Source: Mycolicibacterium arabiense
GTDB taxonomy: Bacteria > Actinomycetota > Actinomycetes > Mycobacteriales > Mycobacteriaceae
Direction: 5' to 3'
Assembly: GCF_010731815.2 (NCBI RefSeq)
Contig: NZ_AP022593.1
Coordinates: 3,534,001-3,598,000 of the forward strand
DNA: 64,000 bases
Shown here: piece by piece, positions 1-64,000 of the stretch
Numbering within the stretch: position 1 is the first letter of the stretch
How the letters are laid out: every line of letters begins with the position of its first letter
The notes under the pieces: model-generated
Databases searched by the model: none
What the model was told of the DNA's origin: nothing
What the model saw: the letters and a program-made list of their open reading frames with translations, nothing else
Translations under genes and position numbers: made by a program

Positions 1-1
1 C

Positions 2-826
2 GACCTGTCGACCGGCGATGGGCTGAATCACGTTCTCGCCGCGGCGATTACGTTGCGCGACCCGATTCTGGGCCCGGACGACCAGGATCTGCTCGAGGAC
101 GGCCACGGCACCGCGCTCGACCGCGTGAGCGCCTTCCAGATGGGCTTCATGGCCGGGGCGTCGGAGTGCGCCGCCATCGACTTCGACGAGATCGCGCAAC
201 GGCGCGGCGACCTGCCGATGGAGTTGCCGCTCGACGACTCCGGGGGCGTGCAGACCGGCGAGGTGCCACTCGACGAGGGCACCCTGTCCCTGCTGATGGA
301 CGTGCTCGGCGAGGTGTACCGGCCGGCACAGCCGCCGACGCTGACGTACGAACCCGCTCCGTGTACCGACATTCCGCCCAGCCCTCCCGCGTCGTATTGC
401 CCGACGACGAACAGCATCTGGGTTGACCTCGGCTCGATGCAGCAGCTGGGTTCTCCCGCCGACGAGTCGAATTACGTTCTGCTGCAGGGTGACAACACGG
501 CCCTGTCGGTGCTGACGTCGCGGTACGCACTCGCCGTCCAGCGCGAGAACGGCGACCCGCTGGACACCCCCGTCGCCGCACTGCGGACCGCCTGCCTCAC
601 CGGCGTCGCCCAGGCCGCGATGGCCGGCTCGATCGCCACCCCCGACGGCCGGACCCTGAGCCTGACCGCCGGCGACCTCGACGAAGCGGTCGCCGGGCTG
701 CTCACCAACGGTATTGCGGCGAGCAACGTCGAAAGCCAAACCGTGCCCGCAGGCTTCACCCGCATCGTCGCCTACCGGTCGGGCCTGTCCGGCGACCGCG
801 ACCTCTGCTACGCGCGCTTCAAGTAG
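2..826 (+). CDS. C-terminal part of a predicted secreted neutral zinc metallopeptidase-like protein (5' end outside window)
   Basis: The reading frame is open from the first bases of the window to a TAG at 824-826, so about 274 residues of the C-terminus are present and the start lies upstream. The segment around GHGTALDRVSAFQMGF followed by a Cys resembles the post-catalytic part of actinobacterial neutral zinc metallopeptidase-like proteins (LpqM-type lipoproteins). Paired cysteines (YEPAPCTD, ASYCPTT, RTACLTG, RDLCYARF) fit an exported, disulphide-stabilised protein. The HExxH zinc motif expected in this family would lie in the missing N-terminal part, so enzyme activity cannot be judged. 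The family call is by resemblance only. Confidence 0.5.
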   Translation, partial: DLSTGDGLNHVLAAAITLRDPILGPDDQDLLEDGHGTALDRVSAFQMGFMAGASECAAIDFDEIAQRRGDLPMELPLDDSGGVQTGEVPLDEGTLSLLMDVLGEVYRPAQPPTLTYEPAPCTDIPPSPPASYCPTTNSIWVDLGSMQQLGSPADESNYVLLQGDNTALSVLTSRYALAVQRENGDPLDTPVAALRTACLTGVAQAAMAGSIATPDGRTLSLTAGDLDEAVAGLLTNGIAASNVESQTVPAGFTRIVAYRSGLSGDRDLCYARFK

Positions 827-879
827 CCAGTTCGAACGGCCCTCGGAATTCCGCACGGCCTCGCGGCGTTTCAGGCGTC

Positions 880-1041
880 ATGAGGAAGATGTCCCCGGCC
901 GGCGTATTCGCCACCGTGGTGGCGGCCGCGATCGTCGGCACTGCTGCCCCCGCCGGGGCCGACATCACGAACGACGTCTCGACCATCGGGTCGGTGGCGC
1001 AGGGGCCGACCGTGGACCGTCAAGGCCCGACGATCGGCTGA
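880..1041 (+). CDS. Small secreted peptide precursor (53 aa), first member of the local peptide cluster
   Basis: ATG at 880 opens 53 codons ending in TGA at 1039-1041. The N-terminus has a short basic head (MRKM), an alanine- and valine-rich hydrophobic core and a signal-peptidase-like AGA-D boundary after residue 27. This leaves a mature peptide of about 26 residues containing STIGS and ending GPTIG. The STIG motif recurs as ST(V/I)GN at the C-terminus of the three peptides that follow, so it is probably a diverged relative. It lies 53 bp after the upstream CDS and 38 bp before the first 64-bp dyad. It has no strong Shine-Dalgarno sequence. No function is recognised. Confidence 0.5.
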   Translation: MRKMSPAGVFATVVAAAIVGTAAPAGADITNDVSTIGSVAQGPTVDRQGPTIG

Positions 1042-1079
1042 GGTTTCGGCCAGGCGCTCGTTCTTGAGGTTCGCGTGCC

Positions 1080-1143
1080 TCGCGACGTCTACACCACGGT
1101 CGTGGGGGTGCCCCGCGTCACGACAGTGGGGTAGATCTCGCGA
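1080..1143. repeat. 64-bp imperfect palindrome, copy 1 of 3
   Basis: Arms of about 25 bp begin and end with TCGCGA and carry inverted TCTAC..GTAGA and GTCGTG..CACGAC blocks around a C/G-rich centre (CCCC...GGGG). The same 64-bp element recurs at 1544-1607 and 1985-2048, each time about 140 bp upstream of a small secreted-peptide gene. It could be an operator, a cruciform or RNA hairpin, or a mobile miniature element. Confidence 0.8.
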
Positions 1144-1284
1144 CGCTCACACCGCCCGACCATCGCGAAACTGCCAGCGGTCGATCAATTACCGCCAATG
1201 GAATTAAACCGCTGACCTGCCGGTTTACACCATCAGACCGGCCGGAGACTCACTACCGGCCCACTGCAAGGAAGAGGGATCACC
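1144..1284 (+). promoter_or_regulatory. Conserved leader of peptide cassette 1
   Basis: About 140 bp, conserved nearly base for base in the other two cassettes (1608-1751 and 2049-2192). It contains GATCAATTACCGCC, GGAATTAAACCGC and CCGGTTTACACCATCAG blocks and ends in a purine-rich ribosome binding site, GGAAGAGGG, about 6 nt before the ATG. Conservation of non-coding sequence as strong as the coding part suggests promoter and 5' UTR functions move with the gene. No clear -35/-10 pair could be assigned with confidence. Confidence 0.6.
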
Positions 1285-1452
1285 ATGAAGAAGTCAGCAA
1301 TCACCGCCACCATCGCCGCCGGATTCGCCGCCGCCCTGTTCGGCCTGGCCGCCCCCGCCAACGCGGGCATCGACCACCACTCCTGGCTCAACGACGTCCA
1401 GCAGCAGGCAGTCGTCGGCTCGGCCACCTCGACGGTAGGCAACGGCCGCTAA
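1285..1452 (+). CDS. Small secreted peptide precursor (55 aa), cassette 1
   Basis: ATG at 1285 follows a good ribosome binding site (GGAAGAGGG) and ends in TAA at 1450-1452. MKK plus a hydrophobic core (GFAAALFGLAA) and an ANA-G boundary after residue 27 form a classical signal peptide. The mature product would be about 28 residues with the core WLNDVQQQAVVG and the tail ATSTVGNGR, and no cysteine. The protein is identical to cassette 3 (2193-2360) although the two genes differ at three synonymous positions. No known family is recognised. A signalling, antimicrobial or envelope-binding peptide would fit the architecture, but this is inference. Confidence 0.8.
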   Translation: MKKSAITATIAAGFAAALFGLAAPANAGIDHHSWLNDVQQQAVVGSATSTVGNGR

Positions 1453-1466
1453 CACCCACCCACACC

Positions 1467-1496
1467 AGAGGGGCACCCGGAAACGGGTGCCCCTCT
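1467..1496 (+). terminator. Hairpin terminator of peptide cassette 1
   Basis: A perfect 13-bp stem (AGAGGGGCACCCG / CGGGTGCCCCTCT) closes a GAAA tetraloop and is followed by only two T residues. It lies 14 bp after the stop codon. The same structure follows cassettes 2 and 3, so each cassette looks like an independent transcription unit. Confidence 0.8.
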
Positions 1497-1543
1497 TGGC
1501 GTTTCGGGCGTGGTGCCAGTAGTCGTCTCGGGGCGTTGCACTT

Positions 1544-1607
1544 TCGCGACGTCTACACCACGGTCGTGGAGATACCCCGGGTCACGACGCTGGGGTAGAT
1601 CTCGCGA
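1544..1607. repeat. 64-bp imperfect palindrome, copy 2 of 3
   Basis: Same length and ends (TCGCGA...TCGCGA) as copies 1 and 3. The left arm and the reverse complement of the right arm agree at 20 of 25 positions, and the centre reads ACCCCGGGT. It lies 47 bp after the terminator of cassette 1 and upstream of the cassette 2 leader. Confidence 0.8.
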
Positions 1608-1751
1608 CGCCCGCACCGCCGCCCAACCATCGCGTTCCTGCCACCGGTCGATCAATTACCGCCAGTGGAATTAGACCGCTGACCTGCCGGTTTACATCAT
1701 CAGACCGGCCGGAGATTCACTACCGGCCCACTGCAAGGATGAGGGATCACC

Positions 1752-1925
1752 ATGAAGAAGCTCGGAATCACCAGCGCCATCGCTACCGGATTCGCCGCCG
1801 CACTCTTCGGCTTGGCCGCCCCCGCAAGCGCGGACGGTGGGGTCGACCGCCTCCACTGGCTGAACGAGATTCAGCAGAAGGCAGAAGTGGGTGCCGCCAC
1901 GTCGACCATTGGCAACGGCCGCTGA
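1752..1925 (+). CDS. Small secreted peptide precursor (57 aa), cassette 2
   Basis: ATG at 1752 is preceded by GGATGAGGG at the same spacing as in the other cassettes, and the gene ends in TGA at 1923-1925. The signal peptide (MKKLGIT...GFAAALFGLAA, cleavage after ASA) resembles the paralogues. The mature peptide of about 30 residues keeps HWLNEIQQKAEVG and ATSTIGNGR but has an extra DGG at its N-terminus. Changes against cassettes 1 and 3 are conservative (D/E, V/I, S/A), which suggests selection on the helix-like WLN(D/E)(V/I)QQ core and the GNGR tail. Function unknown. Confidence 0.8.
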   Translation: MKKLGITSAIATGFAAALFGLAAPASADGGVDRLHWLNEIQQKAEVGAATSTIGNGR

Positions 1926-1939
1926 CACCAGACCACACC

Positions 1940-1969
1940 AGAGGGGCGTCCGGAAACGGGCGCCCCTCT
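1940..1969 (+). terminator. Hairpin terminator of peptide cassette 2
   Basis: A 13-bp stem with one G-T wobble (AGAGGGGCGTCCG / CGGGCGCCCCTCT) closes a GAAA loop and is followed by TT. The pairing is kept despite sequence change relative to cassettes 1 and 3, which supports an RNA hairpin. Confidence 0.78.
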
Positions 1970-1984
1970 TGCTGTTCGGAAGTC

Positions 1985-2048
1985 TCGCGACGTCTACACC
2001 ACCGTCGTCGATCTGCCCCGGGTCACGACGCTGGGGTAGATCTCGCGA
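1985..2048. repeat. 64-bp imperfect palindrome, copy 3 of 3
   Basis: Third copy of the TCGCGA-bounded dyad, 15 bp after the terminator of cassette 2. The left arm differs slightly (CCACCGTCGTC) while the right arm matches copy 2. Confidence 0.8.
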
Positions 2049-2192
2049 CGCCCGCACCGCCCCACGACCACCGCGTTCCTGCCACCGGTCGATCAATTAC
2101 CGCCAATGGAATTAAACCGTTGACCTGCCCGTTTACACCATCAGACCGGCCGGAGATTCACCACCGGCCCACTGCAAGGAAGAGGGATCACC

Positions 2193-2360
2193 ATGAAGAA
2201 GTCAGCAATCACCGCCACCATCGCCGCCGGATTCGCCGCCGCCCTGTTCGGCCTGGCCGCCCCCGCCAACGCGGGCATCGACCACCACTCCTGGCTCAAC
2301 GACGTCCAGCAGCAGGCAGTCGTCGGATCGGCCACCTCCACCGTAGGCAACGGCCGCTAA
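2193..2360 (+). CDS. Small secreted peptide precursor (55 aa), cassette 3
   Basis: ATG at 2193 has the GGAAGAGGG ribosome binding site and the gene ends in TAA at 2358-2360. The predicted protein is identical to that of cassette 1. The nucleotide differences within the CDS (GGC/GGA, TCG/TCC, ACG/ACC) are all synonymous. The A-B-A pattern, with outer copies alike and the middle one diverged, suggests recent duplication or gene conversion between the outer cassettes together with purifying selection on the peptide. Function unknown. Confidence 0.8.
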   Translation: MKKSAITATIAAGFAAALFGLAAPANAGIDHHSWLNDVQQQAVVGSATSTVGNGR

Positions 2361-2374
2361 CACCCAGCCACACC

Positions 2375-2404
2375 AGAGGGGCACCCGGAAACGGGTGCCC
2401 CTCT
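2375..2404 (+). terminator. Hairpin terminator of peptide cassette 3
   Basis: Identical stem-loop to that of cassette 1 (13-bp stem, GAAA loop, short T run), 14 bp after the stop codon. It ends 39 bp before the next gene. Confidence 0.8.
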
Positions 2405-2443
2405 TCGCATGTGGACATGAGGTCCGTTGGCTAGGGTCCCTTC

Positions 2444-2929
2444 ATGACTCGTCGACGACGCGATGTACCACCCCCGGGCGTACAGGGCGGCGAGCGCGAA
2501 GTGCTGCTCGGCTTTCTCGACTACCTGCGGGATTCCGTTGCGACCAAGGTCCAAGGTGTGCCCGAGCCCGACGTTCGTAATCCCGGTGTCCCGTCCGGCA
2601 CCAATCTCCTTGGGCTGCTGAATCACTTGATCCATGTCGAGAGGTTCACGTTCCTCGGCGAAGTGGTCGACGATTGGCCGGCCACCTTCCATGCTGCACC
2701 CGACAGCACGGTGGCATCGCTGACCGAGACGTATGCGGATGTCACCGCGCGTGCGAACGCCGCCATCCGAGCATGCGCCGATCTCGGGTCACCCTGCGCC
2801 CGCCCGACCAAGACGGGTGCCCCACCGACGATGCGCTGGGCGCTGACACACATGATTGAAGAAACCGGTCGGCACGCCGGCCACATGGACATCCTGCGGG
2901 AACTGATCGACGGCGTGACCGGTCGCTGA
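2444..2929 (+). CDS. DinB/DUF664-family protein (161 aa)
   Basis: The protein has the four-helix-bundle pattern of DinB/DUF664 proteins. Histidines sit at the usual metal-binding positions: in the first third (LLNHLIHVERFTFLG) and near the C-terminus (THMIEETGRHAGHMDILRE). The GRHAGHxDxLRE signature is typical. Family members bind a divalent metal and some are thiol-dependent (mycothiol or bacillithiol) transferases, but the substrate here is unknown. The ATG at 2444 lacks an obvious ribosome binding site, so translation may be leaderless. A strong hairpin follows the stop. Confidence 0.85.
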   Translation: MTRRRRDVPPPGVQGGEREVLLGFLDYLRDSVATKVQGVPEPDVRNPGVPSGTNLLGLLNHLIHVERFTFLGEVVDDWPATFHAAPDSTVASLTETYADVTARANAAIRACADLGSPCARPTKTGAPPTMRWALTHMIEETGRHAGHMDILRELIDGVTGR

Positions 2930-2945
2930 TCCTGAAACACGAAGA

Positions 2946-2970
2946 CCGCGAACTCGATTCGAGTTCGCGG
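2946..2970 (+). terminator. Hairpin after the DinB-family gene
   Basis: CCGCGAACTCGA and TCGAGTTCGCGG form a 12-bp inverted repeat with almost no spacer, 16 bp after the stop codon. The preceding AAACACGAAG and the left arm recur at 4166-4187, see the hairpin there. Confidence 0.65.
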
Positions 2971-3102
2971 CCAGACCCGCTCGGTGACGGCGACACCCTA
3001 GTGCTTCGTCCCACTCTCACTATATGGCCGAGGTAGGGGCTTGCCGCAAGACCCGGGTCGTCCCGCAGAATCTGCCAACCAACTCACCGGATGGAGGTCG
3101 TC

Positions 3103-3522
3103 GTGACCAAACCCTTCGAAGTGCACGAGTCGGGTGCCTTCCTGCACGGCACCAAGGCCGATCTGTCGATCGGCGATCTGCTCGTCCCCGGACGCCCGTC
3201 GAACTACCAGCCTGGCCGCCTCATGAACAACGTCTACGTGACCCGCACGCTCGACGCCGCTGTGTGGGGCGCGGAGTTCGCCGTAGGGGACGGCCCGTGC
3301 CGCATCTACGTCGTCGAACCGCTGGGCGCGATCGAGGACGACCCGAATGTCACCGACAAGAAGCTCCCCGGCAACCCGACGCAGTCCTTCCGCACCCGGG
3401 AGCCCGTGCGCATCGTCGGCGAGATCACGGACTGGCAGGGGCATTCGGAGGAACAGCTGCAGGCGATGCGGGACGGCCTGGCGGACCTCCGGCGCCGCGG
3501 GCTGGACGTCATCTACGACTGA
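3103..3522 (+). CDS. arr: NAD(+)-rifampin ADP-ribosyltransferase (Arr)
   Basis: Arr transfers ADP-ribose from NAD+ to the C23 hydroxyl of rifamycins and inactivates them in the cytoplasm. Diagnostic blocks are present: VHESGAFLHGTKADL with the conserved His, NNVYVTRTLDAAVWGAE, and EDDPNVTDKKLPGNPTQS with the acidic residue, ending RRGLDVIYD. The length of about 139 aa matches chromosomal mycobacterial Arr. GTG at 3103 is chosen because GGAGG at 3093-3097 lies 5 nt upstream. ATG at 3091 in the same frame is the alternative and would add four residues. It stands alone between two hairpins with one other gene. High confidence by similarity. Confidence 0.95.
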   Translation: MTKPFEVHESGAFLHGTKADLSIGDLLVPGRPSNYQPGRLMNNVYVTRTLDAAVWGAEFAVGDGPCRIYVVEPLGAIEDDPNVTDKKLPGNPTQSFRTREPVRIVGEITDWQGHSEEQLQAMRDGLADLRRRGLDVIYD

Positions 3523-3546
3523 CCCCGTTGCGGGATGATGGCCGGC

Positions 3547-4119
3547 ATGCAGATTCTCTGGCAGCAGGCCCACGTCGAACGGCTGCGGGCCGTACGGGTG
3601 GGCTGGGACGGTGCGGAGGTGGGTGCGCCGTGCTTCGGTCCGGACTGGGAGTCCCAGCCCGACGACGTGCACCTGCTTCGAATCGCCACCACCTACGGGT
3701 CCTGTCCGACCGGCAGCTTTCCCTACCGGCGCCCGCCGGCAGATCACGAGTACTCGTTCTTCGTCGAGGACCTGCCCGACGACACCGTGTTCGAGTTCTC
3801 GGATCGCCACCGGCGCCTGTTGGCCGCGATGAGTTGGGAGCTCTCCGCGCCCTACGGGGACGACGACATCCCCGGTTGCGACCCGAAGCGTCCGTACGGC
3901 GACTTCACGTTCTATCAGCTCGAGATGGCACTGCACCTGGGTCTCATTCCGGCGCAGAAGCCACCGGATCACGACCCGATGACACCGCAGATCGTCGACG
4001 CGATGACGGCGCTGCACGGGCAGATGCAGCCTGCGCTGCAGGTGTTCCTGCAGAACTTCGACATCCCTGCGGGTGGGCTGTTCACCGGTGAGGACTGGGG
4101 CGGGTGGGAGCCCGTCTGA
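3547..4119 (+). CDS. Hypothetical protein (190 aa)
   Basis: The protein begins MQILWQQAHVERLRAVRVGWDG and is acidic and aromatic-rich, with no signal peptide or membrane segment. Notable blocks are APYGDDDIPG, YGDFTFYQLEMALHLGL and a C-terminal FDIPAGGLFTGEDWGG. I do not recognise the family. ATG at 3547 is chosen over in-frame ATGs at 3535 and 3538, but no start has a clear ribosome binding site. It begins 24 bp after arr in the same direction and is followed by a terminator-like hairpin, so it is probably co-transcribed with arr. A role beside rifamycin modification is not shown. Confidence 0.75.
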   Translation: MQILWQQAHVERLRAVRVGWDGAEVGAPCFGPDWESQPDDVHLLRIATTYGSCPTGSFPYRRPPADHEYSFFVEDLPDDTVFEFSDRHRRLLAAMSWELSAPYGDDDIPGCDPKRPYGDFTFYQLEMALHLGLIPAQKPPDHDPMTPQIVDAMTALHGQMQPALQVFLQNFDIPAGGLFTGEDWGGWEPV

Positions 4120-4174
4120 GCGGCAACTGCGCCCGATGTCAGCGACGGATCGTCTCGAGGCCGCCAAACACGAA

Positions 4175-4201
4175 GGCCGCGAACTCGAAGAGTCCGCGGC
4201 C
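4175..4201 (+). terminator. Hairpin after the arr-hypothetical pair
   Basis: GGCCGCG-A-ACTC, a GAA loop and GAGT-C-CGCGGCC form an interrupted 11-bp stem. The flank AAACACGAAG plus the left arm CCGCGAACTCGA duplicates the hairpin at 2935-2957, so similar terminators bracket the arr module. It also separates the plus-strand gene from the convergent tRNA-Leu. Confidence 0.65.
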
Positions 4202-4231
4202 TGCGTTCAGCGATCCGAAGACCGCTCATTG

Positions 4232-4314
4232 TGGGCGAAGGGGGACTTGAACCCCCACGTCCCGAAGGACACTGGCACCTGAAGCCAGCGCGTCTGCCAT
4301 TCCGCCACTCGCCC
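4232..4314 (-). tRNA. leuT: tRNA-Leu (CAG anticodon)
   Basis: On the minus strand the acceptor GGGCGAG pairs with TTCGCCC, the anticodon stem CTGGC/GCCAG holds the loop TTCAGGT with anticodon CAG, and GGGGG-TTCAAGT-CCCCC is the T arm. A long variable arm (class II) fits leucine, as does the length of about 83 nt. CCA is not encoded. The same tRNA lies beside fhaA in M. tuberculosis. Confidence 0.95.
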
Positions 4315-4447
4315 CAACAACCGGGAAAGGCTATCACGCACCCCGGCTGACTCCCCAACCGTGCTGATGGGTCCGGGCGCAAGCCGCTGACCTGGCGTGA
4401 TCTGATTCTCAGAGATCCGATGGTCACGCCGGGGCACCCATGGCCGA

Positions 4448-4453
4448 TACCAT
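4448..4453 (+). promoter_or_regulatory. Candidate -10 hexamer for the fhaA operon
   Basis: TACCAT fits the mycobacterial SigA -10 pattern TANNNT and lies 75 nt upstream of the fhaA start. No convincing -35 is present, so this is a tentative call. Confidence 0.3.
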
Positions 4454-4528
4454 GCGCAGAGGGGTACCGGTCTGCGACACGCGCGGGCCGGCAGAAGCGA
4501 CGACGACGAAGCGAGGTGGAGCGGGGAC

Positions 4529-5998
4529 ATGGGTCTGGTCGACCGCTTCGAGCGCAAACTCGAATCCGGCCTCGGCGACGCGTTCGCCCGGGTGTTCGGC
4601 GGATCGATCGTGCCGCAGGAAGTCGAGTCGATGCTGCAGCGCGAGGCCGACGCCAAGGTGCGTGAGCTGCAAGGCGGACACATTTTGGCACCAAACGACT
4701 ACGTCATTACCCTCAGTGTGCCCGACCATCAGAAGGTGAGTGCCGACCCCGACCTCACGTCGACGAGTTTTGCCCGGCACCTGGAGGGATACATCCATGA
4801 CCAAGGTTGGCAAACGTATGGTGAAGTGGTCGTCAGTTTCGAACCATCGCCGAACCTGCATACCGGCCAGCTTCGCGTCCGTGGAGCGGTCAATCCCGAC
4901 AGCCGACCTGCCCCCTCACCCACACCCATGGGCGCAAGTGCCCCTGCTTCATCACACCGCGCGAACACCGCAGAACCAGGAGTTCCTTCGATGACTGACA
5001 ACCCGAATTACCGCGGCGGCCAGGGACAAGGGCAGCAGCCCGGCGACGAATACTACGACTACGGCCGCCAGGGTGACGATCAGCGCCGCCCCTACCCGCC
5101 TCAGGATCAGGGCGGCTACCCGCCGCCCGCCCAAGGTGCACCCGGCTACCCGCCCCGCCAGGGGGGCTACCCGGACCAGGGCGGCTACCCCGAGCAAGGT
5201 GGATACCAGGACCAGGGCGGCTACCCCGACCAGGGCTACCCGCCCCCCTCATACGACCAGCGTCCCCCCGCGGGCGGCGGCTACGGCCAGCCCCCGGCCG
5301 GTGGCTACGGCGAGGGCTACCCACCTGCCCCCGCCGGCGGCTACGGCGGCCCGCAGGGCGGACAGGGCGGCTACGGCGCGCCCGCCGGTGACTACGACTA
5401 CGGTCGCCCCCCGGCTGCCCCGCCGCGCCACGAGGACTACGGCCGCCCCGAATCGCGGCCCGGCTACCCGGATCAGGGTGGATACCCCGACCAGGGCGGC
5501 TACCCGGATCAAGGTGGATACCCCGACCAGGGCGGCTACGGCGGTGGCTACGGCCGCCAGGAGTACGGCGGCCAGCCCGCCGGCTACGACTACGGCCAGC
5601 AGCCCCAGCAGGGCTACGGCGACCAGGGCTACGGCGCGCCCGCGGCCTACGGCGAGCCTGGTTACGGCCAGCAGGGGTACGGCGGCGCCGGCTACGGCAG
5701 CGGCGCGGCCGGTGCGACGGTCACGCTGCAGCTCGACGACGGCAGCGGCCGCACCTACCAGCTGCGCGAAGGCGCCAACGTGATCGGTCGCGGCCAGGAC
5801 GCCCAGTTCCGCCTCCCCGACACCGGTGTGTCCCGTCGCCACCTCGAGATCCGGTGGGACGGAGCGGTCGCGCTGCTGTCGGACCTGAACTCGACCAACG
5901 GCACCACGGTCAACAACGCCCCCGTCCAGGAATGGCAGCTGGCCGACGGCGACCTGATCCGACTGGGCCACTCCGAGATCATCGTTCGCGTTCACTGA
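4529..5998 (+). CDS. fhaA: FHA domain protein FhaA
   Basis: The 489-residue protein has an N-terminal DUF3662/FhaA_N domain (about 1-120, begins [19 protein letters not shown]). A long low-complexity linker rich in Tyr, Gly, Gln and Pro (about 150-395, many GGYPDQ repeats) follows, then a C-terminal FHA domain (about 400-489) with the phosphothreonine-binding blocks VIGRG, SRRHLEI and LNSTNGT. FHA domains bind phosphothreonine. In mycobacteria FhaA binds the phosphorylated MurJ pseudokinase region and restrains peptidoglycan precursor export. It is the first gene of the fhaA-pknB run. The repeat number in the linker probably varies between strains. Confidence 0.96.
5461..5537 (+). repeat. In-frame 36-bp tandem repeat in the fhaA linker
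   Basis: Two nearly exact copies of a 36-bp unit encode alternating GYPDQG blocks. A related block lies at about 5161-5237. The copies are separated by synonymous changes only (GGCTAC/GGATAC). Confidence 0.75.
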
Positions 5999-6178
5999 GC
6001 ACTCGAGCGGGTGTCGGCCGTGGCGAAGCCGGACGCTTCCCCTTCACGTCGATCGCCGCCCAAGTAATGTGACGTTGCCGAAGCTGGCCGAGCAGACCGC
6101 GTGGGTCGAAGCGGTACCGTCCACGGGTCGGCTCGGTGGTCGCGAGCGACAACGGGACGGTGACGGAGAGGACGTCGG

Positions 6179-6646
6179 ATGCAGGGGCTAGTACTGCAGC
6201 TGACGCGTGTCGGTTTCCTCTTGCTGCTGTGGCTCTTCATCTGGTCGGTGCTGCGCATCCTGCGCACCGACATCTACGCCCCGACGGGCGCCGTCATGGT
6301 CAAGCGCGGTCTGGCCCTGCGCGGCACCCTGCTGCCCAGCCGGCAGGCACGCAACGTCGCCCGGCAGCTCGTCGTGACCGAGGGCGCACTCACGGGCACC
6401 CGGATCACGCTGGGCACCCAGCCGGTGCTGATCGGCCGTGCCGACGACTCGACGCTCGTCCTGACCGACGACTATGCGTCGACACGGCACGCCAGGCTCT
6501 CTCAGCGGGGGTCCGAGTGGTACGTCGAAGACCTAGGATCGACGAACGGTACATACCTCGACAGGGCGAAGGTGACGACGGCGGTAAGGGTTCCGATGGG
6601 CACGCCGGTGCGAGTCGGCAAGACGGTGATTGAGCTGCGCCCGTGA
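6179..6646 (+). CDS. fhaB: Membrane-anchored FHA domain protein FhaB (FipA)
   Basis: The 155-residue protein has an N-terminal transmembrane segment (about 10-29, FLLLLWLFIWSVLRIL) and a C-terminal FHA domain (about 65-155) with the motifs LIGRAD, STRHARL and DLGSTNGTYLD. It binds phosphorylated partners of PknA/PknB at the membrane and is linked to division-site and wall enzymes in mycobacteria. The ATG at 6179 is preceded by GGAGAGG at a suitable distance. The stop overlaps the GTG of pstP (GTGA), showing translational coupling. Confidence 0.96.
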   Translation: MQGLVLQLTRVGFLLLLWLFIWSVLRILRTDIYAPTGAVMVKRGLALRGTLLPSRQARNVARQLVVTEGALTGTRITLGTQPVLIGRADDSTLVLTDDYASTRHARLSQRGSEWYVEDLGSTNGTYLDRAKVTTAVRVPMGTPVRVGKTVIELRP

Positions 6647-8118
6647 CACTCGTCCTCCGCTACGCCGCGCGCAGCGACCGCGGCCTCGTCCGCGCCAACA
6701 ACGAGGACTCCGTCTACGCCGGTGCCCGACTGCTGGCGCTCGCCGACGGCATGGGCGGTCACGCCGCAGGCGAGGTCGCCTCCCAGCTCGTGATCGCCGC
6801 ACTCGCCCACCTCGATGACGACGAGCCCGGCGGGGACCTGCTGAGCAAGCTCAACCAGGCCGTCCACGAGGGCAACTCGGCCATCGCCGCCCACGTCGAC
6901 GCCGATCCCGAACTCGAGGGCATGGGCACCACGCTCACGGCGATCCTGTTCGCGGGCAACAGGCTTGGGCTCTGCCACATCGGCGACTCCAGGGGCTACC
7001 TGCTCCGCGACGGCGAGCTGACCCAGATCACAAAGGACGACACGTTCGTCCAGACGCTCGTCGACGAGGGCCGGATCACTGCCGAGGAGGCGCACAGCCA
7101 CCCGCAGCGCTCGCTGATCATGCGCGCGCTCACCGGCCACGAGGTCGAGCCCACCCTGACCGTCCGCGAGGCCAAGGCCGGCGACCGCTACCTGCTGTGC
7201 TCCGACGGACTGTCCGACCCCGTCAGCCACGAGACCATCGCCGAAGCCTTGGCGCTCGAGGATGTCGCCGCGAGCGCTGACCGGCTCATCGAGTTGGCGC
7301 TGCGCGGCGGTGGCCCCGACAACGTGACCGTGGTCGTCGCGGACGTCGTCGACTACGACTACGGCCAGACCCAGCCAATCCTGGCCGGCGCGGTGTCCGG
7401 CGACGACGACCAGACGGCGCCGCCCAACACGGCGGCCGGACGCGCATCGGCGTTCAACCCGAAGCGCGCGGCACCGACCAAGCGCCCGGCCGTCGAACCC
7501 GAACCCGCCAAGAAGCCCCGTTCGCGCCGCAGGATGATCATCACCGCGGTCCTGCTGGTGCTCGTGGTCGCGGCCGGACTCTTCATCGGCCGCATGATGA
7601 TTCGCAGCAATTACTACGTCGCCGAGCACGACGGCGCGGTGTACATCATGCGCGGGGTGCAGGGCTCGATCCTCGGCATACCGCTGCAGGAGACGTTCCG
7701 CGTCGGTTGCCTCGACGGGCGCAGCGAGCTGCGGATCATGGGCGTCGACGACGACCGCGCCAACTGCCAGCTGCTCGAGGTCGCCGATCTGCGTGAGTCC
7801 GAGCGCGCCCAGGTCACCGCTGGCCTGCCCGCGGGCAGCGTCGACGACGCGATCCGCCAGCTCCGCGATCTCGGCACCACGTCGCTGCTGCCGGTGTGTG
7901 CCCCCCCGGCGCCGAGGACCACGACGCCGCCACCGCCTCCGCCGACCACCTCGTCGGGCACGCCCACGACCACGTCGCCCTCCCGCGGGCCTGCTCCCGG
8001 CCCCGCGCCCGAGACGCCAAGCACCGTCACGACTCCCCCACCCCCGCCCACGCCGAGCGTCACGGCGCTGCCTCCCCCACCGCAGGAGCCGGGCACCACC
8101 TGCCGGGCTGCGTCATGA
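6643..8118 (+). CDS. pstP: PP2C-family Ser/Thr protein phosphatase PstP
   Basis: This membrane phosphatase reverses phosphorylation by PknA/PknB on targets such as CwlM and the kinases themselves. The cytosolic PP2C domain (about 1-235) carries metal-binding motifs LALADGMGGH, GMGTTL, HIGDSRGYL, LCSDGLSD and GGPDNVTVV. A juxtamembrane linker leads to one transmembrane helix (about 297-317, MIITAVLLVLVVAAGLFIG) and an extracytoplasmic part ending in a Pro/Thr-rich tail. GTG at 6643 overlaps the fhaB stop. The stop at 8116-8118 overlaps the rodA ATG (ATGA). Confidence 0.97.
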   Translation: MTLVLRYAARSDRGLVRANNEDSVYAGARLLALADGMGGHAAGEVASQLVIAALAHLDDDEPGGDLLSKLNQAVHEGNSAIAAHVDADPELEGMGTTLTAILFAGNRLGLCHIGDSRGYLLRDGELTQITKDDTFVQTLVDEGRITAEEAHSHPQRSLIMRALTGHEVEPTLTVREAKAGDRYLLCSDGLSDPVSHETIAEALALEDVAASADRLIELALRGGGPDNVTVVVADVVDYDYGQTQPILAGAVSGDDDQTAPPNTAAGRASAFNPKRAAPTKRPAVEPEPAKKPRSRRRMIITAVLLVLVVAAGLFIGRMMIRSNYYVAEHDGAVYIMRGVQGSILGIPLQETFRVGCLDGRSELRIMGVDDDRANCQLLEVADLRESERAQVTAGLPAGSVDDAIRQLRDLGTTSLLPVCAPPAPRTTTPPPPPPTTSSGTPTTTSPSRGPAPGPAPETPSTVTTPPPPPTPSVTALPPPPQEPGTTCRAAS

Positions 8119-9530
8119 GCACACAACCTCAGGCCCCCGTCACCGTCGTTCCGCCCATGCCCACTCGGCGCAACGCCGAGTTGCTGCTCCTCGGCTTCGC
8201 CGCCGTCATCACGATGGTGGCGCTGCTGATCGTCGAGGCGAACCAGGAACAGGGCGTCGGCCTGGACCTCCTGCAGTACCTGATCGGCTACCTGGCCCTG
8301 TTCGCGGGCGCACACATCGCGGTGCGCCGCTTCGCGCCGTACGCCGACCCGCTGCTGCTCCCCGTCGTCGCCCTGCTCAACGGCCTCGGGCTGGTGATGA
8401 TCCACCGGCTCGACCTTGCGGCGCAAGAGATCTCGGGCGGGACCGACTCCAGCCCGACCGCCAACCAGCAGATGCTGTGGACGCTGGTCGGCGTCATCGC
8501 CTTCTCGCTCGTCATCGTGTTCCTGACCGACCACCGCATGCTCGCCCGCTACGGCTACGTCTGCGGGCTGACCGGCCTGGTGCTGCTCGTCATCCCCGCG
8601 ATCCTGCCGTCCTCGATGTCCGAGCAGAACGGCGCGAAGATCTGGATTCGCCTGCCCGGCTTCTCGATTCAGCCCGCGGAGTTCTCCAAGATCCTGCTGC
8701 TGATCTTCTTCGCAGCGGTCCTGGTGTCCAAGCGCAACGTGTTCACCAGTGCGGGCAAGCACGTCCTGGGCATGAACCTCCCCCGGCCGCGCGACCTCGC
8801 CCCGCTGTTGGCGGCATGGATCGCGTCGATCGGCGTGATGGTGTTCGAGAAGGACCTCGGAACCTCGCTGCTGCTGTACGCATCGTTCCTGGTGCTGGTG
8901 TACGTCGCGACCGAGCGGATCAGCTGGGTCTTGTTGGGGCTCACGCTGTTCGCCGTCGGCAGCGTCGTCGCGTACTTCGCATTCTCACACGTACAGGTCC
9001 GCGTGCAGAACTGGCTCGACCCGTTCGCCGACCCCGACGGCGCCGGCTACCAGATGGTCCAGTCGCTGTTCAGTTTCGCCACCGGCGGCATCTTCGGCAC
9101 CGGCCTGGGCAACGGTCAGCCCGGCACGGTGCCCGCCGCGTCCACCGACTTCATCATCGCCGCCATCGGTGAGGAGCTCGGTCTGGTCGGCTTCGCCGGC
9201 GTGCTGATGCTCTACACGATCGTCGTCATCCGCGGCCTGCGGACCGCGATCGCAGTGCGCGACAGCTTCGGCAAGCTGCTCGCCGCCGGGCTCGCCTCCA
9301 CGCTCGGCATCCAGCTGTTCATCGTCGTCGGCGGCGTCACCAAGCTGATCCCGCTCACGGGCCTGACGACCCCGTGGATGTCGTACGGCGGGTCGTCACT
9401 ACTCGCCAACTACGTGCTGCTCGCGATCCTGGTGCGCATCTCGCACAACGCGCGCCGTCCGATCGACACCAAGGGCCCCAACCCCGCGCCCATCGCCTCC
9501 GCAGGGACGGAGGTGATCTCGAAGGTATGA
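8115..9530 (+). CDS. rodA: SEDS-family peptidoglycan glycosyltransferase RodA
   Basis: RodA polymerises lipid II into glycan strands during elongation and works with the class B PBP encoded next. The 471-residue polytopic protein (about 12 helices) has SEDS signatures: the FQPAEFSK-like block here reads SIQPAEFSKILL, then MVFEKDLGTSLLL with the conserved acidic residue, AAIGEELGLVGF and TPWMSYGGSSLLANY. The start is ATG at 8115, overlapping the pstP stop. The frame is open upstream of it, but that part is antisense-type Pro/Ala sequence inside pstP. The stop overlaps the pbpA ATG. Confidence 0.96.
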   Translation: MSTQPQAPVTVVPPMPTRRNAELLLLGFAAVITMVALLIVEANQEQGVGLDLLQYLIGYLALFAGAHIAVRRFAPYADPLLLPVVALLNGLGLVMIHRLDLAAQEISGGTDSSPTANQQMLWTLVGVIAFSLVIVFLTDHRMLARYGYVCGLTGLVLLVIPAILPSSMSEQNGAKIWIRLPGFSIQPAEFSKILLLIFFAAVLVSKRNVFTSAGKHVLGMNLPRPRDLAPLLAAWIASIGVMVFEKDLGTSLLLYASFLVLVYVATERISWVLLGLTLFAVGSVVAYFAFSHVQVRVQNWLDPFADPDGAGYQMVQSLFSFATGGIFGTGLGNGQPGTVPAASTDFIIAAIGEELGLVGFAGVLMLYTIVVIRGLRTAIAVRDSFGKLLAAGLASTLGIQLFIVVGGVTKLIPLTGLTTPWMSYGGSSLLANYVLLAILVRISHNARRPIDTKGPNPAPIASAGTEVISKV

Positions 9531-11002
9531 ACACCTCACTACGCCGCGTCTCGCTCGCGATCATGGCGCTGATCGTCCTGCTGCTGGGCAACGCGACCCT
9601 GACCCAGGTCTTCACCGCCGACGGGCTGCGCTCCGACCCGCGCAACCAGCGCGTGCTGCTCGACGAGTACGCCCGCCAGCGCGGCCAGATCACCGCAGGC
9701 GGCCAACTGCTCGCCTACTCGGTCGCAACCGAGGGCCGGCTCCGCTACCTCCGGGTCTACAACAACCCGCTGGCATACGCACCTGTCACCGGTTTCTACT
9801 CGCTGCGCTACTCCAGCACCGGCCTCGAACGCGCCGAGGGCGAGATCCTCAACGGCTCCGACGAACGCCTGTTCGGCAAGCGGTTGGCCGACTTCTTCAC
9901 CGGCCGCGACCCGCGCGGTGGCAACGTCGGCACCACGCTGAACCCGCAGGTGCAGGAAGCGGCGTGGGATGCGATGGCCCAGGGCTGCAACGGCCCCTGC
10001 AAGGGCTCGGTCGTCGCGCTGGAACCGTCGACCGGAAAGATTCTCGCCATGGTGTCCGCACCGTCCTATGACCCGAATCTGCTGGCGTCTCACGACGTCG
10101 AGGAGCAGTCGGCGGCATGGGAGCGGCTGCGTGACGACCCCAACTCGCCGCTGGTGAACCGTGCGATCTCCGAGACCTATCCCCCGGGTTCGACGTTCAA
10201 GGTGGTCACCACCGCGGCAGCGCTGGAGTCCGGCGCCACACCCGACACCCAGCTGACGTCGCTGGCACGAATCAAGTTGCCGGACAGCACCGCAACGCTC
10301 GAGAACTACGGCGGATCGTCCTGCGGCAGTGGGCCGACGGCATCGCTGCGGGAGGCGTTCGCCAAGTCCTGCAACACGGCGTTCGTCGAACTCGGCGGCG
10401 ACGTCGGGGCCGACAGGCTGCGTGACACCGCCCAGGGGTTCGGCATCGACCAGCCGATCCCCCCGATTCCCCTGCAGGTGGTGCAGTCCACCGTCGGCCC
10501 GATCAACGACGCCGCCGCGCTCGGCATGTCGAGCATCGGCCAGAAGGACGTGGCGCTCACCCCGCTGCAGAACGCGATCGTGGCCGCCACCGTCGCCAAC
10601 GGCGGCGTCGCGATGAACCCCCACCTGGTCGCCGACCTCAAGGGCCCCGACTTGTCCAACATCAGCACGACGGCCCCCAGCGAAGCACGCCGAGCGGTAT
10701 CGGCGCAGGTCGCTACTACACTTACGGACTTGATGATCGACGCCGAACAGGTCACCCAGCAGAAGGGAGCCATCCCCGGCGTGCAGATCGCCTCGAAGAC
10801 CGGCACGGCGGAGCACGGGACCGACCCGCGCAACACGCCGCCTCATGCCTGGTACATCGCGTTTGCGCCCGCCAAGGCGCCGAAGGTCGCGATTGCGGTC
10901 CTCGTGGAGAATGGGGGCGACAGATTGAACGCCACCGGCGGTGCCGTCGCGGCACCCATCGGGCGCGCGACGATTGCGGCAGCGCTGCGGGAGGCATCAT
11001 GA
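9527..11002 (+). CDS. pbpA: Penicillin-binding protein PbpA (class B transpeptidase)
   Basis: PbpA crosslinks peptidoglycan at the periplasmic face of the membrane. The 491-residue protein has an N-terminal membrane anchor (about 8-28, [19 protein letters not shown]), a dimerisation part and a transpeptidase domain. The active-site motifs are STFK (Ser about 222), SCN in FAKSCNTAF, and KTG in [12 protein letters not shown] at 9527 overlaps the rodA stop (ATGA). The stop overlaps the start of a 12-codon mini-ORF leading to pknA. Confidence 0.96.
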
Positions 11003-11037
11003 GCCCCCGAAGCCGAGCGAAGCGAGGCGAGAAGTGA
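10999..11037 (+). CDS. 12-codon mini-ORF bridging pbpA and pknA
   Basis: ATG at 10999 overlaps the pbpA stop as ATGA, and its own TGA at 11035-11037 overlaps the pknA GTG as GTGA. The product would be [12 protein letters not shown]. It may serve only to carry ribosomes from pbpA to pknA (translational coupling). The DNA contains a GAGCGAAGCGAGGCGAG motif, so a neutral repeat insertion is an alternative explanation. Confidence 0.4.
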
Positions 11038-12341
11038 GTCCCCGCGTCGGAGTGACGTTGTCCGACCGCTACCGGTTGCAGCGGCTCATCGCGACGGGCG
11101 GCATGGGCCAGGTCTGGGAAGGCCTCGACAGCCGCCTCGGTCGGCAGGTTGCGATCAAGGTCCTCAAGGCCGAGTACTCCGAGGACGCCGAATTCGTCGA
11201 ACGGTTCCGCGCCGAGGCGCGCACCGTCGCCATGTTGAACCACCCGGGCATCGCCAGCGTCTACGACTACGGCGAGACGGACATGGACGGCGAGGGCCGC
11301 ACCGCCTACCTGGTCATGGAACTCGTGAACGGCGAACCCCTCAACGCGGTGATCAAGCGGACCGGCCGGCTGTCCCTGCGGCACGCACTCGACATGCTCG
11401 AGCAGACCGGCCGCGCGCTGCAGGTCGCGCACACCGCGGGCCTGGTGCACCGCGACGTCAAGCCCGGCAACATCCTGATCACCCCCACGGGGCAGGTGAA
11501 GCTCACGGACTTCGGCATCGCCAAGGCCGTCGACGCCGCTCCCGTCACGCAGACCGGCATGGTCATGGGCACGGCGCAATACATCGCACCCGAGCAGGCC
11601 CTGGGTCGCGACGCGACGGCTGCCAGTGACGTGTACTCGCTGGGAGTCGTTGGCTACGAATCGGTTTCGGGTCGGCGACCATTCACCGGTGACGGTGCGC
11701 TGACCGTCGCGATGAAGCACATCAAGGAGCAGCCCGCCCCGCTGCCTGCCGATCTGCCGCCCAACGTGCGCGAACTCATCGAGATCACGCTCGCCAAGGA
11801 ACCGGGACTGCGCTACCGCACCGGTGGCGCGTTCGCCGACGCCGTCGCAGCCGTGCGGGCCGGACGCCGGCCACCGCGGCCCAACCAGGCCCCCGCGATC
11901 GGGAGGGCCACGCCCGCCGCGATCCCGTCGAGTGTCCAGATGCGCTCGGCCGCCGACTTCGCGAGCCGCCCACCCACCCAGGCGCGGCCACGGCCTGCCG
12001 CGGGCAACCACCGTCCGCCGGTCGCACCACGTCGCACGTTCTCCTCGGGCCAACGCGCGCTGCTGTGGGCTGCCGGCGTGCTCGGGGCGCTGGCGATCGT
12101 CATCGCCATCCTCATCGTGCTCAATGCCCAGGACCGCAAGGACACCCAGCTCCCCCCGCCCACCATCACGAACACCACCGTGGTGACGCCGCCACCGTCG
12201 CCGTCGGCGATGCCTCCGATGGGCGGATCCGGGGCTGCGCCACAGACGCCTGATTGGACCTTGGCGGGGCACGTCAGCGAAGCTTGGGTGCACGACGTGG
12301 CGGCGCACTCGAGCGTTCCACCTGAGCAGACATACAGATGA
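11034..12341 (+). CDS. pknA: Ser/Thr protein kinase PknA
   Basis: PknA is an essential mycobacterial kinase that controls growth and cell shape. The kinase domain (about 1-270) has the Gly-rich loop [10 protein letters not shown], catalytic Lys in [20 protein letters not shown] and DFGIAKAVD, and an activation loop with [19 protein letters not shown] basic Pro-rich linker precedes one membrane helix (about 341-363), and a short extracytoplasmic tail without PASTA repeats follows. The start is GTG at 11034, which overlaps the stop of the mini-ORF. The stop overlaps the pknB ATG. Confidence 0.97.
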
Positions 12342-14215
12342 CCACGCCTCAACACCTGTCCGACCGCTACGAACTGGGAGAAATCCTGGGGTTCGGTGGC
12401 ATGTCGGAAGTCCACCTCGCCCGCGACGTCCGGCTGCACCGCGACGTCGCGGTGAAGGTGCTGCGCGCAGACCTGGCCCGCGACCCAAGCTTCTACCTCC
12501 GGTTCCGTCGCGAGGCGCAGAACGCCGCCGCCCTGAACCACCCCGCAATCGTGGCCGTCTACGACACCGGCGAGGCCGAGACCGCCAACGGACCGCTGCC
12601 CTACATCGTGATGGAGTACGTCGACGGCATCACGCTGCGCGACATCGTCCACACCGAGGGACCGATGGAGCCGCGCCGCGCGATCGAGGTCATCGCCGAC
12701 GCCTGCCAGGCACTGAACTTCAGTCACCAGCACGGCACCATCCACCGCGACGTCAAGCCCGCCAACATCATGATCAGCAAGTCCGGCGCGGTGAAGGTCA
12801 TGGACTTCGGCATCGCCAAGGCGCTCGCCGACGCAGGTCAGAGCGTCACCCAGACCGCGGCCGTCATCGGGACGGCGCAGTACCTGTCGCCCGAGCAGGC
12901 CCGCGGCGAGAAGGTCGATGCCCGCTCCGACGTCTACTCGCTGGGTTGCGTCCTCTACGAACTGCTCACCGGTGAACCGCCGTTCGTGGGTGACTCTCCT
13001 GTGGCCGTGGCGTATCAGCACGTGCGCGAGGATCCGATCCCGCCGTCCCAGCGTCACGCCGGCATCAGTGCCGAACTCGACGCCGTGGTGCTCAAGGCGC
13101 TGACCAAGAACCCCGACAACCGCTACCAGACCGCGGCGGAGATGCGCGCCGACCTGATCCGGGTGCACAGCGGCGAGGCGCCCGAGGCGCCCAAGGTCTT
13201 CACCGACGCCGAACGCACGTCGATGCTGACGGCGCCGCCGCCCTCGGGCCGCAATCAGCCCACCGAGCACATCCCGGCGCAGCGACGGGGTTACGCCGAG
13301 CCCGGCCGCAGGAACTCCGTCCGCCTGTGGGTGACCATCGTCGCGATCCTCGCGGTGCTGACGGTCGTGGTCACCATCGCGATCAACTCGATCGGCGACG
13401 CTCCGCGGGATCAGCAGGTGCCGAACATCACGGGGCAGTCGGTAGACGATGCACGGGCCACGCTGCAGAACCGCGGCTTTCAAGTCGACGAGCAGCGAAA
13501 AGATGACTTGCGGATACCGCAGGGCGAGGTCATCGGTACGGAACCCGAGGCGGGGACCGCCGTTGCCGCCGGAGACGTCATCACCCTGAACGTGTCCGAC
13601 GGACCGCCGCAGGTGCAGATCCCGGACGTGAAGTCGATGACGCCGGAGGCGGCCCTGGCGCGACTACGTGGCTTGGGCTTCACGAACGTCGCGACGGCAC
13701 TGTCGCCCTCGACGCCCGAACAGAAGGACCGGGTGCTCGACACCAACCCACCGGTCAACTCCACCTACGCGGTCACCAATCTGGTCACCGTCGTGGTCGG
13801 GTCCGGGCCTGGCGAGAAGCCCGTGCCCGACTGTGCCGCCCTGTCACCGGCCGATTGCGAAGCGTTGATCACGGCCAACGGGTTCACCAAGCCGCTGCCC
13901 GTGCAAATCTCGAGCACTCTGCCCGAGGGCGCGTTGGTCGGGACGAATCCCCCTGCTGGGCAGATCATCGCGATCGACAGCCCCATCCAGATTCAGGTGT
14001 CGCTGGGCAACCAGTTCGTCATGCCGCCGCTGCGCGGCCAGTTCTGGGACGCCGCCGAGCCGCTGCTGCGGTCGCTCGGCTGGACCGGTGTGCTGATCAA
14101 GGGACCGAACGCGCAGAACAGCGGCGTACCGAGCAATGGCGTGGTGACTCAGAGCCCCGCCGCGGACACGCCGACGGACAAGAACGCCCCGATCACGCTG
14201 AGCTTCGCGCAGTAG
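12338..14215 (+). CDS. pknB: PASTA-domain Ser/Thr protein kinase PknB
   Basis: PknB senses peptidoglycan fragments or lipid II outside and phosphorylates CwlM, MurJ, PknA and others inside. The kinase domain (about 1-275) has [40 protein letters not shown] and the activation loop [19 protein letters not shown] membrane helix at about 331-353 leads to four extracellular PASTA repeats (begin near [36 protein letters not shown] and [12 protein letters not shown]). The length of 625 aa is normal. Its 3' end overlaps the convergent trpG by 23 bp. Confidence 0.98.
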
Positions 14216-14858
14216 CCGCACGCACGGTGTCGGCGACCTCCCGCTCGAGCTGAGTCACCAGCGTCTCGGCGGGGGCCTCGCCGCACAGCGTCAGCCAGTT
14301 GGCGAGCATGCGGTGGCCGCCCTCGGTGAGGATCGACTCCGGGTGGAACTGCACGCCGTGAATCGGCAGCTCGGTGTGCTGCACGCCCATGATGACGCCG
14401 CCGTCGGTACGCGCGGTCACCTCGAGGGCGTCCGGCAGTGTCTCCGGCAGGATCGTCAGCGAGTGATAGCGCGTCGCCGTGAACGGACTCGGCAGACCCT
14501 TCAGCACGCCCACGTCTCCGTGATTGACGGTGCTCGTCTTGCCGTGCAGCAGCTCGGGAGCGCGGTCGACCGTGCCGCCGAACGCCACGCCGATCGCCTG
14601 ATGGCCCAGGCACACGCCAAGGAGCGGCGTCGCTTCCGCGGCACAGGCCTGCACCAGCGGAATCGACGCGCCTGCGCGCTCGGGGGTGCCGGGGCCGGGG
14701 CTGAGCAGGATGCCGTCGAACTCGGCCGCAATGGCGTCCGGGTCGGCCAACCGCTCGTCGTCGTTGCGCCACACTTGGGCCGTCACGCCGAGCTGGCCGA
14801 GGTACTGCACGAGATTGAAGACGAAGCTGTCGTAGTTGTCGACGACGAGAACCTGCAT
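14193..14858 (-). CDS. trpG: Class I glutamine amidotransferase (anthranilate/aminodeoxychorismate synthase component II)
   Basis: The enzyme would release ammonia from glutamine for anthranilate or 4-amino-4-deoxychorismate synthesis, with a TrpE- or PabB-type partner encoded elsewhere. The class I triad is visible: nucleophile Cys in LLGVCLGHQAIG, and His/Glu in VQFHPESIL. The N-terminus VLVVDNYDSFVFNLVQYLG and FDGILLSPGPGTPE are family blocks. At 221 aa it is a stand-alone subunit. The neighbour of pknB in M. tuberculosis carries the name trpG, but a PabA role is equally possible. Its 3' end overlaps pknB. Confidence 0.9.
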   Translation of the reverse strand: MQVLVVDNYDSFVFNLVQYLGQLGVTAQVWRNDDERLADPDAIAAEFDGILLSPGPGTPERAGASIPLVQACAAEATPLLGVCLGHQAIGVAFGGTVDRAPELLHGKTSTVNHGDVGVLKGLPSPFTATRYHSLTILPETLPDALEVTARTDGGVIMGVQHTELPIHGVQFHPESILTEGGHRMLANWLTLCGEAPAETLVTQLEREVADTVRAATARSSA

Positions 14859-14879
14859 AACCCCAGGTTACGCGTCCGG

Positions 14880-15650
14880 CTAATAGCCCAGCGGCCCGGC
14901 AGGCTTGGCGAACCGCAGCCGTACTGGCGCTTCGTAGCCGACCAGGTCGGTCTGCTCCCTGGCTTCCTCGGTGTAACCCAGTCCGAAGCGCACGACGTAC
15001 TGGCGGTAGAGCCGGACCAGGGGAGCGGCGTCGAGTGCCGCCTGCATCCGCGTGACGTCTCCGACGGCGGTGATGACGTACGGCGGGCTGTAGGTGCGGC
15101 CGTTGAGCAGCAGCGTGTTGCCGACGCAGCGGGGGGCCGACAGGCCGATGATCCGCTGGTCCTGCATCTGGACGCCTTCTGCGCCCGCGCTCCACAGCGC
15201 GTTGAGCACCGCCTGCACGTCCTGCTGATGGACCACCAGGTCATCGGGGGAGGCGTCGCCGGGGAACCGTCCCTCGGCATCGCGCTGCGCATCGGTGAGG
15301 GTAATCACCAGCCCTGGTCCGCGCAGCGGGGCGACGCCGGCGTCGGCGGCGAGTGCGTCGGTGCGGTCGGTGAGCACTTTGAGCGCGGCGCCGGCACCGG
15401 GTGATCCGCCGTGATGATTGTCGACCTCGCCGACGAGTTCGTCGCGTTGGGCGGTCAACCGGTCGACGGACTGCTGCGCCTCGCGGACCAGGTCGACGAG
15501 CCGGGGCGCATCGCTGCGCCGGATCTCGTCGCCACCGGACACCGTGTGCGTCGTCGCCAGCAGCAGGCCGGCGCACAGGCACACCACCGGCACACCGAAT
15601 CGCCACACCGACCGCCGGGGAGAGTCGCTGGACCGCGAACCACGCGCCAT
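14880..15650 (-). CDS. DUF881 family membrane protein
   Basis: The 256-residue protein has an N-terminal membrane segment (about 15-36, [21 protein letters not shown]) followed by a coiled-coil stretch ([25 protein letters not shown]). The DUF881 domain includes [31 protein letters not shown] and [27 protein letters not shown] blocks. It corresponds to Rv0012 by position. DUF881 proteins are widespread near division genes in Gram-positive bacteria and their role is not established. It is transcribed towards trpG with 21 bp between them and divergently from crgA. Confidence 0.88.
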
Positions 15651-15780
15651 CGGTTACTCCTTCCCCAATCGGGTCGTACCAGGGGAGCGGATCGCTGAGC
15701 TAGGCTCATACTCGCGACAGATCCCTAGTCGGACTGCTCTTTGCCATCATCGCAGTCGAATCAACCGCCTGAAGGTACCC

Positions 15781-16065
15781 ATGCCCAAGTCAAAGGTCCG
15801 CAAGAAGAACGACTTCACCCACAACCCGGTGAGCCGTACCCCGGTCAAGGTCAAGGCCGGACCGTCGCCCATGTGGTTCGTGGTGCTCTTCATCGGGCTG
15901 ATGCTGCTCGGCCTGGTCTGGCTGTTGGTCTTCCAGCTCGCCGCCACCAACCCGGTCGACGCACCCAGCTTCCTGTCCTGGATGGCGGACCTGGCGCAGT
16001 GGAACTACGCAATCGCCTTCGCGTTCATGATCACCGGTCTGTTGCTCACCATGCGGTGGCGGTGA
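15781..16065 (+). CDS. crgA: Cell division protein CrgA
   Basis: CrgA is a small septal membrane protein that helps recruit or stabilise division proteins (FtsZ, FtsQ, FtsI, CwsA) in mycobacteria. The 94-residue protein has a basic N-terminus ([17 protein letters not shown]), two membrane helices (about 31-51 and 72-91) and a short loop with [13 protein letters not shown]. The length and motif order match the family. ATG at 15781 is the natural start. CwsA, its reported partner, is encoded about 1.3 kb downstream at 17412. Confidence 0.96.
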
Positions 16066-16080
16066 CCACCGTCGGCTCGA

Positions 16081-16094
16081 AGATGAATTCATCT
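16081..16094. promoter_or_regulatory. 14-bp perfect palindrome AGATGAATTCATCT
   Basis: A perfect inverted repeat starting 16 bp after the crgA stop, in the gap before the PH-domain gene. It may be part of a terminator or an operator. Confidence 0.35.
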
Positions 16095-16136
16095 CGTCCA
16101 ACTGGTGTCAACCTGTCCGCTACCTGCGAGACACGC

Positions 16137-16154
16137 AATCACATCGATGTGATT
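16137..16154. promoter_or_regulatory. 18-bp perfect palindrome AATCACATCGATGTGATT
   Basis: A perfect 18-bp inverted repeat about 65 bp upstream of the PH-domain gene. Its 10-bp core ACATCGATGT recurs as the centre of a 12-bp palindrome at 33201-33212. An operator for a dimeric regulator is the simplest reading, and a hairpin after crgA is the alternative. The regulator is not known. Confidence 0.45.
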
Positions 16155-16155
16155 C

Positions 16156-16170
16156 ATCCCCATTGGGGAT
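16156..16170. promoter_or_regulatory. Small inverted repeat ATCCCC-ATT-GGGGAT
   Basis: A 6-bp stem with a 3-nt spacer directly after the 18-bp palindrome. Without a T run it is a weak terminator candidate for crgA. Confidence 0.3.
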
Positions 16171-16176
16171 AGCACC

Positions 16177-16185
16177 TGTGGATAA
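16177..16185 (-). promoter_or_regulatory. Isolated consensus DnaA box
   Basis: TGTGGATAA is the exact complement of TTATCCACA, the strict DnaA-box consensus. It lies 32 bp upstream of the PH-domain gene start and about 12 kb from oriC. A single box in a GC-rich chromosome may regulate this gene or titrate DnaA, but chance occurrence is possible. Confidence 0.45.
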
Positions 16186-16217
16186 CTTCGTTGCCCACGC
16201 GTAAAGGGTGTTGATAA

Positions 16218-16637
16218 GTGCCTCAGCAAACACAGTGGGCACCGCAGACCGGCGGCATTGCGGCGTGCTTCGTGTTCGGTTTGGCGCTGGTCGCCGCCGC
16301 TGTGACTGTGGTCACAGATGCTCCGGGCCGCTTCCTCGCAGGCGTTGCCGGGCTGGGATTGCTCGCCTTCGCAACGATGTCGTGGCGCGCACGGCCAAAA
16401 CTGGCAATCACCGGCGAGGGACTGGTGGTCCGCGGCTGGTTCTCCACCCACGTGTTGGCGCCGAACGACATCGCGGCCGTACGCATCACGGAGTTCCGGC
16501 GGATCGGGCGCAAGGTGAAGCTGTTGGAGATCGACACCGTCGCCGATGATCGCCTGCTGGTGTTCACCCGGTGGGATCTGGGAACCGACCCGCTCGCAGT
16601 CCTCGACGTACTCACCGCGGCCGGCTACGTTCCCTGA
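16218..16637 (+). CDS. PH domain-containing membrane protein (Rv0010c-like)
   Basis: The 139-residue protein has two N-terminal membrane helices (about 13-33 and 38-55) and a bacterial PH-like domain (DUF2581/PH6 type) with ITGEGLVVRGWFSTHVLAPNDI and a C-terminal LAVLDVLTAAGYVP. It corresponds by position and size to Rv0010c beside crgA. The function is unknown. The start is GTG at 16218, and the upstream gap holds palindromes and a DnaA box. Confidence 0.85.
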   Translation: MPQQTQWAPQTGGIAACFVFGLALVAAAVTVVTDAPGRFLAGVAGLGLLAFATMSWRARPKLAITGEGLVVRGWFSTHVLAPNDIAAVRITEFRRIGRKVKLLEIDTVADDRLLVFTRWDLGTDPLAVLDVLTAAGYVP

Positions 16638-16731
16638 CCCGCACGCGCCGCCGAGTGTGGGGCTTCTAGACGCGGGTTCTCGAGTTCTGCATTCACATCC
16701 CACACAGTCGCCACGTCAGGCGCTGACGCGA

Positions 16732-16775
16732 CTACGCGCCCGACGGACGGGGGAGACCCGTCGTCGAGCGCGTAG
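16732..16775. terminator. Bidirectional hairpin between the PH-domain gene and ppiA
   Basis: CTACGCGC and GCGCGTAG form an outer 8-bp stem with an inner GACGG/CCGTC stem, lying between two convergent stop codons. Confidence 0.55.
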
Positions 16776-16783
16776 AAGTGGTG

Positions 16784-17311
16784 TCAGGAAACGGTGATCG
16801 ACTCGATCACGACGGGCTCGGTGGGCCGGTCGCTGCGGTCGACCGAGGTGCCCGCGATCGCGTCGACGACCTTCTGCGACTCGGGGTCGACGACCTCGCC
16901 GAAGATGGTGTGCTTGCGGTTCAGGTGCGGGGTCTTGCCCACGGTGATGAAGAACTGCGAGCCGTTGGTGCCGGGGCCCGCATTGGCCATGGCCAGCAGG
17001 TAGGGCTTGTCGAACTGCAGCTCGGGGTGGAACTCGTCGTCGAACTGGTAGCCCGGGCCACCGCGGCCGGTGCCCGTGGGGTCGCCGCCCTGGATCATGA
17101 ATCCGGAGATGACGCGGTGGAACACGGCGCCGTCGTAGAACGGACCCGAGGCTCCGCCGGTGGCGTTCTCGGTGCTGTAATCCTTGGTGCCCTGAGCCAG
17201 CCCGACGAAGTTGGCCACGGTCTTGGGGGCATGATTGCCGAAGAGTGCGATTTTGATGTCGCCGCGGTTGGTGTGCAGGGTCGCGGTCGCTGTCTGAATG
17301 GGGCTCGTCAC
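16784..17311 (-). CDS. ppiA: Cyclophilin-type peptidyl-prolyl cis-trans isomerase PpiA
   Basis: The protein catalyses proline isomerisation in folding. Cyclophilin hallmarks include [20 protein letters not shown] (catalytic Arg, Phe, Gln), [32 protein letters not shown] and [12 protein letters not shown] at 17311 gives 175 residues starting [19 protein letters not shown], as in other mycobacteria. The frame stays open further upstream but that part is low-complexity and overlaps the divergent cwsA promoter. It has no signal peptide and so is cytosolic. Confidence 0.95.
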
Positions 17312-17411
17312 GATAGCGAGTCTGCCATTCGCGTTTCCACGCCAGGTTTCGCCCCCGCCCGAATACTGTTGTCCCGTCGTCGGGCCCCGTTCCACCCAGA
17401 GAGGTCGAGTC

Positions 17412-17834
17412 ATGAGAGCCAACACCACCCGGTTGTCGTCACGGGACCGATTCGTTCGCGGCCTCAAGTACTCGACGGTGGGTCCGGTGGACCTGACCAG
17501 GGGAGCGGTGGGCATTGGCGCGCAGTCCGTGGGCTCGTCGGCGGGCTGGGTCCGCGACCGCTACCGCAGCAGCAAGCTCAGCAAGGACGTTGCGTCGACG
17601 CAGGCGACCATCGCGCAGGAACTCGCAGCCGCCGCAGTGGCCGTGTCGAGCCTGCCGCAGACGATCGCCGACGCACGCCGGCCGAAGCGGCGGCGTCCGA
17701 GTCCACTGGTGCTCGCGGCCGCCGGGGCTGCGGTCGTGGCGGTGGGTGCGGTGACGTTCTCGATCGTCAGGCGCTCGACGCAGCCGGAGCCCTCGCCGTT
17801 GCCGCCGAGTGTGGACGTCACGCCCAGGCCCTGA
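17412..17834 (+). CDS. cwsA: Cell wall synthesis protein CwsA
   Basis: CwsA is a small membrane protein that interacts with CrgA and Wag31 and is needed for normal polar wall synthesis and shape. The 140-residue protein is mainly cytosolic, with a basic N-terminal part ([22 protein letters not shown]), a central helix ([21 protein letters not shown]) and one C-terminal membrane segment (about 97-117, [18 protein letters not shown]). It corresponds to Rv0008c. The start is ATG at 17412. It is divergent from ppiA and convergent with tRNA-Ala. Confidence 0.92.
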
Positions 17835-17867
17835 CGGGCGGGGCGGATCCGATCGCGAAAGTGCTTG

Positions 17868-17940
17868 TGGAGCCTAGGAGATTCGAACTCCTGACATCTG
17901 CCTTGCAAAGGCAGCGCTCTACCAACTGAGCTAAGGCCCC
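17868..17940 (-). tRNA. alaT: tRNA-Ala (TGC anticodon)
   Basis: On the minus strand the acceptor GGGGCCT pairs with AGGCTCC, the D arm is AGCTCAGTTGGTAGAGC, the loop TTTGCAA holds anticodon TGC, and the T arm is CAGGAGTTCGAATCTCCT-like. It is 73 nt long with CCA not encoded. Confidence 0.96.
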
Positions 17941-17951
17941 TTGGGGGTGGG

Positions 17952-18056
17952 TCAGGTGGGCTGCTCGTCAGCGACGTGCCACACCTCGCCACGGCTGCGC
18001 GACCGGATGACCAGCGCGCCCGCCACGAGAATGGTCAGCACCACCAAGCTGCGCAT
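17952..18056 (-). CDS. 34-aa DLW-39-like membrane microprotein
   Basis: Between tRNA-Ile and tRNA-Ala on the minus strand, ATG at 18056 follows a strong ribosome binding site (GAGGAAGG, about 6 nt upstream) and ends in TGA at 17952-17954. The product, MRSLVVLTILVAGALVIRSR and 14 more residues, has one hydrophobic helix, then a basic stretch and EVWHVADE. The size, position between the two tRNAs and downstream of gyrA/DUF3566, and the acidic-aliphatic-Trp style C-terminus match the actinobacterial DLW-39 family of about 39 aa. The literal DLW is replaced by EVW. Function unknown. Confidence 0.65.
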   Translation of the reverse strand: MRSLVVLTILVAGALVIRSRSRGEVWHVADEQPT

Positions 18057-18083
18057 GACATACCTTCCTCGGGAGGAAAACCG

Positions 18084-18157
18084 TGGGCCTAGGAGGACTC
18101 GAACCTCCGACCTCTTCGTTATCAGCGAAGCGCTCTAACCGCCTGAGCTATAGGCCC
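18084..18157 (-). tRNA. ileT: tRNA-Ile (GAT anticodon)
   Basis: On the minus strand GGGCCTA pairs with TAGGCCC, the anticodon loop CTGATAA holds GAT within the stem CTTCG/CGAAG, and GGAGGTTCGAGTCCTCC forms the T arm. It is 74 nt long with no encoded CCA. It lies downstream of the DUF3566 gene as in other mycobacteria. Confidence 0.96.
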
Positions 18158-18227
18158 TTAGTCGCAAGCGACCGAGCGAGATTACCGCAACGGACGGCCT
18201 GCTCCCAAACCGCGCTGCCGACCGTCG

Positions 18228-19190
18228 CTAGTCGCGGTCGGCGAGGGTGACCTCGATGCCACCGACCAGGTCGGTGGTCAGGTTGTAGATGAACGCACCC
18301 ACGGTCGCCATCGCCGTCAACAGCACGATGTTCACCAGGCCGATCAGTGCCGCTCCGCCGAAGATCGTGCCGCTCGACACGAGTTCGCCGCCGGCGCCAC
18401 TCGCGCTGGTCAGGAGGTCGCCGACGTTGCTGTTCAGCTTGCTCCACACGCCCATGCCGCCGAGGACCAGGTACAGGAACGCGACCGCGATCATCCACAC
18501 GAAGAACGACGCCACCGAGAGCACCAGCGACACCTTGAGGACACTCCACGGATCCAGCCGCCGGATCTGCATGCTGGCACGCACCGGACCCTGGCCACGG
18601 TTCATCGCCGCCGTCCGCGCCGCGGGCCGGTGCGGTGCATCGCCCGACGGCCGGTCCAGCGGCTTGCGCGGCCCGGAGCGCGGCGCGCCGCCGGACAGGT
18701 CCGGGAGCTCGCTCTTGTAGACCTCGGCGCGCGGCGGCTCGGGCCGCGTCTCGCCACGCGCCGCTGCTGCGGCGGCGGCCTGCGCCGGGTCGATCTCCCG
18801 GGTGGGGTTGGCGTCACGCGTCGCCGTCACGGCACCCTCGCGCGCCGGGCCCTGAGTGGGCCCGTTGTCGCGTGCCGGCCCCTGGGTCGGTCCGTTGTCG
18901 CGCGCGCCGGCCGGAGCCGATCCACCCGACATGAAGCGGTTGAGCCGAGCGTCCGCACCGGAGGCCTGACCGGCACGGCCCGCGTCCGGCTGGCCCTCCG
19001 GCGTCCGCTGCTCGGGACGCGTCCGGGCCGTTCCCCGCTGCCACGGTGGGACGTCGCCGTGCTCGCCGGCCGACCCCGGTCGCGCCGGAGCAGCGGCAGT
19101 GCCGCCGTCCGTCGCGCCGTTGGCCGAACCGTTGGCACTTCGTGGCCCGTCACCCGCACGCGGGTACCCCGGGTCGTTCGGTGACGTCAC
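18228..19190 (-). CDS. DUF3566 domain membrane protein (Rv0007-like)
   Basis: The 320-residue protein has a long disordered N-terminal half (about 1-200) rich in Gly, Ala, Pro and Arg with two tandem [10 protein letters not shown] blocks. The C-terminal DUF3566 domain (about 205-320) carries two membrane helices around [20 protein letters not shown] and [20 protein letters not shown]. It is the gene directly after gyrA in most actinobacteria, and its role is unknown. The GTG start at 19190 is 35 bp after the gyrA stop, so co-transcription with gyrA is likely. Confidence 0.9.
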
Positions 19191-19224
19191 GCTCGGCTCC
19201 TTAGCTCAGGCTGGTGCACACGCA

Positions 19225-21753
19225 TCACGTCGGATCGGACGTCGGATCGGACTCGATGGCGTCCAGTTCGTCCGCAGCATCCTCGTCGGCGTTGCGCGCA
19301 ATGGCAATCAGTGTGTCGCCCTCGCCCAGGTTCATCAAGCGCACCCCCTTGGTCTGCCGTCCGGCCTTGCGCACCTGACGTGCCGCGGTCCGGATGACAC
19401 CACCGTTCGAGGTGATGGCGTAGAGCTCGGTGTCGTCGTCGACGATCAGCGCTCCGACCAGCGTGCCACGCCTGCGGTCGTACTGGATCGTGAGGATTCC
19501 CTTGCCGCCGCGGCCCTGGGCCGTGTACTCCTCGATGGCCGTGCGCTTGGCGTACCCGCCCGACGTCGCGACCAGCAGGTACGTACCTTCGCGCACCACG
19601 TTCAGCGACAGCAGCTGGTCCTCTTCGTTGAACCGCATGCCCTGCACGCCCGAGGTGGCGCGTCCCATCGGGCGCAGCACCTCGTCAGTGGCGGAGAACC
19701 GGATCGACTGCCCCTTCGCCGACACGAGCAGCAGGTCGTCGTCCGACGAGCACAGCACCGCACCGACCAGTTCGTCGTCGTCGCGCAGATTCACCGCGAC
19801 GATTCCGCCCGAGCGGTTGGAGTCGAAGTCGACCAGCTTGGACTTCTTCACCAAACCCTTGCGGGTCGCCAGCACCAGGTACGGCGCGTCCTCGTAGGAC
19901 TTGAGCTGGATGACCTGGGCGATGCGCTCCTCCGGCTGGAACGCCAGCAGGTTCGCGACGTGCTGACCGCGGGCGGTTCGCGACGCCTCGGGCAGCTCGT
20001 AGGCCTTCGCCCGGTAAACCCGGCCCTGGGTGGTGAAGAACAGGATCCAGTCGTGGGTCGAGCAGACGAAGAAGTGGTTGACGATGTCGTCCTGCTTGAG
20101 CCCCGCACCCTGCACGCCCTTGCCGCCGCGCTTCTGGCTGCGGTAGAGGTCGGACTTGGTGCGCTTGGCGTACCCGGTCTCGGTGATCGTCACGACGACC
20201 TCTTCGCGTGCGATCAGGTCCTCGTCGGCCACGTCGCCGTCGGCCGGGATGATCCGCGTGCGGCGGTCGTCACCGTACTTCTCGGTGATCTCCGCGAGCT
20301 CGTCGTGCACGATCGCGCGCTGCCGCTCGGGCTTGGCGAGGATGTCCTCGAGGTCGGCGATCTCGGCTTCGATCTTGGCGAGATCGTCGACGATGCGCTG
20401 CCGCTCTAGGGCTGCCAGTCGCCGCAGCTGCATGTCGAGGATGGCCTGCGCCTGGATCTCGTCGACGTCGAGCAACTCGATCAGGCCGGCCCGCGCGACG
20501 TCGACGTTGGCCGACGCCCGGATGAGCGCGATGACCTCGTCGAGCGCGTCGAGTGCCTTGACCAGACCGCGCAGGATGTGGGCCCGCTCATTGGCCTTGC
20601 GCAGCCGGTACCGGGTGCGACGGACGATGACCTCGAGCTGATGGACCACGTACAGCCGGATCAGCTGGTCCAGACGCAACGTGCGCGGGACGCCGTCGAC
20701 GATCGACAGCATGTTGGCGCCGAAGCTCGTCTGCAGCTGGGTGTGCTTGTAGAGGTTGTTCAGCACGACCTTCGCGACGGCGTCGCGCTTGACCTCGACG
20801 ACGATGCGCAGACCGACGCGGTCGCTGCTCTGGTCCTCGATGTTCGAGATGCCAGCGAGCTTCCCGTCACGTACCTGATCGGCGATCGAGGTGATGAAGT
20901 TGTCGTGGTTCACCTGGTAGGGCAGCTCGGTGATGACGAGCAGGGTCCGACCGCGCGAATCCTCCTCGACCTCCACGACGCCGCGCATCCGGATCGAGCC
21001 GCGGCCCGTCGTGTACGCGTCGTGGATGCCCTGCGATCCGACGATCAGGCCGTAGGTCGGGAAGTCCGGACCCTTGACCCGCTCGGTGACCGCGGCCAGC
21101 GTGGTCTCCTCGTCGGCCTCGTGGTTGTCGAGGCACCAGAACACGGCCTCGGCGAGTTCGCGGAGGTTGTGCGGCGGCATGTTGGTCGCCATGCCGACGG
21201 CGATGCCGCCCGATCCGTTGGCCAACAGGTTCGGGAACCGGCTCGGCAGAACCGTCGGCTCCTGGACGCGGCCGTCGTAGTTCGGAATGAAATCGACGGT
21301 CTCCTCGTCGATTTCGCGCAGCATCTCCATCGCCAACGGAGTGAGGCGCGCCTCGGTGTAACGCATGGCGGCTGGCGGATCGTTGCCGGGCGAACCGAAG
21401 TTGCCCTGCCCGTCGACCAGCGGGTAGCGCAACGACCACGGCTGGGCCATCCGGACCAGGGTGTCGTAGATCGACGAGTCACCGTGCGGGTGGTAGTTGC
21501 CCATCGTCTCCGCAACGGAGCGTGCGGATTTCGCGTGTCCGCGGTCGGGCCGGAAGCCCGAGTCGTACATCGCGTAGAGCACGCGGCGGTGCACGGGCTT
21601 GAGGCCGTCACGAACCTCGGGCAGGGCGCGGCCGACGATGACGCTCATCGCGTAGTCGATGTAGCTGCGCTGCATCTCCTGCTGGATGTCGACCGGTTCG
21701 ATGCGGTCGGTCGTCGCGCCGTCGTCGCCCGGGGGGAGGGTGGTGTCTGTCAT
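19225..21753 (-). CDS. gyrA: DNA gyrase subunit A
   Basis: GyrA is the DNA-cleaving and religating subunit of gyrase. The 842-residue protein has the winged-helix domain with catalytic Tyr132 in [10 protein letters not shown] and the [19 protein letters not shown]. The tower and coiled-coil follow, then the C-terminal pinwheel with the GyrA box QRGGKGVQG. At the position equivalent to Ala90 of M. tuberculosis this protein has Ser93, the residue found in quinolone-susceptible enzymes such as E. coli (Ser83). No intein is present. It lies 60 bp after gyrB in an operon. Confidence 0.99.
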
Positions 21754-21813
21754 GTGCTCCTCGCTCGTCTATGAGCAGCTCGGGAAAAGGGGGTCTTCGA
21801 GGATCAAGCGACC

Positions 21814-23898
<2,085 letters not shown>

Positions 23899-24093
23899 CT
23901 AAGGGGCCGAGGGCCCCTCGCGGATCTCGTGACCAGTCTACCGTCAGACACTGTTAGGACTGACTCTGAGGCGGCGTTTCTGGATAGCTATTCACGCGCT
24001 GCGCGGAATTTCTCGACCAGAACTGCGTCCCGACGCCCGAGGGGCCGACTTTTGAGATTGTCGCGCCGCTGAGCCGCCGACCCTGGGAACTTC

Positions 24094-24672
24094 CTAACCG
24101 TAGGTGTCGCGCGGCCCGCGACCAGAGATGTGGAGCTTGCCCTTGCGCCACGACGGCGCGGTCGGGCCGACGATCTTGAGTGACTTCACTACGCCGTCGC
24201 CGACGCCCGCAGCGATCTTGGCCAGCAGTTGTGCCTGCACCATGCGCAACTGGGTGGCCCACGCCGTCGACTCTGCGGTCACGGTCAGCACGCCGTCCTG
24301 CAGGGCGGTCGGCGCCGCGTGTTCGGCGATCTGCTCGCCGACGACCGTTGGCCACTGCCCGAACACCGCCCCCTCTGCCACGCGGGTGGTCCACCCGCGG
24401 GTACGCGCCAGGTCCAGCGTCGCGAAGCCGAGTTTCTGCGGATCCCTGCTGTCTGGCCCGGGACCGGACCAGGTTCGGCGGCTGCCCCGGCCCGCCACCC
24501 GGCGCGTGGGGGAGGAGGTGCGACCACGACCGATGTCCTTGCCCTGGCTCTTCGCGGCGCCGCGCGCCTCCTCGAGAGCCCGCCGGACAAGGTCCATCCC
24601 GGCCAGGTGCGCGAGGTGCGCAGGCGGACCCGGGTTCGTCGGTTCCTCAGGTGCTGTCTCGTCGGGATTCAC
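24094..24672 (-). CDS. dciA: DUF721/DciA-like protein (predicted replicative helicase loader)
   Basis: The 192-residue protein has a disordered, basic N-terminal part and a C-terminal DUF721 domain (about 90-190) with [40 protein letters not shown] and a final [17 protein letters not shown]721 proteins of the DciA type help load DnaB helicase in bacteria lacking DnaC. Location between recF and gyrB is conserved in mycobacteria (Rv0004). GTG at 24672 overlaps the recF stop (GTGA). Confidence 0.88.
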
Positions 24673-25838
24673 GTGTCTACCCCGATCAGCTCCGACATCC
24701 GTCCCCCCTCGTCGTCACGCATTCCGATCTCGACCCGCCGCGCGTCCCAGTCGGCGGGTATGTCGTCGTGTACCGCGGCCGTGACCAAGACCTGCTCGGC
24801 AGTCGACGCGACGTTCACCAGTGCCCGCCTGCGCGACTCGTCCAGTTCGGCGAACACGTCGTCTAGCAGCAGGACGGGATCACTTCCATCTTCCCGGAGT
24901 AGTTCGTACGCCGCCAGCCGCAAGGACAGCGCCATCGACCACGATTCGCCGTGGCTGGCGAACCCCTTCGCCGGGTGGTCGCCCAGGCGCAGCTCCAAGT
25001 CGTCGCGGTGCGGCCCCACCAGGCACACGCCCCGCTCCAGTTCTGCCGTGCGCCGGCGGGCCAGTTCTGCGAGCAGTGCGGCTTCGTAGATCTCGGTGTC
25101 GACGGTTCCGACGGCGGCCTCCGCCTCGACGACGTCGGTGCCGCTGCGGTAGTGAATGGCGGCCGGCCGCGACGCCGGCGCCAACAGTTGGTAGGCCTTC
25201 TCGACCTCGGGCGCGAGGTGGGTCACCAGCGCCACCCGCGCCGCGATCAGCTGCGCCCCGAACGTGGCGAGGTGACCGTCCCAAACGTCGAGTGTCTCCA
25301 AAGCCGAACTGTCACCGCGGAATCGGGCGCCGGACGCCGTCTTGAGCAATGCCGTGCGTTGCCGCACCACCTTGTCGTAGTCGGCGCGGACTCCCGCGAT
25401 TCGCGGCCGCCGGATCGTGGCGAGTTCGTCGAGGTAGCGCCTGCGTTCGCTCGGATCTCCGCGGACCAACGCCAGATCCTCCGGCGCGAACAACACCGCG
25501 CGCAGCACCCCGAGGATCTCGCGCGGGCTCCGTACCGGCGACCTGTTCAGCCGCGCCTTGTTGGCCCGGCCCGCGGTGATCTCGAGGTCGATCGCCAACT
25601 CGCGGCCCTCGTTGACCACGATCGTCGACACGACGGCGCGGTCGGCCCCGGTGCGGATCAGCGGCGCGTCGGACGCCACACGGTGAGAGCCCAGGGTCGC
25701 CGAATACCACAGGGCCTCAACGATGTTCGTCTTACCGAAACCGTTGGGACCCACGAACACCGTCCGCCCGGGCGTCAGGTCCAGTTCGACCCTGGGCCAC
25801 GAGCGGAACTCGTTCAGGACGAGGTGACGGACGTACAA
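24669..25838 (-). CDS. recF: DNA replication and repair protein RecF
   Basis: RecF is an SMC/ABC-type ATPase that loads RecA at gaps with RecO and RecR. The 389-residue protein has Walker A ([11 protein letters not shown]), the signature region [17 protein letters not shown], Walker B ([14 protein letters not shown]) and the D/H loops (VTAAVHDD). The N-terminus [13 protein letters not shown] is standard. The initiation codon is TTG at 25838. Its stop overlaps the next gene. Confidence 0.97.
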
Positions 25839-25875
25839 GCCCCAGCCCCGCGTCGCATCAGTTCGGGCGGTCGCA

Positions 25876-26769
25876 TCAGCCCGACGTCGAGATTCTCTTT
25901 ACCGCGTGCCCACCGAACTGATTGCGAAGTGCCGCAACGGCCTTCATGGTGGGGGAGTCGTCCTGGCGCGACAGGAACCGCGCGAACAGCGACGCGGCGA
26001 TGCCGGGAACCGGAACGCGCAGCCGGATCGCCTCCTCGACGGTCCAGCGGCCCTCACCGGAATCCTCGGTATAGCCGGAGATGTCGTTGAGGCCCGGATC
26101 GTCCTTGAGCGCCTTGGCCAGCAACTGCTGCAACCACGAACGCACCACGGTGCCGTTGGTCCACGCCTGATACACCGCCTGCGGGTCCTTCACCAGGTCC
26201 TCCGCGGCCAGCAGTTCGTAGCCCTCGGCGTAGGCGGTCATCAAGGCGTACTCCACGCCGTTGTGCACCATCTTCGTGAAGTGTCCGGCTCCGACCGGGC
26301 CGGCGTGCACGAACCCGTCGGCGACGTCACCCGGAGGCCGCAGCGTATCGAAGATCGGCATGACGCGGGCCACGTCCTCGTCGCTGCCGCCGACCATCAG
26401 GCCGTAGCCCTCGGTCAGCCCCCAGATGCCACCCGAGACGCCGGCATCGATGAACCCGACACCGTTGGCCGCCAACAACTTCGCGTGCGGAGCGTCGTCG
26501 GTGTAACGAGAGTTGCCGCCATCGATCACCAGATCGCCCTCGGTCAGCACCTCCGCCAGCGAGACGATGGTGGCATGAGTCACCTCACCAGAGGGAACCA
26601 TCACCCAGACCACCCGCGGCGACTCGAGGGCCTCGGCAAGGGCGGCGAGGGTCGGGACGTCGGTGACCTCGGGGCGAGGGTCGTAGCCGACCACCTCGTG
26701 TCCGCCTTCGCGCAGCCGCTCGCGCATGTTGAAGCCCATTTTGCCGAGCCCGATCAAACCCAGTTGCAT
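25876..26769 (-). CDS. gnd: 6-phosphogluconate dehydrogenase (decarboxylating, short GndA-type)
   Basis: The enzyme oxidises and decarboxylates 6-phosphogluconate to ribulose-5-phosphate with NAD(P). The 297-residue protein has the Rossmann motif [12 protein letters not shown], the substrate block [30 protein letters not shown] and the catalytic [12 protein letters not shown]. The short form of about 300 aa is usually NAD-linked. The acidic residue after the Rossmann Gly-rich loop (VVGYDPRPE) also favours NAD. It lies between dnaN and recF, as in several rapidly growing mycobacteria but not in M. tuberculosis. Confidence 0.95.
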
Positions 26770-26794
26770 GCGATCTCCCGCTGTTCCGGGCCGG

Positions 26795-27994
26795 TCAGCC
26801 CGGAAGCCGCACCGGCATCAACAAGTACACGTAGTCGGTCTGTCCGGCCGGGAAGGGGCCGCTCGATCCGGCGTGCCCCCCATCATCACCCGTGGGACGC
26901 AACACCGCGGGACGACTGGGTGTCGTGAACCCGAACGTCACCTTCTCCGAATGCAACGAGCCGAGGCCGTCGGTGAGATAGGTCGGGTTGAACGCGATGG
27001 TGAGGGGATCCCCGGAGAACTCGACCGGCAGGTCCTCCTCGGCCTTGCCGACGTCCTCGGCGCCCGCGGACAGGTGCAGCACGTCGGAGTCGAACTCCAT
27101 CCGGACCTGTGCGCCGCGGTCGGCGACGAGTGCCACGCGCTTGATGGCCTCGGTGAGTTCGGCGACATTCAGGGTCGCGACGGCCGTGTGCTCCGACGGC
27201 AGCAACTGGCGGAACTTGGGGAACTCCGCGTCCAGCAGGCGGCTGGTGGTGCGCTTGCCGTTGCTGCGGATGCCCAGCAGGCCGTCCTTGCCGACCGAGT
27301 CGCCGGATCCGAGTGACAGGTGGACCTCGGTGCCGTCGGAGCCGGCCTTCGCTGCCTCGGACAGGGTCTTGGCGGGTACCAGCACCGCCGCCTCGACGTC
27401 AGCCGCGGCGTTGGCCCAGGTGAGTTCGCGAACGGCCAACCGGAAGCGGTCGGTGGCCGCCAAAACGACCTTGTCGCCGGAGATTTCGACGCGGATGCCG
27501 GTGAGCATCGGCAGGGTGTCATCGCGACCGGCCGCGACCGCCACCTGGCTGATGGCCTGACCGAACAGGTCCGAGGGCACGATGCCCGTCTCGTCGGGGA
27601 GCGCGGGCAGCGTCGGGTAGTCCTCCACGGCCATCGTCGGCAACGAGAATCTCGCGCTTCCGCAGCTCAGAGCCACTCGGGTGCCCTCGACGGTCACGTC
27701 GACCGGCTTGGCAGGCAGCGACCTGGTGATGTCGGAGAGCAGTCGCCCAGACACCAGAACGCTTCCCGGAGAAGCGATCTCGGCGGCGACGCGGATCTCC
27801 GCCGACACCTCGTAGTCGTACCCCGAGATCGTCAGGCCGTCGTCGGAGCCGGTGAGGAGCACACCGGAGAGCACGGGGACGGTCGGCCGGGTCGGCAGGA
27901 TGCGCGCAACCCACGCCACTGCATCGGCGAAGTCTTCGCGCACCAGGCGAAACTTCAAATCCGTGAGACCAGCAGTCGTCGTGGCCACGTCCAT
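26795..27994 (-). CDS. dnaN: DNA polymerase III beta subunit (sliding clamp)
   Basis: DnaN forms the ring clamp that tethers replicative polymerase to DNA. The 399-residue protein has the three clamp folds, with [49 protein letters not shown] and the C-terminal [15 protein letters not shown] at 27994 ([13 protein letters not shown]) is chosen because its length and N-terminus match other mycobacterial clamps and GAAGGGA lies upstream. A longer in-frame start at 28024 is less likely. Confidence 0.98.
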
Positions 27995-28572
27995 AGCGTC
28001 CCTTCGATGAAACCCAAGCGGCAAGCGTCAGCAGCGGAAATGACATTCCGTCGTGACGTCGCAGTGTGACGACCGTACCGGTCGCCGGACTCCAACCGTA
28101 GAGCCTCCCGCGTCTTCTTGAAAGCTAATCGATGCCAGGGACGTCTGGGCGTTCGAGCCGGTCAACGCCGGGTCGGATCGCTGCGTCCCCAGGCCTTCTC
28201 TTCTAGAAGGAATCCCTTGTAGGTATACGAGTATTAGTAATAGGGCCTGTGCAGGTTGGGGATGAAGGGTGCTCTGCGCAGGTGGGACGTGGTTCGGGCT
28301 CGTGCAGCGCTCGTGGACCGATCTCGGTGTCGAGCCGTCTACTCGTGGATGGCGGCCGGTGTGCTCACGAGCGGTGTCGGTTGGGGTCGATTCGTCCGGA
28401 GGTTGTGCACAGGGGAGTGCACGAGCCCAGGGTGTGACTGGTGGTGCGAGAGGTGGCGAAGTTTCTCGGAAATTCGTTGGCCTCGGAGCACGAATCGGGC
28501 ACCACGAGGCCCCGAGGGAGAGTGAAACGGGGTCGATCGGTCCGCGCATGGGCGCGAGCGGGGGTGAGAATG
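27995..28572. other. oriC: Chromosomal replication origin oriC (dnaA-dnaN intergenic region)
   Basis: The 578-bp gap between dnaN and dnaA has the features of mycobacterial oriC. DnaA-box-like 9-mers include TTGTGCACA at 28403-28411 and several TCGTG(C/G)A-type boxes, for example near 28300, 28311 and 28343 and, inverted, near 28418. An AT-rich stretch (TATACGAGTATTAGTAAT, 28224-28241) is the probable unwinding element. A short CCTTCT/AGAAGG hairpin lies at 28194-28210. The right half is strongly G-rich on the plus strand. No ORF in it looks real. The boxes are mostly degenerate, as is usual in this genus. Confidence 0.9.
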
Positions 28573-30063
28573 TCAGCGCTTGGAGCGCTGACGGATCCGC
28601 GTGGTGAGTTCGGTGACGTGATCGAAGACTTCGCGCCGCTGGGCCATTTCGCTACGAATCTTCTTCTCGGCGTACATGACCGTGGTGTGGTCGCGGCCGA
28701 ATGCCTGCCCGATCTTCGGCAGGGACAGGTCGGTGAGCTCGCGACACAGGTACATGGCGATCTGACGTGACTGAGCCAGGGCGCGGGTCTTGCCGGGCCC
28801 TCTGAGTTCCTCTACCGAGATCTCGAAGTAGTCCGCGGTGACGGCCATGATCGTCGCTGTACCGATCTGCATGGTGCTCGAGTCGGAGATGAGGTCGCGC
28901 AGCACGATCTCCGCAAGCGACTTGTCGATCGTGGTCTTGTTCAGGCTCGCAAAGGCGGTCACCCGGATCAGCGCACCCTCGAGTTCGCGGATGTTGCGCT
29001 CGATCCGGCTGGCGATCAGCTCCAGCACGTCGTCGGGCACGTCCAGCCGGTCCATCTGCGCCTTCTTGCGAAGAATCGCGATACGCGTCTCGAGTTCGGG
29101 GGGCTGCACGTCGGTGATCAGACCCCACTCGAAGCGGGTCCGCAGCCGGTCCTCGAGCGTCGCCAGCTGTTTGGGCGGTCGGTCGGACGAGATGACGATC
29201 TGCTTGTTGGCGTTGTGCAGCGTGTTGAAGGTATGGAAGAACTCCTCCTGGATGCCTTCCTTGCCTTCGATGAACTGGATGTCGTCGACCAGCAGCACGT
29301 CGATGTCGCGATAACTCCGCTTGAACGACGCCTTGCGATCGTCGCGCAGCGAGTTGATGAAGTCGTTGGTGAATTCCTCGGTGGAGACGTACTTCACTCG
29401 CATGCCGGGGAAGAGGCGCTGAGCGTAGTTACCCGCCGCGTGCAGGAGGTGGGTCTTGCCGAGACCGGACTCACCCCAGATGAACAAGGGGTTGTAGGCC
29501 CGGGCCGGCGCCTCGGCGATGGCGAGCGTCGCAGCGTGGGCGAAGCGGTTCGACGCACCGATGACGAAGGTGTCGAACGTGTAGCGCCGGTTGAGGCTGA
29601 CGTCGGGTGTGGTGTCGCGGCTTGGCGGCCGGTTGGTGAAGAAGGTGGGCCAGCTCGCTTCGGCACTCGCGCGTGCCTCGCCGTCCTCGTCCACCTCGTC
29701 CGCGTCGGGGAGGGGCGCCATCACCCGGTCGTCGCCGTCGGAGTCCTCGGCGGGGCCCGGGTCGGCGATGCGAACGCCGAGTTCGACGCGCTGTCCAAGA
29801 CGTCGGCTCAAGATGGTGACGATGTGCTCGCGCAGGTGTCGTTCGATCTCGTTCTGGACGAACGGGGTCGGAACCGAGAGAAGGGCAAAGCCCTCCGTCA
29901 TCACCAGTGGTTTCACCAGCTTGAGCCACGCACGTTGCTGGGGTGTCAGGGCCGGCAGTGCCGCGAACCCGTTGCTGGTGTCACGGATGGGGGCGTCGCC
30001 GTTGAGTTCGGCGACCACGTCGTTCCAGATCGCGATGAAGGGCGGATCGGGGTCCGTGGACAA
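28573..30063 (-). CDS. dnaA: Chromosomal replication initiator DnaA
   Basis: DnaA binds DnaA boxes and melts the origin. The 496-residue protein has domain I (about 1-90, [12 protein letters not shown]), an acidic linker (about 100-160) and an AAA+ domain with Walker [14 protein letters not shown], Walker [15 protein letters not shown], sensor blocks [10 protein letters not shown] and [16 protein letters not shown]. Domain IV carries the DNA-binding signature [14 protein letters not shown]. The start is TTG at 30063, as in other mycobacterial dnaA genes. The upstream region carries clustered DnaA boxes. Confidence 0.98.
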
Positions 30064-30120
30064 CGAGACGTACCCCCTAGTGGCCAGTCGTCGACCAAGC
30101 CGAATATGACGATGCCAAAA

Positions 30121-30153
30121 CTGTCCACATGTTTATCCACAGACTGTGGACAG
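30121..30153. promoter_or_regulatory. Cluster of three DnaA boxes in the dnaA promoter region
   Basis: CTGTCCACA (30121-30129), TTATCCACA (30133-30141) and, inverted, CTGTCCACA (30145-30153) lie within 33 bp, 58-90 bp upstream of the dnaA start. They suggest DnaA autoregulation. Nothing else could be assigned in 30154-30430 except low-GC patches such as CTAACAGTTTTC. Confidence 0.75.
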
Positions 30154-30443
30154 CGGACGTTGGTGTCGTATTGATGTCTGTTCGTGGGGATGAACGTCGC
30201 CGGGGCTCGTCACGTGCTCGGCGGCTGTGGGCTCGCGGGTAGTCCATCCTCGATCTGTCGTCTTACGCCGCTCGCTTCCGAAACGGCACTGCCAGAAGCT
30301 AACAGTTTTCATGGCGGGTGCCAACCGTTCTGCAACATTGACGAGACCTTCCACGGTCCCGTTTTCGCCGTCGTGACGCGGGGGGGTGAAAACTGTGACT
30401 GATGGTGTCTGGCGGTGTGTCGCTCCCACTGAATGACAGTGGT

Positions 30444-30472
30444 TTGACCTAGGGAAATCTCGTCAGTACCCT
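30444..30472 (+). promoter_or_regulatory. Candidate rpmH promoter
   Basis: TTGACC (30444-30449), a 17-bp spacer and TACCCT (30467-30472) fit the mycobacterial housekeeping sigma pattern, about 130 bp upstream of rpmH. An inverted repeat CCACTG/CAGTGG (30426-30442) lies just before it. Confidence 0.55.
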
Positions 30473-30607
30473 CGAACAGTCGCCCGAACGCGGCGACACG
30501 GCTGCGACCTGGGCAACTGGGATATCGGCGCCGGGGCTAGCAAGCGGTACGCACGATCACACCACCTGAGTGATCGGCGCCGCAACACGTAACGAGGAGT
30601 GACAGCC

Positions 30608-30751
30608 GTGGCCAAGGGCAAGCGGACTTTCCAGCCCAACAACCGTCGGCGTGCGCGCGTGCATGGCTTCCGCCTGCGGATGCGGACCCGTGCAGGCCGG
30701 GCCATCGTGTCCGCACGGCGTGGCAAGGGCCGCCGCTCTCTCACTGCGTGA
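30608..30751 (+). CDS. rpmH: 50S ribosomal protein L34
   Basis: L34 is a 47-residue, very basic protein of the large subunit. The sequence [20 protein letters not shown], then [18 protein letters not shown], matches the family over its whole length. The GTG start at 30608 has GAGGAGTGAC upstream (ribosome binding site about 9 nt away). It is too short for usual ORF cut-offs. It is divergent from dnaA and precedes rnpA, the universal arrangement near oriC. Confidence 0.97.
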
Positions 30752-30772
30752 TCAGACGCAGGTTCTAGCGCA

Positions 30773-31114
30773 GTGCTTCCGGCTCAGCACCGGATGACAC
30801 GGTCGACGGACTTCGGGCTGACGGTCAAGCGCGGAACCCGCGCGGCTCAGCCCAATCTCGTGCTGCATGCGCTGCGTTCCGATGGCGATCACCTCGAGGC
30901 ACCCAAGGTCGGCTTGGTCGTATCCAAGGCCGTCGGCAACGCGGTGATTCGGCATCGGGTCTCCCGCCGGCTGCGCCACGTCGCCCGTGACGTACTGCAC
31001 GACCTGGCTCCCGGCGATCGACTCGTCATCCGCGCTCTGCCCAAGAGTGCCGACGCAGACTCGGCTCGACTCCGGCGTGAGCTGGTCACCGCACTCGAAC
31101 GGGCTCGCCGGTGA
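30773..31114 (+). CDS. rnpA: Ribonuclease P protein component
   Basis: RnpA is the protein cofactor that assists RNase P RNA in processing tRNA 5' ends. The 113-residue protein has the RNR motif region [17 protein letters not shown], the N-terminal [16 protein letters not shown] and [25 protein letters not shown] at 30773 is used, 21 bp after rpmH. The stop overlaps the yidD GTG (GTGA). Confidence 0.96.
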
Positions 31115-31416
31115 CCCGCCGCAGCGCTTCCAGCCGGCTCGCCGGCGGCGCGATCTACCTCATCGAGCTGTACCGGAACATGATCTCGCCGTTCCGTCCC
31201 CCCGCCTGTCGGTTCACTCCAACCTGCAGCCAGTACGCGGTCGACGCGCTGCGCGGCCACGGTCTGATGCGGGGAGCGTGGCTGACGATCGCGAGGCTCG
31301 CGAAGTGCGGCCCGTGGCATCGGGGAGGATGGGATCCGATACCCGAACCGCGGCATGACATCCACACCCACGTAGCTGACGATGCCGCGACGAGCAGGAG
31401 CGATTCACTTGTTTAA
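31111..31416 (+). CDS. yidD: Membrane protein insertion efficiency factor YidD
   Basis: YidD assists YidC-dependent membrane insertion. The 101-residue protein contains the family block [20 protein letters not shown] followed by [19 protein letters not shown] and [14 protein letters not shown], with the conserved cysteines. GTG at 31111 overlaps the rnpA stop. The 3' end overlaps the proposed yidC TTG start by 8 nt. Confidence 0.95.
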
Positions 31417-32584
31417 CTGGGCGAGCCTGGACTACATCTATTACCCGGTCTCGGCGATCATGTGGCTCTGGTACAAGCTGTTCGCCTTCCTGCTGGGGCC
31501 GTCGAACTTCTTCGCCTGGGCCCTGTCGGTGATGTTCCTCGTCTTCACGCTGCGCGCGATCCTCTACAAGCCGTTCGTGCGGCAGATCGAGACCACGCGG
31601 CAGATGCAGGAGCTGCAGCCTCAGATCAAGGCGCTGCAGAAGAAGTACGGCAAGGACCGCCAGCGCATGGCGCTCGAGATGCAGAAGCTCCAGAAGGACC
31701 ACGGGTTCAACCCGATCCTGGGCTGTCTGCCGATGCTGGCTCAGGTGCCGGTGTTCCTCGGGCTCTATCACGTGCTGATGTCGTTCAACCGGACGCAGAC
31801 CGGTTTCGGGCGGCTGGGGCTGAGCGTCGAGGAGAACCGCTCGCTCGGCAACTACCTCTTCAGCGCCACCGACGTCGGACACTTCCTGGACGCCAACCTC
31901 TTCGGCGCCCCCCTCGGCGCGTCGATGATCCAGACCGTGGGGCTCGGTGCGTTCACCGAGTTCGACCGGATGGCAGTGATCTTCACCGGCATCCCTCTGA
32001 TGATCATCGCGGGTATCGCGACCCACTTCAACAGCCGTGCCTCGGTCGCCCGTCAGAGTCCCGAAGCGGCGGCCAATCCGCAGACGGCGATGATGAACAA
32101 GCTCGCGCTGTACGTCTTCCCGATCGGCGTGGTCGTCGGCGGCCCGTTCCTCCCGCTCGCCGTGATCCTGTACTGGGTGTCGAACAACATCTGGACCTAC
32201 GGGCAGCAGCACTACGTGTTCGGCAAGATCGAGAAGCGCGAGGAAGCCGAGAAGCTGGCGATCAAGGAGCGGCAGGCGTCCAACGCACCCGCACCGGGTG
32301 CTCGTCCCAAGAAGGGCGCCAAGCCGGCCCCGGGTGCGAAGCCGGTCGCGGGCCGCAAGCCGGTCAAGGCAACCGAAGCCACCGACGCCACGGTCGAGGA
32401 CGTCGAGTCAACTGCCATCGTCGAAGACGGTGAAGCGGCGGTCGACACTGCGCCTCCAACCAAGAAGCCGGCTGCGAAGAATGCCGCCGCGAAGAAGCCA
32501 CCCACGAAGGGCAGCACCAACGGGGCTGCCAAGAATGCTCCGCGCCGGAACACCACCAACCGGCCGCGCAAGCGACGAACTTGA
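31409..32584 (+). CDS. yidC: Membrane protein insertase YidC
   Basis: YidC inserts and folds inner-membrane proteins, alone or with SecYEG. The protein of about 391 residues begins at TTG 31409 ([18 protein letters not shown]), supported by GCAGGAG about 9 nt upstream and by alignment with other mycobacterial YidC. ATG at 31382 is an in-frame alternative. Core blocks are [24 protein letters not shown], [20 protein letters not shown] and [16 protein letters not shown]. Five membrane helices are visible. The C-terminal tail (about 285-391) is Lys/Ala/Pro-rich and probably contacts the ribosome. Confidence 0.96.
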
Positions 32585-32643
32585 CCGGAAACGCACGCGG
32601 GTAGTCACCCGTGCTTCGACCGGTGAACGAGGAAGGACGAAAC

Positions 32644-33168
32644 ATGACAGACGCGGATACGACCGAGCGCACCGCCGAGGCGGCGGAGCCCAAGACCGAG
32701 GATCTCGAGGAGCGCCTCGTAGCCGAGGGCGAGATCGCCGGCGACTACCTCGAGGAACTGCTCGATCTACTCGACTTCGATGGCGACATCGATCTGGACG
32801 TCGAAGGTGACCGCGCAGTCGTCAGCATCGACGGCGGCACGGACCTCAACAAGCTCGTCGGGCGCAAGGGTGAGGTGCTCGACGCGCTGCAGGAGCTGAC
32901 CCGACTCGCCGTACACCAGAAGACGGGGGAGCGCAGCCGCCTGATGCTTGACATCGCGAAGTGGCGTCGCCGTCGCCGTGACGAGCTGGCGGCCCTGGGC
33001 GACCGCATCGCCCGTCGCGTGCTGGAGAGCGGTGAGCGTCAGTCGCTCGACCCGATGACGCCGTTCGAACGCAAGATCGTGCACGACGCCGTGGCCGCCG
33101 TCGAGGGCGTCCGGAGCGAGAGCGAGGGCGCCGAGCCGTCGCGTCGCGTCGTCGTGCTGCTTGGCTGA
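32644..33168 (+). CDS. jag: Jag/KhpB-family RNA-binding protein (KH and R3H domains)
   Basis: The 174-residue protein has an acidic N-terminus, a KH-II domain with the GRKGEVLDALQELTRLAVH motif, and a C-terminal R3H domain (ERQSLDPMTPFERKIVHDAV, with SRRVVVLLG at the end). The Jag-N domain is absent, as usual in actinobacteria. It binds RNA and in some bacteria forms a complex with KhpA linked to division and wall growth. ATG at 32644 has AGGAAGGA upstream. It follows yidC as in nearly all Gram-positive bacteria. Confidence 0.93.
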   Translation: MTDADTTERTAEAAEPKTEDLEERLVAEGEIAGDYLEELLDLLDFDGDIDLDVEGDRAVVSIDGGTDLNKLVGRKGEVLDALQELTRLAVHQKTGERSRLMLDIAKWRRRRRDELAALGDRIARRVLESGERQSLDPMTPFERKIVHDAVAAVEGVRSESEGAEPSRRVVVLLG

Positions 33169-33200
33169 GTGTCTCGACGTGAGCGCGGCTCGCGCAGAGT

Positions 33201-33212
33201 TACATCGATGTA
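33201..33212. promoter_or_regulatory. 12-bp palindrome TACATCGATGTA upstream of rsmG
   Basis: A perfect palindrome 26 bp before rsmG and its parS site, sharing the core ACATCGATGT with the 18-bp palindrome at 16137-16154. Possible operator, regulator unknown. Confidence 0.35.
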
Positions 33213-33213
33213 G

Positions 33214-34916
<1,703 letters not shown>

Positions 34917-34935
34917 TCACGACGGAGGGATGGCG

Positions 34936-35925
34936 ATGACGCAGCCACAGCGCAAGAGGACCGGTCTCGGTCGCGGACTGGCTTCCCTCATCCCCACGGG
35001 TCCCGCCGACGGTCCTGCCGGAGCCGGCGACATGGGCCCGCGCATGGGAGACGCCGCTGCCGACGCCATGTTCGGTGGTCCGCCGCAGCCGCCCGTGGTG
35101 ACGTCAGAGGTGGGTGCGGTGTACCGGGAGCTGGACCCAGCGTCGATCGAGCCCAACCCACGTCAGCCGCGCACGGTGTTCGACGGCGAGGCGCTGGCGG
35201 AACTGGTCCACTCCATCCGCGAGTTCGGGCTCATGCAGCCCGTCGTCGTACGGCCCGTCGACACTGAAGATGGGCCTGCGCGCTACCAGCTCGTCATGGG
35301 GGAGCGGCGGTGGCGTGCCGCCCAGGAGGCCGGGCTGGCGACGCTGCCCGCCATCGTCCGGCAGACCGCCGACGACAGCATGCTGCGCGACGCACTGCTC
35401 GAGAACATTCACCGCGCCCAGCTGAACCCGTTGGAAGAAGCTGCGGCCTACCAGCAGCTGCTTGACGAGTTCGGTGTCACCCACGAGGAACTCGCTACGC
35501 GCATCGGCCGGTCGCGGCCCGTGATCTCGAACATGATACGGCTGCTGCGACTTCCCGTCGCCGTGCAGCGCCGGGTGGCCGCCGGCGTGCTGTCCGCCGG
35601 GCATGCTCGCGCGCTGCTGTCGCTCGAAGGTGGTCCGGAGAAGCAGGAGGAGTTGGCTGCCCGCATCGTCGCGGAGGGCCTGTCGGTTCGTGCGACCGAG
35701 GAAGCCGTGACACTGGCCAACCGGGAGGGCCCGGTGACCGGTCCGTCACCGCGCCGCAAGCCGATCCAGATGCCGGGCCTGCAGGAAGTTGCTGAGAACC
35801 TCTCATCGGCGTTCGACACCCGCGTCACGGTCAGCCTTGGCAAACGCAAGGGCAAGATCGTGGTCGAGTTCGGCTCGGTCGACGACTTGGAGCGAATAGT
35901 GTCGATCATGAACGCTGCAAAGTGA
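34936..35925 (+). CDS. parB: Chromosome partitioning protein ParB
   Basis: ParB is a parS-binding CTPase that spreads along DNA near the origin. The protein of about 329 residues has [14 protein letters not shown] at the N-terminus (the ParA-contacting part), the CTP-binding motif [12 protein letters not shown] and [20 protein letters not shown]. The helix-turn-helix [23 protein letters not shown] and the C-terminal dimer domain [19 protein letters not shown] follow. ATG at 34936 is preferred over in-frame starts at 34930 and 34870 because GGAGGG at 34924-34929 is correctly spaced only for it. Confidence 0.96.
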
Positions 35926-36140
35926 TGACCCACCACACCGGCTAATTACGTCACTGTGACACACGATGGCCCGGCGTCGGTGCTCGACGCGGCTCCGAGG
36001 AGGAAACCCGTTGTCCGACAGCTGTATTCGGCTCCGCGGGCGGTTGAGGTGATCGCCGAGGTGCGTGATCGGACGACGCCGCCGGGGTTCACTATCCTGG
36101 AGGGGCAGAATCGGTCGAAGTCGGAGAACGGGGGAGCATA

Positions 36141-36884
36141 GTGTCCGCACAGATCTCCCCGCTTCAGCTTCAGGGGTTCGAACAGCTGCCGAAGCATGCC
36201 AGGCGGTGTGTCTTCTGGGAGGTCGACCCCGCGACGCTTCCCGACGACCACCATCTCGCCGACCCGGAATTCGAGAAGGAAGCGTGGCTGTCCATGGTCA
36301 TGCTCGAATGGGGCTCGTGCGGCCAGGTGGCCCAGCCCGTCCGGTCGGGCGAGGACCCGTTGAGTCCACCCATGCCGGACGACGAAGCGCCGTGCCTCGG
36401 ATATGCCTTCTATGCGCCGCCGCGTGCGGTCCCGCGCGCGGGTCTGTTCCCCTCTGGACCCGTGAGTGCCGACGCCGTCCTACTCACCTCGATCGGTGTC
36501 GAGGCCGGAACCGAGGGCGAGACCCTCACGCGGGGACTCGTCGCCGCCGTCGTCGCGGACTTGGTTCGACGTGGTGTGCGCGCACTCGAGGCGTTCGGCC
36601 GGACCCCGGAGGCCGCCGAGCTCGCCGACCCGCGCGCGGTCGATCCGGAACTGCGGCCGGTGGTGCGCGCACTCGGCGACTGCTCGACCGATCAATGCGT
36701 CGTCGAGGCAGACTTCCTCACCGACGTCGGGTTCGTCGTCGTCTCACCGCATCGCTACTTCCCGCGCCTGCGTCTGGAACTCGAGCAGGGACTTGGCTGG
36801 AAGGCCGGCGTCGAGGCGGCACTGGAGCGACTGCTGGAGAACGCGCAGCTGGCGCAGCCCGTGGGGGCGGGCGCAGCGCGCTGA
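36141..36884 (+). CDS. GNAT-like conserved protein (Rv3916c-like)
   Basis: The 247-residue soluble protein is conserved beside parB and cwlM in mycobacteria. It begins SAQISPLQLQGFEQLPKHARRCVFWE and contains acetyltransferase-like blocks (CLGYAFYAPPRAVPRAGLFP, DAVLLTSIGVEAGTEGETLTRGLVAAVVADLVRRG split by a loop), then DQCVVEADFLTDVGFVVVSPH. The pattern suggests a GNAT fold, but no substrate is known. GTG at 36141 follows GGGGGAG. It is convergent with cwlM (7 bp between stop codons). Confidence 0.8.
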   Translation: MSAQISPLQLQGFEQLPKHARRCVFWEVDPATLPDDHHLADPEFEKEAWLSMVMLEWGSCGQVAQPVRSGEDPLSPPMPDDEAPCLGYAFYAPPRAVPRAGLFPSGPVSADAVLLTSIGVEAGTEGETLTRGLVAAVVADLVRRGVRALEAFGRTPEAAELADPRAVDPELRPVVRALGDCSTDQCVVEADFLTDVGFVVVSPHRYFPRLRLELEQGLGWKAGVEAALERLLENAQLAQPVGAGAAR

Positions 36885-36891
36885 TCCCAGG

Positions 36892-38082
36892 TCAGCCGTT
36901 GGCGGCTTGCTGCTCCACGGAGAGTTCGTGGGCGAGCAGCTCGGCGAACGTGAAAGTCCCTGTGGGACGGTCGTTCTTGCCGAGCAGGTACAGCCGCTTC
37001 ACCGCCGCGAGGATGCCCTCGGCGATGGCGTCGCGGGTGTTCGCCGACACCAGCAGCTCCCGGTCGTGCGGGTTGCTGGTGTAACCCACGTCGACCTGCA
37101 CGGTGGGCATCCTGGTCAGCCGCAACAGATCCCAGGTGCGCCCGTGCGTGCGGCAATCGCGCAATCCCGTGCGCGCCACCACTTCTCGCTGAATGAAGTC
37201 GGCGAGATTTCGGCCGATCGTCGAGACCGAACCGTGCGCGTTGCCGAAGTAGAACGAGGCGACGCCGTTGGCCGCCGGGCCGGGCAGCGTCGCGCAGCGC
37301 AGGCTGATCATCAGGTCCGCGCCGACCGTGTTGGCGGTGGTGGCACGCTCGGCGTCCAGCGGACTGCCCGCCACGGGACGCGACAAGAACGTCTCCATGC
37401 CGATCGCGGTCATCCGGCCCTCGAGCCGGCTCGCGAGGTCCCACAGGATGTCGGCTTCGCTCACCGGGCCGTCGGGTCCGGTCATGATCAGACCGTGGTC
37501 GTCGCCGCCGCGGCCCGGATCGATGATGATCCGCTTGCCCGACAGGCGCGGCCCGGAGCGCCGAACCAGCTCCTCCTCGCGGATCGCGTGCGGCGAACCG
37601 CCGGTCACGCGTGAACCGAGGAAGTACAGCGAGCGCAGCGTCTCGGGGCCGCAGATGCCGTCGGGGTACAGGCCGTACTCCCGTTGATACGACATCAGCG
37701 AGTTGTGCGTCTGCAGCCCGAAGTGGCCGTCGACCAGATTGTGATAGAAGCCGAGGTCCTGCAGCCGCGCCTGCAGCGTCGCCACGTCGTCGCCGTACAT
37801 GGGGGCGCCGAACTGATGGGCGAGGGTACGGGCACCGAGCCGGTAGGACGCCTCCCGAAGGGCCCGGTAGGTGGCCTCGCCGACGATCCCGTCGACCAAC
37901 AAGCCGCGGTGCTGCTGGAACGCGCGCACGGCCTGGTCGAGATCGTCGTCGAACACGTCGAGCGCAACGTGCTTGCCGGTCGTGAAGTCGTCGTCGGGAC
38001 TGTCGACGAGACCGAGTGCAGCGAGAGAAGCGCGGATCTCGGTGACCGCACCCCCTCGATCACCACGGCGCAAACTCGACAT
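36892..38082 (-). CDS. cwlM: CwlM, phospho-dependent regulator of peptidoglycan synthesis
   Basis: CwlM resembles an N-acetylmuramoyl-L-alanine amidase but is cytosolic. When phosphorylated by PknB it activates MurA. It has two peptidoglycan-binding-like domains (about 10-145, QAVRAFQQHRGLLVDGIVG and ATLQARLQDLGFYHNLVDGHFG) and an amidase_3 domain (KRIIIDPGRGGDDHG, MISLRCATLPGPAANGVASF, VQVDVGYTSNPHD). The C-terminal tail TGTFTFAELLAHEL holds the threonines phosphorylated in M. tuberculosis. No signal peptide is present with ATG at 38082, which gives 396 aa. A longer in-frame start at 38151 is unlikely. Confidence 0.94.
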   Translation of the reverse strand: MSSLRRGDRGGAVTEIRASLAALGLVDSPDDDFTTGKHVALDVFDDDLDQAVRAFQQHRGLLVDGIVGEATYRALREASYRLGARTLAHQFGAPMYGDDVATLQARLQDLGFYHNLVDGHFGLQTHNSLMSYQREYGLYPDGICGPETLRSLYFLGSRVTGGSPHAIREEELVRRSGPRLSGKRIIIDPGRGGDDHGLIMTGPDGPVSEADILWDLASRLEGRMTAIGMETFLSRPVAGSPLDAERATTANTVGADLMISLRCATLPGPAANGVASFYFGNAHGSVSTIGRNLADFIQREVVARTGLRDCRTHGRTWDLLRLTRMPTVQVDVGYTSNPHDRELLVSANTRDAIAEGILAAVKRLYLLGKNDRPTGTFTFAELLAHELSVEQQAANG

Positions 38083-38214
38083 AACCAGGCCTTTCAGGTC
38101 GCGGACGACGACTAACACCCCGCGGCTGTCGCCAAATAGGCTAGCCAGCATTGTCGCAGACCCGCGTGAGAATCCGGAAACGCCGAGGGTGGCCGCGCCG
38201 TCGCGGCAGTGGCG

Positions 38215-38547
38215 CTACTCCGCGTCGGCGAGTTCGCGCAGCAGGGCAGCCTTGCCCTTGGCGCCGACGATCCGCTTCACGGCTTCACCGTTCTTGAACA
38301 GGATCATCGTGGGGATCGACACGACCTGGAAGTCCCGGGCTGTGGCCGGGTTGGCGTCGACGTCGATCTTCGCGACGGTCAGCTGACCGGCCTTCTCCGA
38401 GGCGATCTCCTCGAGTACCGGAGCGACCATCTTGCACGGTCCGCACCAGCTGGCCCAGAAGTCGACCAGAACGGGCGTGCTGCTGCCCAGGACGTCGGTC
38501 GAGAACGAATCGTCGGTGACCTTCACCGTGTTCGAATTTTCACTCAT
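38215..38547 (-). CDS. trxA: Thioredoxin
   Basis: The 110-residue protein reduces disulphides using electrons from TrxB. It has the active site WCGPCK within VDFWASWCGPCKMVAPVLEE, cis-Pro in VVSIPTMILF and KIDVDANPATARDF. It corresponds to TrxC (Rv3914) of M. tuberculosis, next to the reductase gene (12 bp downstream of trxB). Confidence 0.97.
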   Translation of the reverse strand: MSENSNTVKVTDDSFSTDVLGSSTPVLVDFWASWCGPCKMVAPVLEEIASEKAGQLTVAKIDVDANPATARDFQVVSIPTMILFKNGEAVKRIVGAKGKAALLRELADAE

Positions 38548-38559
38548 GGGAACTCCTCG

Positions 38560-39531
38560 TTAGACGGGTGCGAACGTTTCTTCATCGTCGGGGCCGGCCT
38601 CGTGCTCGGCGAGCCACCGTTCGGCGTCGATCGCGGCCGCACAGCCACTGCCCGCAGCGGTGATCGCCTGGCGGTAGGTGCGGTCGACCAGGTCGCCGGC
38701 GGCGAACACGCCGTCGATCGACGTCGAAGTCGTGCGGCCCTGGACGGCGACGTAACCATCGTCGTCGACCTCGACCTGCCCGCTCACGAGATTCGAACGC
38801 GGGTCGTGGCCGATCGCGACGAACACCCCGGTGACGGCCAACTTCGACTCCTCGCCGGTGACCGTGTCGCGCAGGCGGACGCCGGTGACCTTGGGCCCAC
38901 CCTCGACCTGGGTCACCTCGGTGTTCATCAGCATCGTGATCTTCGGGTTGGCCTTGGCGCGGTCCAGCATGATCCGCGACGCGCGGAACTCCTCGCGCCG
39001 GTGGATGAGGGTGACGCTGCGCGCAAAGCGGGTCAGGAACGTGGCCTCCTCCATCGCGGAGTCACCGCCACCGATCACGGCGATGTCCTGGTCGCGGAAG
39101 AAGAAGCCGTCACAGGTGGCGCACGTGCTCACGCCGGTGCCGATGCGCTCCTGCTCACCGGGCACGCCCAGGTAGCGGGCTGCAGCGCCCATGGCGAGGA
39201 TGATCGACCGGGCGGCGAAGGTCTCGCCATCGACCGTGACGGTCTTGATGGGTCCCTCGAGCGATACCTCGTCGACGTCTTCCATGCGCAGATCGGCACC
39301 GAAGCGCTCGGCCTGCTCGCGCATCTCGGCCATCAGTTCGGGGCCGGTGATGCCCTGCTTGAAGCCGGGGAAGTTCTCGACCTCGGTGGTGGTCATCAGT
39401 GCGCCACCGAACTGCACGCCCTCGAAGACCAGCGGCTTGAGCTGAGCACGCGCGGCGTAGATCGCCGCGGTGTAGCCGGCCGGTCCCGAGCCGACGATGA
39501 TCAGGTCGTGAACCGGGGTAGTGGAGGTCAT
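38560..39531 (-). CDS. trxB: Thioredoxin reductase (NADPH)
   Basis: The FAD enzyme passes electrons from NADPH to thioredoxin. The 323-residue protein has the FAD motif [20 protein letters not shown], the redox-active CATC in [11 protein letters not shown], the NADPH motif [12 protein letters not shown] and [23 protein letters not shown] at 39531 is used because AAAGGA lies about 7 nt upstream. ATG at 39537 adds two residues. It is upstream of thioredoxin in the same operon. Confidence 0.97.
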
Positions 39532-39667
39532 GTGCATCCTTTGCTTTCAGCCGGTAAGTCCTTCTCGGACCGGCACGCGTATAACACCAGCGTAGGGTGC
39601 GCTGTTCCCGTGGCACCGCGTAGGCCGTGAAGTGGCCCGGCCGCGGGGGCGGCTGGTGCTCCGAGTG

Positions 39668-40423
39668 TCAGGGCCTACGCAGCGTGGTCGTGGCGATCAG
39701 CCCGTCGTCACCCGCCCCACACGTCGGGTCGACGACGGCGGCGGTGACGTCACGGGGATCGTCGCCCGGCAGCACCAGGAGTACTGCCGCGCGGTCCGCG
39801 ACGCGGACCGGGCGCGCGCCGAGGGCCGTGGTCCCCGGCGGATGTCCCAGCGAGGTCAGACACGCGCTGAGGCGCTGCGGAGCGGCAAGTGGTCCCGCGT
39901 CGACGGGACCGTCGAGCACGCGATAGATCTGGGCGGCGGGCACCGGGAAGTCACCGGGTCCGGCCGTCGCCGTGATGCGGTCGATGGTGTCGCGCGCCGA
40001 GGGGACCGAATCATCCCCGCCGCGGGTCACCACGGCGACGCCGATCCCGACGACCGTCGCGGCCACTCCTGCGATCACGGCGACGGTCCGCAGCCTGGGC
40101 AGGCGCACCCGGCGGACCGCATGCCTCGCGCCGGGTCGTGGGGGAGCGTCCGCCGCACGCAGGGCGTCGGCGATCCGCGCGGTCACGTCGTCGGGCACGT
40201 CCGGCGCCGAGTCCGCATCCCATGCGAGGCCGGCGAGGTCGCGGCGCACCCGGTCGAGTGCTGCCACGTCCCGCACGGCGTCGGGATCGGTGCGGATCCG
40301 GCTGCGCAGCCGGGCGGCGGTCTCGTCGTCGAGCAGCCCCGCCTGCAGGTCGGCGATCAGCGACAGCGGCACCGGCGCGTCGGGCGGTGGCAGCCCGTCC
40401 TCGCTGGTGCCGCCCATTCGCAC
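39668..40423 (-). CDS. rsmA: Anti-sigma-M factor RsmA
   Basis: This membrane protein would hold SigM inactive. The 251-residue protein has an N-terminal cytosolic sigma-binding part (LSLIADLQAGLLDDETAARLRS, VRRDLAGLAWDADSAP), one membrane helix (about 112-134, VAVIAGVAATVVGIGVAVV) and an extracytoplasmic domain with two cysteines (LSACLTSLG, DPTCGAGDD). In M. tuberculosis the orthologue (Rv3912) directly follows sigM. Here a plus-strand gene separates them. The start is ATG at 40423 or 40417. Confidence 0.85.
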   Translation of the reverse strand: MRMGGTSEDGLPPPDAPVPLSLIADLQAGLLDDETAARLRSRIRTDPDAVRDVAALDRVRRDLAGLAWDADSAPDVPDDVTARIADALRAADAPPRPGARHAVRRVRLPRLRTVAVIAGVAATVVGIGVAVVTRGGDDSVPSARDTIDRITATAGPGDFPVPAAQIYRVLDGPVDAGPLAAPQRLSACLTSLGHPPGTTALGARPVRVADRAAVLLVLPGDDPRDVTAAVVDPTCGAGDDGLIATTTLRRP

Positions 40424-40542
40424 TCCCGATCGTGAACCGATCCGTCGCAGCGAGGGATCATCGCGCAGTTTAGGGAATGGCGCCGACCAAACAGGCGTTC
40501 AATCAAATGGGGTAGCAGCATGTCTTTTGGAAGGTCGTCACC

Positions 40543-40830
40543 ATGTTCAATCGAAGGCTTGCCACGATTGGATCGGCGGCCGTGATGGGGATCGGTGCAT
40601 TCGCCGCTGCGGCGGGTATCGCCGCCGCTCCCACCGCCACCGCGGCACCGTGTAGTCAGTTCATCCAGCCGTACAACCCGTTCTTGCAGACCTGTGGAAT
40701 TCCGAACAATCCGCCCGCCGTGCGTGGGGCTTCGCCGGGAGCGGGCGCGATCATCGCGTGCCGCAACATCCCCGGCTGCCTGTCCTACGTCGTCAACGGC
40801 GGACCGGGCTTCCCTGGGTACACCCGCTGA
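40543..40830 (+). CDS. Small secreted cysteine-containing protein (95 aa) between sigM and rsmA
   Basis: ATG at 40543 follows GGAAGG. The N-terminus is a signal peptide (MFNRRLATIGSAAVMGIGAF, then AAAAG and ATAAP, cleavage near residue 35). The mature part of about 60 residues has four cysteines (PCSQF, QTCGIP, IACRN, GCLSY) and is rich in Pro and Gly (NPPAVRGASPGAGA, GGPGFPGYTR). No enzyme motif is seen. Similar small secreted proteins seem to exist in related mycobacteria, but I do not recognise a named family. It runs opposite to its neighbours and ends 4 bp before the sigM stop codon. Confidence 0.75.
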   Translation: MFNRRLATIGSAAVMGIGAFAAAAGIAAAPTATAAPCSQFIQPYNPFLQTCGIPNNPPAVRGASPGAGAIIACRNIPGCLSYVVNGGPGFPGYTR

Positions 40831-40834
40831 CCGG

Positions 40835-41422
40835 TCAGCGAGGCAGGACGTCGGCGCGCGGCGCCGAGTCGTGCGACAAATAGCCAAGCGACTCGGCGAG
40901 TTTCGCGCGCGCACGTGCGCAGCGGCTCTTGATCGTGCCTTCGGGTACGCCGAGCAGCAGCGCCGTCTCGGCGACCGAGTAGCCGTGCATGTCCACCGCG
41001 ACGACGGCGGCGCGCTGCTCGAGCGGCAGACGCAGCAGCGCCCGTTCGACGACCAGCGCGGTGTCCAGCAGCGCCGTCGGGTCGCTCGACGGGTGCGCAT
41101 CGTCGAGTAGGGGCGTCGTCGGGTGATTCTTGTTGTGCCGCAGGCGATCCAGGCATGAATTGACGACGATGCGGTACAGCCAGCTGCTGACCGACGCGTC
41201 GTACCGGAACGTCGCGGCCTTGCGGTGCGCGGACAGCAGCGCATCCTGCAGGGCGTCGGCCGCGTCGTCGTGGTTGCGGCTCGTCAGGTGGGCCAGCCGG
41301 TAGAGCTGGCGCCGGTGCCGATGGAACAGCGTTGCGAACGCGTGCCGGTCACCGGCGACGTGGGCTGCCAGCAACTGCGCGTCGGACCGAACGTCCTCGG
41401 CGGAGTCGGCGGCGTCGTTCAC
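40835..41422 (-). CDS. sigM: ECF RNA polymerase sigma factor SigM
   Basis: SigM is an extracytoplasmic-function sigma factor. The protein of about 195 residues has region 2 (QLLAAHVAGDRHAFATLFHRH, DDAADALQDALLSAHRKAATFR, SSWLYRIVVNSCLDRLR) and region 4 (LPLEQRAAVVAVDMHGYSVA, LLGVPEGTIKSRCARARAKL). GTG at 41422 is chosen since residues upstream in the open frame are not family-like. A GACAC-N5-GTGTC inverted repeat lies upstream. Its anti-sigma factor follows after the secreted-protein gene. Confidence 0.93.
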   Translation of the reverse strand: MNDAADSAEDVRSDAQLLAAHVAGDRHAFATLFHRHRRQLYRLAHLTSRNHDDAADALQDALLSAHRKAATFRYDASVSSWLYRIVVNSCLDRLRHNKNHPTTPLLDDAHPSSDPTALLDTALVVERALLRLPLEQRAAVVAVDMHGYSVAETALLLGVPEGTIKSRCARARAKLAESLGYLSHDSAPRADVLPR

Positions 41423-41457
41423 AAGGCAAACCCTAAGCACGCCGGAGCACCCCTCGT

Positions 41458-41472
41458 GACACCTCTTGTGTC
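41458..41472. promoter_or_regulatory. Inverted repeat GACAC-CTCTT-GTGTC upstream of sigM
   Basis: A perfect 5-bp dyad with 5-bp spacer, 36 bp upstream of the sigM GTG, between sigM and the murJ stop codon. It may be an operator or part of a promoter. No SigM consensus could be assigned. Confidence 0.35.
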
Positions 41473-41521
41473 GCGGTACCACTGACCTGGGGTTGGCGCT
41501 CCCGAGGCCTGGGGATGGCCG

Positions 41522-44500
41522 TCAGCCCGCGGCGGTGAGCGTGATGTCCGACAGCGTGGACTCGCTCCTGCCGTCCACGGTGCCGAGCGTCGTGATCCAC
41601 ACCAGCACGTAGGAGGTGGGGGCGGCGTTGCTGATCGGGATCGTGTTCGAGCCGGTCTTCATCGGCGTCGGCGGCGTCATCTCGGTGGTTTCCTCGAGCG
41701 AGGCGGGCGTCGCGGACTGGGCCGAACGGATCTGGATCGCCGTGCCGGTGCTGTTGAGGTTCACCGTCACCGACGCGAGCGTCGTGGGCTGCGGCAGCTG
41801 CAGCACCAGGCCCACGCCGCTCTTGAAGCCCGGGAACGGTGCGGGATCGCTGTAGGTGTCGGTCGGCCATCCGGTGGCGGGATTCCCGTCGATGGCGAGG
41901 CCGGCGTCACTCGGGTTGTCCGCTTCGCCGCCCGGTGAGAACACCGTTGCGCGAACGGGTCTCACGACTCCGGTGGCGGGTGTGTCGGTCTCGCTGGTGG
42001 GGGCGTTGAGGCCTAGTTCATTCCTGTCGAGCGGGCCGCCCACGTCACCGAACAGGCCGCGCAGACCGATCGCGAGGCCGACCAGCACGATGACCAGGAT
42101 GACGGCGCCGACGGCGATGCCGATGATCATGCCCTTGCGCCTGCGGCGCTGACTCTCGGGATCAGCCGCGGCCAGCGGGGCCTTGCCGCTGCCCCCGTTG
42201 GCGGCGGGATCGTCGACGGGCGTGATCAACTCGGTGCGGTCGGCGACGGCAGTGGCCTGCTGCAGGAGGTTGAGCAGCGTGCCCGCGGTGCGGATGCCGC
42301 CGTTCTCCTGTACGGCCCGTGCGGCGGCCGCGGAGATCTGGAACGGGATCTCGCGGTCGACGGCGCGCGGCTCGACGGGCTGCCCGGAGGCGTCCACCTC
42401 GGCCTGGGCCATGCCGCTGTTGGCACCGGTTTCCGGCAGGGGCCAGCGGTCGACGAGCAGGGCGTACAGCGAGGCGCCGATGCCGCGGATGTCGTCCTCG
42501 GGCTCGGCGTCGGGCATGGTCGCGGGGAAGGCCAGCGCCACGTCACCGTCGATGCTGACCCGGACGCGTCCGGGATGGTCGATCGAGAGTGCGACGCCCT
42601 CGCGGTGGGCTGCCTCGGCTGCCGCCGCGAGGGACTGGATCGCACGGGCGCCGCCGATCGCCGACGGTGCGGTCTCGGCGACCTCGGCCAGCGAGCCGCC
42701 GCGGATCCACTCGGCGACGACCAGCCCGCCCGAACCGGTGTTGGCGACGTCGAGCACGCGTGCCACGCCGGGCATGTTCAGCCTGCTGAGCTTCAGCGTG
42801 CGGGACAGGATCTCCTGCAGCTCGTCGTCGGGCAGTGTGGCATCCGGGTCGACGAACGTGAGCGCCACCTGGCGGTCGAGCGCCGTGTCGAGGGCATGCC
42901 AGAACTGCAGGTGCGGCGGTCCGCCGTGGAACACCAGCAGCCGGTAGCGCCCGCCCGCGATCGTGGCGCCCGGGATGAGGTGGACGTCGTCGTCGGTGGC
43001 CGCCTCGATCGGCGGCTCGTTGAGCATGCCGAAGGACAGTGCCTCACGGGTCGGGTCGCCGCCGTAGTCGGCGGGCGGCCTACCCGAGGGCGGCTGGCTC
43101 ACCTCGGTGGGCACGTCGGGCTCGAAGTCGTCGGCCGACGGGCGCGGAATGCGTTTGGTCGCGCCGCTGTCGGCGCCGGTCGCGGGTCCGCCTGCGGGGT
43201 CGTTCGTCACCGCTGGTCCTCTCCACGGCCTTCCTCCGGCAACCCCTGCCGGAGGCGCTACCCGTCTGACCGGCCCATATTGACGCGGTGGTAACGGGTG
43301 CGAATTCCTGTGCTCAGAGTACGGGACTGCGCTGCTCGGACGCGGTCGGACGGGGGGCATCGGCGGCGTCGCGGGCACCGGCGAGCTAGCTCCGAGGCGC
43401 CGCTTCACGAAGGCCAATGCCGACTGCGCCTCGGGCACCTTCGCCGCGAGCAGCACCGCCGCGATGATCGGCACCATGATCAACCCAAGCACCAGCAGCC
43501 GCAGCACCGAGCCGCCCGCACCGCTGTTCGTGGTGAGCGACTCGAGGCCGAGCAATTGGTCCACGACGTGTGCGATCAGACCCGCGCCGAGCGACGCGGC
43601 GATCGCGACGAGGATCGTCCGCAGCACCGGCAGCCCGATCAGCCTGCCGTCGGGCGGGCGAAGGTTGGCGCGCAGCACCAGGTGTCCGACCGTCGCGCCG
43701 GCGAGGAAGCCGAGGCCGTTGGCGAGGCCGAGGTATCCGGCGACGAGTTGGGGGTCGTCGGTGAGATGGGGTGCGGCGAACGAGGCCACGATCTTGACCG
43801 CGGTGATGACGAGGATCAGCGCGATCGGCGTCCACGGCTGCTGGCGTGCGTAGAACACCCGGAGTTGCAGCAGCACCAGGGCATACGGGATCAGCGTGAA
43901 GGCCGACAGCGTGATTGCCATGCCCAGGTAGCCGGCGTCGGTCTCGCCGAAGTTGCCGTAGGAGAACAGTGCGCTGCCGATGGCGGGGCCGCCGACGGTC
44001 ATGAACGCGACGATCGGGATCAGCGTGACCATCGTGAGTCGCGTGGCCAGCGACAGGTCGCCCAGCACCGCGGGCGTGTCGTTGGCCGCGGCATTGCGCG
44101 ACAGCCGTGGCATGACCACGGTGAGCACCGTGACGCCGATCATGCCGAACGGCAGCTGCAGGATCAGCCACGCGTAGTTGTAGATCGCCGGGCCCGAAGC
44201 CGCTGCGCTGCCTGCGATCTGGTTGCCCACGATCAGGCCGACCTGGCTGATCAGCACGTAGAGCACCATCGCCGCGGCCATGGTGCCGAACTGCTTGAGC
44301 CGGTCGTCGATGCCCCACAGCGGCCGCAGGCTGATGCGTTCGCGCCGGATCGCCAGCAGCAGCACCGCCGCCTGAGCGACCACCCCGAGCGTGGTGCCGA
44401 TGCCGAGGACCAGCAGCTTGGCGTTGCCCATCTCGACCGGGTCGAGTGACATTTCGCCGGGGACCAGGACGTAGACGCCGAGCGTGGCGATCGCGACCAG

Positions 44501-45112
44501 GTTGTTGATCACCGGTGCCCACGCCGGTGGCCCGAACACGTTGCGGGTGTTCAGGATTGCCATGAACACAGACGTCAAGCCGTAGAAGATCACCTGGGGT
44601 AGAAGCAGGTACGCAAACGCCGTGGTCAGTGGCTCGTTCACCAGCGTCTCGGAGCCGAGCATGAGGCGCACCAGCAGCGGTGCCGCGGCGACCGAGGCGA
44701 TCGTCGCCACCAGCAGCAGCGCGGTGGCGAGAGTGACCAGCCGTCGCACGAAAGCCGTTCCGCCGTCGGCGTCGTCGCGTTCGGCACGCGCCAGCACGGG
44801 AACGAAGATCGCGGTGAACGTCGCCTCGAGTACCAGTGCGGCAACGAGGTTCGGCAGCTGATTGGCCACCGAGAACGCGCTCGAGAGCGCGGCGCCGAGG
44901 ATCGCCGCGAGCAGCACGATGCGGATGAAGCCGGTGATCCGACTGATCAGCGTCGCGAATGCCATGCCCCACGACCGGGACACGACCGCGGAGTCGGAGA
45001 GTTCCTTGCGGAACTGGGGGCCCGCGACCTGGCCTGCGCGGCGGCGTGGTGCTGGCCCGCGGGGAATCCGCTGACGTGGCGGCGCCGGTGGTGGCCGCCG
45101 AGGTGTCGTCAC
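41522..45112 (-). CDS. murJ: Lipid II flippase MurJ fused to a pseudokinase and extracytoplasmic domain
   Basis: MurJ (MviN) moves lipid II across the membrane. The 1196-residue mycobacterial form has the MATE-like flippase (about 45-560, 14 helices, GMAFATLISRITGFIRIVLL, TFTAIFVPVLAR) and an intracellular pseudokinase (about 690-930) lacking HRD and DFG motifs. A further membrane helix (about 994-1018) leads to an extracytoplasmic discoidin-like domain (ASVTVNLNSTGTAIQIRS). The pseudokinase is phosphorylated by PknB and then binds FhaA. GTG at 45112 overlaps the stop of the upstream gene (GTGA). Confidence 0.95.
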   Translation of the reverse strand: MTTPRRPPPAPPRQRIPRGPAPRRRAGQVAGPQFRKELSDSAVVSRSWGMAFATLISRITGFIRIVLLAAILGAALSSAFSVANQLPNLVAALVLEATFTAIFVPVLARAERDDADGGTAFVRRLVTLATALLLVATIASVAAAPLLVRLMLGSETLVNEPLTTAFAYLLLPQVIFYGLTSVFMAILNTRNVFGPPAWAPVINNLVAIATLGVYVLVPGEMSLDPVEMGNAKLLVLGIGTTLGVVAQAAVLLLAIRRERISLRPLWGIDDRLKQFGTMAAAMVLYVLISQVGLIVGNQIAGSAAASGPAIYNYAWLILQLPFGMIGVTVLTVVMPRLSRNAAANDTPAVLGDLSLATRLTMVTLIPIVAFMTVGGPAIGSALFSYGNFGETDAGYLGMAITLSAFTLIPYALVLLQLRVFYARQQPWTPIALILVITAVKIVASFAAPHLTDDPQLVAGYLGLANGLGFLAGATVGHLVLRANLRPPDGRLIGLPVLRTILVAIAASLGAGLIAHVVDQLLGLESLTTNSGAGGSVLRLLVLGLIMVPIIAAVLLAAKVPEAQSALAFVKRRLGASSPVPATPPMPPVRPRPSSAVPYSEHRNSHPLPPRQYGPVRRVAPPAGVAGGRPWRGPAVTNDPAGGPATGADSGATKRIPRPSADDFEPDVPTEVSQPPSGRPPADYGGDPTREALSFGMLNEPPIEAATDDDVHLIPGATIAGGRYRLLVFHGGPPHLQFWHALDTALDRQVALTFVDPDATLPDDELQEILSRTLKLSRLNMPGVARVLDVANTGSGGLVVAEWIRGGSLAEVAETAPSAIGGARAIQSLAAAAEAAHREGVALSIDHPGRVRVSIDGDVALAFPATMPDAEPEDDIRGIGASLYALLVDRWPLPETGANSGMAQAEVDASGQPVEPRAVDREIPFQISAAAARAVQENGGIRTAGTLLNLLQQATAVADRTELITPVDDPAANGGSGKAPLAAADPESQRRRRKGMIIGIAVGAVILVIVLVGLAIGLRGLFGDVGGPLDRNELGLNAPTSETDTPATGVVRPVRATVFSPGGEADNPSDAGLAIDGNPATGWPTDTYSDPAPFPGFKSGVGLVLQLPQPTTLASVTVNLNSTGTAIQIRSAQSATPASLEETTEMTPPTPMKTGSNTIPISNAAPTSYVLVWITTLGTVDGRSESTLSDITLTAAG

Positions 45113-47523
45113 CGCTCGTCCGGGCCGTAGGCGATGGCCGTGTCGACCGGATCGGGCGAGTCGTCGGCAGTGGTCCGGCGCGGTGGCCGGTCGAGGTCGG
45201 CGCGGTCGGGCTGCCCGCGGAACCGGTGCCACAGTCTGCGGCCGGCCAGCAGGAACAGCACCGCACCCGCGGACAGCGTGATGATGAACAGCACCTTGCC
45301 GTAGGCGTTGGAGTGCAACGACAGTCGCACGGGTTCGCCGAGGGACAGGCCGTCGACCGTGCGCAGCGACACGTCGACCGCGACGCGCTGGGTGAAGTGC
45401 ACCTCGACCGGCACCCGCAGCGGCAGGAAGCCCGGCGGCAGCACGATCTCACCCATGTCGGTGACGGTCATCCCGGGCGGGGCGTCGACGTCGAGGCGGA
45501 CCCGGATCGGTACGGGCAGGTCGTTGCGCAGGGCCAGGGGCAGCGGGCTGCGTTCGGTGGCCAGCGTGTACGAACCGCCGGGGTTGACGATGGTGACGGC
45601 ATTGAACAGGTCGTCGACGGTAGTGGCGGTTCGCCGGATCCGCTGCTCCGCCAAGCCGTTCCGCGCGTCGGGGGGTACCGACTGGCTCAGTGCGCGCAGC
45701 ATGTCCTCGCGCAGCGGCGCGGTGTACTCCGTGCCGGTGAGGCCCGTCCGCTCATCGGTGGTCAGCGCCGCCGTCAGACCCCACAGCCGGCCGGACGCAC
45801 CTGCGACCGCCGAGACGACGCCGTCGCCGAACCGGGCACGCGCGTTGCCGAGGGCATCGGCGGGCGCAGGCTGTTCGGTGGCCGGTGCGGCGGCGAGCGT
45901 CTCCGCGATCACCGTGGGCAGCGGCCGCGGCGTGGCCAGCCCCGAGTTGATCGACGTCGCAAGCGCGGACAGCAGGGCCGCGGCGTCGTCCTGCTGCAGG
46001 TCCCACACCATCGGCGGCACCAGGATCTCGGCGCGCGGCTCGGTGGCCGGCCGCAGCCCGCGCCACAGCATCGCGGCGAGCGCGTCCTGGCGGCGGGCCA
46101 CCTGCGAGTCCTGCTGCAGCGGCACGTTGAGGGAGCTGTCGAGGTACGACGGGGACGACGGCCTGGTGCCCGCACCGGCCAGCGCCGCGCCGACCGTCGG
46201 GTCGACGGGGGCGGTGACGACTTGCCGGGTGTAGCGGCGCGGCACGAGGTCGACGGGCGGCTGCTCGCCGGATGCAGAATCCTGCGCCGTGTAGTCCGGT
46301 GCGGCGATCGCCACGGTCGGGCCCTGTGCCGACAGCAGTTGCACGGCAGGCCCCGTCAACGGCCCGTCGCCCAGCAGCGTGGCGCCGCGCACCGACGCGA
46401 TACCGAGGATCTGGTCGACCACGTCGGGCGACTCGGTGGTCGCGACGGCCGCCAGCCCGGGGTCGCCGACGCGGTGCAGCGCGGTCAGGTCCGCCTGGGC
46501 GTACACCGACGACGTGACGCACAGCCGCTGAGCCAGCGACTTCAGCCGGCCCAGCCAGTTCACCGCAGCCTCCTGGCCGGTGCCGGGCCGGGTCGGGCCG
46601 CTGAGCCCGCCGTCGGCCGATTCGGTGACGACGTAGCCGGTCGTCATCGCATTGACCGTCACCAGCAGGTCGGGGTCGACGGCCAGACACAGCGCGCTGC
46701 GGACCTGCCCTGCCGGATCGACCGGGGGACTGGTGGCGAAGTCGGCCGCCGAGAGCAGCGTGTCCAGCCTGCCGCCGGGGGCCAGTGAGGTGGCCAGCTC
46801 GTCGTCGCCGAGCCGCACGGGCGTCGTGGCGCCGGGGACGCCCGCAGCGAGCCGGGGCCGGTCGGCGAGCGGCCACAGCATCGTGACGCCCACCGGGCGC
46901 GAGGTGTCCGGTGGCACGACGGCCGACACCGGGTCGGTGGACTCGAGCGACGGATCGGGTGGAACGCCGACGACGGGAAGCAGGAAGCGGGCGTCGTCGA
47001 GACGGGCGGGGGCGCCGTAGTCCGGGGTGCCGTTGACGTTCACCAGCAGCGGGTAGACGCCGGGTTCGGAGATGCGCAGCGACGGCTCGGCACCCGACCG
47101 CAGCGGGAAGAACAGACGGAACGCCGCGCTCTGCCCCTGGCTCAATTCCGGTGCGATGGTGACGAAGTCGCCGACGGGCTCGAACTGGTCGCCACTGCCG
47201 GCGAGGCTGGTGCGCAGCCCGGCCGACGTGGTCACCGCAGCCGCGGTCTCGAGCCGCACGACGACGTCCCGGACCGACCGGTCACCGATGTTCGCCACCC
47301 TGCCGGTGACGGTGACGAAGGGTTCGCCCGCGGTGCTGACGATCTCGGGGGTGACGCGATCGATGCTCAGCTTGAGGAACTGGGTGACGCCGGGTTCGCC
47401 CGCGGCCGCGCGGGGCAGCAGTGCCGGCGCGGCGACCAGCGTCAGTAGGACCACGGCGGCCAGCGAGCGCACGAGCACTCGAGGCACGGTCCCAGCGGCC
47501 GAGACTGCCGCCCGAAACGTCAT
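45109..47523 (-). CDS. DUF6049 family secreted membrane protein (Rv3909-like)
   Basis: The 804-residue protein has a signal peptide ([21 protein letters not shown]), a large extracytoplasmic region beginning [20 protein letters not shown] with Ig-like [18 protein letters not shown], and one C-terminal membrane helix ([20 protein letters not shown]) with a basic cytosolic tail. It is conserved between mutT4 and murJ in mycobacteria. Its role is unknown, but location and topology suggest a wall-synthesis partner of MurJ. ATG at 47523 overlaps the mutT4 stop, and the stop overlaps murJ. Confidence 0.9.
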
Positions 47524-48356
47524 GTTCCCTGGCCGCAGCCGTTCGCCCGCCGACCGGGTCGCATCTTTCCCCGGTCGCTCCGCTCTGCCCCCGAGGAACG
47601 GTCCCCGGGCTCTCTGCGCTCCGCCCCGAGGGACGGGGGAGTGGAGTCGTCGGCACGACGGTGGGTGTGGGAGTGGGTCTGCGGCCTGCGCCGCGGCGAG
47701 GTGTGCGGCAGCGGCGGGAGGCTGCCGGGCCCGTCGGTGTGCAGCTTGTCGATGAGTTCTCCGGCGACCTGGGCGAGCTTGCGCTCGTCGGCGTAGGCGA
47801 GCCGCTTGGGCAGTTCCCGCAGCGGCACCCAGGCCACCTCGGTGACCTCGACGTCTTCGTCGGACAGTTCCCCGCCGAGGAACCGCATGAGGTAGTGGTG
47901 CACGGTCTTGTGCACGCGGCGGCCCTCGGTGACGAACCAGTAGTCGATGCTGCCCAGCGCGGCGAGCACGCTGCCCTCGATGCCGGTCTCCTCGGCGACC
48001 TCGCGGATCGCGGTCTGCTCGGCGGTCTCGCCCATCTCGATGTGGCCCTTGGGCAGCGACCACAGCATGCGGCCGCGCCGGTCGAGCCTGCCGATCAGCG
48101 CGGCGACCTGTGAGTCCTTAGGGCCGTCGATCCCGTCGATGACGAGGCCGCCCGCCGACGTCTCGTGCACGGTGCGGAGCCGGTCCGGCTGGCGTCGGGG
48201 CTGGGGGTTGCGGTGTCCGTTGGCGGCCGGTACGGCGCTGGGGAGGGGGACTACGGAAGCGGGTTGCGGCGCGCTGGCCTCGGGCGGCCCTGCCGAGCGT
48301 CGGCCGCGGCGCCTTCCTCGGCGCCGTCGTGGTTTGGCTTGTTCGCCCTCCGACAC
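47520..48356 (-). CDS. mutT4: Nudix hydrolase MutT4
   Basis: The protein of about 278 residues has an Arg-rich N-terminal extension ([17 protein letters not shown]) and a Nudix domain with the complete box [20 protein letters not shown] followed by [20 protein letters not shown] and [17 protein letters not shown] are conserved blocks. Mycobacterial MutT4 paralogues act on oxidised or other nucleotides, and the substrate cannot be read here. GTG at 48356 ([13 protein letters not shown]) matches orthologues. The C-terminal tail is about 30 residues longer than in M. tuberculosis. Confidence 0.9.
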
Positions 48357-48468
48357 CCAAGCGATAGTAGCTGCCACTTGCTTTCCACCTTGCCGCCACT
48401 CGCCGTTGGTGCCGTGCTGATGCCCAGTCGTTACGCGCATGCGCCGATGGCAACTAGGCTCACCCCCC

Positions 48469-49914
48469 GTGCCGATCGACCCGAGTGCGGAAGCCGCGCT
48501 GCTTGCTGCCGCGATGCGCAGCCTCTCACGGCACGTCACCGTCCTCTCCGAGCTGGGCACGTTGTTCGCCGACGCGGGCCACGAGCTGTACCTGGTCGGG
48601 GGTAGCGTGCGCGACGCCGTGCTGGAGCGCGACGTCACCGACCTGGACTTCACCACCGATGCTCGGCCCGACGCGATCCAGCGGATCGTGCGGCGGTGGG
48701 GCGACGGGATGTGGGACACCGGCATCGCGTTCGGCACCATCGGCATCGCCAAGGGCGAGTACCGGCTGGAGATCACGACGTTCCGGGCCGACAGCTACGA
48801 CCAGGTGTCGCGCAACCCGACCGTCGAGTTCGGCGACCGGCTCGAAGACGACCTGATTCGCCGCGACTTCAAGGTCAACGCGATGGCGGTGCGAGTGACG
48901 CCCGAGGGTGTCGGCGAGTTCCACGATCCGCAGGACGGCCTGGTCGACGCCGCGGCCCGTCGGCTCGATACCCCGTCGCCGCCGGAGGTGTCGTTCGGCG
49001 ACGATCCGCTGCGGATGCTGCGGGCCGCGCGCTTCGTCTCGCAGTTGGAGTTCGAGGTGGCGCCCCGGGTCCGCGAGGCGATGGAGCGCATGGCCCCCGA
49101 ACTCGGGCGGATCACCGCCGAGCGGGTGGCTGCCGAACTCGACAAGCTGCTGGCCGGTGCGGACCCGATCGCGGGCGTCGACCTGATGGTGCAGACGGGG
49201 CTGGGCGCAGTGGTGCTGCCGGAGATCGGCGACATGCGGATGGCGATCGACGAGCACCATCAGCACAAGGACGTGTATCAGCATTCGCTGACCGTGCTGC
49301 GCCAGGCCATCGATCTCGAGGATCCGCGCGAGGCGCCCGACCTGGTGCTGCGGTGGGCGGCGCTGCTGCACGACATCGGCAAGCCGGCGACCCGTCGGCA
49401 CGAGCCCGACGGCGGCGTGAGCTTCCACCATCACGAGGTCGTGGGCGCGAAGATGACCCGCAAGCGGCTGCGGGCGCTGAAGTACTCGAAGCAGATGGTC
49501 GACGACGTGTCGCAGTTGGTCTACCTGCACCTGCGGTTCCACGGGTACGGCGACGGCCGCTGGACCGACTCGGCAGTGCGGCGCTACGTGACCGACGCCG
49601 GTCCGCTGCTGTCGCGGCTGCACAAGCTGGTGCGTGCGGACTGCACCACGCGCAACCAGCGGCGGGCGGCGCGGTTGCAGGCGAATTACGACGACCTCGA
49701 ACACCGGATCGCCGAACTCGCGGCGAAGGAGGACCTCGCCAGGGTCCGGCCCGACCTCGACGGCAACGAGATCATGAAGATCCTCGACATCCCGGCCGGA
49801 CCGCTCGTCGGTCAGGCGTGGACGTTCCTCAAGGAGCTCCGACTCGACCGCGGCCCGCTCGAGCACGACGAGGCCGTCCACGCGTTGAAGAAGTGGTGGA
49901 ACGCCAGGGCCTGA
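48469..49914 (+). CDS. pcnA: tRNA nucleotidyltransferase / poly(A) polymerase family (PcnA)
   Basis: The enzyme adds CCA or A residues to RNA 3' ends. Since the tRNA genes in this window lack encoded CCA, a CCA-adding role fits. The 481-residue protein has the class II nucleotidyltransferase motif [44 protein letters not shown] and an HD domain ([24 protein letters not shown]). GTG at 48469 is used. A TAGGCT hexamer 14 nt upstream resembles a -10, so the transcript may be nearly leaderless. It is divergent from mutT4. Confidence 0.93.
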
Positions 49915-49930
49915 TCGCGCGTCCTAATGA

Positions 49931-49986
49931 CAGGGCGAGCGGAGCGACGGGGGATCGGCTCCAGGGCGAGCGGAGCGACGGGGGAT
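49931..49986 (+). repeat. Two 25-bp direct repeats before the DxDGDG-repeat gene
   Basis: Identical 25-bp units at 49931-49955 and 49962-49986, rich in GAGCG/GAGCGACGGG. The second supplies the ribosome binding purines and the first two bases of the ATG at 49985. The GAGCGRAGCGA core resembles the repeat in the pbpA-pknA junction. Confidence 0.8.
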
Positions 49987-50491
49987 GGGAACAGTGGAGT
50001 ACTGCCTGGGGGACGGGTTCGGTGCGGCGGCGATGTCGACGGGTGAGCCGACGCTCGACGTCGACGGCGACGGGGTGTTGGACGCGATCGGTCTCGACTT
50101 CGACGGCGATGGCCGCCTCGACGACGCGCTGGCCGATTTGGACGGCGACGGGTTCGCCGATCACGCGGTGCTCGACCTGGACGACGACGGCCACGGCGAG
50201 GCCCGGTTCACCGACGACGGGTCGGGCACGTGGGCGGTGAGCGTCGACCGGGGTGCTCAGCTGCGCTGGTTCGGCCTCGATGGTGCCGAGTCGGTCGGTG
50301 GTCCGCTCGTCGACTTCGACGGTGACGGACAGGTCGACGACCGCCTGCTCGACGGCGACCACAACGGTCTGGCCGACCGCGCGCTGGCCGCCGAGGACGC
50401 CTACGTCGACGCCGACGGTGACGGCCGCTGGGACGTCAAGTTGTCCGATGCCGACGGTGACGGTGCGGCCGACGCGGGCGCGAAGCTCTAA
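49985..50491 (+). CDS. DxDGDG-repeat acidic protein (Rv3906c-like)
   Basis: The 168-residue protein is built almost entirely of about eight calcium-binding-type loops ([72 protein letters not shown]). These resemble thrombospondin type 3 or EF-hand-like repeats. It has no signal peptide or membrane segment, so it is either cytosolic or exported by another route. It corresponds by position to Rv3906c beside pcnA. Calcium binding is inferred, not shown. ATG at 49985 lies within a direct repeat. It is convergent with the next gene and overlaps it by 4 bp. Confidence 0.8.
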
Positions 50492-51267
50492 CCCCGCCCG
50501 GCCCCAGGCGGGCCCGCGAACGCCTGCGCGATCGTCAGCCACTGCTGCGCGTCCTCGCCGACGGCCGTCACGTCGAGTTCGGCGCGAGGCCTGCGCTGCG
50601 TGACGAGCATGCAGAAGTGTTCGGCCGACCCGGTCACGCGCTGCGCAGCGTCGCCGGGACCCCACGACCACGTCGAGCCGTCGGGTGCGGACAGTTCCAC
50701 GTGAAACGGTTCCGCGGGCGGGGTGAGGCCGTGCACCGAGAACGCGAAGTCGCGGGTGCGGACGCCGATGTGGGCGATCGACTTCAGCCGCGCCGTCGCT
50801 GGGCGAGCCACGCCGAGGGCATCGGCGACGTCGAGGCCGTGCGCCCAGGTCTCCATCAGGCGGGCCGTCGCCATCGACGTAGCGCTCATCGGCGGACCGA
50901 ACCACGGGAGCTTGCGCCCGTCGGCGACCCGGGGGAGTTCGTCGTGCAGCCGGGTGCGGGTGGCCCGCCACTCGGCGAGCAGGGTGGCCGGCGGTAGGGC
51001 GGCGAGTTCCTCGGCGCCCGCGTCGACGAACCCGGTGGGGTTCGTGGCGGCCTCGGTCAGCAGATCCCCGAAGCCGGCCTCGTCGGTCACGGACACGACC
51101 GCCACCCGGTCGGTCCACAGCAGGTGTGCGATCTGGTGCGCGATCGTCCAGCCGGCTGCCGGTGTCGGAGTGCGCCACTGCCCGTCGGGCAGGTCGGCGA
51201 CGATCGCGTCGAGTTCGTCGCTCTCCGCGCGCAGGTCGGCGACGGTGCTGTTCAGGGCGTCGGACAT
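50488..51267 (-). CDS. TIGR03084 family metal-binding protein (Rv0036c-like)
   Basis: The 259-residue protein has an N-terminal DinB-like mycothiol-dependent-isomerase fold with metal-ligand histidines in [15 protein letters not shown] and [16 protein letters not shown]-terminal domain ([34 protein letters not shown]) follows. The family includes wyosine-like or mycothiol-dependent metal-binding proteins without known substrate. It follows the MFS gene by 4 bp and is probably translated with it. A parS-like sequence lies inside it at 50694-50707. Confidence 0.88.
50694..50707. other. Degenerate parS-like site
   Basis: GTTCCACGTGAAAC differs from the parS core GTTTCACGTGAAAC at one position. 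It lies inside the TIGR03084 gene, where the coding strand reads Phe-His-Val, about 17 kb from parS site 1. Confidence 0.45.
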
Positions 51268-51271
51268 GGCG

Positions 51272-52561
51272 TCACCCTAGACCGGCCGAGCGATGCCCCC
51301 GCGCGGTGATCGCGTGCGCGGCCAGACCGACGAGGTAGACGACGGCGCCGGCGCAGGCGAGCGCGGGGGAGTCCCCGTCGGCTGGGATCACGGCAGCCGC
51401 ACCAGCGATCGCGGCGATGAACGACACCCAGAACACCGAGTCCTGCACGGTGAACACGTGGCCGCGCAGCGCATCGTCGACGTCGATCTGCATCGCCGTG
51501 TCCGCACAGAGCTTGACCACCTGGCCCAGCGCGCCGAGCAGGAAGCCGCACACCGTCATCACCGGAAGCTGCAGCCCGGCCCCACACAGTTGCACGACGG
51601 CGGCGATCGCCAGTGCACCGTTCGCCGTGCGGTAGCGCCCGAAGCGGTGGACGACCGCCGGCGTCAGCAGCGTGGCGAGGAACGAACCGATGCCGGATGC
51701 GGCGACGAACAGCACCACGGTGCCCAGCCCCGCGACGTTGTGGCTGTCGCCGTGGCGCACCAGCAGGAGCACCAGCAGGGTGTTGATCCCAAACGCGATG
51801 CGGTGCGACGCGAGGCCGGCGAGGGTGGCCGCCACGGTCGGCACCTTCGCGACAGTGCTCAGCCCATAGCCCCACCCGGTCGCGACCACGTACGCGACGG
51901 AGCCGTGGACCGCGCGGCGGGTCTTGTCGGGGCCGAGCACGTGCGGCCCGAACCGGATCGACAGGACCAGCGCAAGAGCCACCGGCAGTGCCGCGGTGAA
52001 GATGATGACCGAGGCGCCGGTATCGCCTGCGCCGAACAGCCAGCGCGGCAGCAGCATGAAGTTCGCGCCTGCGAATGCGGCCACGGCGCCGCCCGCGGTG
52101 GCGACGGAGTTCATCGACACCACCTCGGCCCGTGGCACGACGTGGGGCAGCGCCGCCGACAGGCCCGACGACACGAACCGGGTGAACCCGTTGACGATCA
52201 GCGCGCCGCACAGGATCGGCACGTCGCCTGCGCCGAACGCCAGCAGCGTCGCGACGCCGAGCATTAGGACGAGTCGCACCGCGTTGGCGCCGACGAGGAC
52301 CAGGCGGCGGTCCCAGCGGTCGAGCAGCGCGCCGGCGAAGGGGCCGAGCAGGGAGTACGGCAGGAACAGCACCGCGAAGGCGCCGGCGATGGCCCACGGC
52401 TCGGCGGCACGCTCGGGGTTGAACAGCAGCGCCCCTGCCATCGCGGCCTGGAACAGTCCGTCGCCGAATTGGCTGACGACGCGCAGTTCGAGCAGACGCC
52501 TGAACTCCGGTAGTGACCGCAGCACCTGCAGGACTGCTGCGTGCCCACGCGGGTCTGCCAC
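51272..52561 (-). CDS. Major facilitator superfamily transporter (Rv0037c-like)
   Basis: The 429-residue polytopic protein has about 12 membrane helices and MFS loop signatures ([44 protein letters not shown]). The N-terminus is cytosolic. The substrate is not predictable, and drug or metabolite efflux is typical of this branch. GTG at 52561 is the start. It is transcribed with the TIGR03084 gene and divergent from yqgE. Confidence 0.9.
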
Positions 52562-52713
52562 TTTCGGTTCCGACTCCGCTCTGTCCGGTGATGGTTCGAC
52601 ACGTTGGCGCTGCGATTCGCGACTCGATCCACACTACAAATCTTTCCGCTCGGCAGCGGCGCGGCCGGTGGGAGTTCGTGACCTCGCAGGGTTGCTGGTG
52701 CCATGATGGACGG

Positions 52714-53319
52714 GTGGCGCAGTCAGACGATCCGGAGGATTACCTCGCCCCCGCATCGCATCGGGTCCGCGCGGGGACGCTTCTGCTCGCCAACACCGAT
52801 CTCCTCGAGCCCACGTTCCGGCGCAGCGTGATCTACGTCGTCGAGCACAACGACGGCGGCACGCTGGGCGTGGTGTTGAACCGGCCGAGCGAGACGGCGG
52901 TGTACAACGTGCTGCCCCAGTGGACGAAGCTCGCGACCAAGCCGAAGACGATGTTCGTCGGCGGCCCGGTGAAGCGCGACGCGGCGCTGTGCCTGGCCAC
53001 CGTGCGCGTGGGCGTCGACGCCTCCGAGGTACCGGGGCTGCGGCACGTGCAGGGCCGCATCGCCATGGTCGACCTCGACGCCGACCCCGACGACATCGCT
53101 CCGGCCATCGAGGGCGTGCGGATCTACGCGGGCTACTCGGGGTGGACCATCGGTCAGCTCGAGGGCGAGATCGAACGCGACGACTGGATCGTGCTGTCGG
53201 CACTTCCGTCGGACGTCCTGGTCGAGCCGAAGGTCGACCTGTGGTCGCGGGTGCTGCGCCGTCAGCCCATGCCGCTGTCGATGCTCGCGACCCATCCGAT
53301 CGACGTCAGCCGCAATTAA
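52714..53319 (+). CDS. YqgE/AlgH family protein (Rv0038-like)
   Basis: The 201-residue protein has the UPF0301 signatures RAGTLLLANTDLLEPTFRRS, VVEHNDGGTLGVVLNRPSE, VGGPVKRDAALCLA, RIYAGYSGWTIGQLEGEIER and DDWIVLSALPSDVL. The biochemical function of this widespread family is unknown. GTG at 52714 gives the N-terminus VAQSDDPEDYLAP. The open frame upstream overlaps the divergent MFS gene and is not credible. It is convergent with the small membrane gene, 6 bp between stops. Confidence 0.93.
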   Translation: MAQSDDPEDYLAPASHRVRAGTLLLANTDLLEPTFRRSVIYVVEHNDGGTLGVVLNRPSETAVYNVLPQWTKLATKPKTMFVGGPVKRDAALCLATVRVGVDASEVPGLRHVQGRIAMVDLDADPDDIAPAIEGVRIYAGYSGWTIGQLEGEIERDDWIVLSALPSDVLVEPKVDLWSRVLRRQPMPLSMLATHPIDVSRN

Positions 53320-53325
53320 GCCGCG

Positions 53326-53676
53326 TCAGTTGCACGACAGCGTGCAGGATGCGCACGCGTTACCGCAGCCTCCGGTGGCCGAACTCGCAGCCTCGGTGCG
53401 GGCCACGGCCTTCGCCGCCTGATAGCAGCCCGCGGCGATGGTCCCGACTGCGCCGACGACGCACACCACGAGCAGCAGGACGGCGGATCCGCCAGGAGCC
53501 GCCAGCGCCGCGATGCCGCCCGCGGCGAGCATGACCGCTGCCGCGAGTTGAGTGGGTGCGACGGTCCGAAGGACACCGGCGACCGGGTCGTTGGGCCGGG
53601 GCCGGGCCAACAGCCACAGCCCCGCCGCGGCGACCGCGGCCGCCGCGCTCAGGCACAGGACCGCGGCGATCAGCAT
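53326..53676 (-). CDS. Small membrane protein with Cys-rich C-terminus (Rv0039c-like)
   Basis: ATG at 53676 gives a 116-residue protein with three hydrophobic helices (LIAAVLCLSAAAAVAAAGLW, LAAAVMLAAGGIAAL, AVLLLVVCVVGAVGTIA) and a C-terminal cysteine cluster GGCGNACASCTLSCN. The clustered Cys might bind a metal. Function unknown. It lies between yqgE and mtc28 as in M. tuberculosis. The open frame continues upstream to 53898 over mtc28 and is not the real start. Confidence 0.75.
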   Translation of the reverse strand: MLIAAVLCLSAAAAVAAAGLWLLARPRPNDPVAGVLRTVAPTQLAAAVMLAAGGIAALAAPGGSAVLLLVVCVVGAVGTIAAGCYQAAKAVARTEAASSATGGCGNACASCTLSCN

Positions 53677-53740
53677 GCGATCGAGGATACGAGCCACCAC
53701 GTCGCGCCGTCGAATCCGCAGATCTCCGGCGGCACGCCGC

Positions 53741-54646
53741 CTAGCTGGGGATGCCCGGCAGCGGTGGCAGCGGCGGCAGACCCGGGATGCCGGGCGCCGG
53801 CGGAGCGGCCGGCGGGGGCGGCGGTGCGGCCGAGGCCACCCGGAAGCCATTGACGATCGCATCGGTTGCGTCGCCTGCGGCGACGGACACCTGCGCACTG
53901 GTCGTCACCGACAGCGTGACCAGGTAGCGGTCGGGGCCGGACTGTGCGATGACGTGGCGACGCGACGTGTTGAGCGTCATGTTGTTCTGCCGGTAGGTGC
54001 CCTCGATGATCGATGCCGGCATGCCGCCGAAGTCGGCCATCGAACCGTCCGTCGAGCGCCATGCCGGCAGCTGCTGGCTCTCGATGAAGCCGTGGCTGAT
54101 CGCTTCCTTCGGGTCGAAGTCGCCGATCAGCTTGTAGACGTTGAGCGCGGCGTTGGAGGTATACAGCCCGTCGCCGCCGACGCGGTCGGCGATCACCGCG
54201 AAGGCGTCCGGCACGTTCGGATCCGGGACGTGAGCCCATCCGGTCGGCATGGGCAGCACGATGTTCAGTGCGGTGAACCCATTGGCGACCTGCGGCTCCA
54301 TGGCGACGTTCTTGGACCGCAGGAACTCGGCGATGGTGCCCGACGTGGCGGGTGCGATGGTCGGCACGGCGGGCACCGGTGCGATGGCGGGGGCGGCAAG
54401 CCCCGCGGCGGGCACGGCGCCGGGGCCCACGGCGCCTGCGACAGGAGCGATCGCTCGCTGGTCGGCCAGCCCTGGGGTGCCTGCCTGAACGACGACGGTC
54501 TGGGTGACCGTCGCAGGCGATGGCAGCGGGGGAAGCGGGACGCTGGGCTCGGCCGAGGCGATCGTGCCGGCGAAGCCGACGACGCCGGCGACACCCACGG
54601 CGACACCTCCTGTGACGAGCCCCCATCGACGGGCAGTGGCGAACAT
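53741..54646 (-). CDS. mtc28: Secreted proline-rich antigen Mtc28-like (LpqN/LpqT fold)
   Basis: The 301-residue protein has a signal peptide (GLVTGGVAVGVAGVVGFAGT, cleavage after ASA), a Pro/Ala/Val-rich linker (about 32-100) and a globular LpqN-type domain (about 105-275, NIVLPMPTGWAHVPDPNVPD, GFIESQQLPAWRSTDG, IVNGFRVASA). A Pro-rich tail (PPPPPAAPPAPGIPGLPPLP) ends it. It lacks a lipobox cysteine and so would be released or wall-associated. Rv0040c, the secreted 28-kDa antigen, has the same architecture and location. Confidence 0.9.
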   Translation of the reverse strand: MFATARRWGLVTGGVAVGVAGVVGFAGTIASAEPSVPLPPLPSPATVTQTVVVQAGTPGLADQRAIAPVAGAVGPGAVPAAGLAAPAIAPVPAVPTIAPATSGTIAEFLRSKNVAMEPQVANGFTALNIVLPMPTGWAHVPDPNVPDAFAVIADRVGGDGLYTSNAALNVYKLIGDFDPKEAISHGFIESQQLPAWRSTDGSMADFGGMPASIIEGTYRQNNMTLNTSRRHVIAQSGPDRYLVTLSVTTSAQVSVAAGDATDAIVNGFRVASAAPPPPPAAPPAPGIPGLPPLPPLPGIPS

Positions 54647-54875
54647 CTGACGGCGGTCCTTCCGAGAAACAGGGTGCGGTGGAACCGCGGTGGCGTGTGT
54701 CGTATCGATCAGGCGCCGACCATATCCACGGCCAGAACGACGCCACTAGACCCGAACGGCACCTGCAACCGAGCTCTCACCGGTCTGCAACGGAACCGAT
54801 ACCAAGCACGGCGACGCCACGGCGTGCGGCGGAGGGCCGAACCGCCGCCGATCCGGCACTGACTACCCTGTTCAC

Positions 54876-57740
54876 GTGACTGACCGGCCCGTCGACGACC
54901 ATTCCGACACCCCGAGACACCGCTACACGGCGGAACTCGCGGGTGCGATCGAGCGCGACTGGCAGGAGACGTGGGCGCAGCGGGGCACCTTCCACGTGCC
55001 GAACCCCGTCGGTAGCCTGGCGCCGACCGACGGCTCGACCGTGCCCGCCGACAAGATGTTCGTCCAGGACATGTTCCCGTACCCGTCCGGCGAGGGGCTG
55101 CACGTCGGCCACCCGCTGGGGTACATCGCCACCGACGTCTATGCGCGCTACTTCCGCATGACGGGTCGCAACGTCCTGCATGCCCTGGGGTTCGATGCGT
55201 TCGGCCTGCCCGCCGAGCAGTACGCCGTGCAGACCGGGACGCATCCGCGCACCCGCACCGAGGCGAACATCGTCAACTTCCGCCGCCAGCTGGGCCGCCT
55301 GGGCCTCGGCCACGACGCCCGGCGCAGCTTCGCGACCACCGACGTCGACTTCTACGAGTGGACGCAGTGGATCTTCCTGCAGATCTTCAACGCCTGGTTC
55401 GACCCGGCCGTGCGGAAGGCCCGGCCGATCGACGAGTTGATCGCCGAGTTCGAATCGGGGGCGCGCAGCCTCGACGACGGCCGGTCGTGGAACGACCTGT
55501 CGGCGGGGGAACGGCGCGACGTCGTCGACTCCTACCGTCTGGTCTACCGCGCAGACTCGATGGTGAACTGGTGCCCCGGGTTGGGCACCGTGCTCGCCAA
55601 CGAGGAGGTCACCTCCGAGGGTCGCAGCGATCGCGGCAACTTCCCGGTGTTCCGGAAGCGGTTGCGGCAGTGGATGATGCGGATCACCGCGTACTCCGAC
55701 CGGCTGCTCGAGGACCTCGACGTCCTGGACTGGCCGGACAAGGTCAAGGCCATGCAGCGCAACTGGATCGGCCGTTCGACGGGCGCTGAGGTGCGGTTCG
55801 CGACCGATGCAGGCGACGTCGAGGTGTTCACCACCCGGCCCGACACCCTGTTCGGCGCGACGTACGTGGTGCTGGCGCCGGAGCACGAACTGGTCGACGC
55901 TCTGGTTGCGGCCCAGTGGCCCGGCGCGACCGACGAGCGCTGGACCTACGGTGCGGCGACACCGGCCGAGGCGGTGGCGAGTTACCGCACGGCCATCGCC
56001 GCCAAGTCGGACCTGGAGCGCCAGGAGAACAAGACCAAGACCGGTGTGTTCCTGGGGGCGTATGCCACCAATCCCGTGAACGGCGAACGCGTTCCGGTGT
56101 TCATCGCCGACTACGTGCTGGCCGGTTACGGCACGGGCGCGATCATGGCGGTGCCCGGACACGATCAGCGTGACTGGGAGTTCGCCTCGCAGTTCGGGTT
56201 GCCGATCGTGCAGGTGATTTCGGGTGGAAGCGTCGAAGAGTCCGCGTACGGCGGCGACGGCACGCTGATCAACTCGGGTGATCTGGACGGCCTGAGCATC
56301 GCGTCGGCCAAGGAGGCCGTGATCAACCGGCTCGAGGCCGACGGCCATGGCCGGGCGCGCGTCGAGTACAAGTTGCGCGACTGGCTGTTCGCCCGGCAGC
56401 GGTACTGGGGTGAGCCGTTCCCCATCGTCTACGACGCCGACGGCCGGGCCCATCCGTTGCCGAATTCGGCCCTGCCGGTTGAGCTTCCGGACGTGCCCGA
56501 CTATGCGCCGGTGCAGTTCGATCCCGACGACGCCGACAGCGAGCCGTCTCCTCCGCTTGGCAAGGCCACCGAGTGGGTGAACGTCGAGCTCGACCTCGGC
56601 GACGGCCTGCAGAGCTACACCCGCGACACCAACGTCATGCCGCAGTGGGCAGGCAGCTCCTGGTACGAGCTGCGCTACGCCGACCCGCACAACTCGGAGA
56701 CGTTCTGCGCCAAGGAGAACGAGGCGTACTGGATGGGTCCGCGACCCGCCGAGCACGGCGCGGGCGACCCCGGCGGCGTCGACCTGTACGTCGGCGGTGT
56801 CGAACATGCCGTGCTGCACCTGCTGTACTCGCGGTTCTGGCACAAGGTGCTCTACGACCTCGGGCACGTGAGTTCCCGCGAGCCGTACCGCCGGTTGGTC
56901 AACCAGGGGTACATCCAGGCGTTCGCCTACACCGACTCGCGCGGCTCGTACGTGGAGGCGTCGAAGGTGGTAGAGCGCGACGGGAAGTTCTACTACCCGG
57001 ACAGTCGCGGCGGGACCGTAGAAGAGATGGAGGTCTTCCAGGAGTTCGGGAAGATCGGCAAGAGCCTCAAGAACTCGGTGTCGCCCGACGAGATCTGCGA
57101 CGGCTACGGCGCGGACACGTTGCGCGTCTACGAGATGTCGATGGGTCCGCTGGAGGCGTCGCGGCCGTGGGCCACGAAGGACGTCGTCGGTGCCTACCGC
57201 TTCCTGCAGCGGGTGTGGCGCGTAGTGGTCGACGAGGACTCGGGTGCCGAGCGGGTCGACGAACACTCCGCGATCGACGACGCAACCCTGCGTCTGCTGC
57301 ACCGCACGATCGCCGGTGTCTCGGAAGACTATGCGGCACTGCGCAACAACACGGCGGCGGCGAAGCTGATCGAGTACACCAACCACCTGACCAAGGAAGG
57401 CGTCACCGCGCGCGCGGCCGTCGAGCCGCTGGTGTTGATGGTGGCGCCGCTGGCCCCGCACCTCGCCGAGGAGCTGTGGAAGCGGCTGGGCCACGAGACC
57501 TCGCTGGCGCATGGGCCGTTTCCGCAGGCGGATCCGGCGTTCCTGGTCGAGGACACCGTCGAGTACCCGGTGCAGGTCAACGGCAAGGTGCGCGGCCGGA
57601 TCACCGTGGCCGCCGACGCTGATGCCGACGTGCTCGAGGCGGCCGCGCTGGCCGAGGAGAAGGTGGCGGCGTTCCTGGCGGGCGCCAAGCCGAAGAAGGT
57701 CATCGTCGTGGCCGGGCGCCTGGTCAACATCGTCGTCTGA
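54876..57740 (+). CDS. leuS: Leucyl-tRNA synthetase
   Basis: LeuS charges tRNA-Leu. The 954-residue class I enzyme has the HIGH-like motif HVGHPLGY in [20 protein letters not shown], a CP1 editing domain ([40 protein letters not shown]) and the KMSKS-like [14 protein letters not shown]. The C-terminal anticodon-binding part ends in [15 protein letters not shown]. The start is GTG at 54876. The 229-bp divergent gap before mtc28 holds no clear T-box. Confidence 0.97.
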
Positions 57741-57751
57741 CGGCCGAAGTC

Positions 57752-57788
57752 GGCGCGCTCACCCGCGGTCACCGCGGATGGGCGCGCC
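57752..57788. terminator. Bidirectional terminator between leuS and the amidase gene
   Basis: Nested inverted repeats GGCGCGC/GCGCGCC (outer) and CCGCGGT-C-ACCGCGG (inner) form a strong hairpin between two convergent stop codons, ending 4 bp before the amidase stop. Confidence 0.7.
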
Positions 57789-57792
57789 CAAG

Positions 57793-59475
57793 TCACGGCA
57801 GGGGTGGGGCGAGCGGCGGGGGAGTGCGCCGAGACCCCAGCGCCTCGAACGCCGCCGCGTACCCGAGCAGCGCGACGTCGTCGTAGGCCCGGCCTGCGAA
57901 CGTCAGACCGACGGGCATCCCGATGTCGGTCATCGTGCCCATCGGCACCGTGACCGTCGGGATGCCGAGGTGCCGAATCGCCAGGTTGCCGTTGGCAACC
58001 CACACGCCATTGCGCCAACCGAGGTCGGCGGACAACGGGTTGACGTCCATGTCCGACGGTCCGACGTCGGCGACGGCCGGGAAGATCACCGCGTCCAGTC
58101 CGAGGCTCGTCATCCAGTCCTCGAGGTCGATGCGGCGGGTGTCCTCCAGTCCGCGGAGCCCGTCGGCGAGGTGCGGTATGTCGGCGAGCGACTCGATGGG
58201 GTGCTCGCGCAGGAACGCCGGGTACTCGTTGATGTCGTCGTCGAAGCCGGTGTACCGGTCGGGTAGCGCGCCAGGGGGATGCGGGAAGATGCGGCTGCCG
58301 TCGACGTCGGCGAGCCGGGTCAGCGCGGGATCGCCGTTGGCACGCAGGAAGTCGTCCCACGCCCACGCCGAGAGGTCCCAGATCTCGCGGCGCAGGTAGT
58401 CCGGGCTCACCAGGCCGCGAGTGCCAATCGTCGGCGCACCGGCGCGGTCGCCCTCGTAGTTGGTGACGACCGGGAAGTCCACCTCGACCACCCGCGCACC
58501 GGCGGCCTCCAGGTCGCGCCGGGCCGACTCGAACAGCTCCAGCACCGACGGCCGGGTCTCGACGCGCGTGCCGGTCGGACCCCCGATCCCCGTGGCGTCC
58601 ACGCCCGCATCGGGGTCGGCATTGACGTACATCCGCGGCACGCCGAGTGTTAGCCCGGATAGGCTCCCCGCCACGCCGTGGAACGACGGCGGCCGCAGGT
58701 CATTCACGCTGGGGATCGGCACCCAGTCCTGCGTACGCCAGAAGTCGCCCCGCACATCGGGATCGGGCGCCACGACGACGTCGAGTACCTCGAGCAGGTC
58801 CGCCATCGAGCGGGTGTGCGGGACCACGACGTCCATCGTCGGCACCAGCGGCCAACCACCCCGGGTGGAGATCACCCCACGCGACGGCGTGTAGGCGCAC
58901 AGCGCGTTGTTCGACGCGGGACCGCGCCCCGACGACCACGTCTCCTCGCCGATCCCGAACGCGCACAACGACGCCGCGGTCGCCGTGCCGGAACCGTTCG
59001 ACGATCCGGACGCGAACGGCGCAGTGAGAAACGCTGCGTTGTAGGGACTCTCGGCCCGGCCGTAGTGGCCGCGCTGCATGCCACCGTTCGCCATCGGCGG
59101 CATGTTGGTCAGGCCGATCAGCACGGCACCGCCGGCTCGCAACCGCTCCACCACGAACGAGTCGCGCTGAGCGACCAGATCGGCGAACGCCGGGCTGCCG
59201 GCTGCGGCGGTGAGTCCGCGAGCGAGGTAGCTGTCCTTCACGGTGTACGGAATGCCGTCGAGCGGGCCGAGGACGGAACCCTCGGCGCGGCGGGTGTCGG
59301 ATGCCGCCGCGCCGGAGCGGGCCGAGGGGTTGACGACGACGATCGAGTTGAGTTGGCCGTCGTAGGCCGCGATGCGGTCCAGGTACGCCTCGAGCAGGCT
59401 CACCGCGGACGCGCGGCCGGTCTCGAGGGCGGCACGGAGATCGGCGATGGACGCCTCGTGCACGTTCACGGTCAC
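57793..59475 (-). CDS. Amidase-signature family enzyme
   Basis: The 560-residue protein has the Ser-Ser-Lys catalytic pattern: Lys in GIPYTVKDSYLARG, and the Ser/Gly-rich motif ASGSSNGSGTATAASLCAFG followed by GEETWSSGRGPASNN. The C-terminal LDAVIFPAVADVGPSDM and IPTVTVPMGTMTDIGMPVGL blocks are also family-like. Such enzymes hydrolyse amides with release of ammonia or an amine. The substrate is not predictable. GTG at 59475 overlaps the SDR stop (GTGA), so the two are translationally coupled. Confidence 0.88.
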   Translation of the reverse strand: MTVNVHEASIADLRAALETGRASAVSLLEAYLDRIAAYDGQLNSIVVVNPSARSGAAASDTRRAEGSVLGPLDGIPYTVKDSYLARGLTAAAGSPAFADLVAQRDSFVVERLRAGGAVLIGLTNMPPMANGGMQRGHYGRAESPYNAAFLTAPFASGSSNGSGTATAASLCAFGIGEETWSSGRGPASNNALCAYTPSRGVISTRGGWPLVPTMDVVVPHTRSMADLLEVLDVVVAPDPDVRGDFWRTQDWVPIPSVNDLRPPSFHGVAGSLSGLTLGVPRMYVNADPDAGVDATGIGGPTGTRVETRPSVLELFESARRDLEAAGARVVEVDFPVVTNYEGDRAGAPTIGTRGLVSPDYLRREIWDLSAWAWDDFLRANGDPALTRLADVDGSRIFPHPPGALPDRYTGFDDDINEYPAFLREHPIESLADIPHLADGLRGLEDTRRIDLEDWMTSLGLDAVIFPAVADVGPSDMDVNPLSADLGWRNGVWVANGNLAIRHLGIPTVTVPMGTMTDIGMPVGLTFAGRAYDDVALLGYAAAFEALGSRRTPPPLAPPLP

Positions 59476-60137
59476 CGCGGCCGGATGATGACTTCGTGGA
59501 CGTGCGCGTCGGGCGGGGTGGCCACCGCCTGCGCGACCGCCGCCGCCACGGTGTCCGCGCGCAGGAACTGCTCGGGCTCGTAGTCGCGCTCCTCGTAGGC
59601 GATGAGGTCGCGTTGCATGTCGGTGTCGATGCGGCCGGGGTGGATCGAGGTGACGCGCAGGTCCCGCTCGTCGGCCCGCAGCGAGTCCGCGAAGGACCGC
59701 AGCGCGAACTTGCTCGCCGAGTACGACGCCAACCCGGGGGAGGCGTTGATGCCGGAGCCCGAGTTGATGAACACGACGTGCCCGCCCGCGGCCCGCAGCG
59801 CGGGAAGCAGCGCCAGCGTGAGCGCGACCGCGCCGACGACGTTGACCTCGAGTGTGGCCCGCCACTGCTCGGGAACGGTCTCGGCCACGCGCCCTGGATA
59901 GGCGACGCCGGCGTTGTGCACCAGCACGTCGAGCTCGGTGATGGGTTCGACGACGGTCTCGACGTCACCGGTGTCGGCCAGGTCGATCGGCCAGGTCGTC
60001 GCGCCGTACAGCTCGGCGACCTCGTCGAGCCGATGCGACGGCCGGCCCGCCAGGAACAGGGTGTGAGTGGGGGCGAGGGCCGCGGCGATGGCCTTGCCAA
60101 GGCCGGCCGAAGCACCCGTGATCATCGCGGTAGGCAC
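59472..60137 (-). CDS. Short-chain dehydrogenase/reductase
   Basis: The 221-residue protein has the Rossmann motif TGASAGLG, NAG in VLVHNAGVAYPG, the catalytic Ser (INSGSG) and YxxxK (YSASK), and PG in IHPGRIDTDM. The co-factor loop AGRPSHRLDE with Arg suggests NADPH. It is a classical SDR with unknown substrate. GTG at 60137 is used. The frame remains open far upstream over the divergent GgH gene and that part is antisense. It is coupled to the amidase. Confidence 0.88.
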   Translation of the reverse strand: MPTAMITGASAGLGKAIAAALAPTHTLFLAGRPSHRLDEVAELYGATTWPIDLADTGDVETVVEPITELDVLVHNAGVAYPGRVAETVPEQWRATLEVNVVGAVALTLALLPALRAAGGHVVFINSGSGINASPGLASYSASKFALRSFADSLRADERDLRVTSIHPGRIDTDMQRDLIAYEERDYEPEQFLRADTVAAAVAQAVATPPDAHVHEVIIRPR

Positions 60138-60194
60138 ACGAGGGACGTTACCTAGTTCTGCAAGCCTCGCCGTCCCGTCGCATGATTGACGGCG

Positions 60195-61535
60195 ATGCCC
60201 CCTGATCCGACGTTCGCGCCCACCCAGCTCGCGGCCCGCGCCGCCTATCTGCTGCGCGGCAACGACCTGGGCACGATGACGACCGCGGCGCCGCTGCTGT
60301 ACCCGCACATGTGGAGCTGGGACGCCGCGTTCGTGGCGATCGGGCTCGCTCCGCTGAGCGTGGAGCGGGCCGTCGTCGAACTCGACACCCTGCTCTCGGC
60401 GCAGTGGCACAACGGCATGATCCCGCACATCGTCTTCGCCAACGGCGTCGACGGGTACTTCCCCGGGCCTGCCCGCTGGGCGTGTGCGTCGCTGACGCCG
60501 AACGCCCCGACGAACCGCCACACCTCCGGCATCACCCAGCCGCCGGTGCATGCGATCGCGGTGCAGCGCATCCTCGATCACGCACGCACCCGCGGCCGCT
60601 CGACCAGGGCGGTGGCCGAGTCGTTCCTCGACCGGCGCTGGTCGGATCTGGTGCGCTGGCACCGCTGGCTGGCCGAGGCGCGGGATCCGAACGAGCGCGG
60701 CAGGGTGACGCTGTACCACGGGTGGGAGTCCGGGATGGACAACTCGCCGCGCTGGGACAGCTCGTACGCCAACGTCGTCCCCGGCGACGTGCCGCCGTAC
60801 GAGCGCGAGGACAACAAGGTCAACACCGACGCCAGCCAGCGACCGTCCGATCTCGAGTACGACCGCTACCTGTGGCTGCTCGAGGAGATGAAGTCCGCGC
60901 GCTACGACGACGTGCTGCTGCCGAAGGCGATGAGCTTCGCGGTGGAGGACGTCTTCGTCTCGGCGATCCTGTCGGTGGCGTGCACGGTGCTCGCCGAGAT
61001 CGGCGAGGACTACAAGCGCCCGCACGCCGACGTTCGCGACCTGTACGCGTGGGCCGAACGGTTCCGGATGGGCGTCGTCGAGGCAGCCGATCAACGCACC
61101 GGTGCCGCAAGGGATTACGACACCCGCACCGAGAAGTGGATCCAGACGGAGACCGTCGCGCAGTTCGCCCCGCTGCTGTGCGGTGGCCTGCCGCACGACC
61201 GGGAACGCGCGCTGTTGCGCCTGCTCGAAGGCCCACGATTCTGCGGGCATCCGGATCTCGAGTACGGCCTCATCCCGTCGACGTCACCGGTGTCGCGGGA
61301 CTTCCGGGCGCGCGAGTACTGGCGCGGCCCGGTGTGGCCGGTGGTGGGCTGGCTGTTCTCGTGGTGCTTCGCGCGGCGCGGGTGGGCCGAACGGGCGGCG
61401 GTGCTGCGCCGCGAAGGTCTGCGCCAAGCCAGTGACGGCACGTTCGCCGAGTACTACGAGCCGTTCACCGGCGAGCCGTTGGGCTCCATGCAGCAGTCGT
61501 GGACCGCCGCTGCGGTGCTGGACTGGTTGGGCTGA
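60195..61535 (+). CDS. ggh: Glucosylglycerate hydrolase (GH63 family)
   Basis: The enzyme hydrolyses glucosylglycerate, a compatible solute stored under nitrogen limitation, to glucose and glycerate. The 446-residue length equals that recalled for the M. hassiacum enzyme. The residues recalled as important there are at the same numbers: Tyr36, Trp42 and Asp43 in LYPHMWSWDAA, catalytic Asp182 in ESGMDNSPRW and Glu419 in GTFAEYYEPF. ATG at 60195 is chosen, and TTG at 60186 is an alternative. Its distribution is restricted to rapid growers. It is divergent from the SDR-amidase pair and convergent with marR. Confidence 0.93.
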   Translation: MPPDPTFAPTQLAARAAYLLRGNDLGTMTTAAPLLYPHMWSWDAAFVAIGLAPLSVERAVVELDTLLSAQWHNGMIPHIVFANGVDGYFPGPARWACASLTPNAPTNRHTSGITQPPVHAIAVQRILDHARTRGRSTRAVAESFLDRRWSDLVRWHRWLAEARDPNERGRVTLYHGWESGMDNSPRWDSSYANVVPGDVPPYEREDNKVNTDASQRPSDLEYDRYLWLLEEMKSARYDDVLLPKAMSFAVEDVFVSAILSVACTVLAEIGEDYKRPHADVRDLYAWAERFRMGVVEAADQRTGAARDYDTRTEKWIQTETVAQFAPLLCGGLPHDRERALLRLLEGPRFCGHPDLEYGLIPSTSPVSRDFRAREYWRGPVWPVVGWLFSWCFARRGWAERAAVLRREGLRQASDGTFAEYYEPFTGEPLGSMQQSWTAAAVLDWLG

Positions 61536-61550
61536 GCGAGGATTCGAGCC

Positions 61551-62015
61551 TCAGGGCTCGGCGGTCTCGGCGAGGCGGGTGAGCGGCGCCAGCGCCTTGG
61601 CGAGGCAATCGCGGTCCTCGACGCTGAGCTTGCTCAGCATCGCTGCGAGCGCCGCCCGTCGGGTCGCCAGCGCCTCGCGGTGCTGAACGAGGCCCCGCGG
61701 CGTCACGTCGACGAGCACGGCGCGCAGATCGGATGGGTCGCGCGAGCGCTTCACCAGGCCGAGTTTCTCGAGCCGGCGGATCGCCACGGTGGTGGTGGGC
61801 GTCCGGACGCGCTCGTGCGCGGCCAGTTCGGTCATGCGGATCGGGCCCAGGTCCAGCAGCGTCAGCAGGATCGACAGCTGCGCCAATGTGAGGTCGGCAC
61901 CCTCGGCGTCGCCCTTGGGTGCTCCGCCCGTGCGCCGCAGGACGGAGAACAGCTTGGAGAGCACCTGTTGCATCTCTCCAGCCAGCTCAGTGACCTGCGG
62001 TTCGGTGTCGACCAT
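61551..62015 (-). CDS. MarR-family transcriptional regulator (Rv0042c-like)
   Basis: The 154-residue protein has a winged helix-turn-helix: LTLAQLSILLTLLDLGPIRM, TELAAHERVRTPTTTVAIRRLEKLGL and the wing KRSRDPSDLRAVLVDVTPRG. Such proteins bind dyads as dimers and respond to phenolic or other ligands. It corresponds to Rv0042c near leuS. It may control its own gene or the ABC transporter genes downstream, but no operator was identified. Confidence 0.9.
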   Translation of the reverse strand: MVDTEPQVTELAGEMQQVLSKLFSVLRRTGGAPKGDAEGADLTLAQLSILLTLLDLGPIRMTELAAHERVRTPTTTVAIRRLEKLGLVKRSRDPSDLRAVLVDVTPRGLVQHREALATRRAALAAMLSKLSVEDRDCLAKALAPLTRLAETAEP

Positions 62016-62065
62016 AATTCGCTAGTCTAACCTGTCAGGGGCTGTCAGCAGCTGAAGATCGCGGT

Positions 62066-62820
<755 letters not shown>

Positions 62821-62824
<4 letters not shown>

Positions 62825-64000
62825 ACCATCTCCTGGTTTCGCATCGGGTTGGCGGGGTCGAGCGGGTCGTCGGGTTCGGTCTGCGTCCGGCCGCGGCGCA
62901 GCCGGTCGTCGATGTAGTTGACGAGGTGGGTCAGCGGGATCGTCAGCGCGAGGTAGAACAGCCCGGCGGCGACCAGCGGGGACAGGTTGCCGGTCTGCGC
63001 GTTGAGGTCGCGGCCCACCTGGAACAGTTCGCGTTGGCTGGCGATGAGTCCGAGGAAGTACACCAGCGACGATGCCTTGAGCAGTGAGATGAACTGGTTC
63101 ACCAGCGCAGGCAGCACCCGCCGGATCCCTTGGGGCACGACGACCAGCCGCATCGACGACGAGTAGCTGAATCCCAGTGCGCGCGAGGCCTCCAACTGTC
63201 CGGCCTCGACGCTCTGGATGCCGGAGCGGAAAATCTCCCCGATGTAGGCGCCGGCCATCAGACCGAGCGCCGCGATGCCCAGCGGGTAGGGGTTGTTGCC
63301 GGTGAGTGGGCTCACGACGGGTCCGATGCCGAGGCCGATCAGCAGGATGATGACGACCTCGGGCAGGCCGCGGAACACGTCGGTGTAGATGCGGGCGGGC
63401 CAGCGCAGCCAACGGGTCTTCGAGATGCCGGCCATCGCGAGCCCCATGCCGAGGACGATGCCGATGATGCTCGCGGCGAACGTGAGGATCAGGGTGTTCG
63501 GCAGGCCGGTCTTGAACAGGTCGGGAATTGCCTGCTTGTAGAGGTCCCAGTCGAGGAACGTGTCCTTCAGTTGCGACAGCGTGGATTTCGGCGGTGGTGG
63601 TGCGCCCGGATCGCCCGCGGTTTCGGCGCTCTCGGCCGCGAGCGCGGTGAAGTCGGGCAGTTGCGGTTCCGGCGCGGCCTTCGACCCGGGTTTCCAGCCC
63701 GGCGGCAGCGCGCGCGGCACCCAGTCGGTGTACAGCCGCGCCCACGTCCCGTCGGCGATCACAGCGTCGAGGCCCGCGTTGAGCGCGTCGATCAGCGGCT
63801 TGTTCTCCTTGGCCACCGCGTAGGCGACGAAGTTGTCGAGGCTGAAGGTGTTCTCGATGATCTCGGTCGGGTCGCCCGGCTGCACGGTGCCCTGCGCCTG
63901 CTGCGACGGCGCCACCCATGCGTCGATCTGCCGGGTCTTGAGGCTGCCGTAGACGGTGTTGTAGTCGGGGAACTTGACCGGGTCGAGGCCCAGGGTGTCG
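62821..64000 (-). CDS. Fused substrate-binding protein and permease of a polar amino-acid ABC transporter (5' end outside window)
   Basis: The frame is open to the right edge, so the N-terminus is missing. The first visible residues (LDPVKFPDYNTVYGSLKTRQ) are the second lobe of a periplasmic binding protein (bacterial SBP family 3, YAVAKENKPLIDALNAGLDAV). A Pro-rich linker (GDPGAPPPPKS) leads into a HisM/GlnP-type permease with about five helices and the EAA motif region GQLEASRALGFSYSSSMRLV. Fusion of both functions on one chain is common in actinobacterial amino-acid importers. It is coupled to the ATPase gene. Confidence 0.88.

Follow-up and report, generated by a model that had tools for sequence, protein, structure and literature searches.

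Genes for micropeptides easily escape detection, and the known mycobacterial envelope responses concern mostly larger proteins. One conserved N-terminal region combined with several mature parts is familiar from bacteriocin and RiPP precursors and from conotoxin-like superfamilies, and a constant leader followed by a variable core resembles RiPP and conotoxin logic. At the promoter level, Mycobacterium tuberculosis SigH sites are described as GGAA and GTT with 19 bp between them, and SigE is reported to favour a pyrimidine at -35 position 6, where SigH strongly prefers a purine (PMC4803200); the consensus sequences of the two factors overlap (PMC4803200, PMC5430705). The sigE P2 and sigB promoters are earlier examples on which SigE acts jointly with a response regulator (PMC10027907). 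Here we describe an array of exported micropeptide genes in a 64,000-nucleotide stretch of Mycolicibacterium arabiense DNA (contig NZ_AP022593.1; hereafter the window). We consider, with moderate confidence, that this array is a local amplification within an activator-assisted, ECF-sigma (SigE-type) regulon of monocistronic secreted envelope-stress peptides.

Cassettes and neighbouring elements in the window

Reading of the sequence and its ORFs gave three intact cassettes, each with a leader and a GAAA-loop terminator, and a related gene at 880-1041 (Table 1). The preliminary description had proposed three consecutive peptide cassettes, and their ORFs, leaders and hairpins are indeed all intact. 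The ORF translations likewise bear out the signal-peptide-bearing precursors of 55-57 aa, with MKK...AxA signal peptides in all three, and both of the shared motifs, WLN(D/E)(V/I)QQ and ATST(V/I)GNGR, are present. Gene 1 encodes a signal peptide and a 28-aa mature peptide, GIDHHSWLNDVQQQAVVGSATSTVGNGR, as delimited by the predicted cleavage site. Gene 3 differs from it by three synonymous changes and encodes the same precursor, whereas gene 2 shares 71% identity with gene 1, so that the identical mature product ascribed to all three is confined to genes 1 and 3. At the DNA level, there is one direct-repeat family of 300 nt, the other copies being 95% and 74% identical to copy 1, and another family spans 99 nt. 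Every cassette consists of one peptide ORF and a terminator, with no second ORF ahead of the terminator; the arrangement of one gene per unit with its own promoter was confirmed, as was an individual terminator for genes 1-3. Further details needed correction: the conserved stretch of about 140 bp described as a leader is actually a promoter plus a short 5' UTR, and the GAAA-loop hairpins, present in the three cassettes at 1467-1496, about 1940-1970 and 2375-2404, are not perfect in cassette 2, which has a G-T wobble. The leader was rejected as a known structured RNA, since Rfam returned only sub-threshold matches in window positions 1-8000 besides a tRNA at 4232-4314; over the whole window, three tRNAs alone reached gathering level.

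Table 1. Features of the peptide array and its surroundings (window coordinates)
Feature	Position	Strand	Description
Candidate ECF promoter of gene 4	845..870	+	GGAATT, GTT 19 nt after GGAA
Gene 4, diverged relative	880..1041	+	53-aa precursor
Dispersed palindrome copy 1	1080..1143		64 bp; half-site matching
Promoter 1	1171..1225	+	CTGCCA (1171), CCGCCA (1192), GGAATT (1200), GTT (1223-1225)
Peptide gene 1 (type 1)	1285..1452	+	55 aa
Intrinsic terminator 1	1467..1498	+	GAAA-loop hairpin
Dispersed palindrome copy 2	1544..1607		half-site matching
Promoter 2	1638..1692	+	CTGCCA (1638), CCGCCA (1659), GGAATT (1667), GTT (1690-1692)
Peptide gene 2 (type 1 variant)	1752..1925	+	57 aa
Intrinsic terminator 2	about 1940..1970	+	GAAA-loop hairpin with G-T wobble
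Dispersed palindrome copy 3	1985..2048		half-site matching
Promoter 3	2079..2133	+	CTGCCA (2079), CCGCCA (2100), GGAATT (2108), GTT (2131-2133)
Peptide gene 3	2193..2360	+	55 aa; protein identical to gene 1 precursor
Intrinsic terminator 3	2375..2406	+	GAAA-loop hairpin

The diverged fourth gene that had been placed before the array is supported as a gene because its mature part is conserved without change at the syntenic locus of M. lacusdiani; its identity to its own paralogue (C2:1934166) is 44% (E 0.006). Only 9 nt separate its GTT from the ATG, and the mRNA is possibly leaderless. The same promoter layout recurs in M. lacusdiani (L281), and loci L119, L120, L123 and L130 have a similar layout, in which the spacing is 20 nt and the ATG follows after 9 nt. 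No terminator was found for gene 4 by the criterion used for the family.

Each 64-bp inverted repeat is an imperfect copy of an element dispersed through the genome. When up to three mismatches were allowed, the half-site had 31 matches in this genome, which resolved into 14 pairs, one single and two further matches, with three mismatches, that are probably fortuitous; 27 half-sites were found at no more than one mismatch, and the reversed-pattern control gave 0 matches. Given this dispersal, the palindrome was rejected as the regulatory site of the cassettes, and it is not regarded as part of the peptide unit to which it had been assigned.

The promoter box, its probable sigma class and its distribution

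The conserved promoter consists of the direct repeat CTGCCA-N15-CTGCCA, then GGAATT, and GTT 19-21 nt after GGAA; its surroundings also carry a conserved CTGACC spacer and a start region, TCAGACCGG. In the window, the box pattern (up to three mismatches) had 3 matches, against 0.00 expected in shuffles, which excludes chance. The search pattern stopped at GGAATTA, so that GTT lay outside what was searched; the gap from GGAA to GTT was 19 nt (66 sites), 20 nt (40) or 21 nt (1) over 107 of 107 box sites. Among the best 79 loci found by peptide rather than by box, GGAA-N19-21-GTT occurred within 240 nt upstream in 70 and its strict form was absent in 9, compared with 79 occurrences in 2,000 random stretches. 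GGAATT was followed by GTT in 55 of 255 cases, a count that includes the genes' own promoters, and on contig C1 GCT replaces GTT in two of three copies. Judged by its sequence, the box layout is the published mycobacterial SigE/SigH promoter layout.

Position 6 of the -35 element was a pyrimidine in 60 of the 70 peptide-found loci (among the best 79), and specifically in 53 of the 54 that carry the CTGCCA repeat versus 7 of the 16 without it; at the box sites, T stood there in 87%, a figure biased by the GGAATTA in the search pattern. These proportions bear on the strongest rival reading, namely that SigH or another GGAAY-GTT ECF factor, not SigE, reads these promoters and that the peptides contribute to redox or protein-damage defence (thiol-oxidative or heat stress). 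We regard this as possible but doubtful: the SigH consensus overlaps with that of SigE, and 9 of the 16 repeat-less loci have GGAATG, with the purine that SigH prefers, whereas the near-uniform pyrimidine at the CTGCCA-repeat loci runs counter to the strong purine preference given for SigH in PMC4803200. The SigH-like G at those 9 loci leaves room for more than one sigma factor within the family.

In the best 79 loci, the second CTGCCA lies 2-3 nt from GGAA in 46 and 13-14 nt from it in 13, two classes that differ by one helical turn, and a recognisable repeat is missing in 16. Five of the 13 shifted boxes have no more than a relaxed -35 element, and most of the 13 come from two related subfamilies, indicating perhaps one or two events. 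A terminator followed within 90 nt of the stop codon in 59 of the 79 (4 of 790 random stretches), and by the criterion chosen the remaining 20 had none.

The box was detected in 49 of 118 Mycobacterium genomes, at 120 sites, with 0 matches for the reversed-pattern control among the results listed. Within the order it occurred in 18 of 298 genomes and was confined to 1 of 76 genera; none of the 263 sampled genomes of the 75 other genera contained it. We analysed the 107 distinct box sequences (loci L149-L258), the remaining sites either belonging to the genome of the window, duplicating a sequence already included or not being retrieved. An exported micropeptide ORF lay within 550 nt at 106 of the 107 (family profiles, E<=1e-6), as opposed to 0 of 107 in the reverse-strand control, and the single site without one has 133 nt of contig left and runs off its end. 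Because profiles A1-A3 contain family members, this result demonstrates linkage to the box only and is not an independent discovery of the family. Typing of the sites by regular expressions left 8 unclassified, and 15 others were type 4 or 4-like by eye. No regulator gene was linked to the box at the sites read.

A micropeptide family behind one signal peptide

The peptides belong to a large mycobacterial family that is apparently undescribed. Family profiles matched in 180 of 248 genomes (E<=0.01), with up to 14 matches per genome, both figures including weak matches, some to the signal peptide only. In line with the earlier statement that no known family matches, Pfam and NCBIfam gave nothing above cut-off for the peptide genes of the window, nor did types 2 and 3, or a single type 4 protein, have a match above the curated cut-off; a TraT-like match (E 0.011) fell under the Pfam cut-off and was rejected. 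In Pfam, 22 type 4 proteins yielded weak LytR_C/PepSY_2 matches only (best E 0.0057) and no PASTA match at E<=1. Profile comparison with the PDB revealed no relative of the peptides and none convincing for type 4. The type 1 structure model is of low confidence (mean pLDDT 57) and was set aside, and the type 4 model (pLDDT 63) had no significant fold match. A tblastn search of plasmid and phage collections with a type 2 peptide gave no match, under filtering that may hide short signal-like queries, and no description of these peptides was found in searches of an open-licence literature library.

One signal peptide precedes mature peptides of five types, which fall into at least three unrelated groups; types 1 and 2 are related (HHxW), as are types 4 and 5 (SGxG), and the type 4 cargo is a domain of about 55-75 residues. 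In 83 proteins, signal peptide identity was 0.58-0.68 between types 1-4 versus 0.61-0.81 within them, and the next 26 residues were only 0.05-0.17 alike between types. Codon sharing at the shared signal residues (0.46-0.55) was at the level expected from codon usage (0.54), indicating that the amino-acid sequence of the signal peptide is held by selection. In one 11-member orthologue group, dN/dS was 0.13 for the signal and 0.09 for the mature part; the mixed paralogue sets were looser in the mature part, with 0.19 and 0.49 for type 1 (12 sequences) and 0.17 and 0.41 for type 2 (26 sequences). On these sequence comparisons, the family is genuine and evolves under purifying selection. Seven representative mature peptides have net charges of -1 to -5, no Cys and a hydrophilic character.

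The likeness to pheromone, toxin or antimicrobial loci seen in the preliminary description is unsupported, the peptides being acidic, Cys-free and hydrophilic; the four neighbouring ORFs scanned with Pfam/NCBIfam (one a mycothiol-S-transferase, one an Arr homologue, the other two unmatched) include no receptor or modification gene. That the mature peptides, or the cleaved signal peptides, are pheromones sensed by kin is unlikely: they are small, secreted and multi-copy, with conserved C-termini (GNGR, VDTTVHQSR) and the same signal peptide kept across different cargo, but no histidine kinase accompanies them among those ORFs either, several unrelated cargos share one box, genomes have up to 14 profile matches with weak ones included, and species hardly differ in one orthologue group. 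Somewhat less probable still are RiPP-like precursors, in which the N-terminus would be a leader for a shared trans-acting enzyme, modifying or processing and encoded at another place, and the mature types would be core peptides; the constant leader with its variable core fits, but this leader resembles a canonical signal peptide, AxA included, the mature parts are conserved within one type, and the four ORFs provide no enzyme for such a modification. Least probable of all are antimicrobial or toxic, bacteriocin-like peptides, for although the products are secreted, the copies are in tandem and some family members sit on a 434-kb second contig, none of the seven representatives is cationic or Cys-rich, selection across species is purifying and no second ORF precedes the terminator in the cassettes.

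A proposed stress regulon and its known counterparts

In the SigE-type regulon that we favour, every peptide gene would be its own transcription unit. A SigE-type ECF sigma factor would read GGAATT-N17/18-GTT, and a DNA-binding activator would occupy the CTGCCA direct repeat, the halves of which lie two helical turns apart, directly upstream of the -35 element. The short mRNA would end at the hairpin just past the stop codon; the conserved signal peptide would route the precursor via Sec, and signal peptidase would cleave after AxA, releasing a short acidic peptide, or a type 4 domain, to the periplasm, cell wall or medium. At the weakest step of this scheme, the released peptide would most likely act in the envelope stress response, in either a protective or a signalling capacity, with tandem copies giving a higher dose of the same peptide. 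The peptides are probably made under cell-envelope stress, a role that we infer solely from the promoter type. More tentatively, one activator-plus-ECF promoter and one signal peptide, held by selection, might export interchangeable unrelated micropeptides as a stress regulon, the signal peptide itself being recognised and new cargo joining behind it; together with this proposal, and equally tentatively, a dedicated export or processing factor might recognise the signal peptide, or the latter might be active after cleavage.

One DNA box predicts more than 100 exported micropeptides in a one-genus sample, with no other kind of target at the sites read, and offers both a ready-made testable regulon and a search handle for further members. 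The conservation of a signal peptide across unrelated cargo poses a puzzle.

Some UniRef names for the type 4 cargo say PASTA domain-containing, as for PASTA-domain proteins, but the Foldseek matches of type 4 to PASTA-bearing structures are not significant. Unlike bacteriocin and RiPP precursors, the micropeptides have a Sec-type signal peptide with AxA and no double-glycine leader, and they differ from these and from conotoxins in having no linked enzymes in the window and mature parts that are conserved within types. Their box shares with mycobacterial SigE/SigH promoters GGAA and GTT 19 bp apart (PMC4803200, PMC5430705) and with SigE promoters the pyrimidine at -35 position 6 in nearly all CTGCCA-repeat loci, but it adds the fixed CTGCCA-N15-CTGCCA, the CTGACC spacer and the TCAGACCGG start region and, at the sites read, has secreted micropeptide genes as its only targets. 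The C. glutamicum MprA motif, TKTTAAGAAM (PMC12113857), is unlike CTGCCA. The SigE plus MprA promoters, sigE P2 and sigB, combine an ECF sigma factor with a response regulator, as proposed here, and sigE P2 is leaderless, as gene 880-1041 may be (PMC10027907).

The tandem array and its dispersed palindrome

The preliminary description had placed three tandem cassettes in the window, and our reading of the sequence upheld this arrangement. It had also assigned an identical product to all of them, which is true of genes 1 and 3, three synonymous changes apart and encoding one 55-aa precursor, but not of gene 2, whose protein shows 71% identity in the protein comparison. Gene 4 encodes a distant relative with weakly scoring matches in 11/118 genomes (E≤0.01).

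Coordinates of the array, its neighbours and the palindrome copies (window positions unless a contig is named)
Feature	Palindrome (inverted repeat)	Promoter region	ORF or gene	Hairpin	Remark
Gene 4			880-1041		distant relative
Unit 1	1080-1143	1171-1225	1285-1452	1467-1496	gene 1
Unit 2	1544-1607	1638-1692	1752-1925	1940-1970	gene 2
Unit 3	1985-2048	2079-2133	2193-2360	2375-2404	gene 3
Mycothiol-S-transferase gene			2414-2930		Pfam MST; between array and arr
Rifampin ADP-ribosyltransferase (arr) homologue			3091-3522		near array; above NCBIfam NF033144 cut-off
Palindrome copies elsewhere, large contig (C2), around	579144, 1712393, 2595962, 4089023, 4980047, 5355540				and others

The palindrome, previously taken as part of each cassette, proved to be dispersed: its half-site has 31 matches in the genome at up to three mismatches (14 pairs, one single and two probable chance matches), and the reversed-pattern control has none. 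At one mismatch, any match is rare in Mycobacterium (7/98 genomes including this one, 6/97 others), and the palindrome also lies within the syntenic array of M. lacusdiani. This dispersed palindromic element before each cassette may have aided growth or shrinkage of the array. With its TCGCGAnnTCTACnCCAnnGTCGTG arms, the imperfect 64-bp palindrome is REP- or MITE-like.

Local duplication recurs in the family, since tandem pairs, 280-440 bp from start to start, are also present in other genomes (G021, G148, G159, G165, G168, G201 and G228). Another genome (G028, loci L181-L185) holds several box-driven type 4 copies, some rearranged or containing N, representing either local amplification or an assembly problem. 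M. lacusdiani lacks the mycothiol-S-transferase gene at the corresponding syntenic position.

Family extent, cargo and maintenance

Six further clear members occur in this genome, split evenly between the large contig and the 434-kb second contig. As protein queries, gene 2 retrieved 81 relatives, from Mycobacterium or Mycolicibacterium wherever an organism was named, and a type 2 member retrieved 418, 120 of them listed. At E≤0.01 a family profile matched 180/248 Mycobacterium genomes, in many cases with weak scores; a single-protein search matched 9/61 genomes and 0/24 from other families. Across these samples the family is restricted to Mycobacterium, and no Pfam or NCBIfam model exceeded the shown cut-off for the members scanned. 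The best 79 loci among the matches listed (named loci) include some from M. moriokaense, llatzerense, rhodesiae, peregrinum, hodleri and lacusdiani, most of which are fast-growing environmental species.

Behind one box and one signal peptide stand five mature types.

Mature peptide types
Type	Pattern	Remark
1	HHxWxNDIQQ...GNGR	window array
2	HHDWVNDIxPxxxVPxVDTTVHQSR	
3	VDNHDExNTTNGFVDxPF	
4	GPGNAQDTISxLexxGYxVxVNR...VYVDVK	domain of about 55-75 residues
5	SGSGDARDTTIDSLGYTVGGDKLGTIDVIQRD	

In ungapped comparisons, types 1 and 2 share 17% identity and types 4 and 5 share 20%. The former, which can also be aligned, are related and the latter seem to be, leaving at least three unrelated cargo groups. 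In a set of 83 proteins that carry AxA at residues 25-27, identity between types 1 to 4 is 58-68% over the first 27 residues, close to that within types (61-81%), and 5-17% over the following 26; type 5 signals show 44-51% identity. Because codon choice at the shared signal residues matches the codon-usage expectation, this similarity is old and kept by amino-acid selection, not a product of recent shuffling. Type 4 gave weak matches to LytR_C and PepSY_2 (Pfam) and no significant fold match, and some of its UniRef relatives carry PASTA names; we place it in none of these families.

Across 11 orthologous copies of a single type 2 peptide, dN/dS was 0.13 in the signal and 0.09 in the mature region; mature parts were looser where paralogues were mixed (type 1, 0.49; type 2, 0.41). 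In M. lacusdiani, gene 4 is retained and the mature part of its product is unchanged. One type 1 cassette there is intact, with one residue different, part of a second reads as N, and only tail remnants are left of a gene-2-like unit. Low dN/dS, together with these retained copies and remnants, indicates that members persist through speciation while copies turn over within the array.

The promoter box and its candidate regulators

Most members compared by eye share an upstream block, CTGCCA-N15-CTGCCA followed by GGAATT. In this genome, CTGCCA-N15-CTGCCA-NN-GGAA (up to three mismatches) matches five times, in each case upstream of a family member, and the control never; the box is missing at the member at C2:3999069 and at those on the second contig. 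Of 118 Mycobacterium genomes, 49 carry the box, with 120 sites in total and none for the control. Downstream DNA was read at 107 distinct sites, and a family ORF (E≤1e-6) followed at 106, the sole exception running into a contig edge, with none in the reverse-strand control. Although the search pattern did not require it, GTT follows GGAA at 107/107 sites, after 19 (66), 20 (40) or 21 nt (1). In an order-wide sample (298 genomes, 76 genera), the box occurred in 18 genomes, all among the 35 of Mycobacterium, that is, in 1/76 genera.

According to excerpts of PMC4803200, M. tuberculosis SigH sites have GGAA and GTT 19 bp apart (optimum GGAAYR-N17-18-GTT), and at the sixth -35 position SigE prefers a pyrimidine and SigH a purine; similar consensus sequences in M. 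smegmatis appear in an excerpt of PMC5430705. T occupies this position in 87% of box sites, a figure biased because the search pattern contained GGAATTA. The named loci were found by peptide, not by box, and 70/79 have GGAA-N19-21-GTT, with a pyrimidine at position 6 in 60 of the 70: 53/54 with the CTGCCA repeat and 7/16 without it. This distribution points to a SigE-type factor reading the boxed majority, SigH being possible at the others. Presence of the repeat correlates with the -35 variant in these 70 loci, the SigH-preferred GGAATG occurring in 9/16 without the repeat versus 1/54 with it. Three type 2 copies on the second contig (L007, L008 and L024) have GGAATTAATG promoters without the repeat, two with GCT in place of GTT.

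The CTGCCA repeats lie 21 bp, or two helical turns, apart. They end 2-3 nt before GGAA in 46/79 named loci and 13-14 nt before it in 13/79, 11 bp or one turn further up, these 13 coming mostly from two related subfamilies and five having only a relaxed -35. Such a one-turn shift is how a bound activator touching RNA polymerase would behave. At the box sites of the 49 genomes, the spacer CTGACC and the post-GTT TCAGAcCGG are strongly conserved and together make up a CTGA...TCAG dyad with the -10 at its centre, which a plain ECF promoter does not explain. Four type 1 loci (L119, L120, L123 and L130) and gene 4 (window 845-880) have only GGAA-N19/20-GTT without the repeat, and may be leaderless, since GTT lies just 9 nt before ATG.

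Possible role and relation to known systems

A GC-rich hairpin with a T-run lies within 90 nt of the stop codon in 59/79 loci versus 4/790 random stretches, so most units are probably monocistronic. A leader-peptide or translational-arrest role for a downstream gene is therefore disfavoured, as most units end in their own hairpin.

At the level of sequence, the members constitute a signal-peptide family under purifying selection, most with one promoter architecture. We infer that a SigE-type ECF factor and an activator control it, and that the products would be exported by Sec, cleaved at AxA and act as effectors either within the envelope or outside it. The seven mature peptides taken as representatives are hydrophilic, acidic and free of Cys, properties more in keeping with binding or buffering than with an attack on membranes. 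We consider the regulatory half of this reading quite likely and give the envelope-effector role an even chance; the explanation as a whole is accordingly favoured only by some margin.

In searches of open-licence literature, the listings and abstract openings gave no description of these peptides or this box. An ECF regulon is a known kind of system; new to us are a target set made up, at the sites read, of micropeptides alone, and a common signal peptide before unrelated cargo. Joint control of one promoter by SigE and a response regulator has precedent at sigE P2 and sigB (PMC10027907), within a network outlined in PMC11173970.
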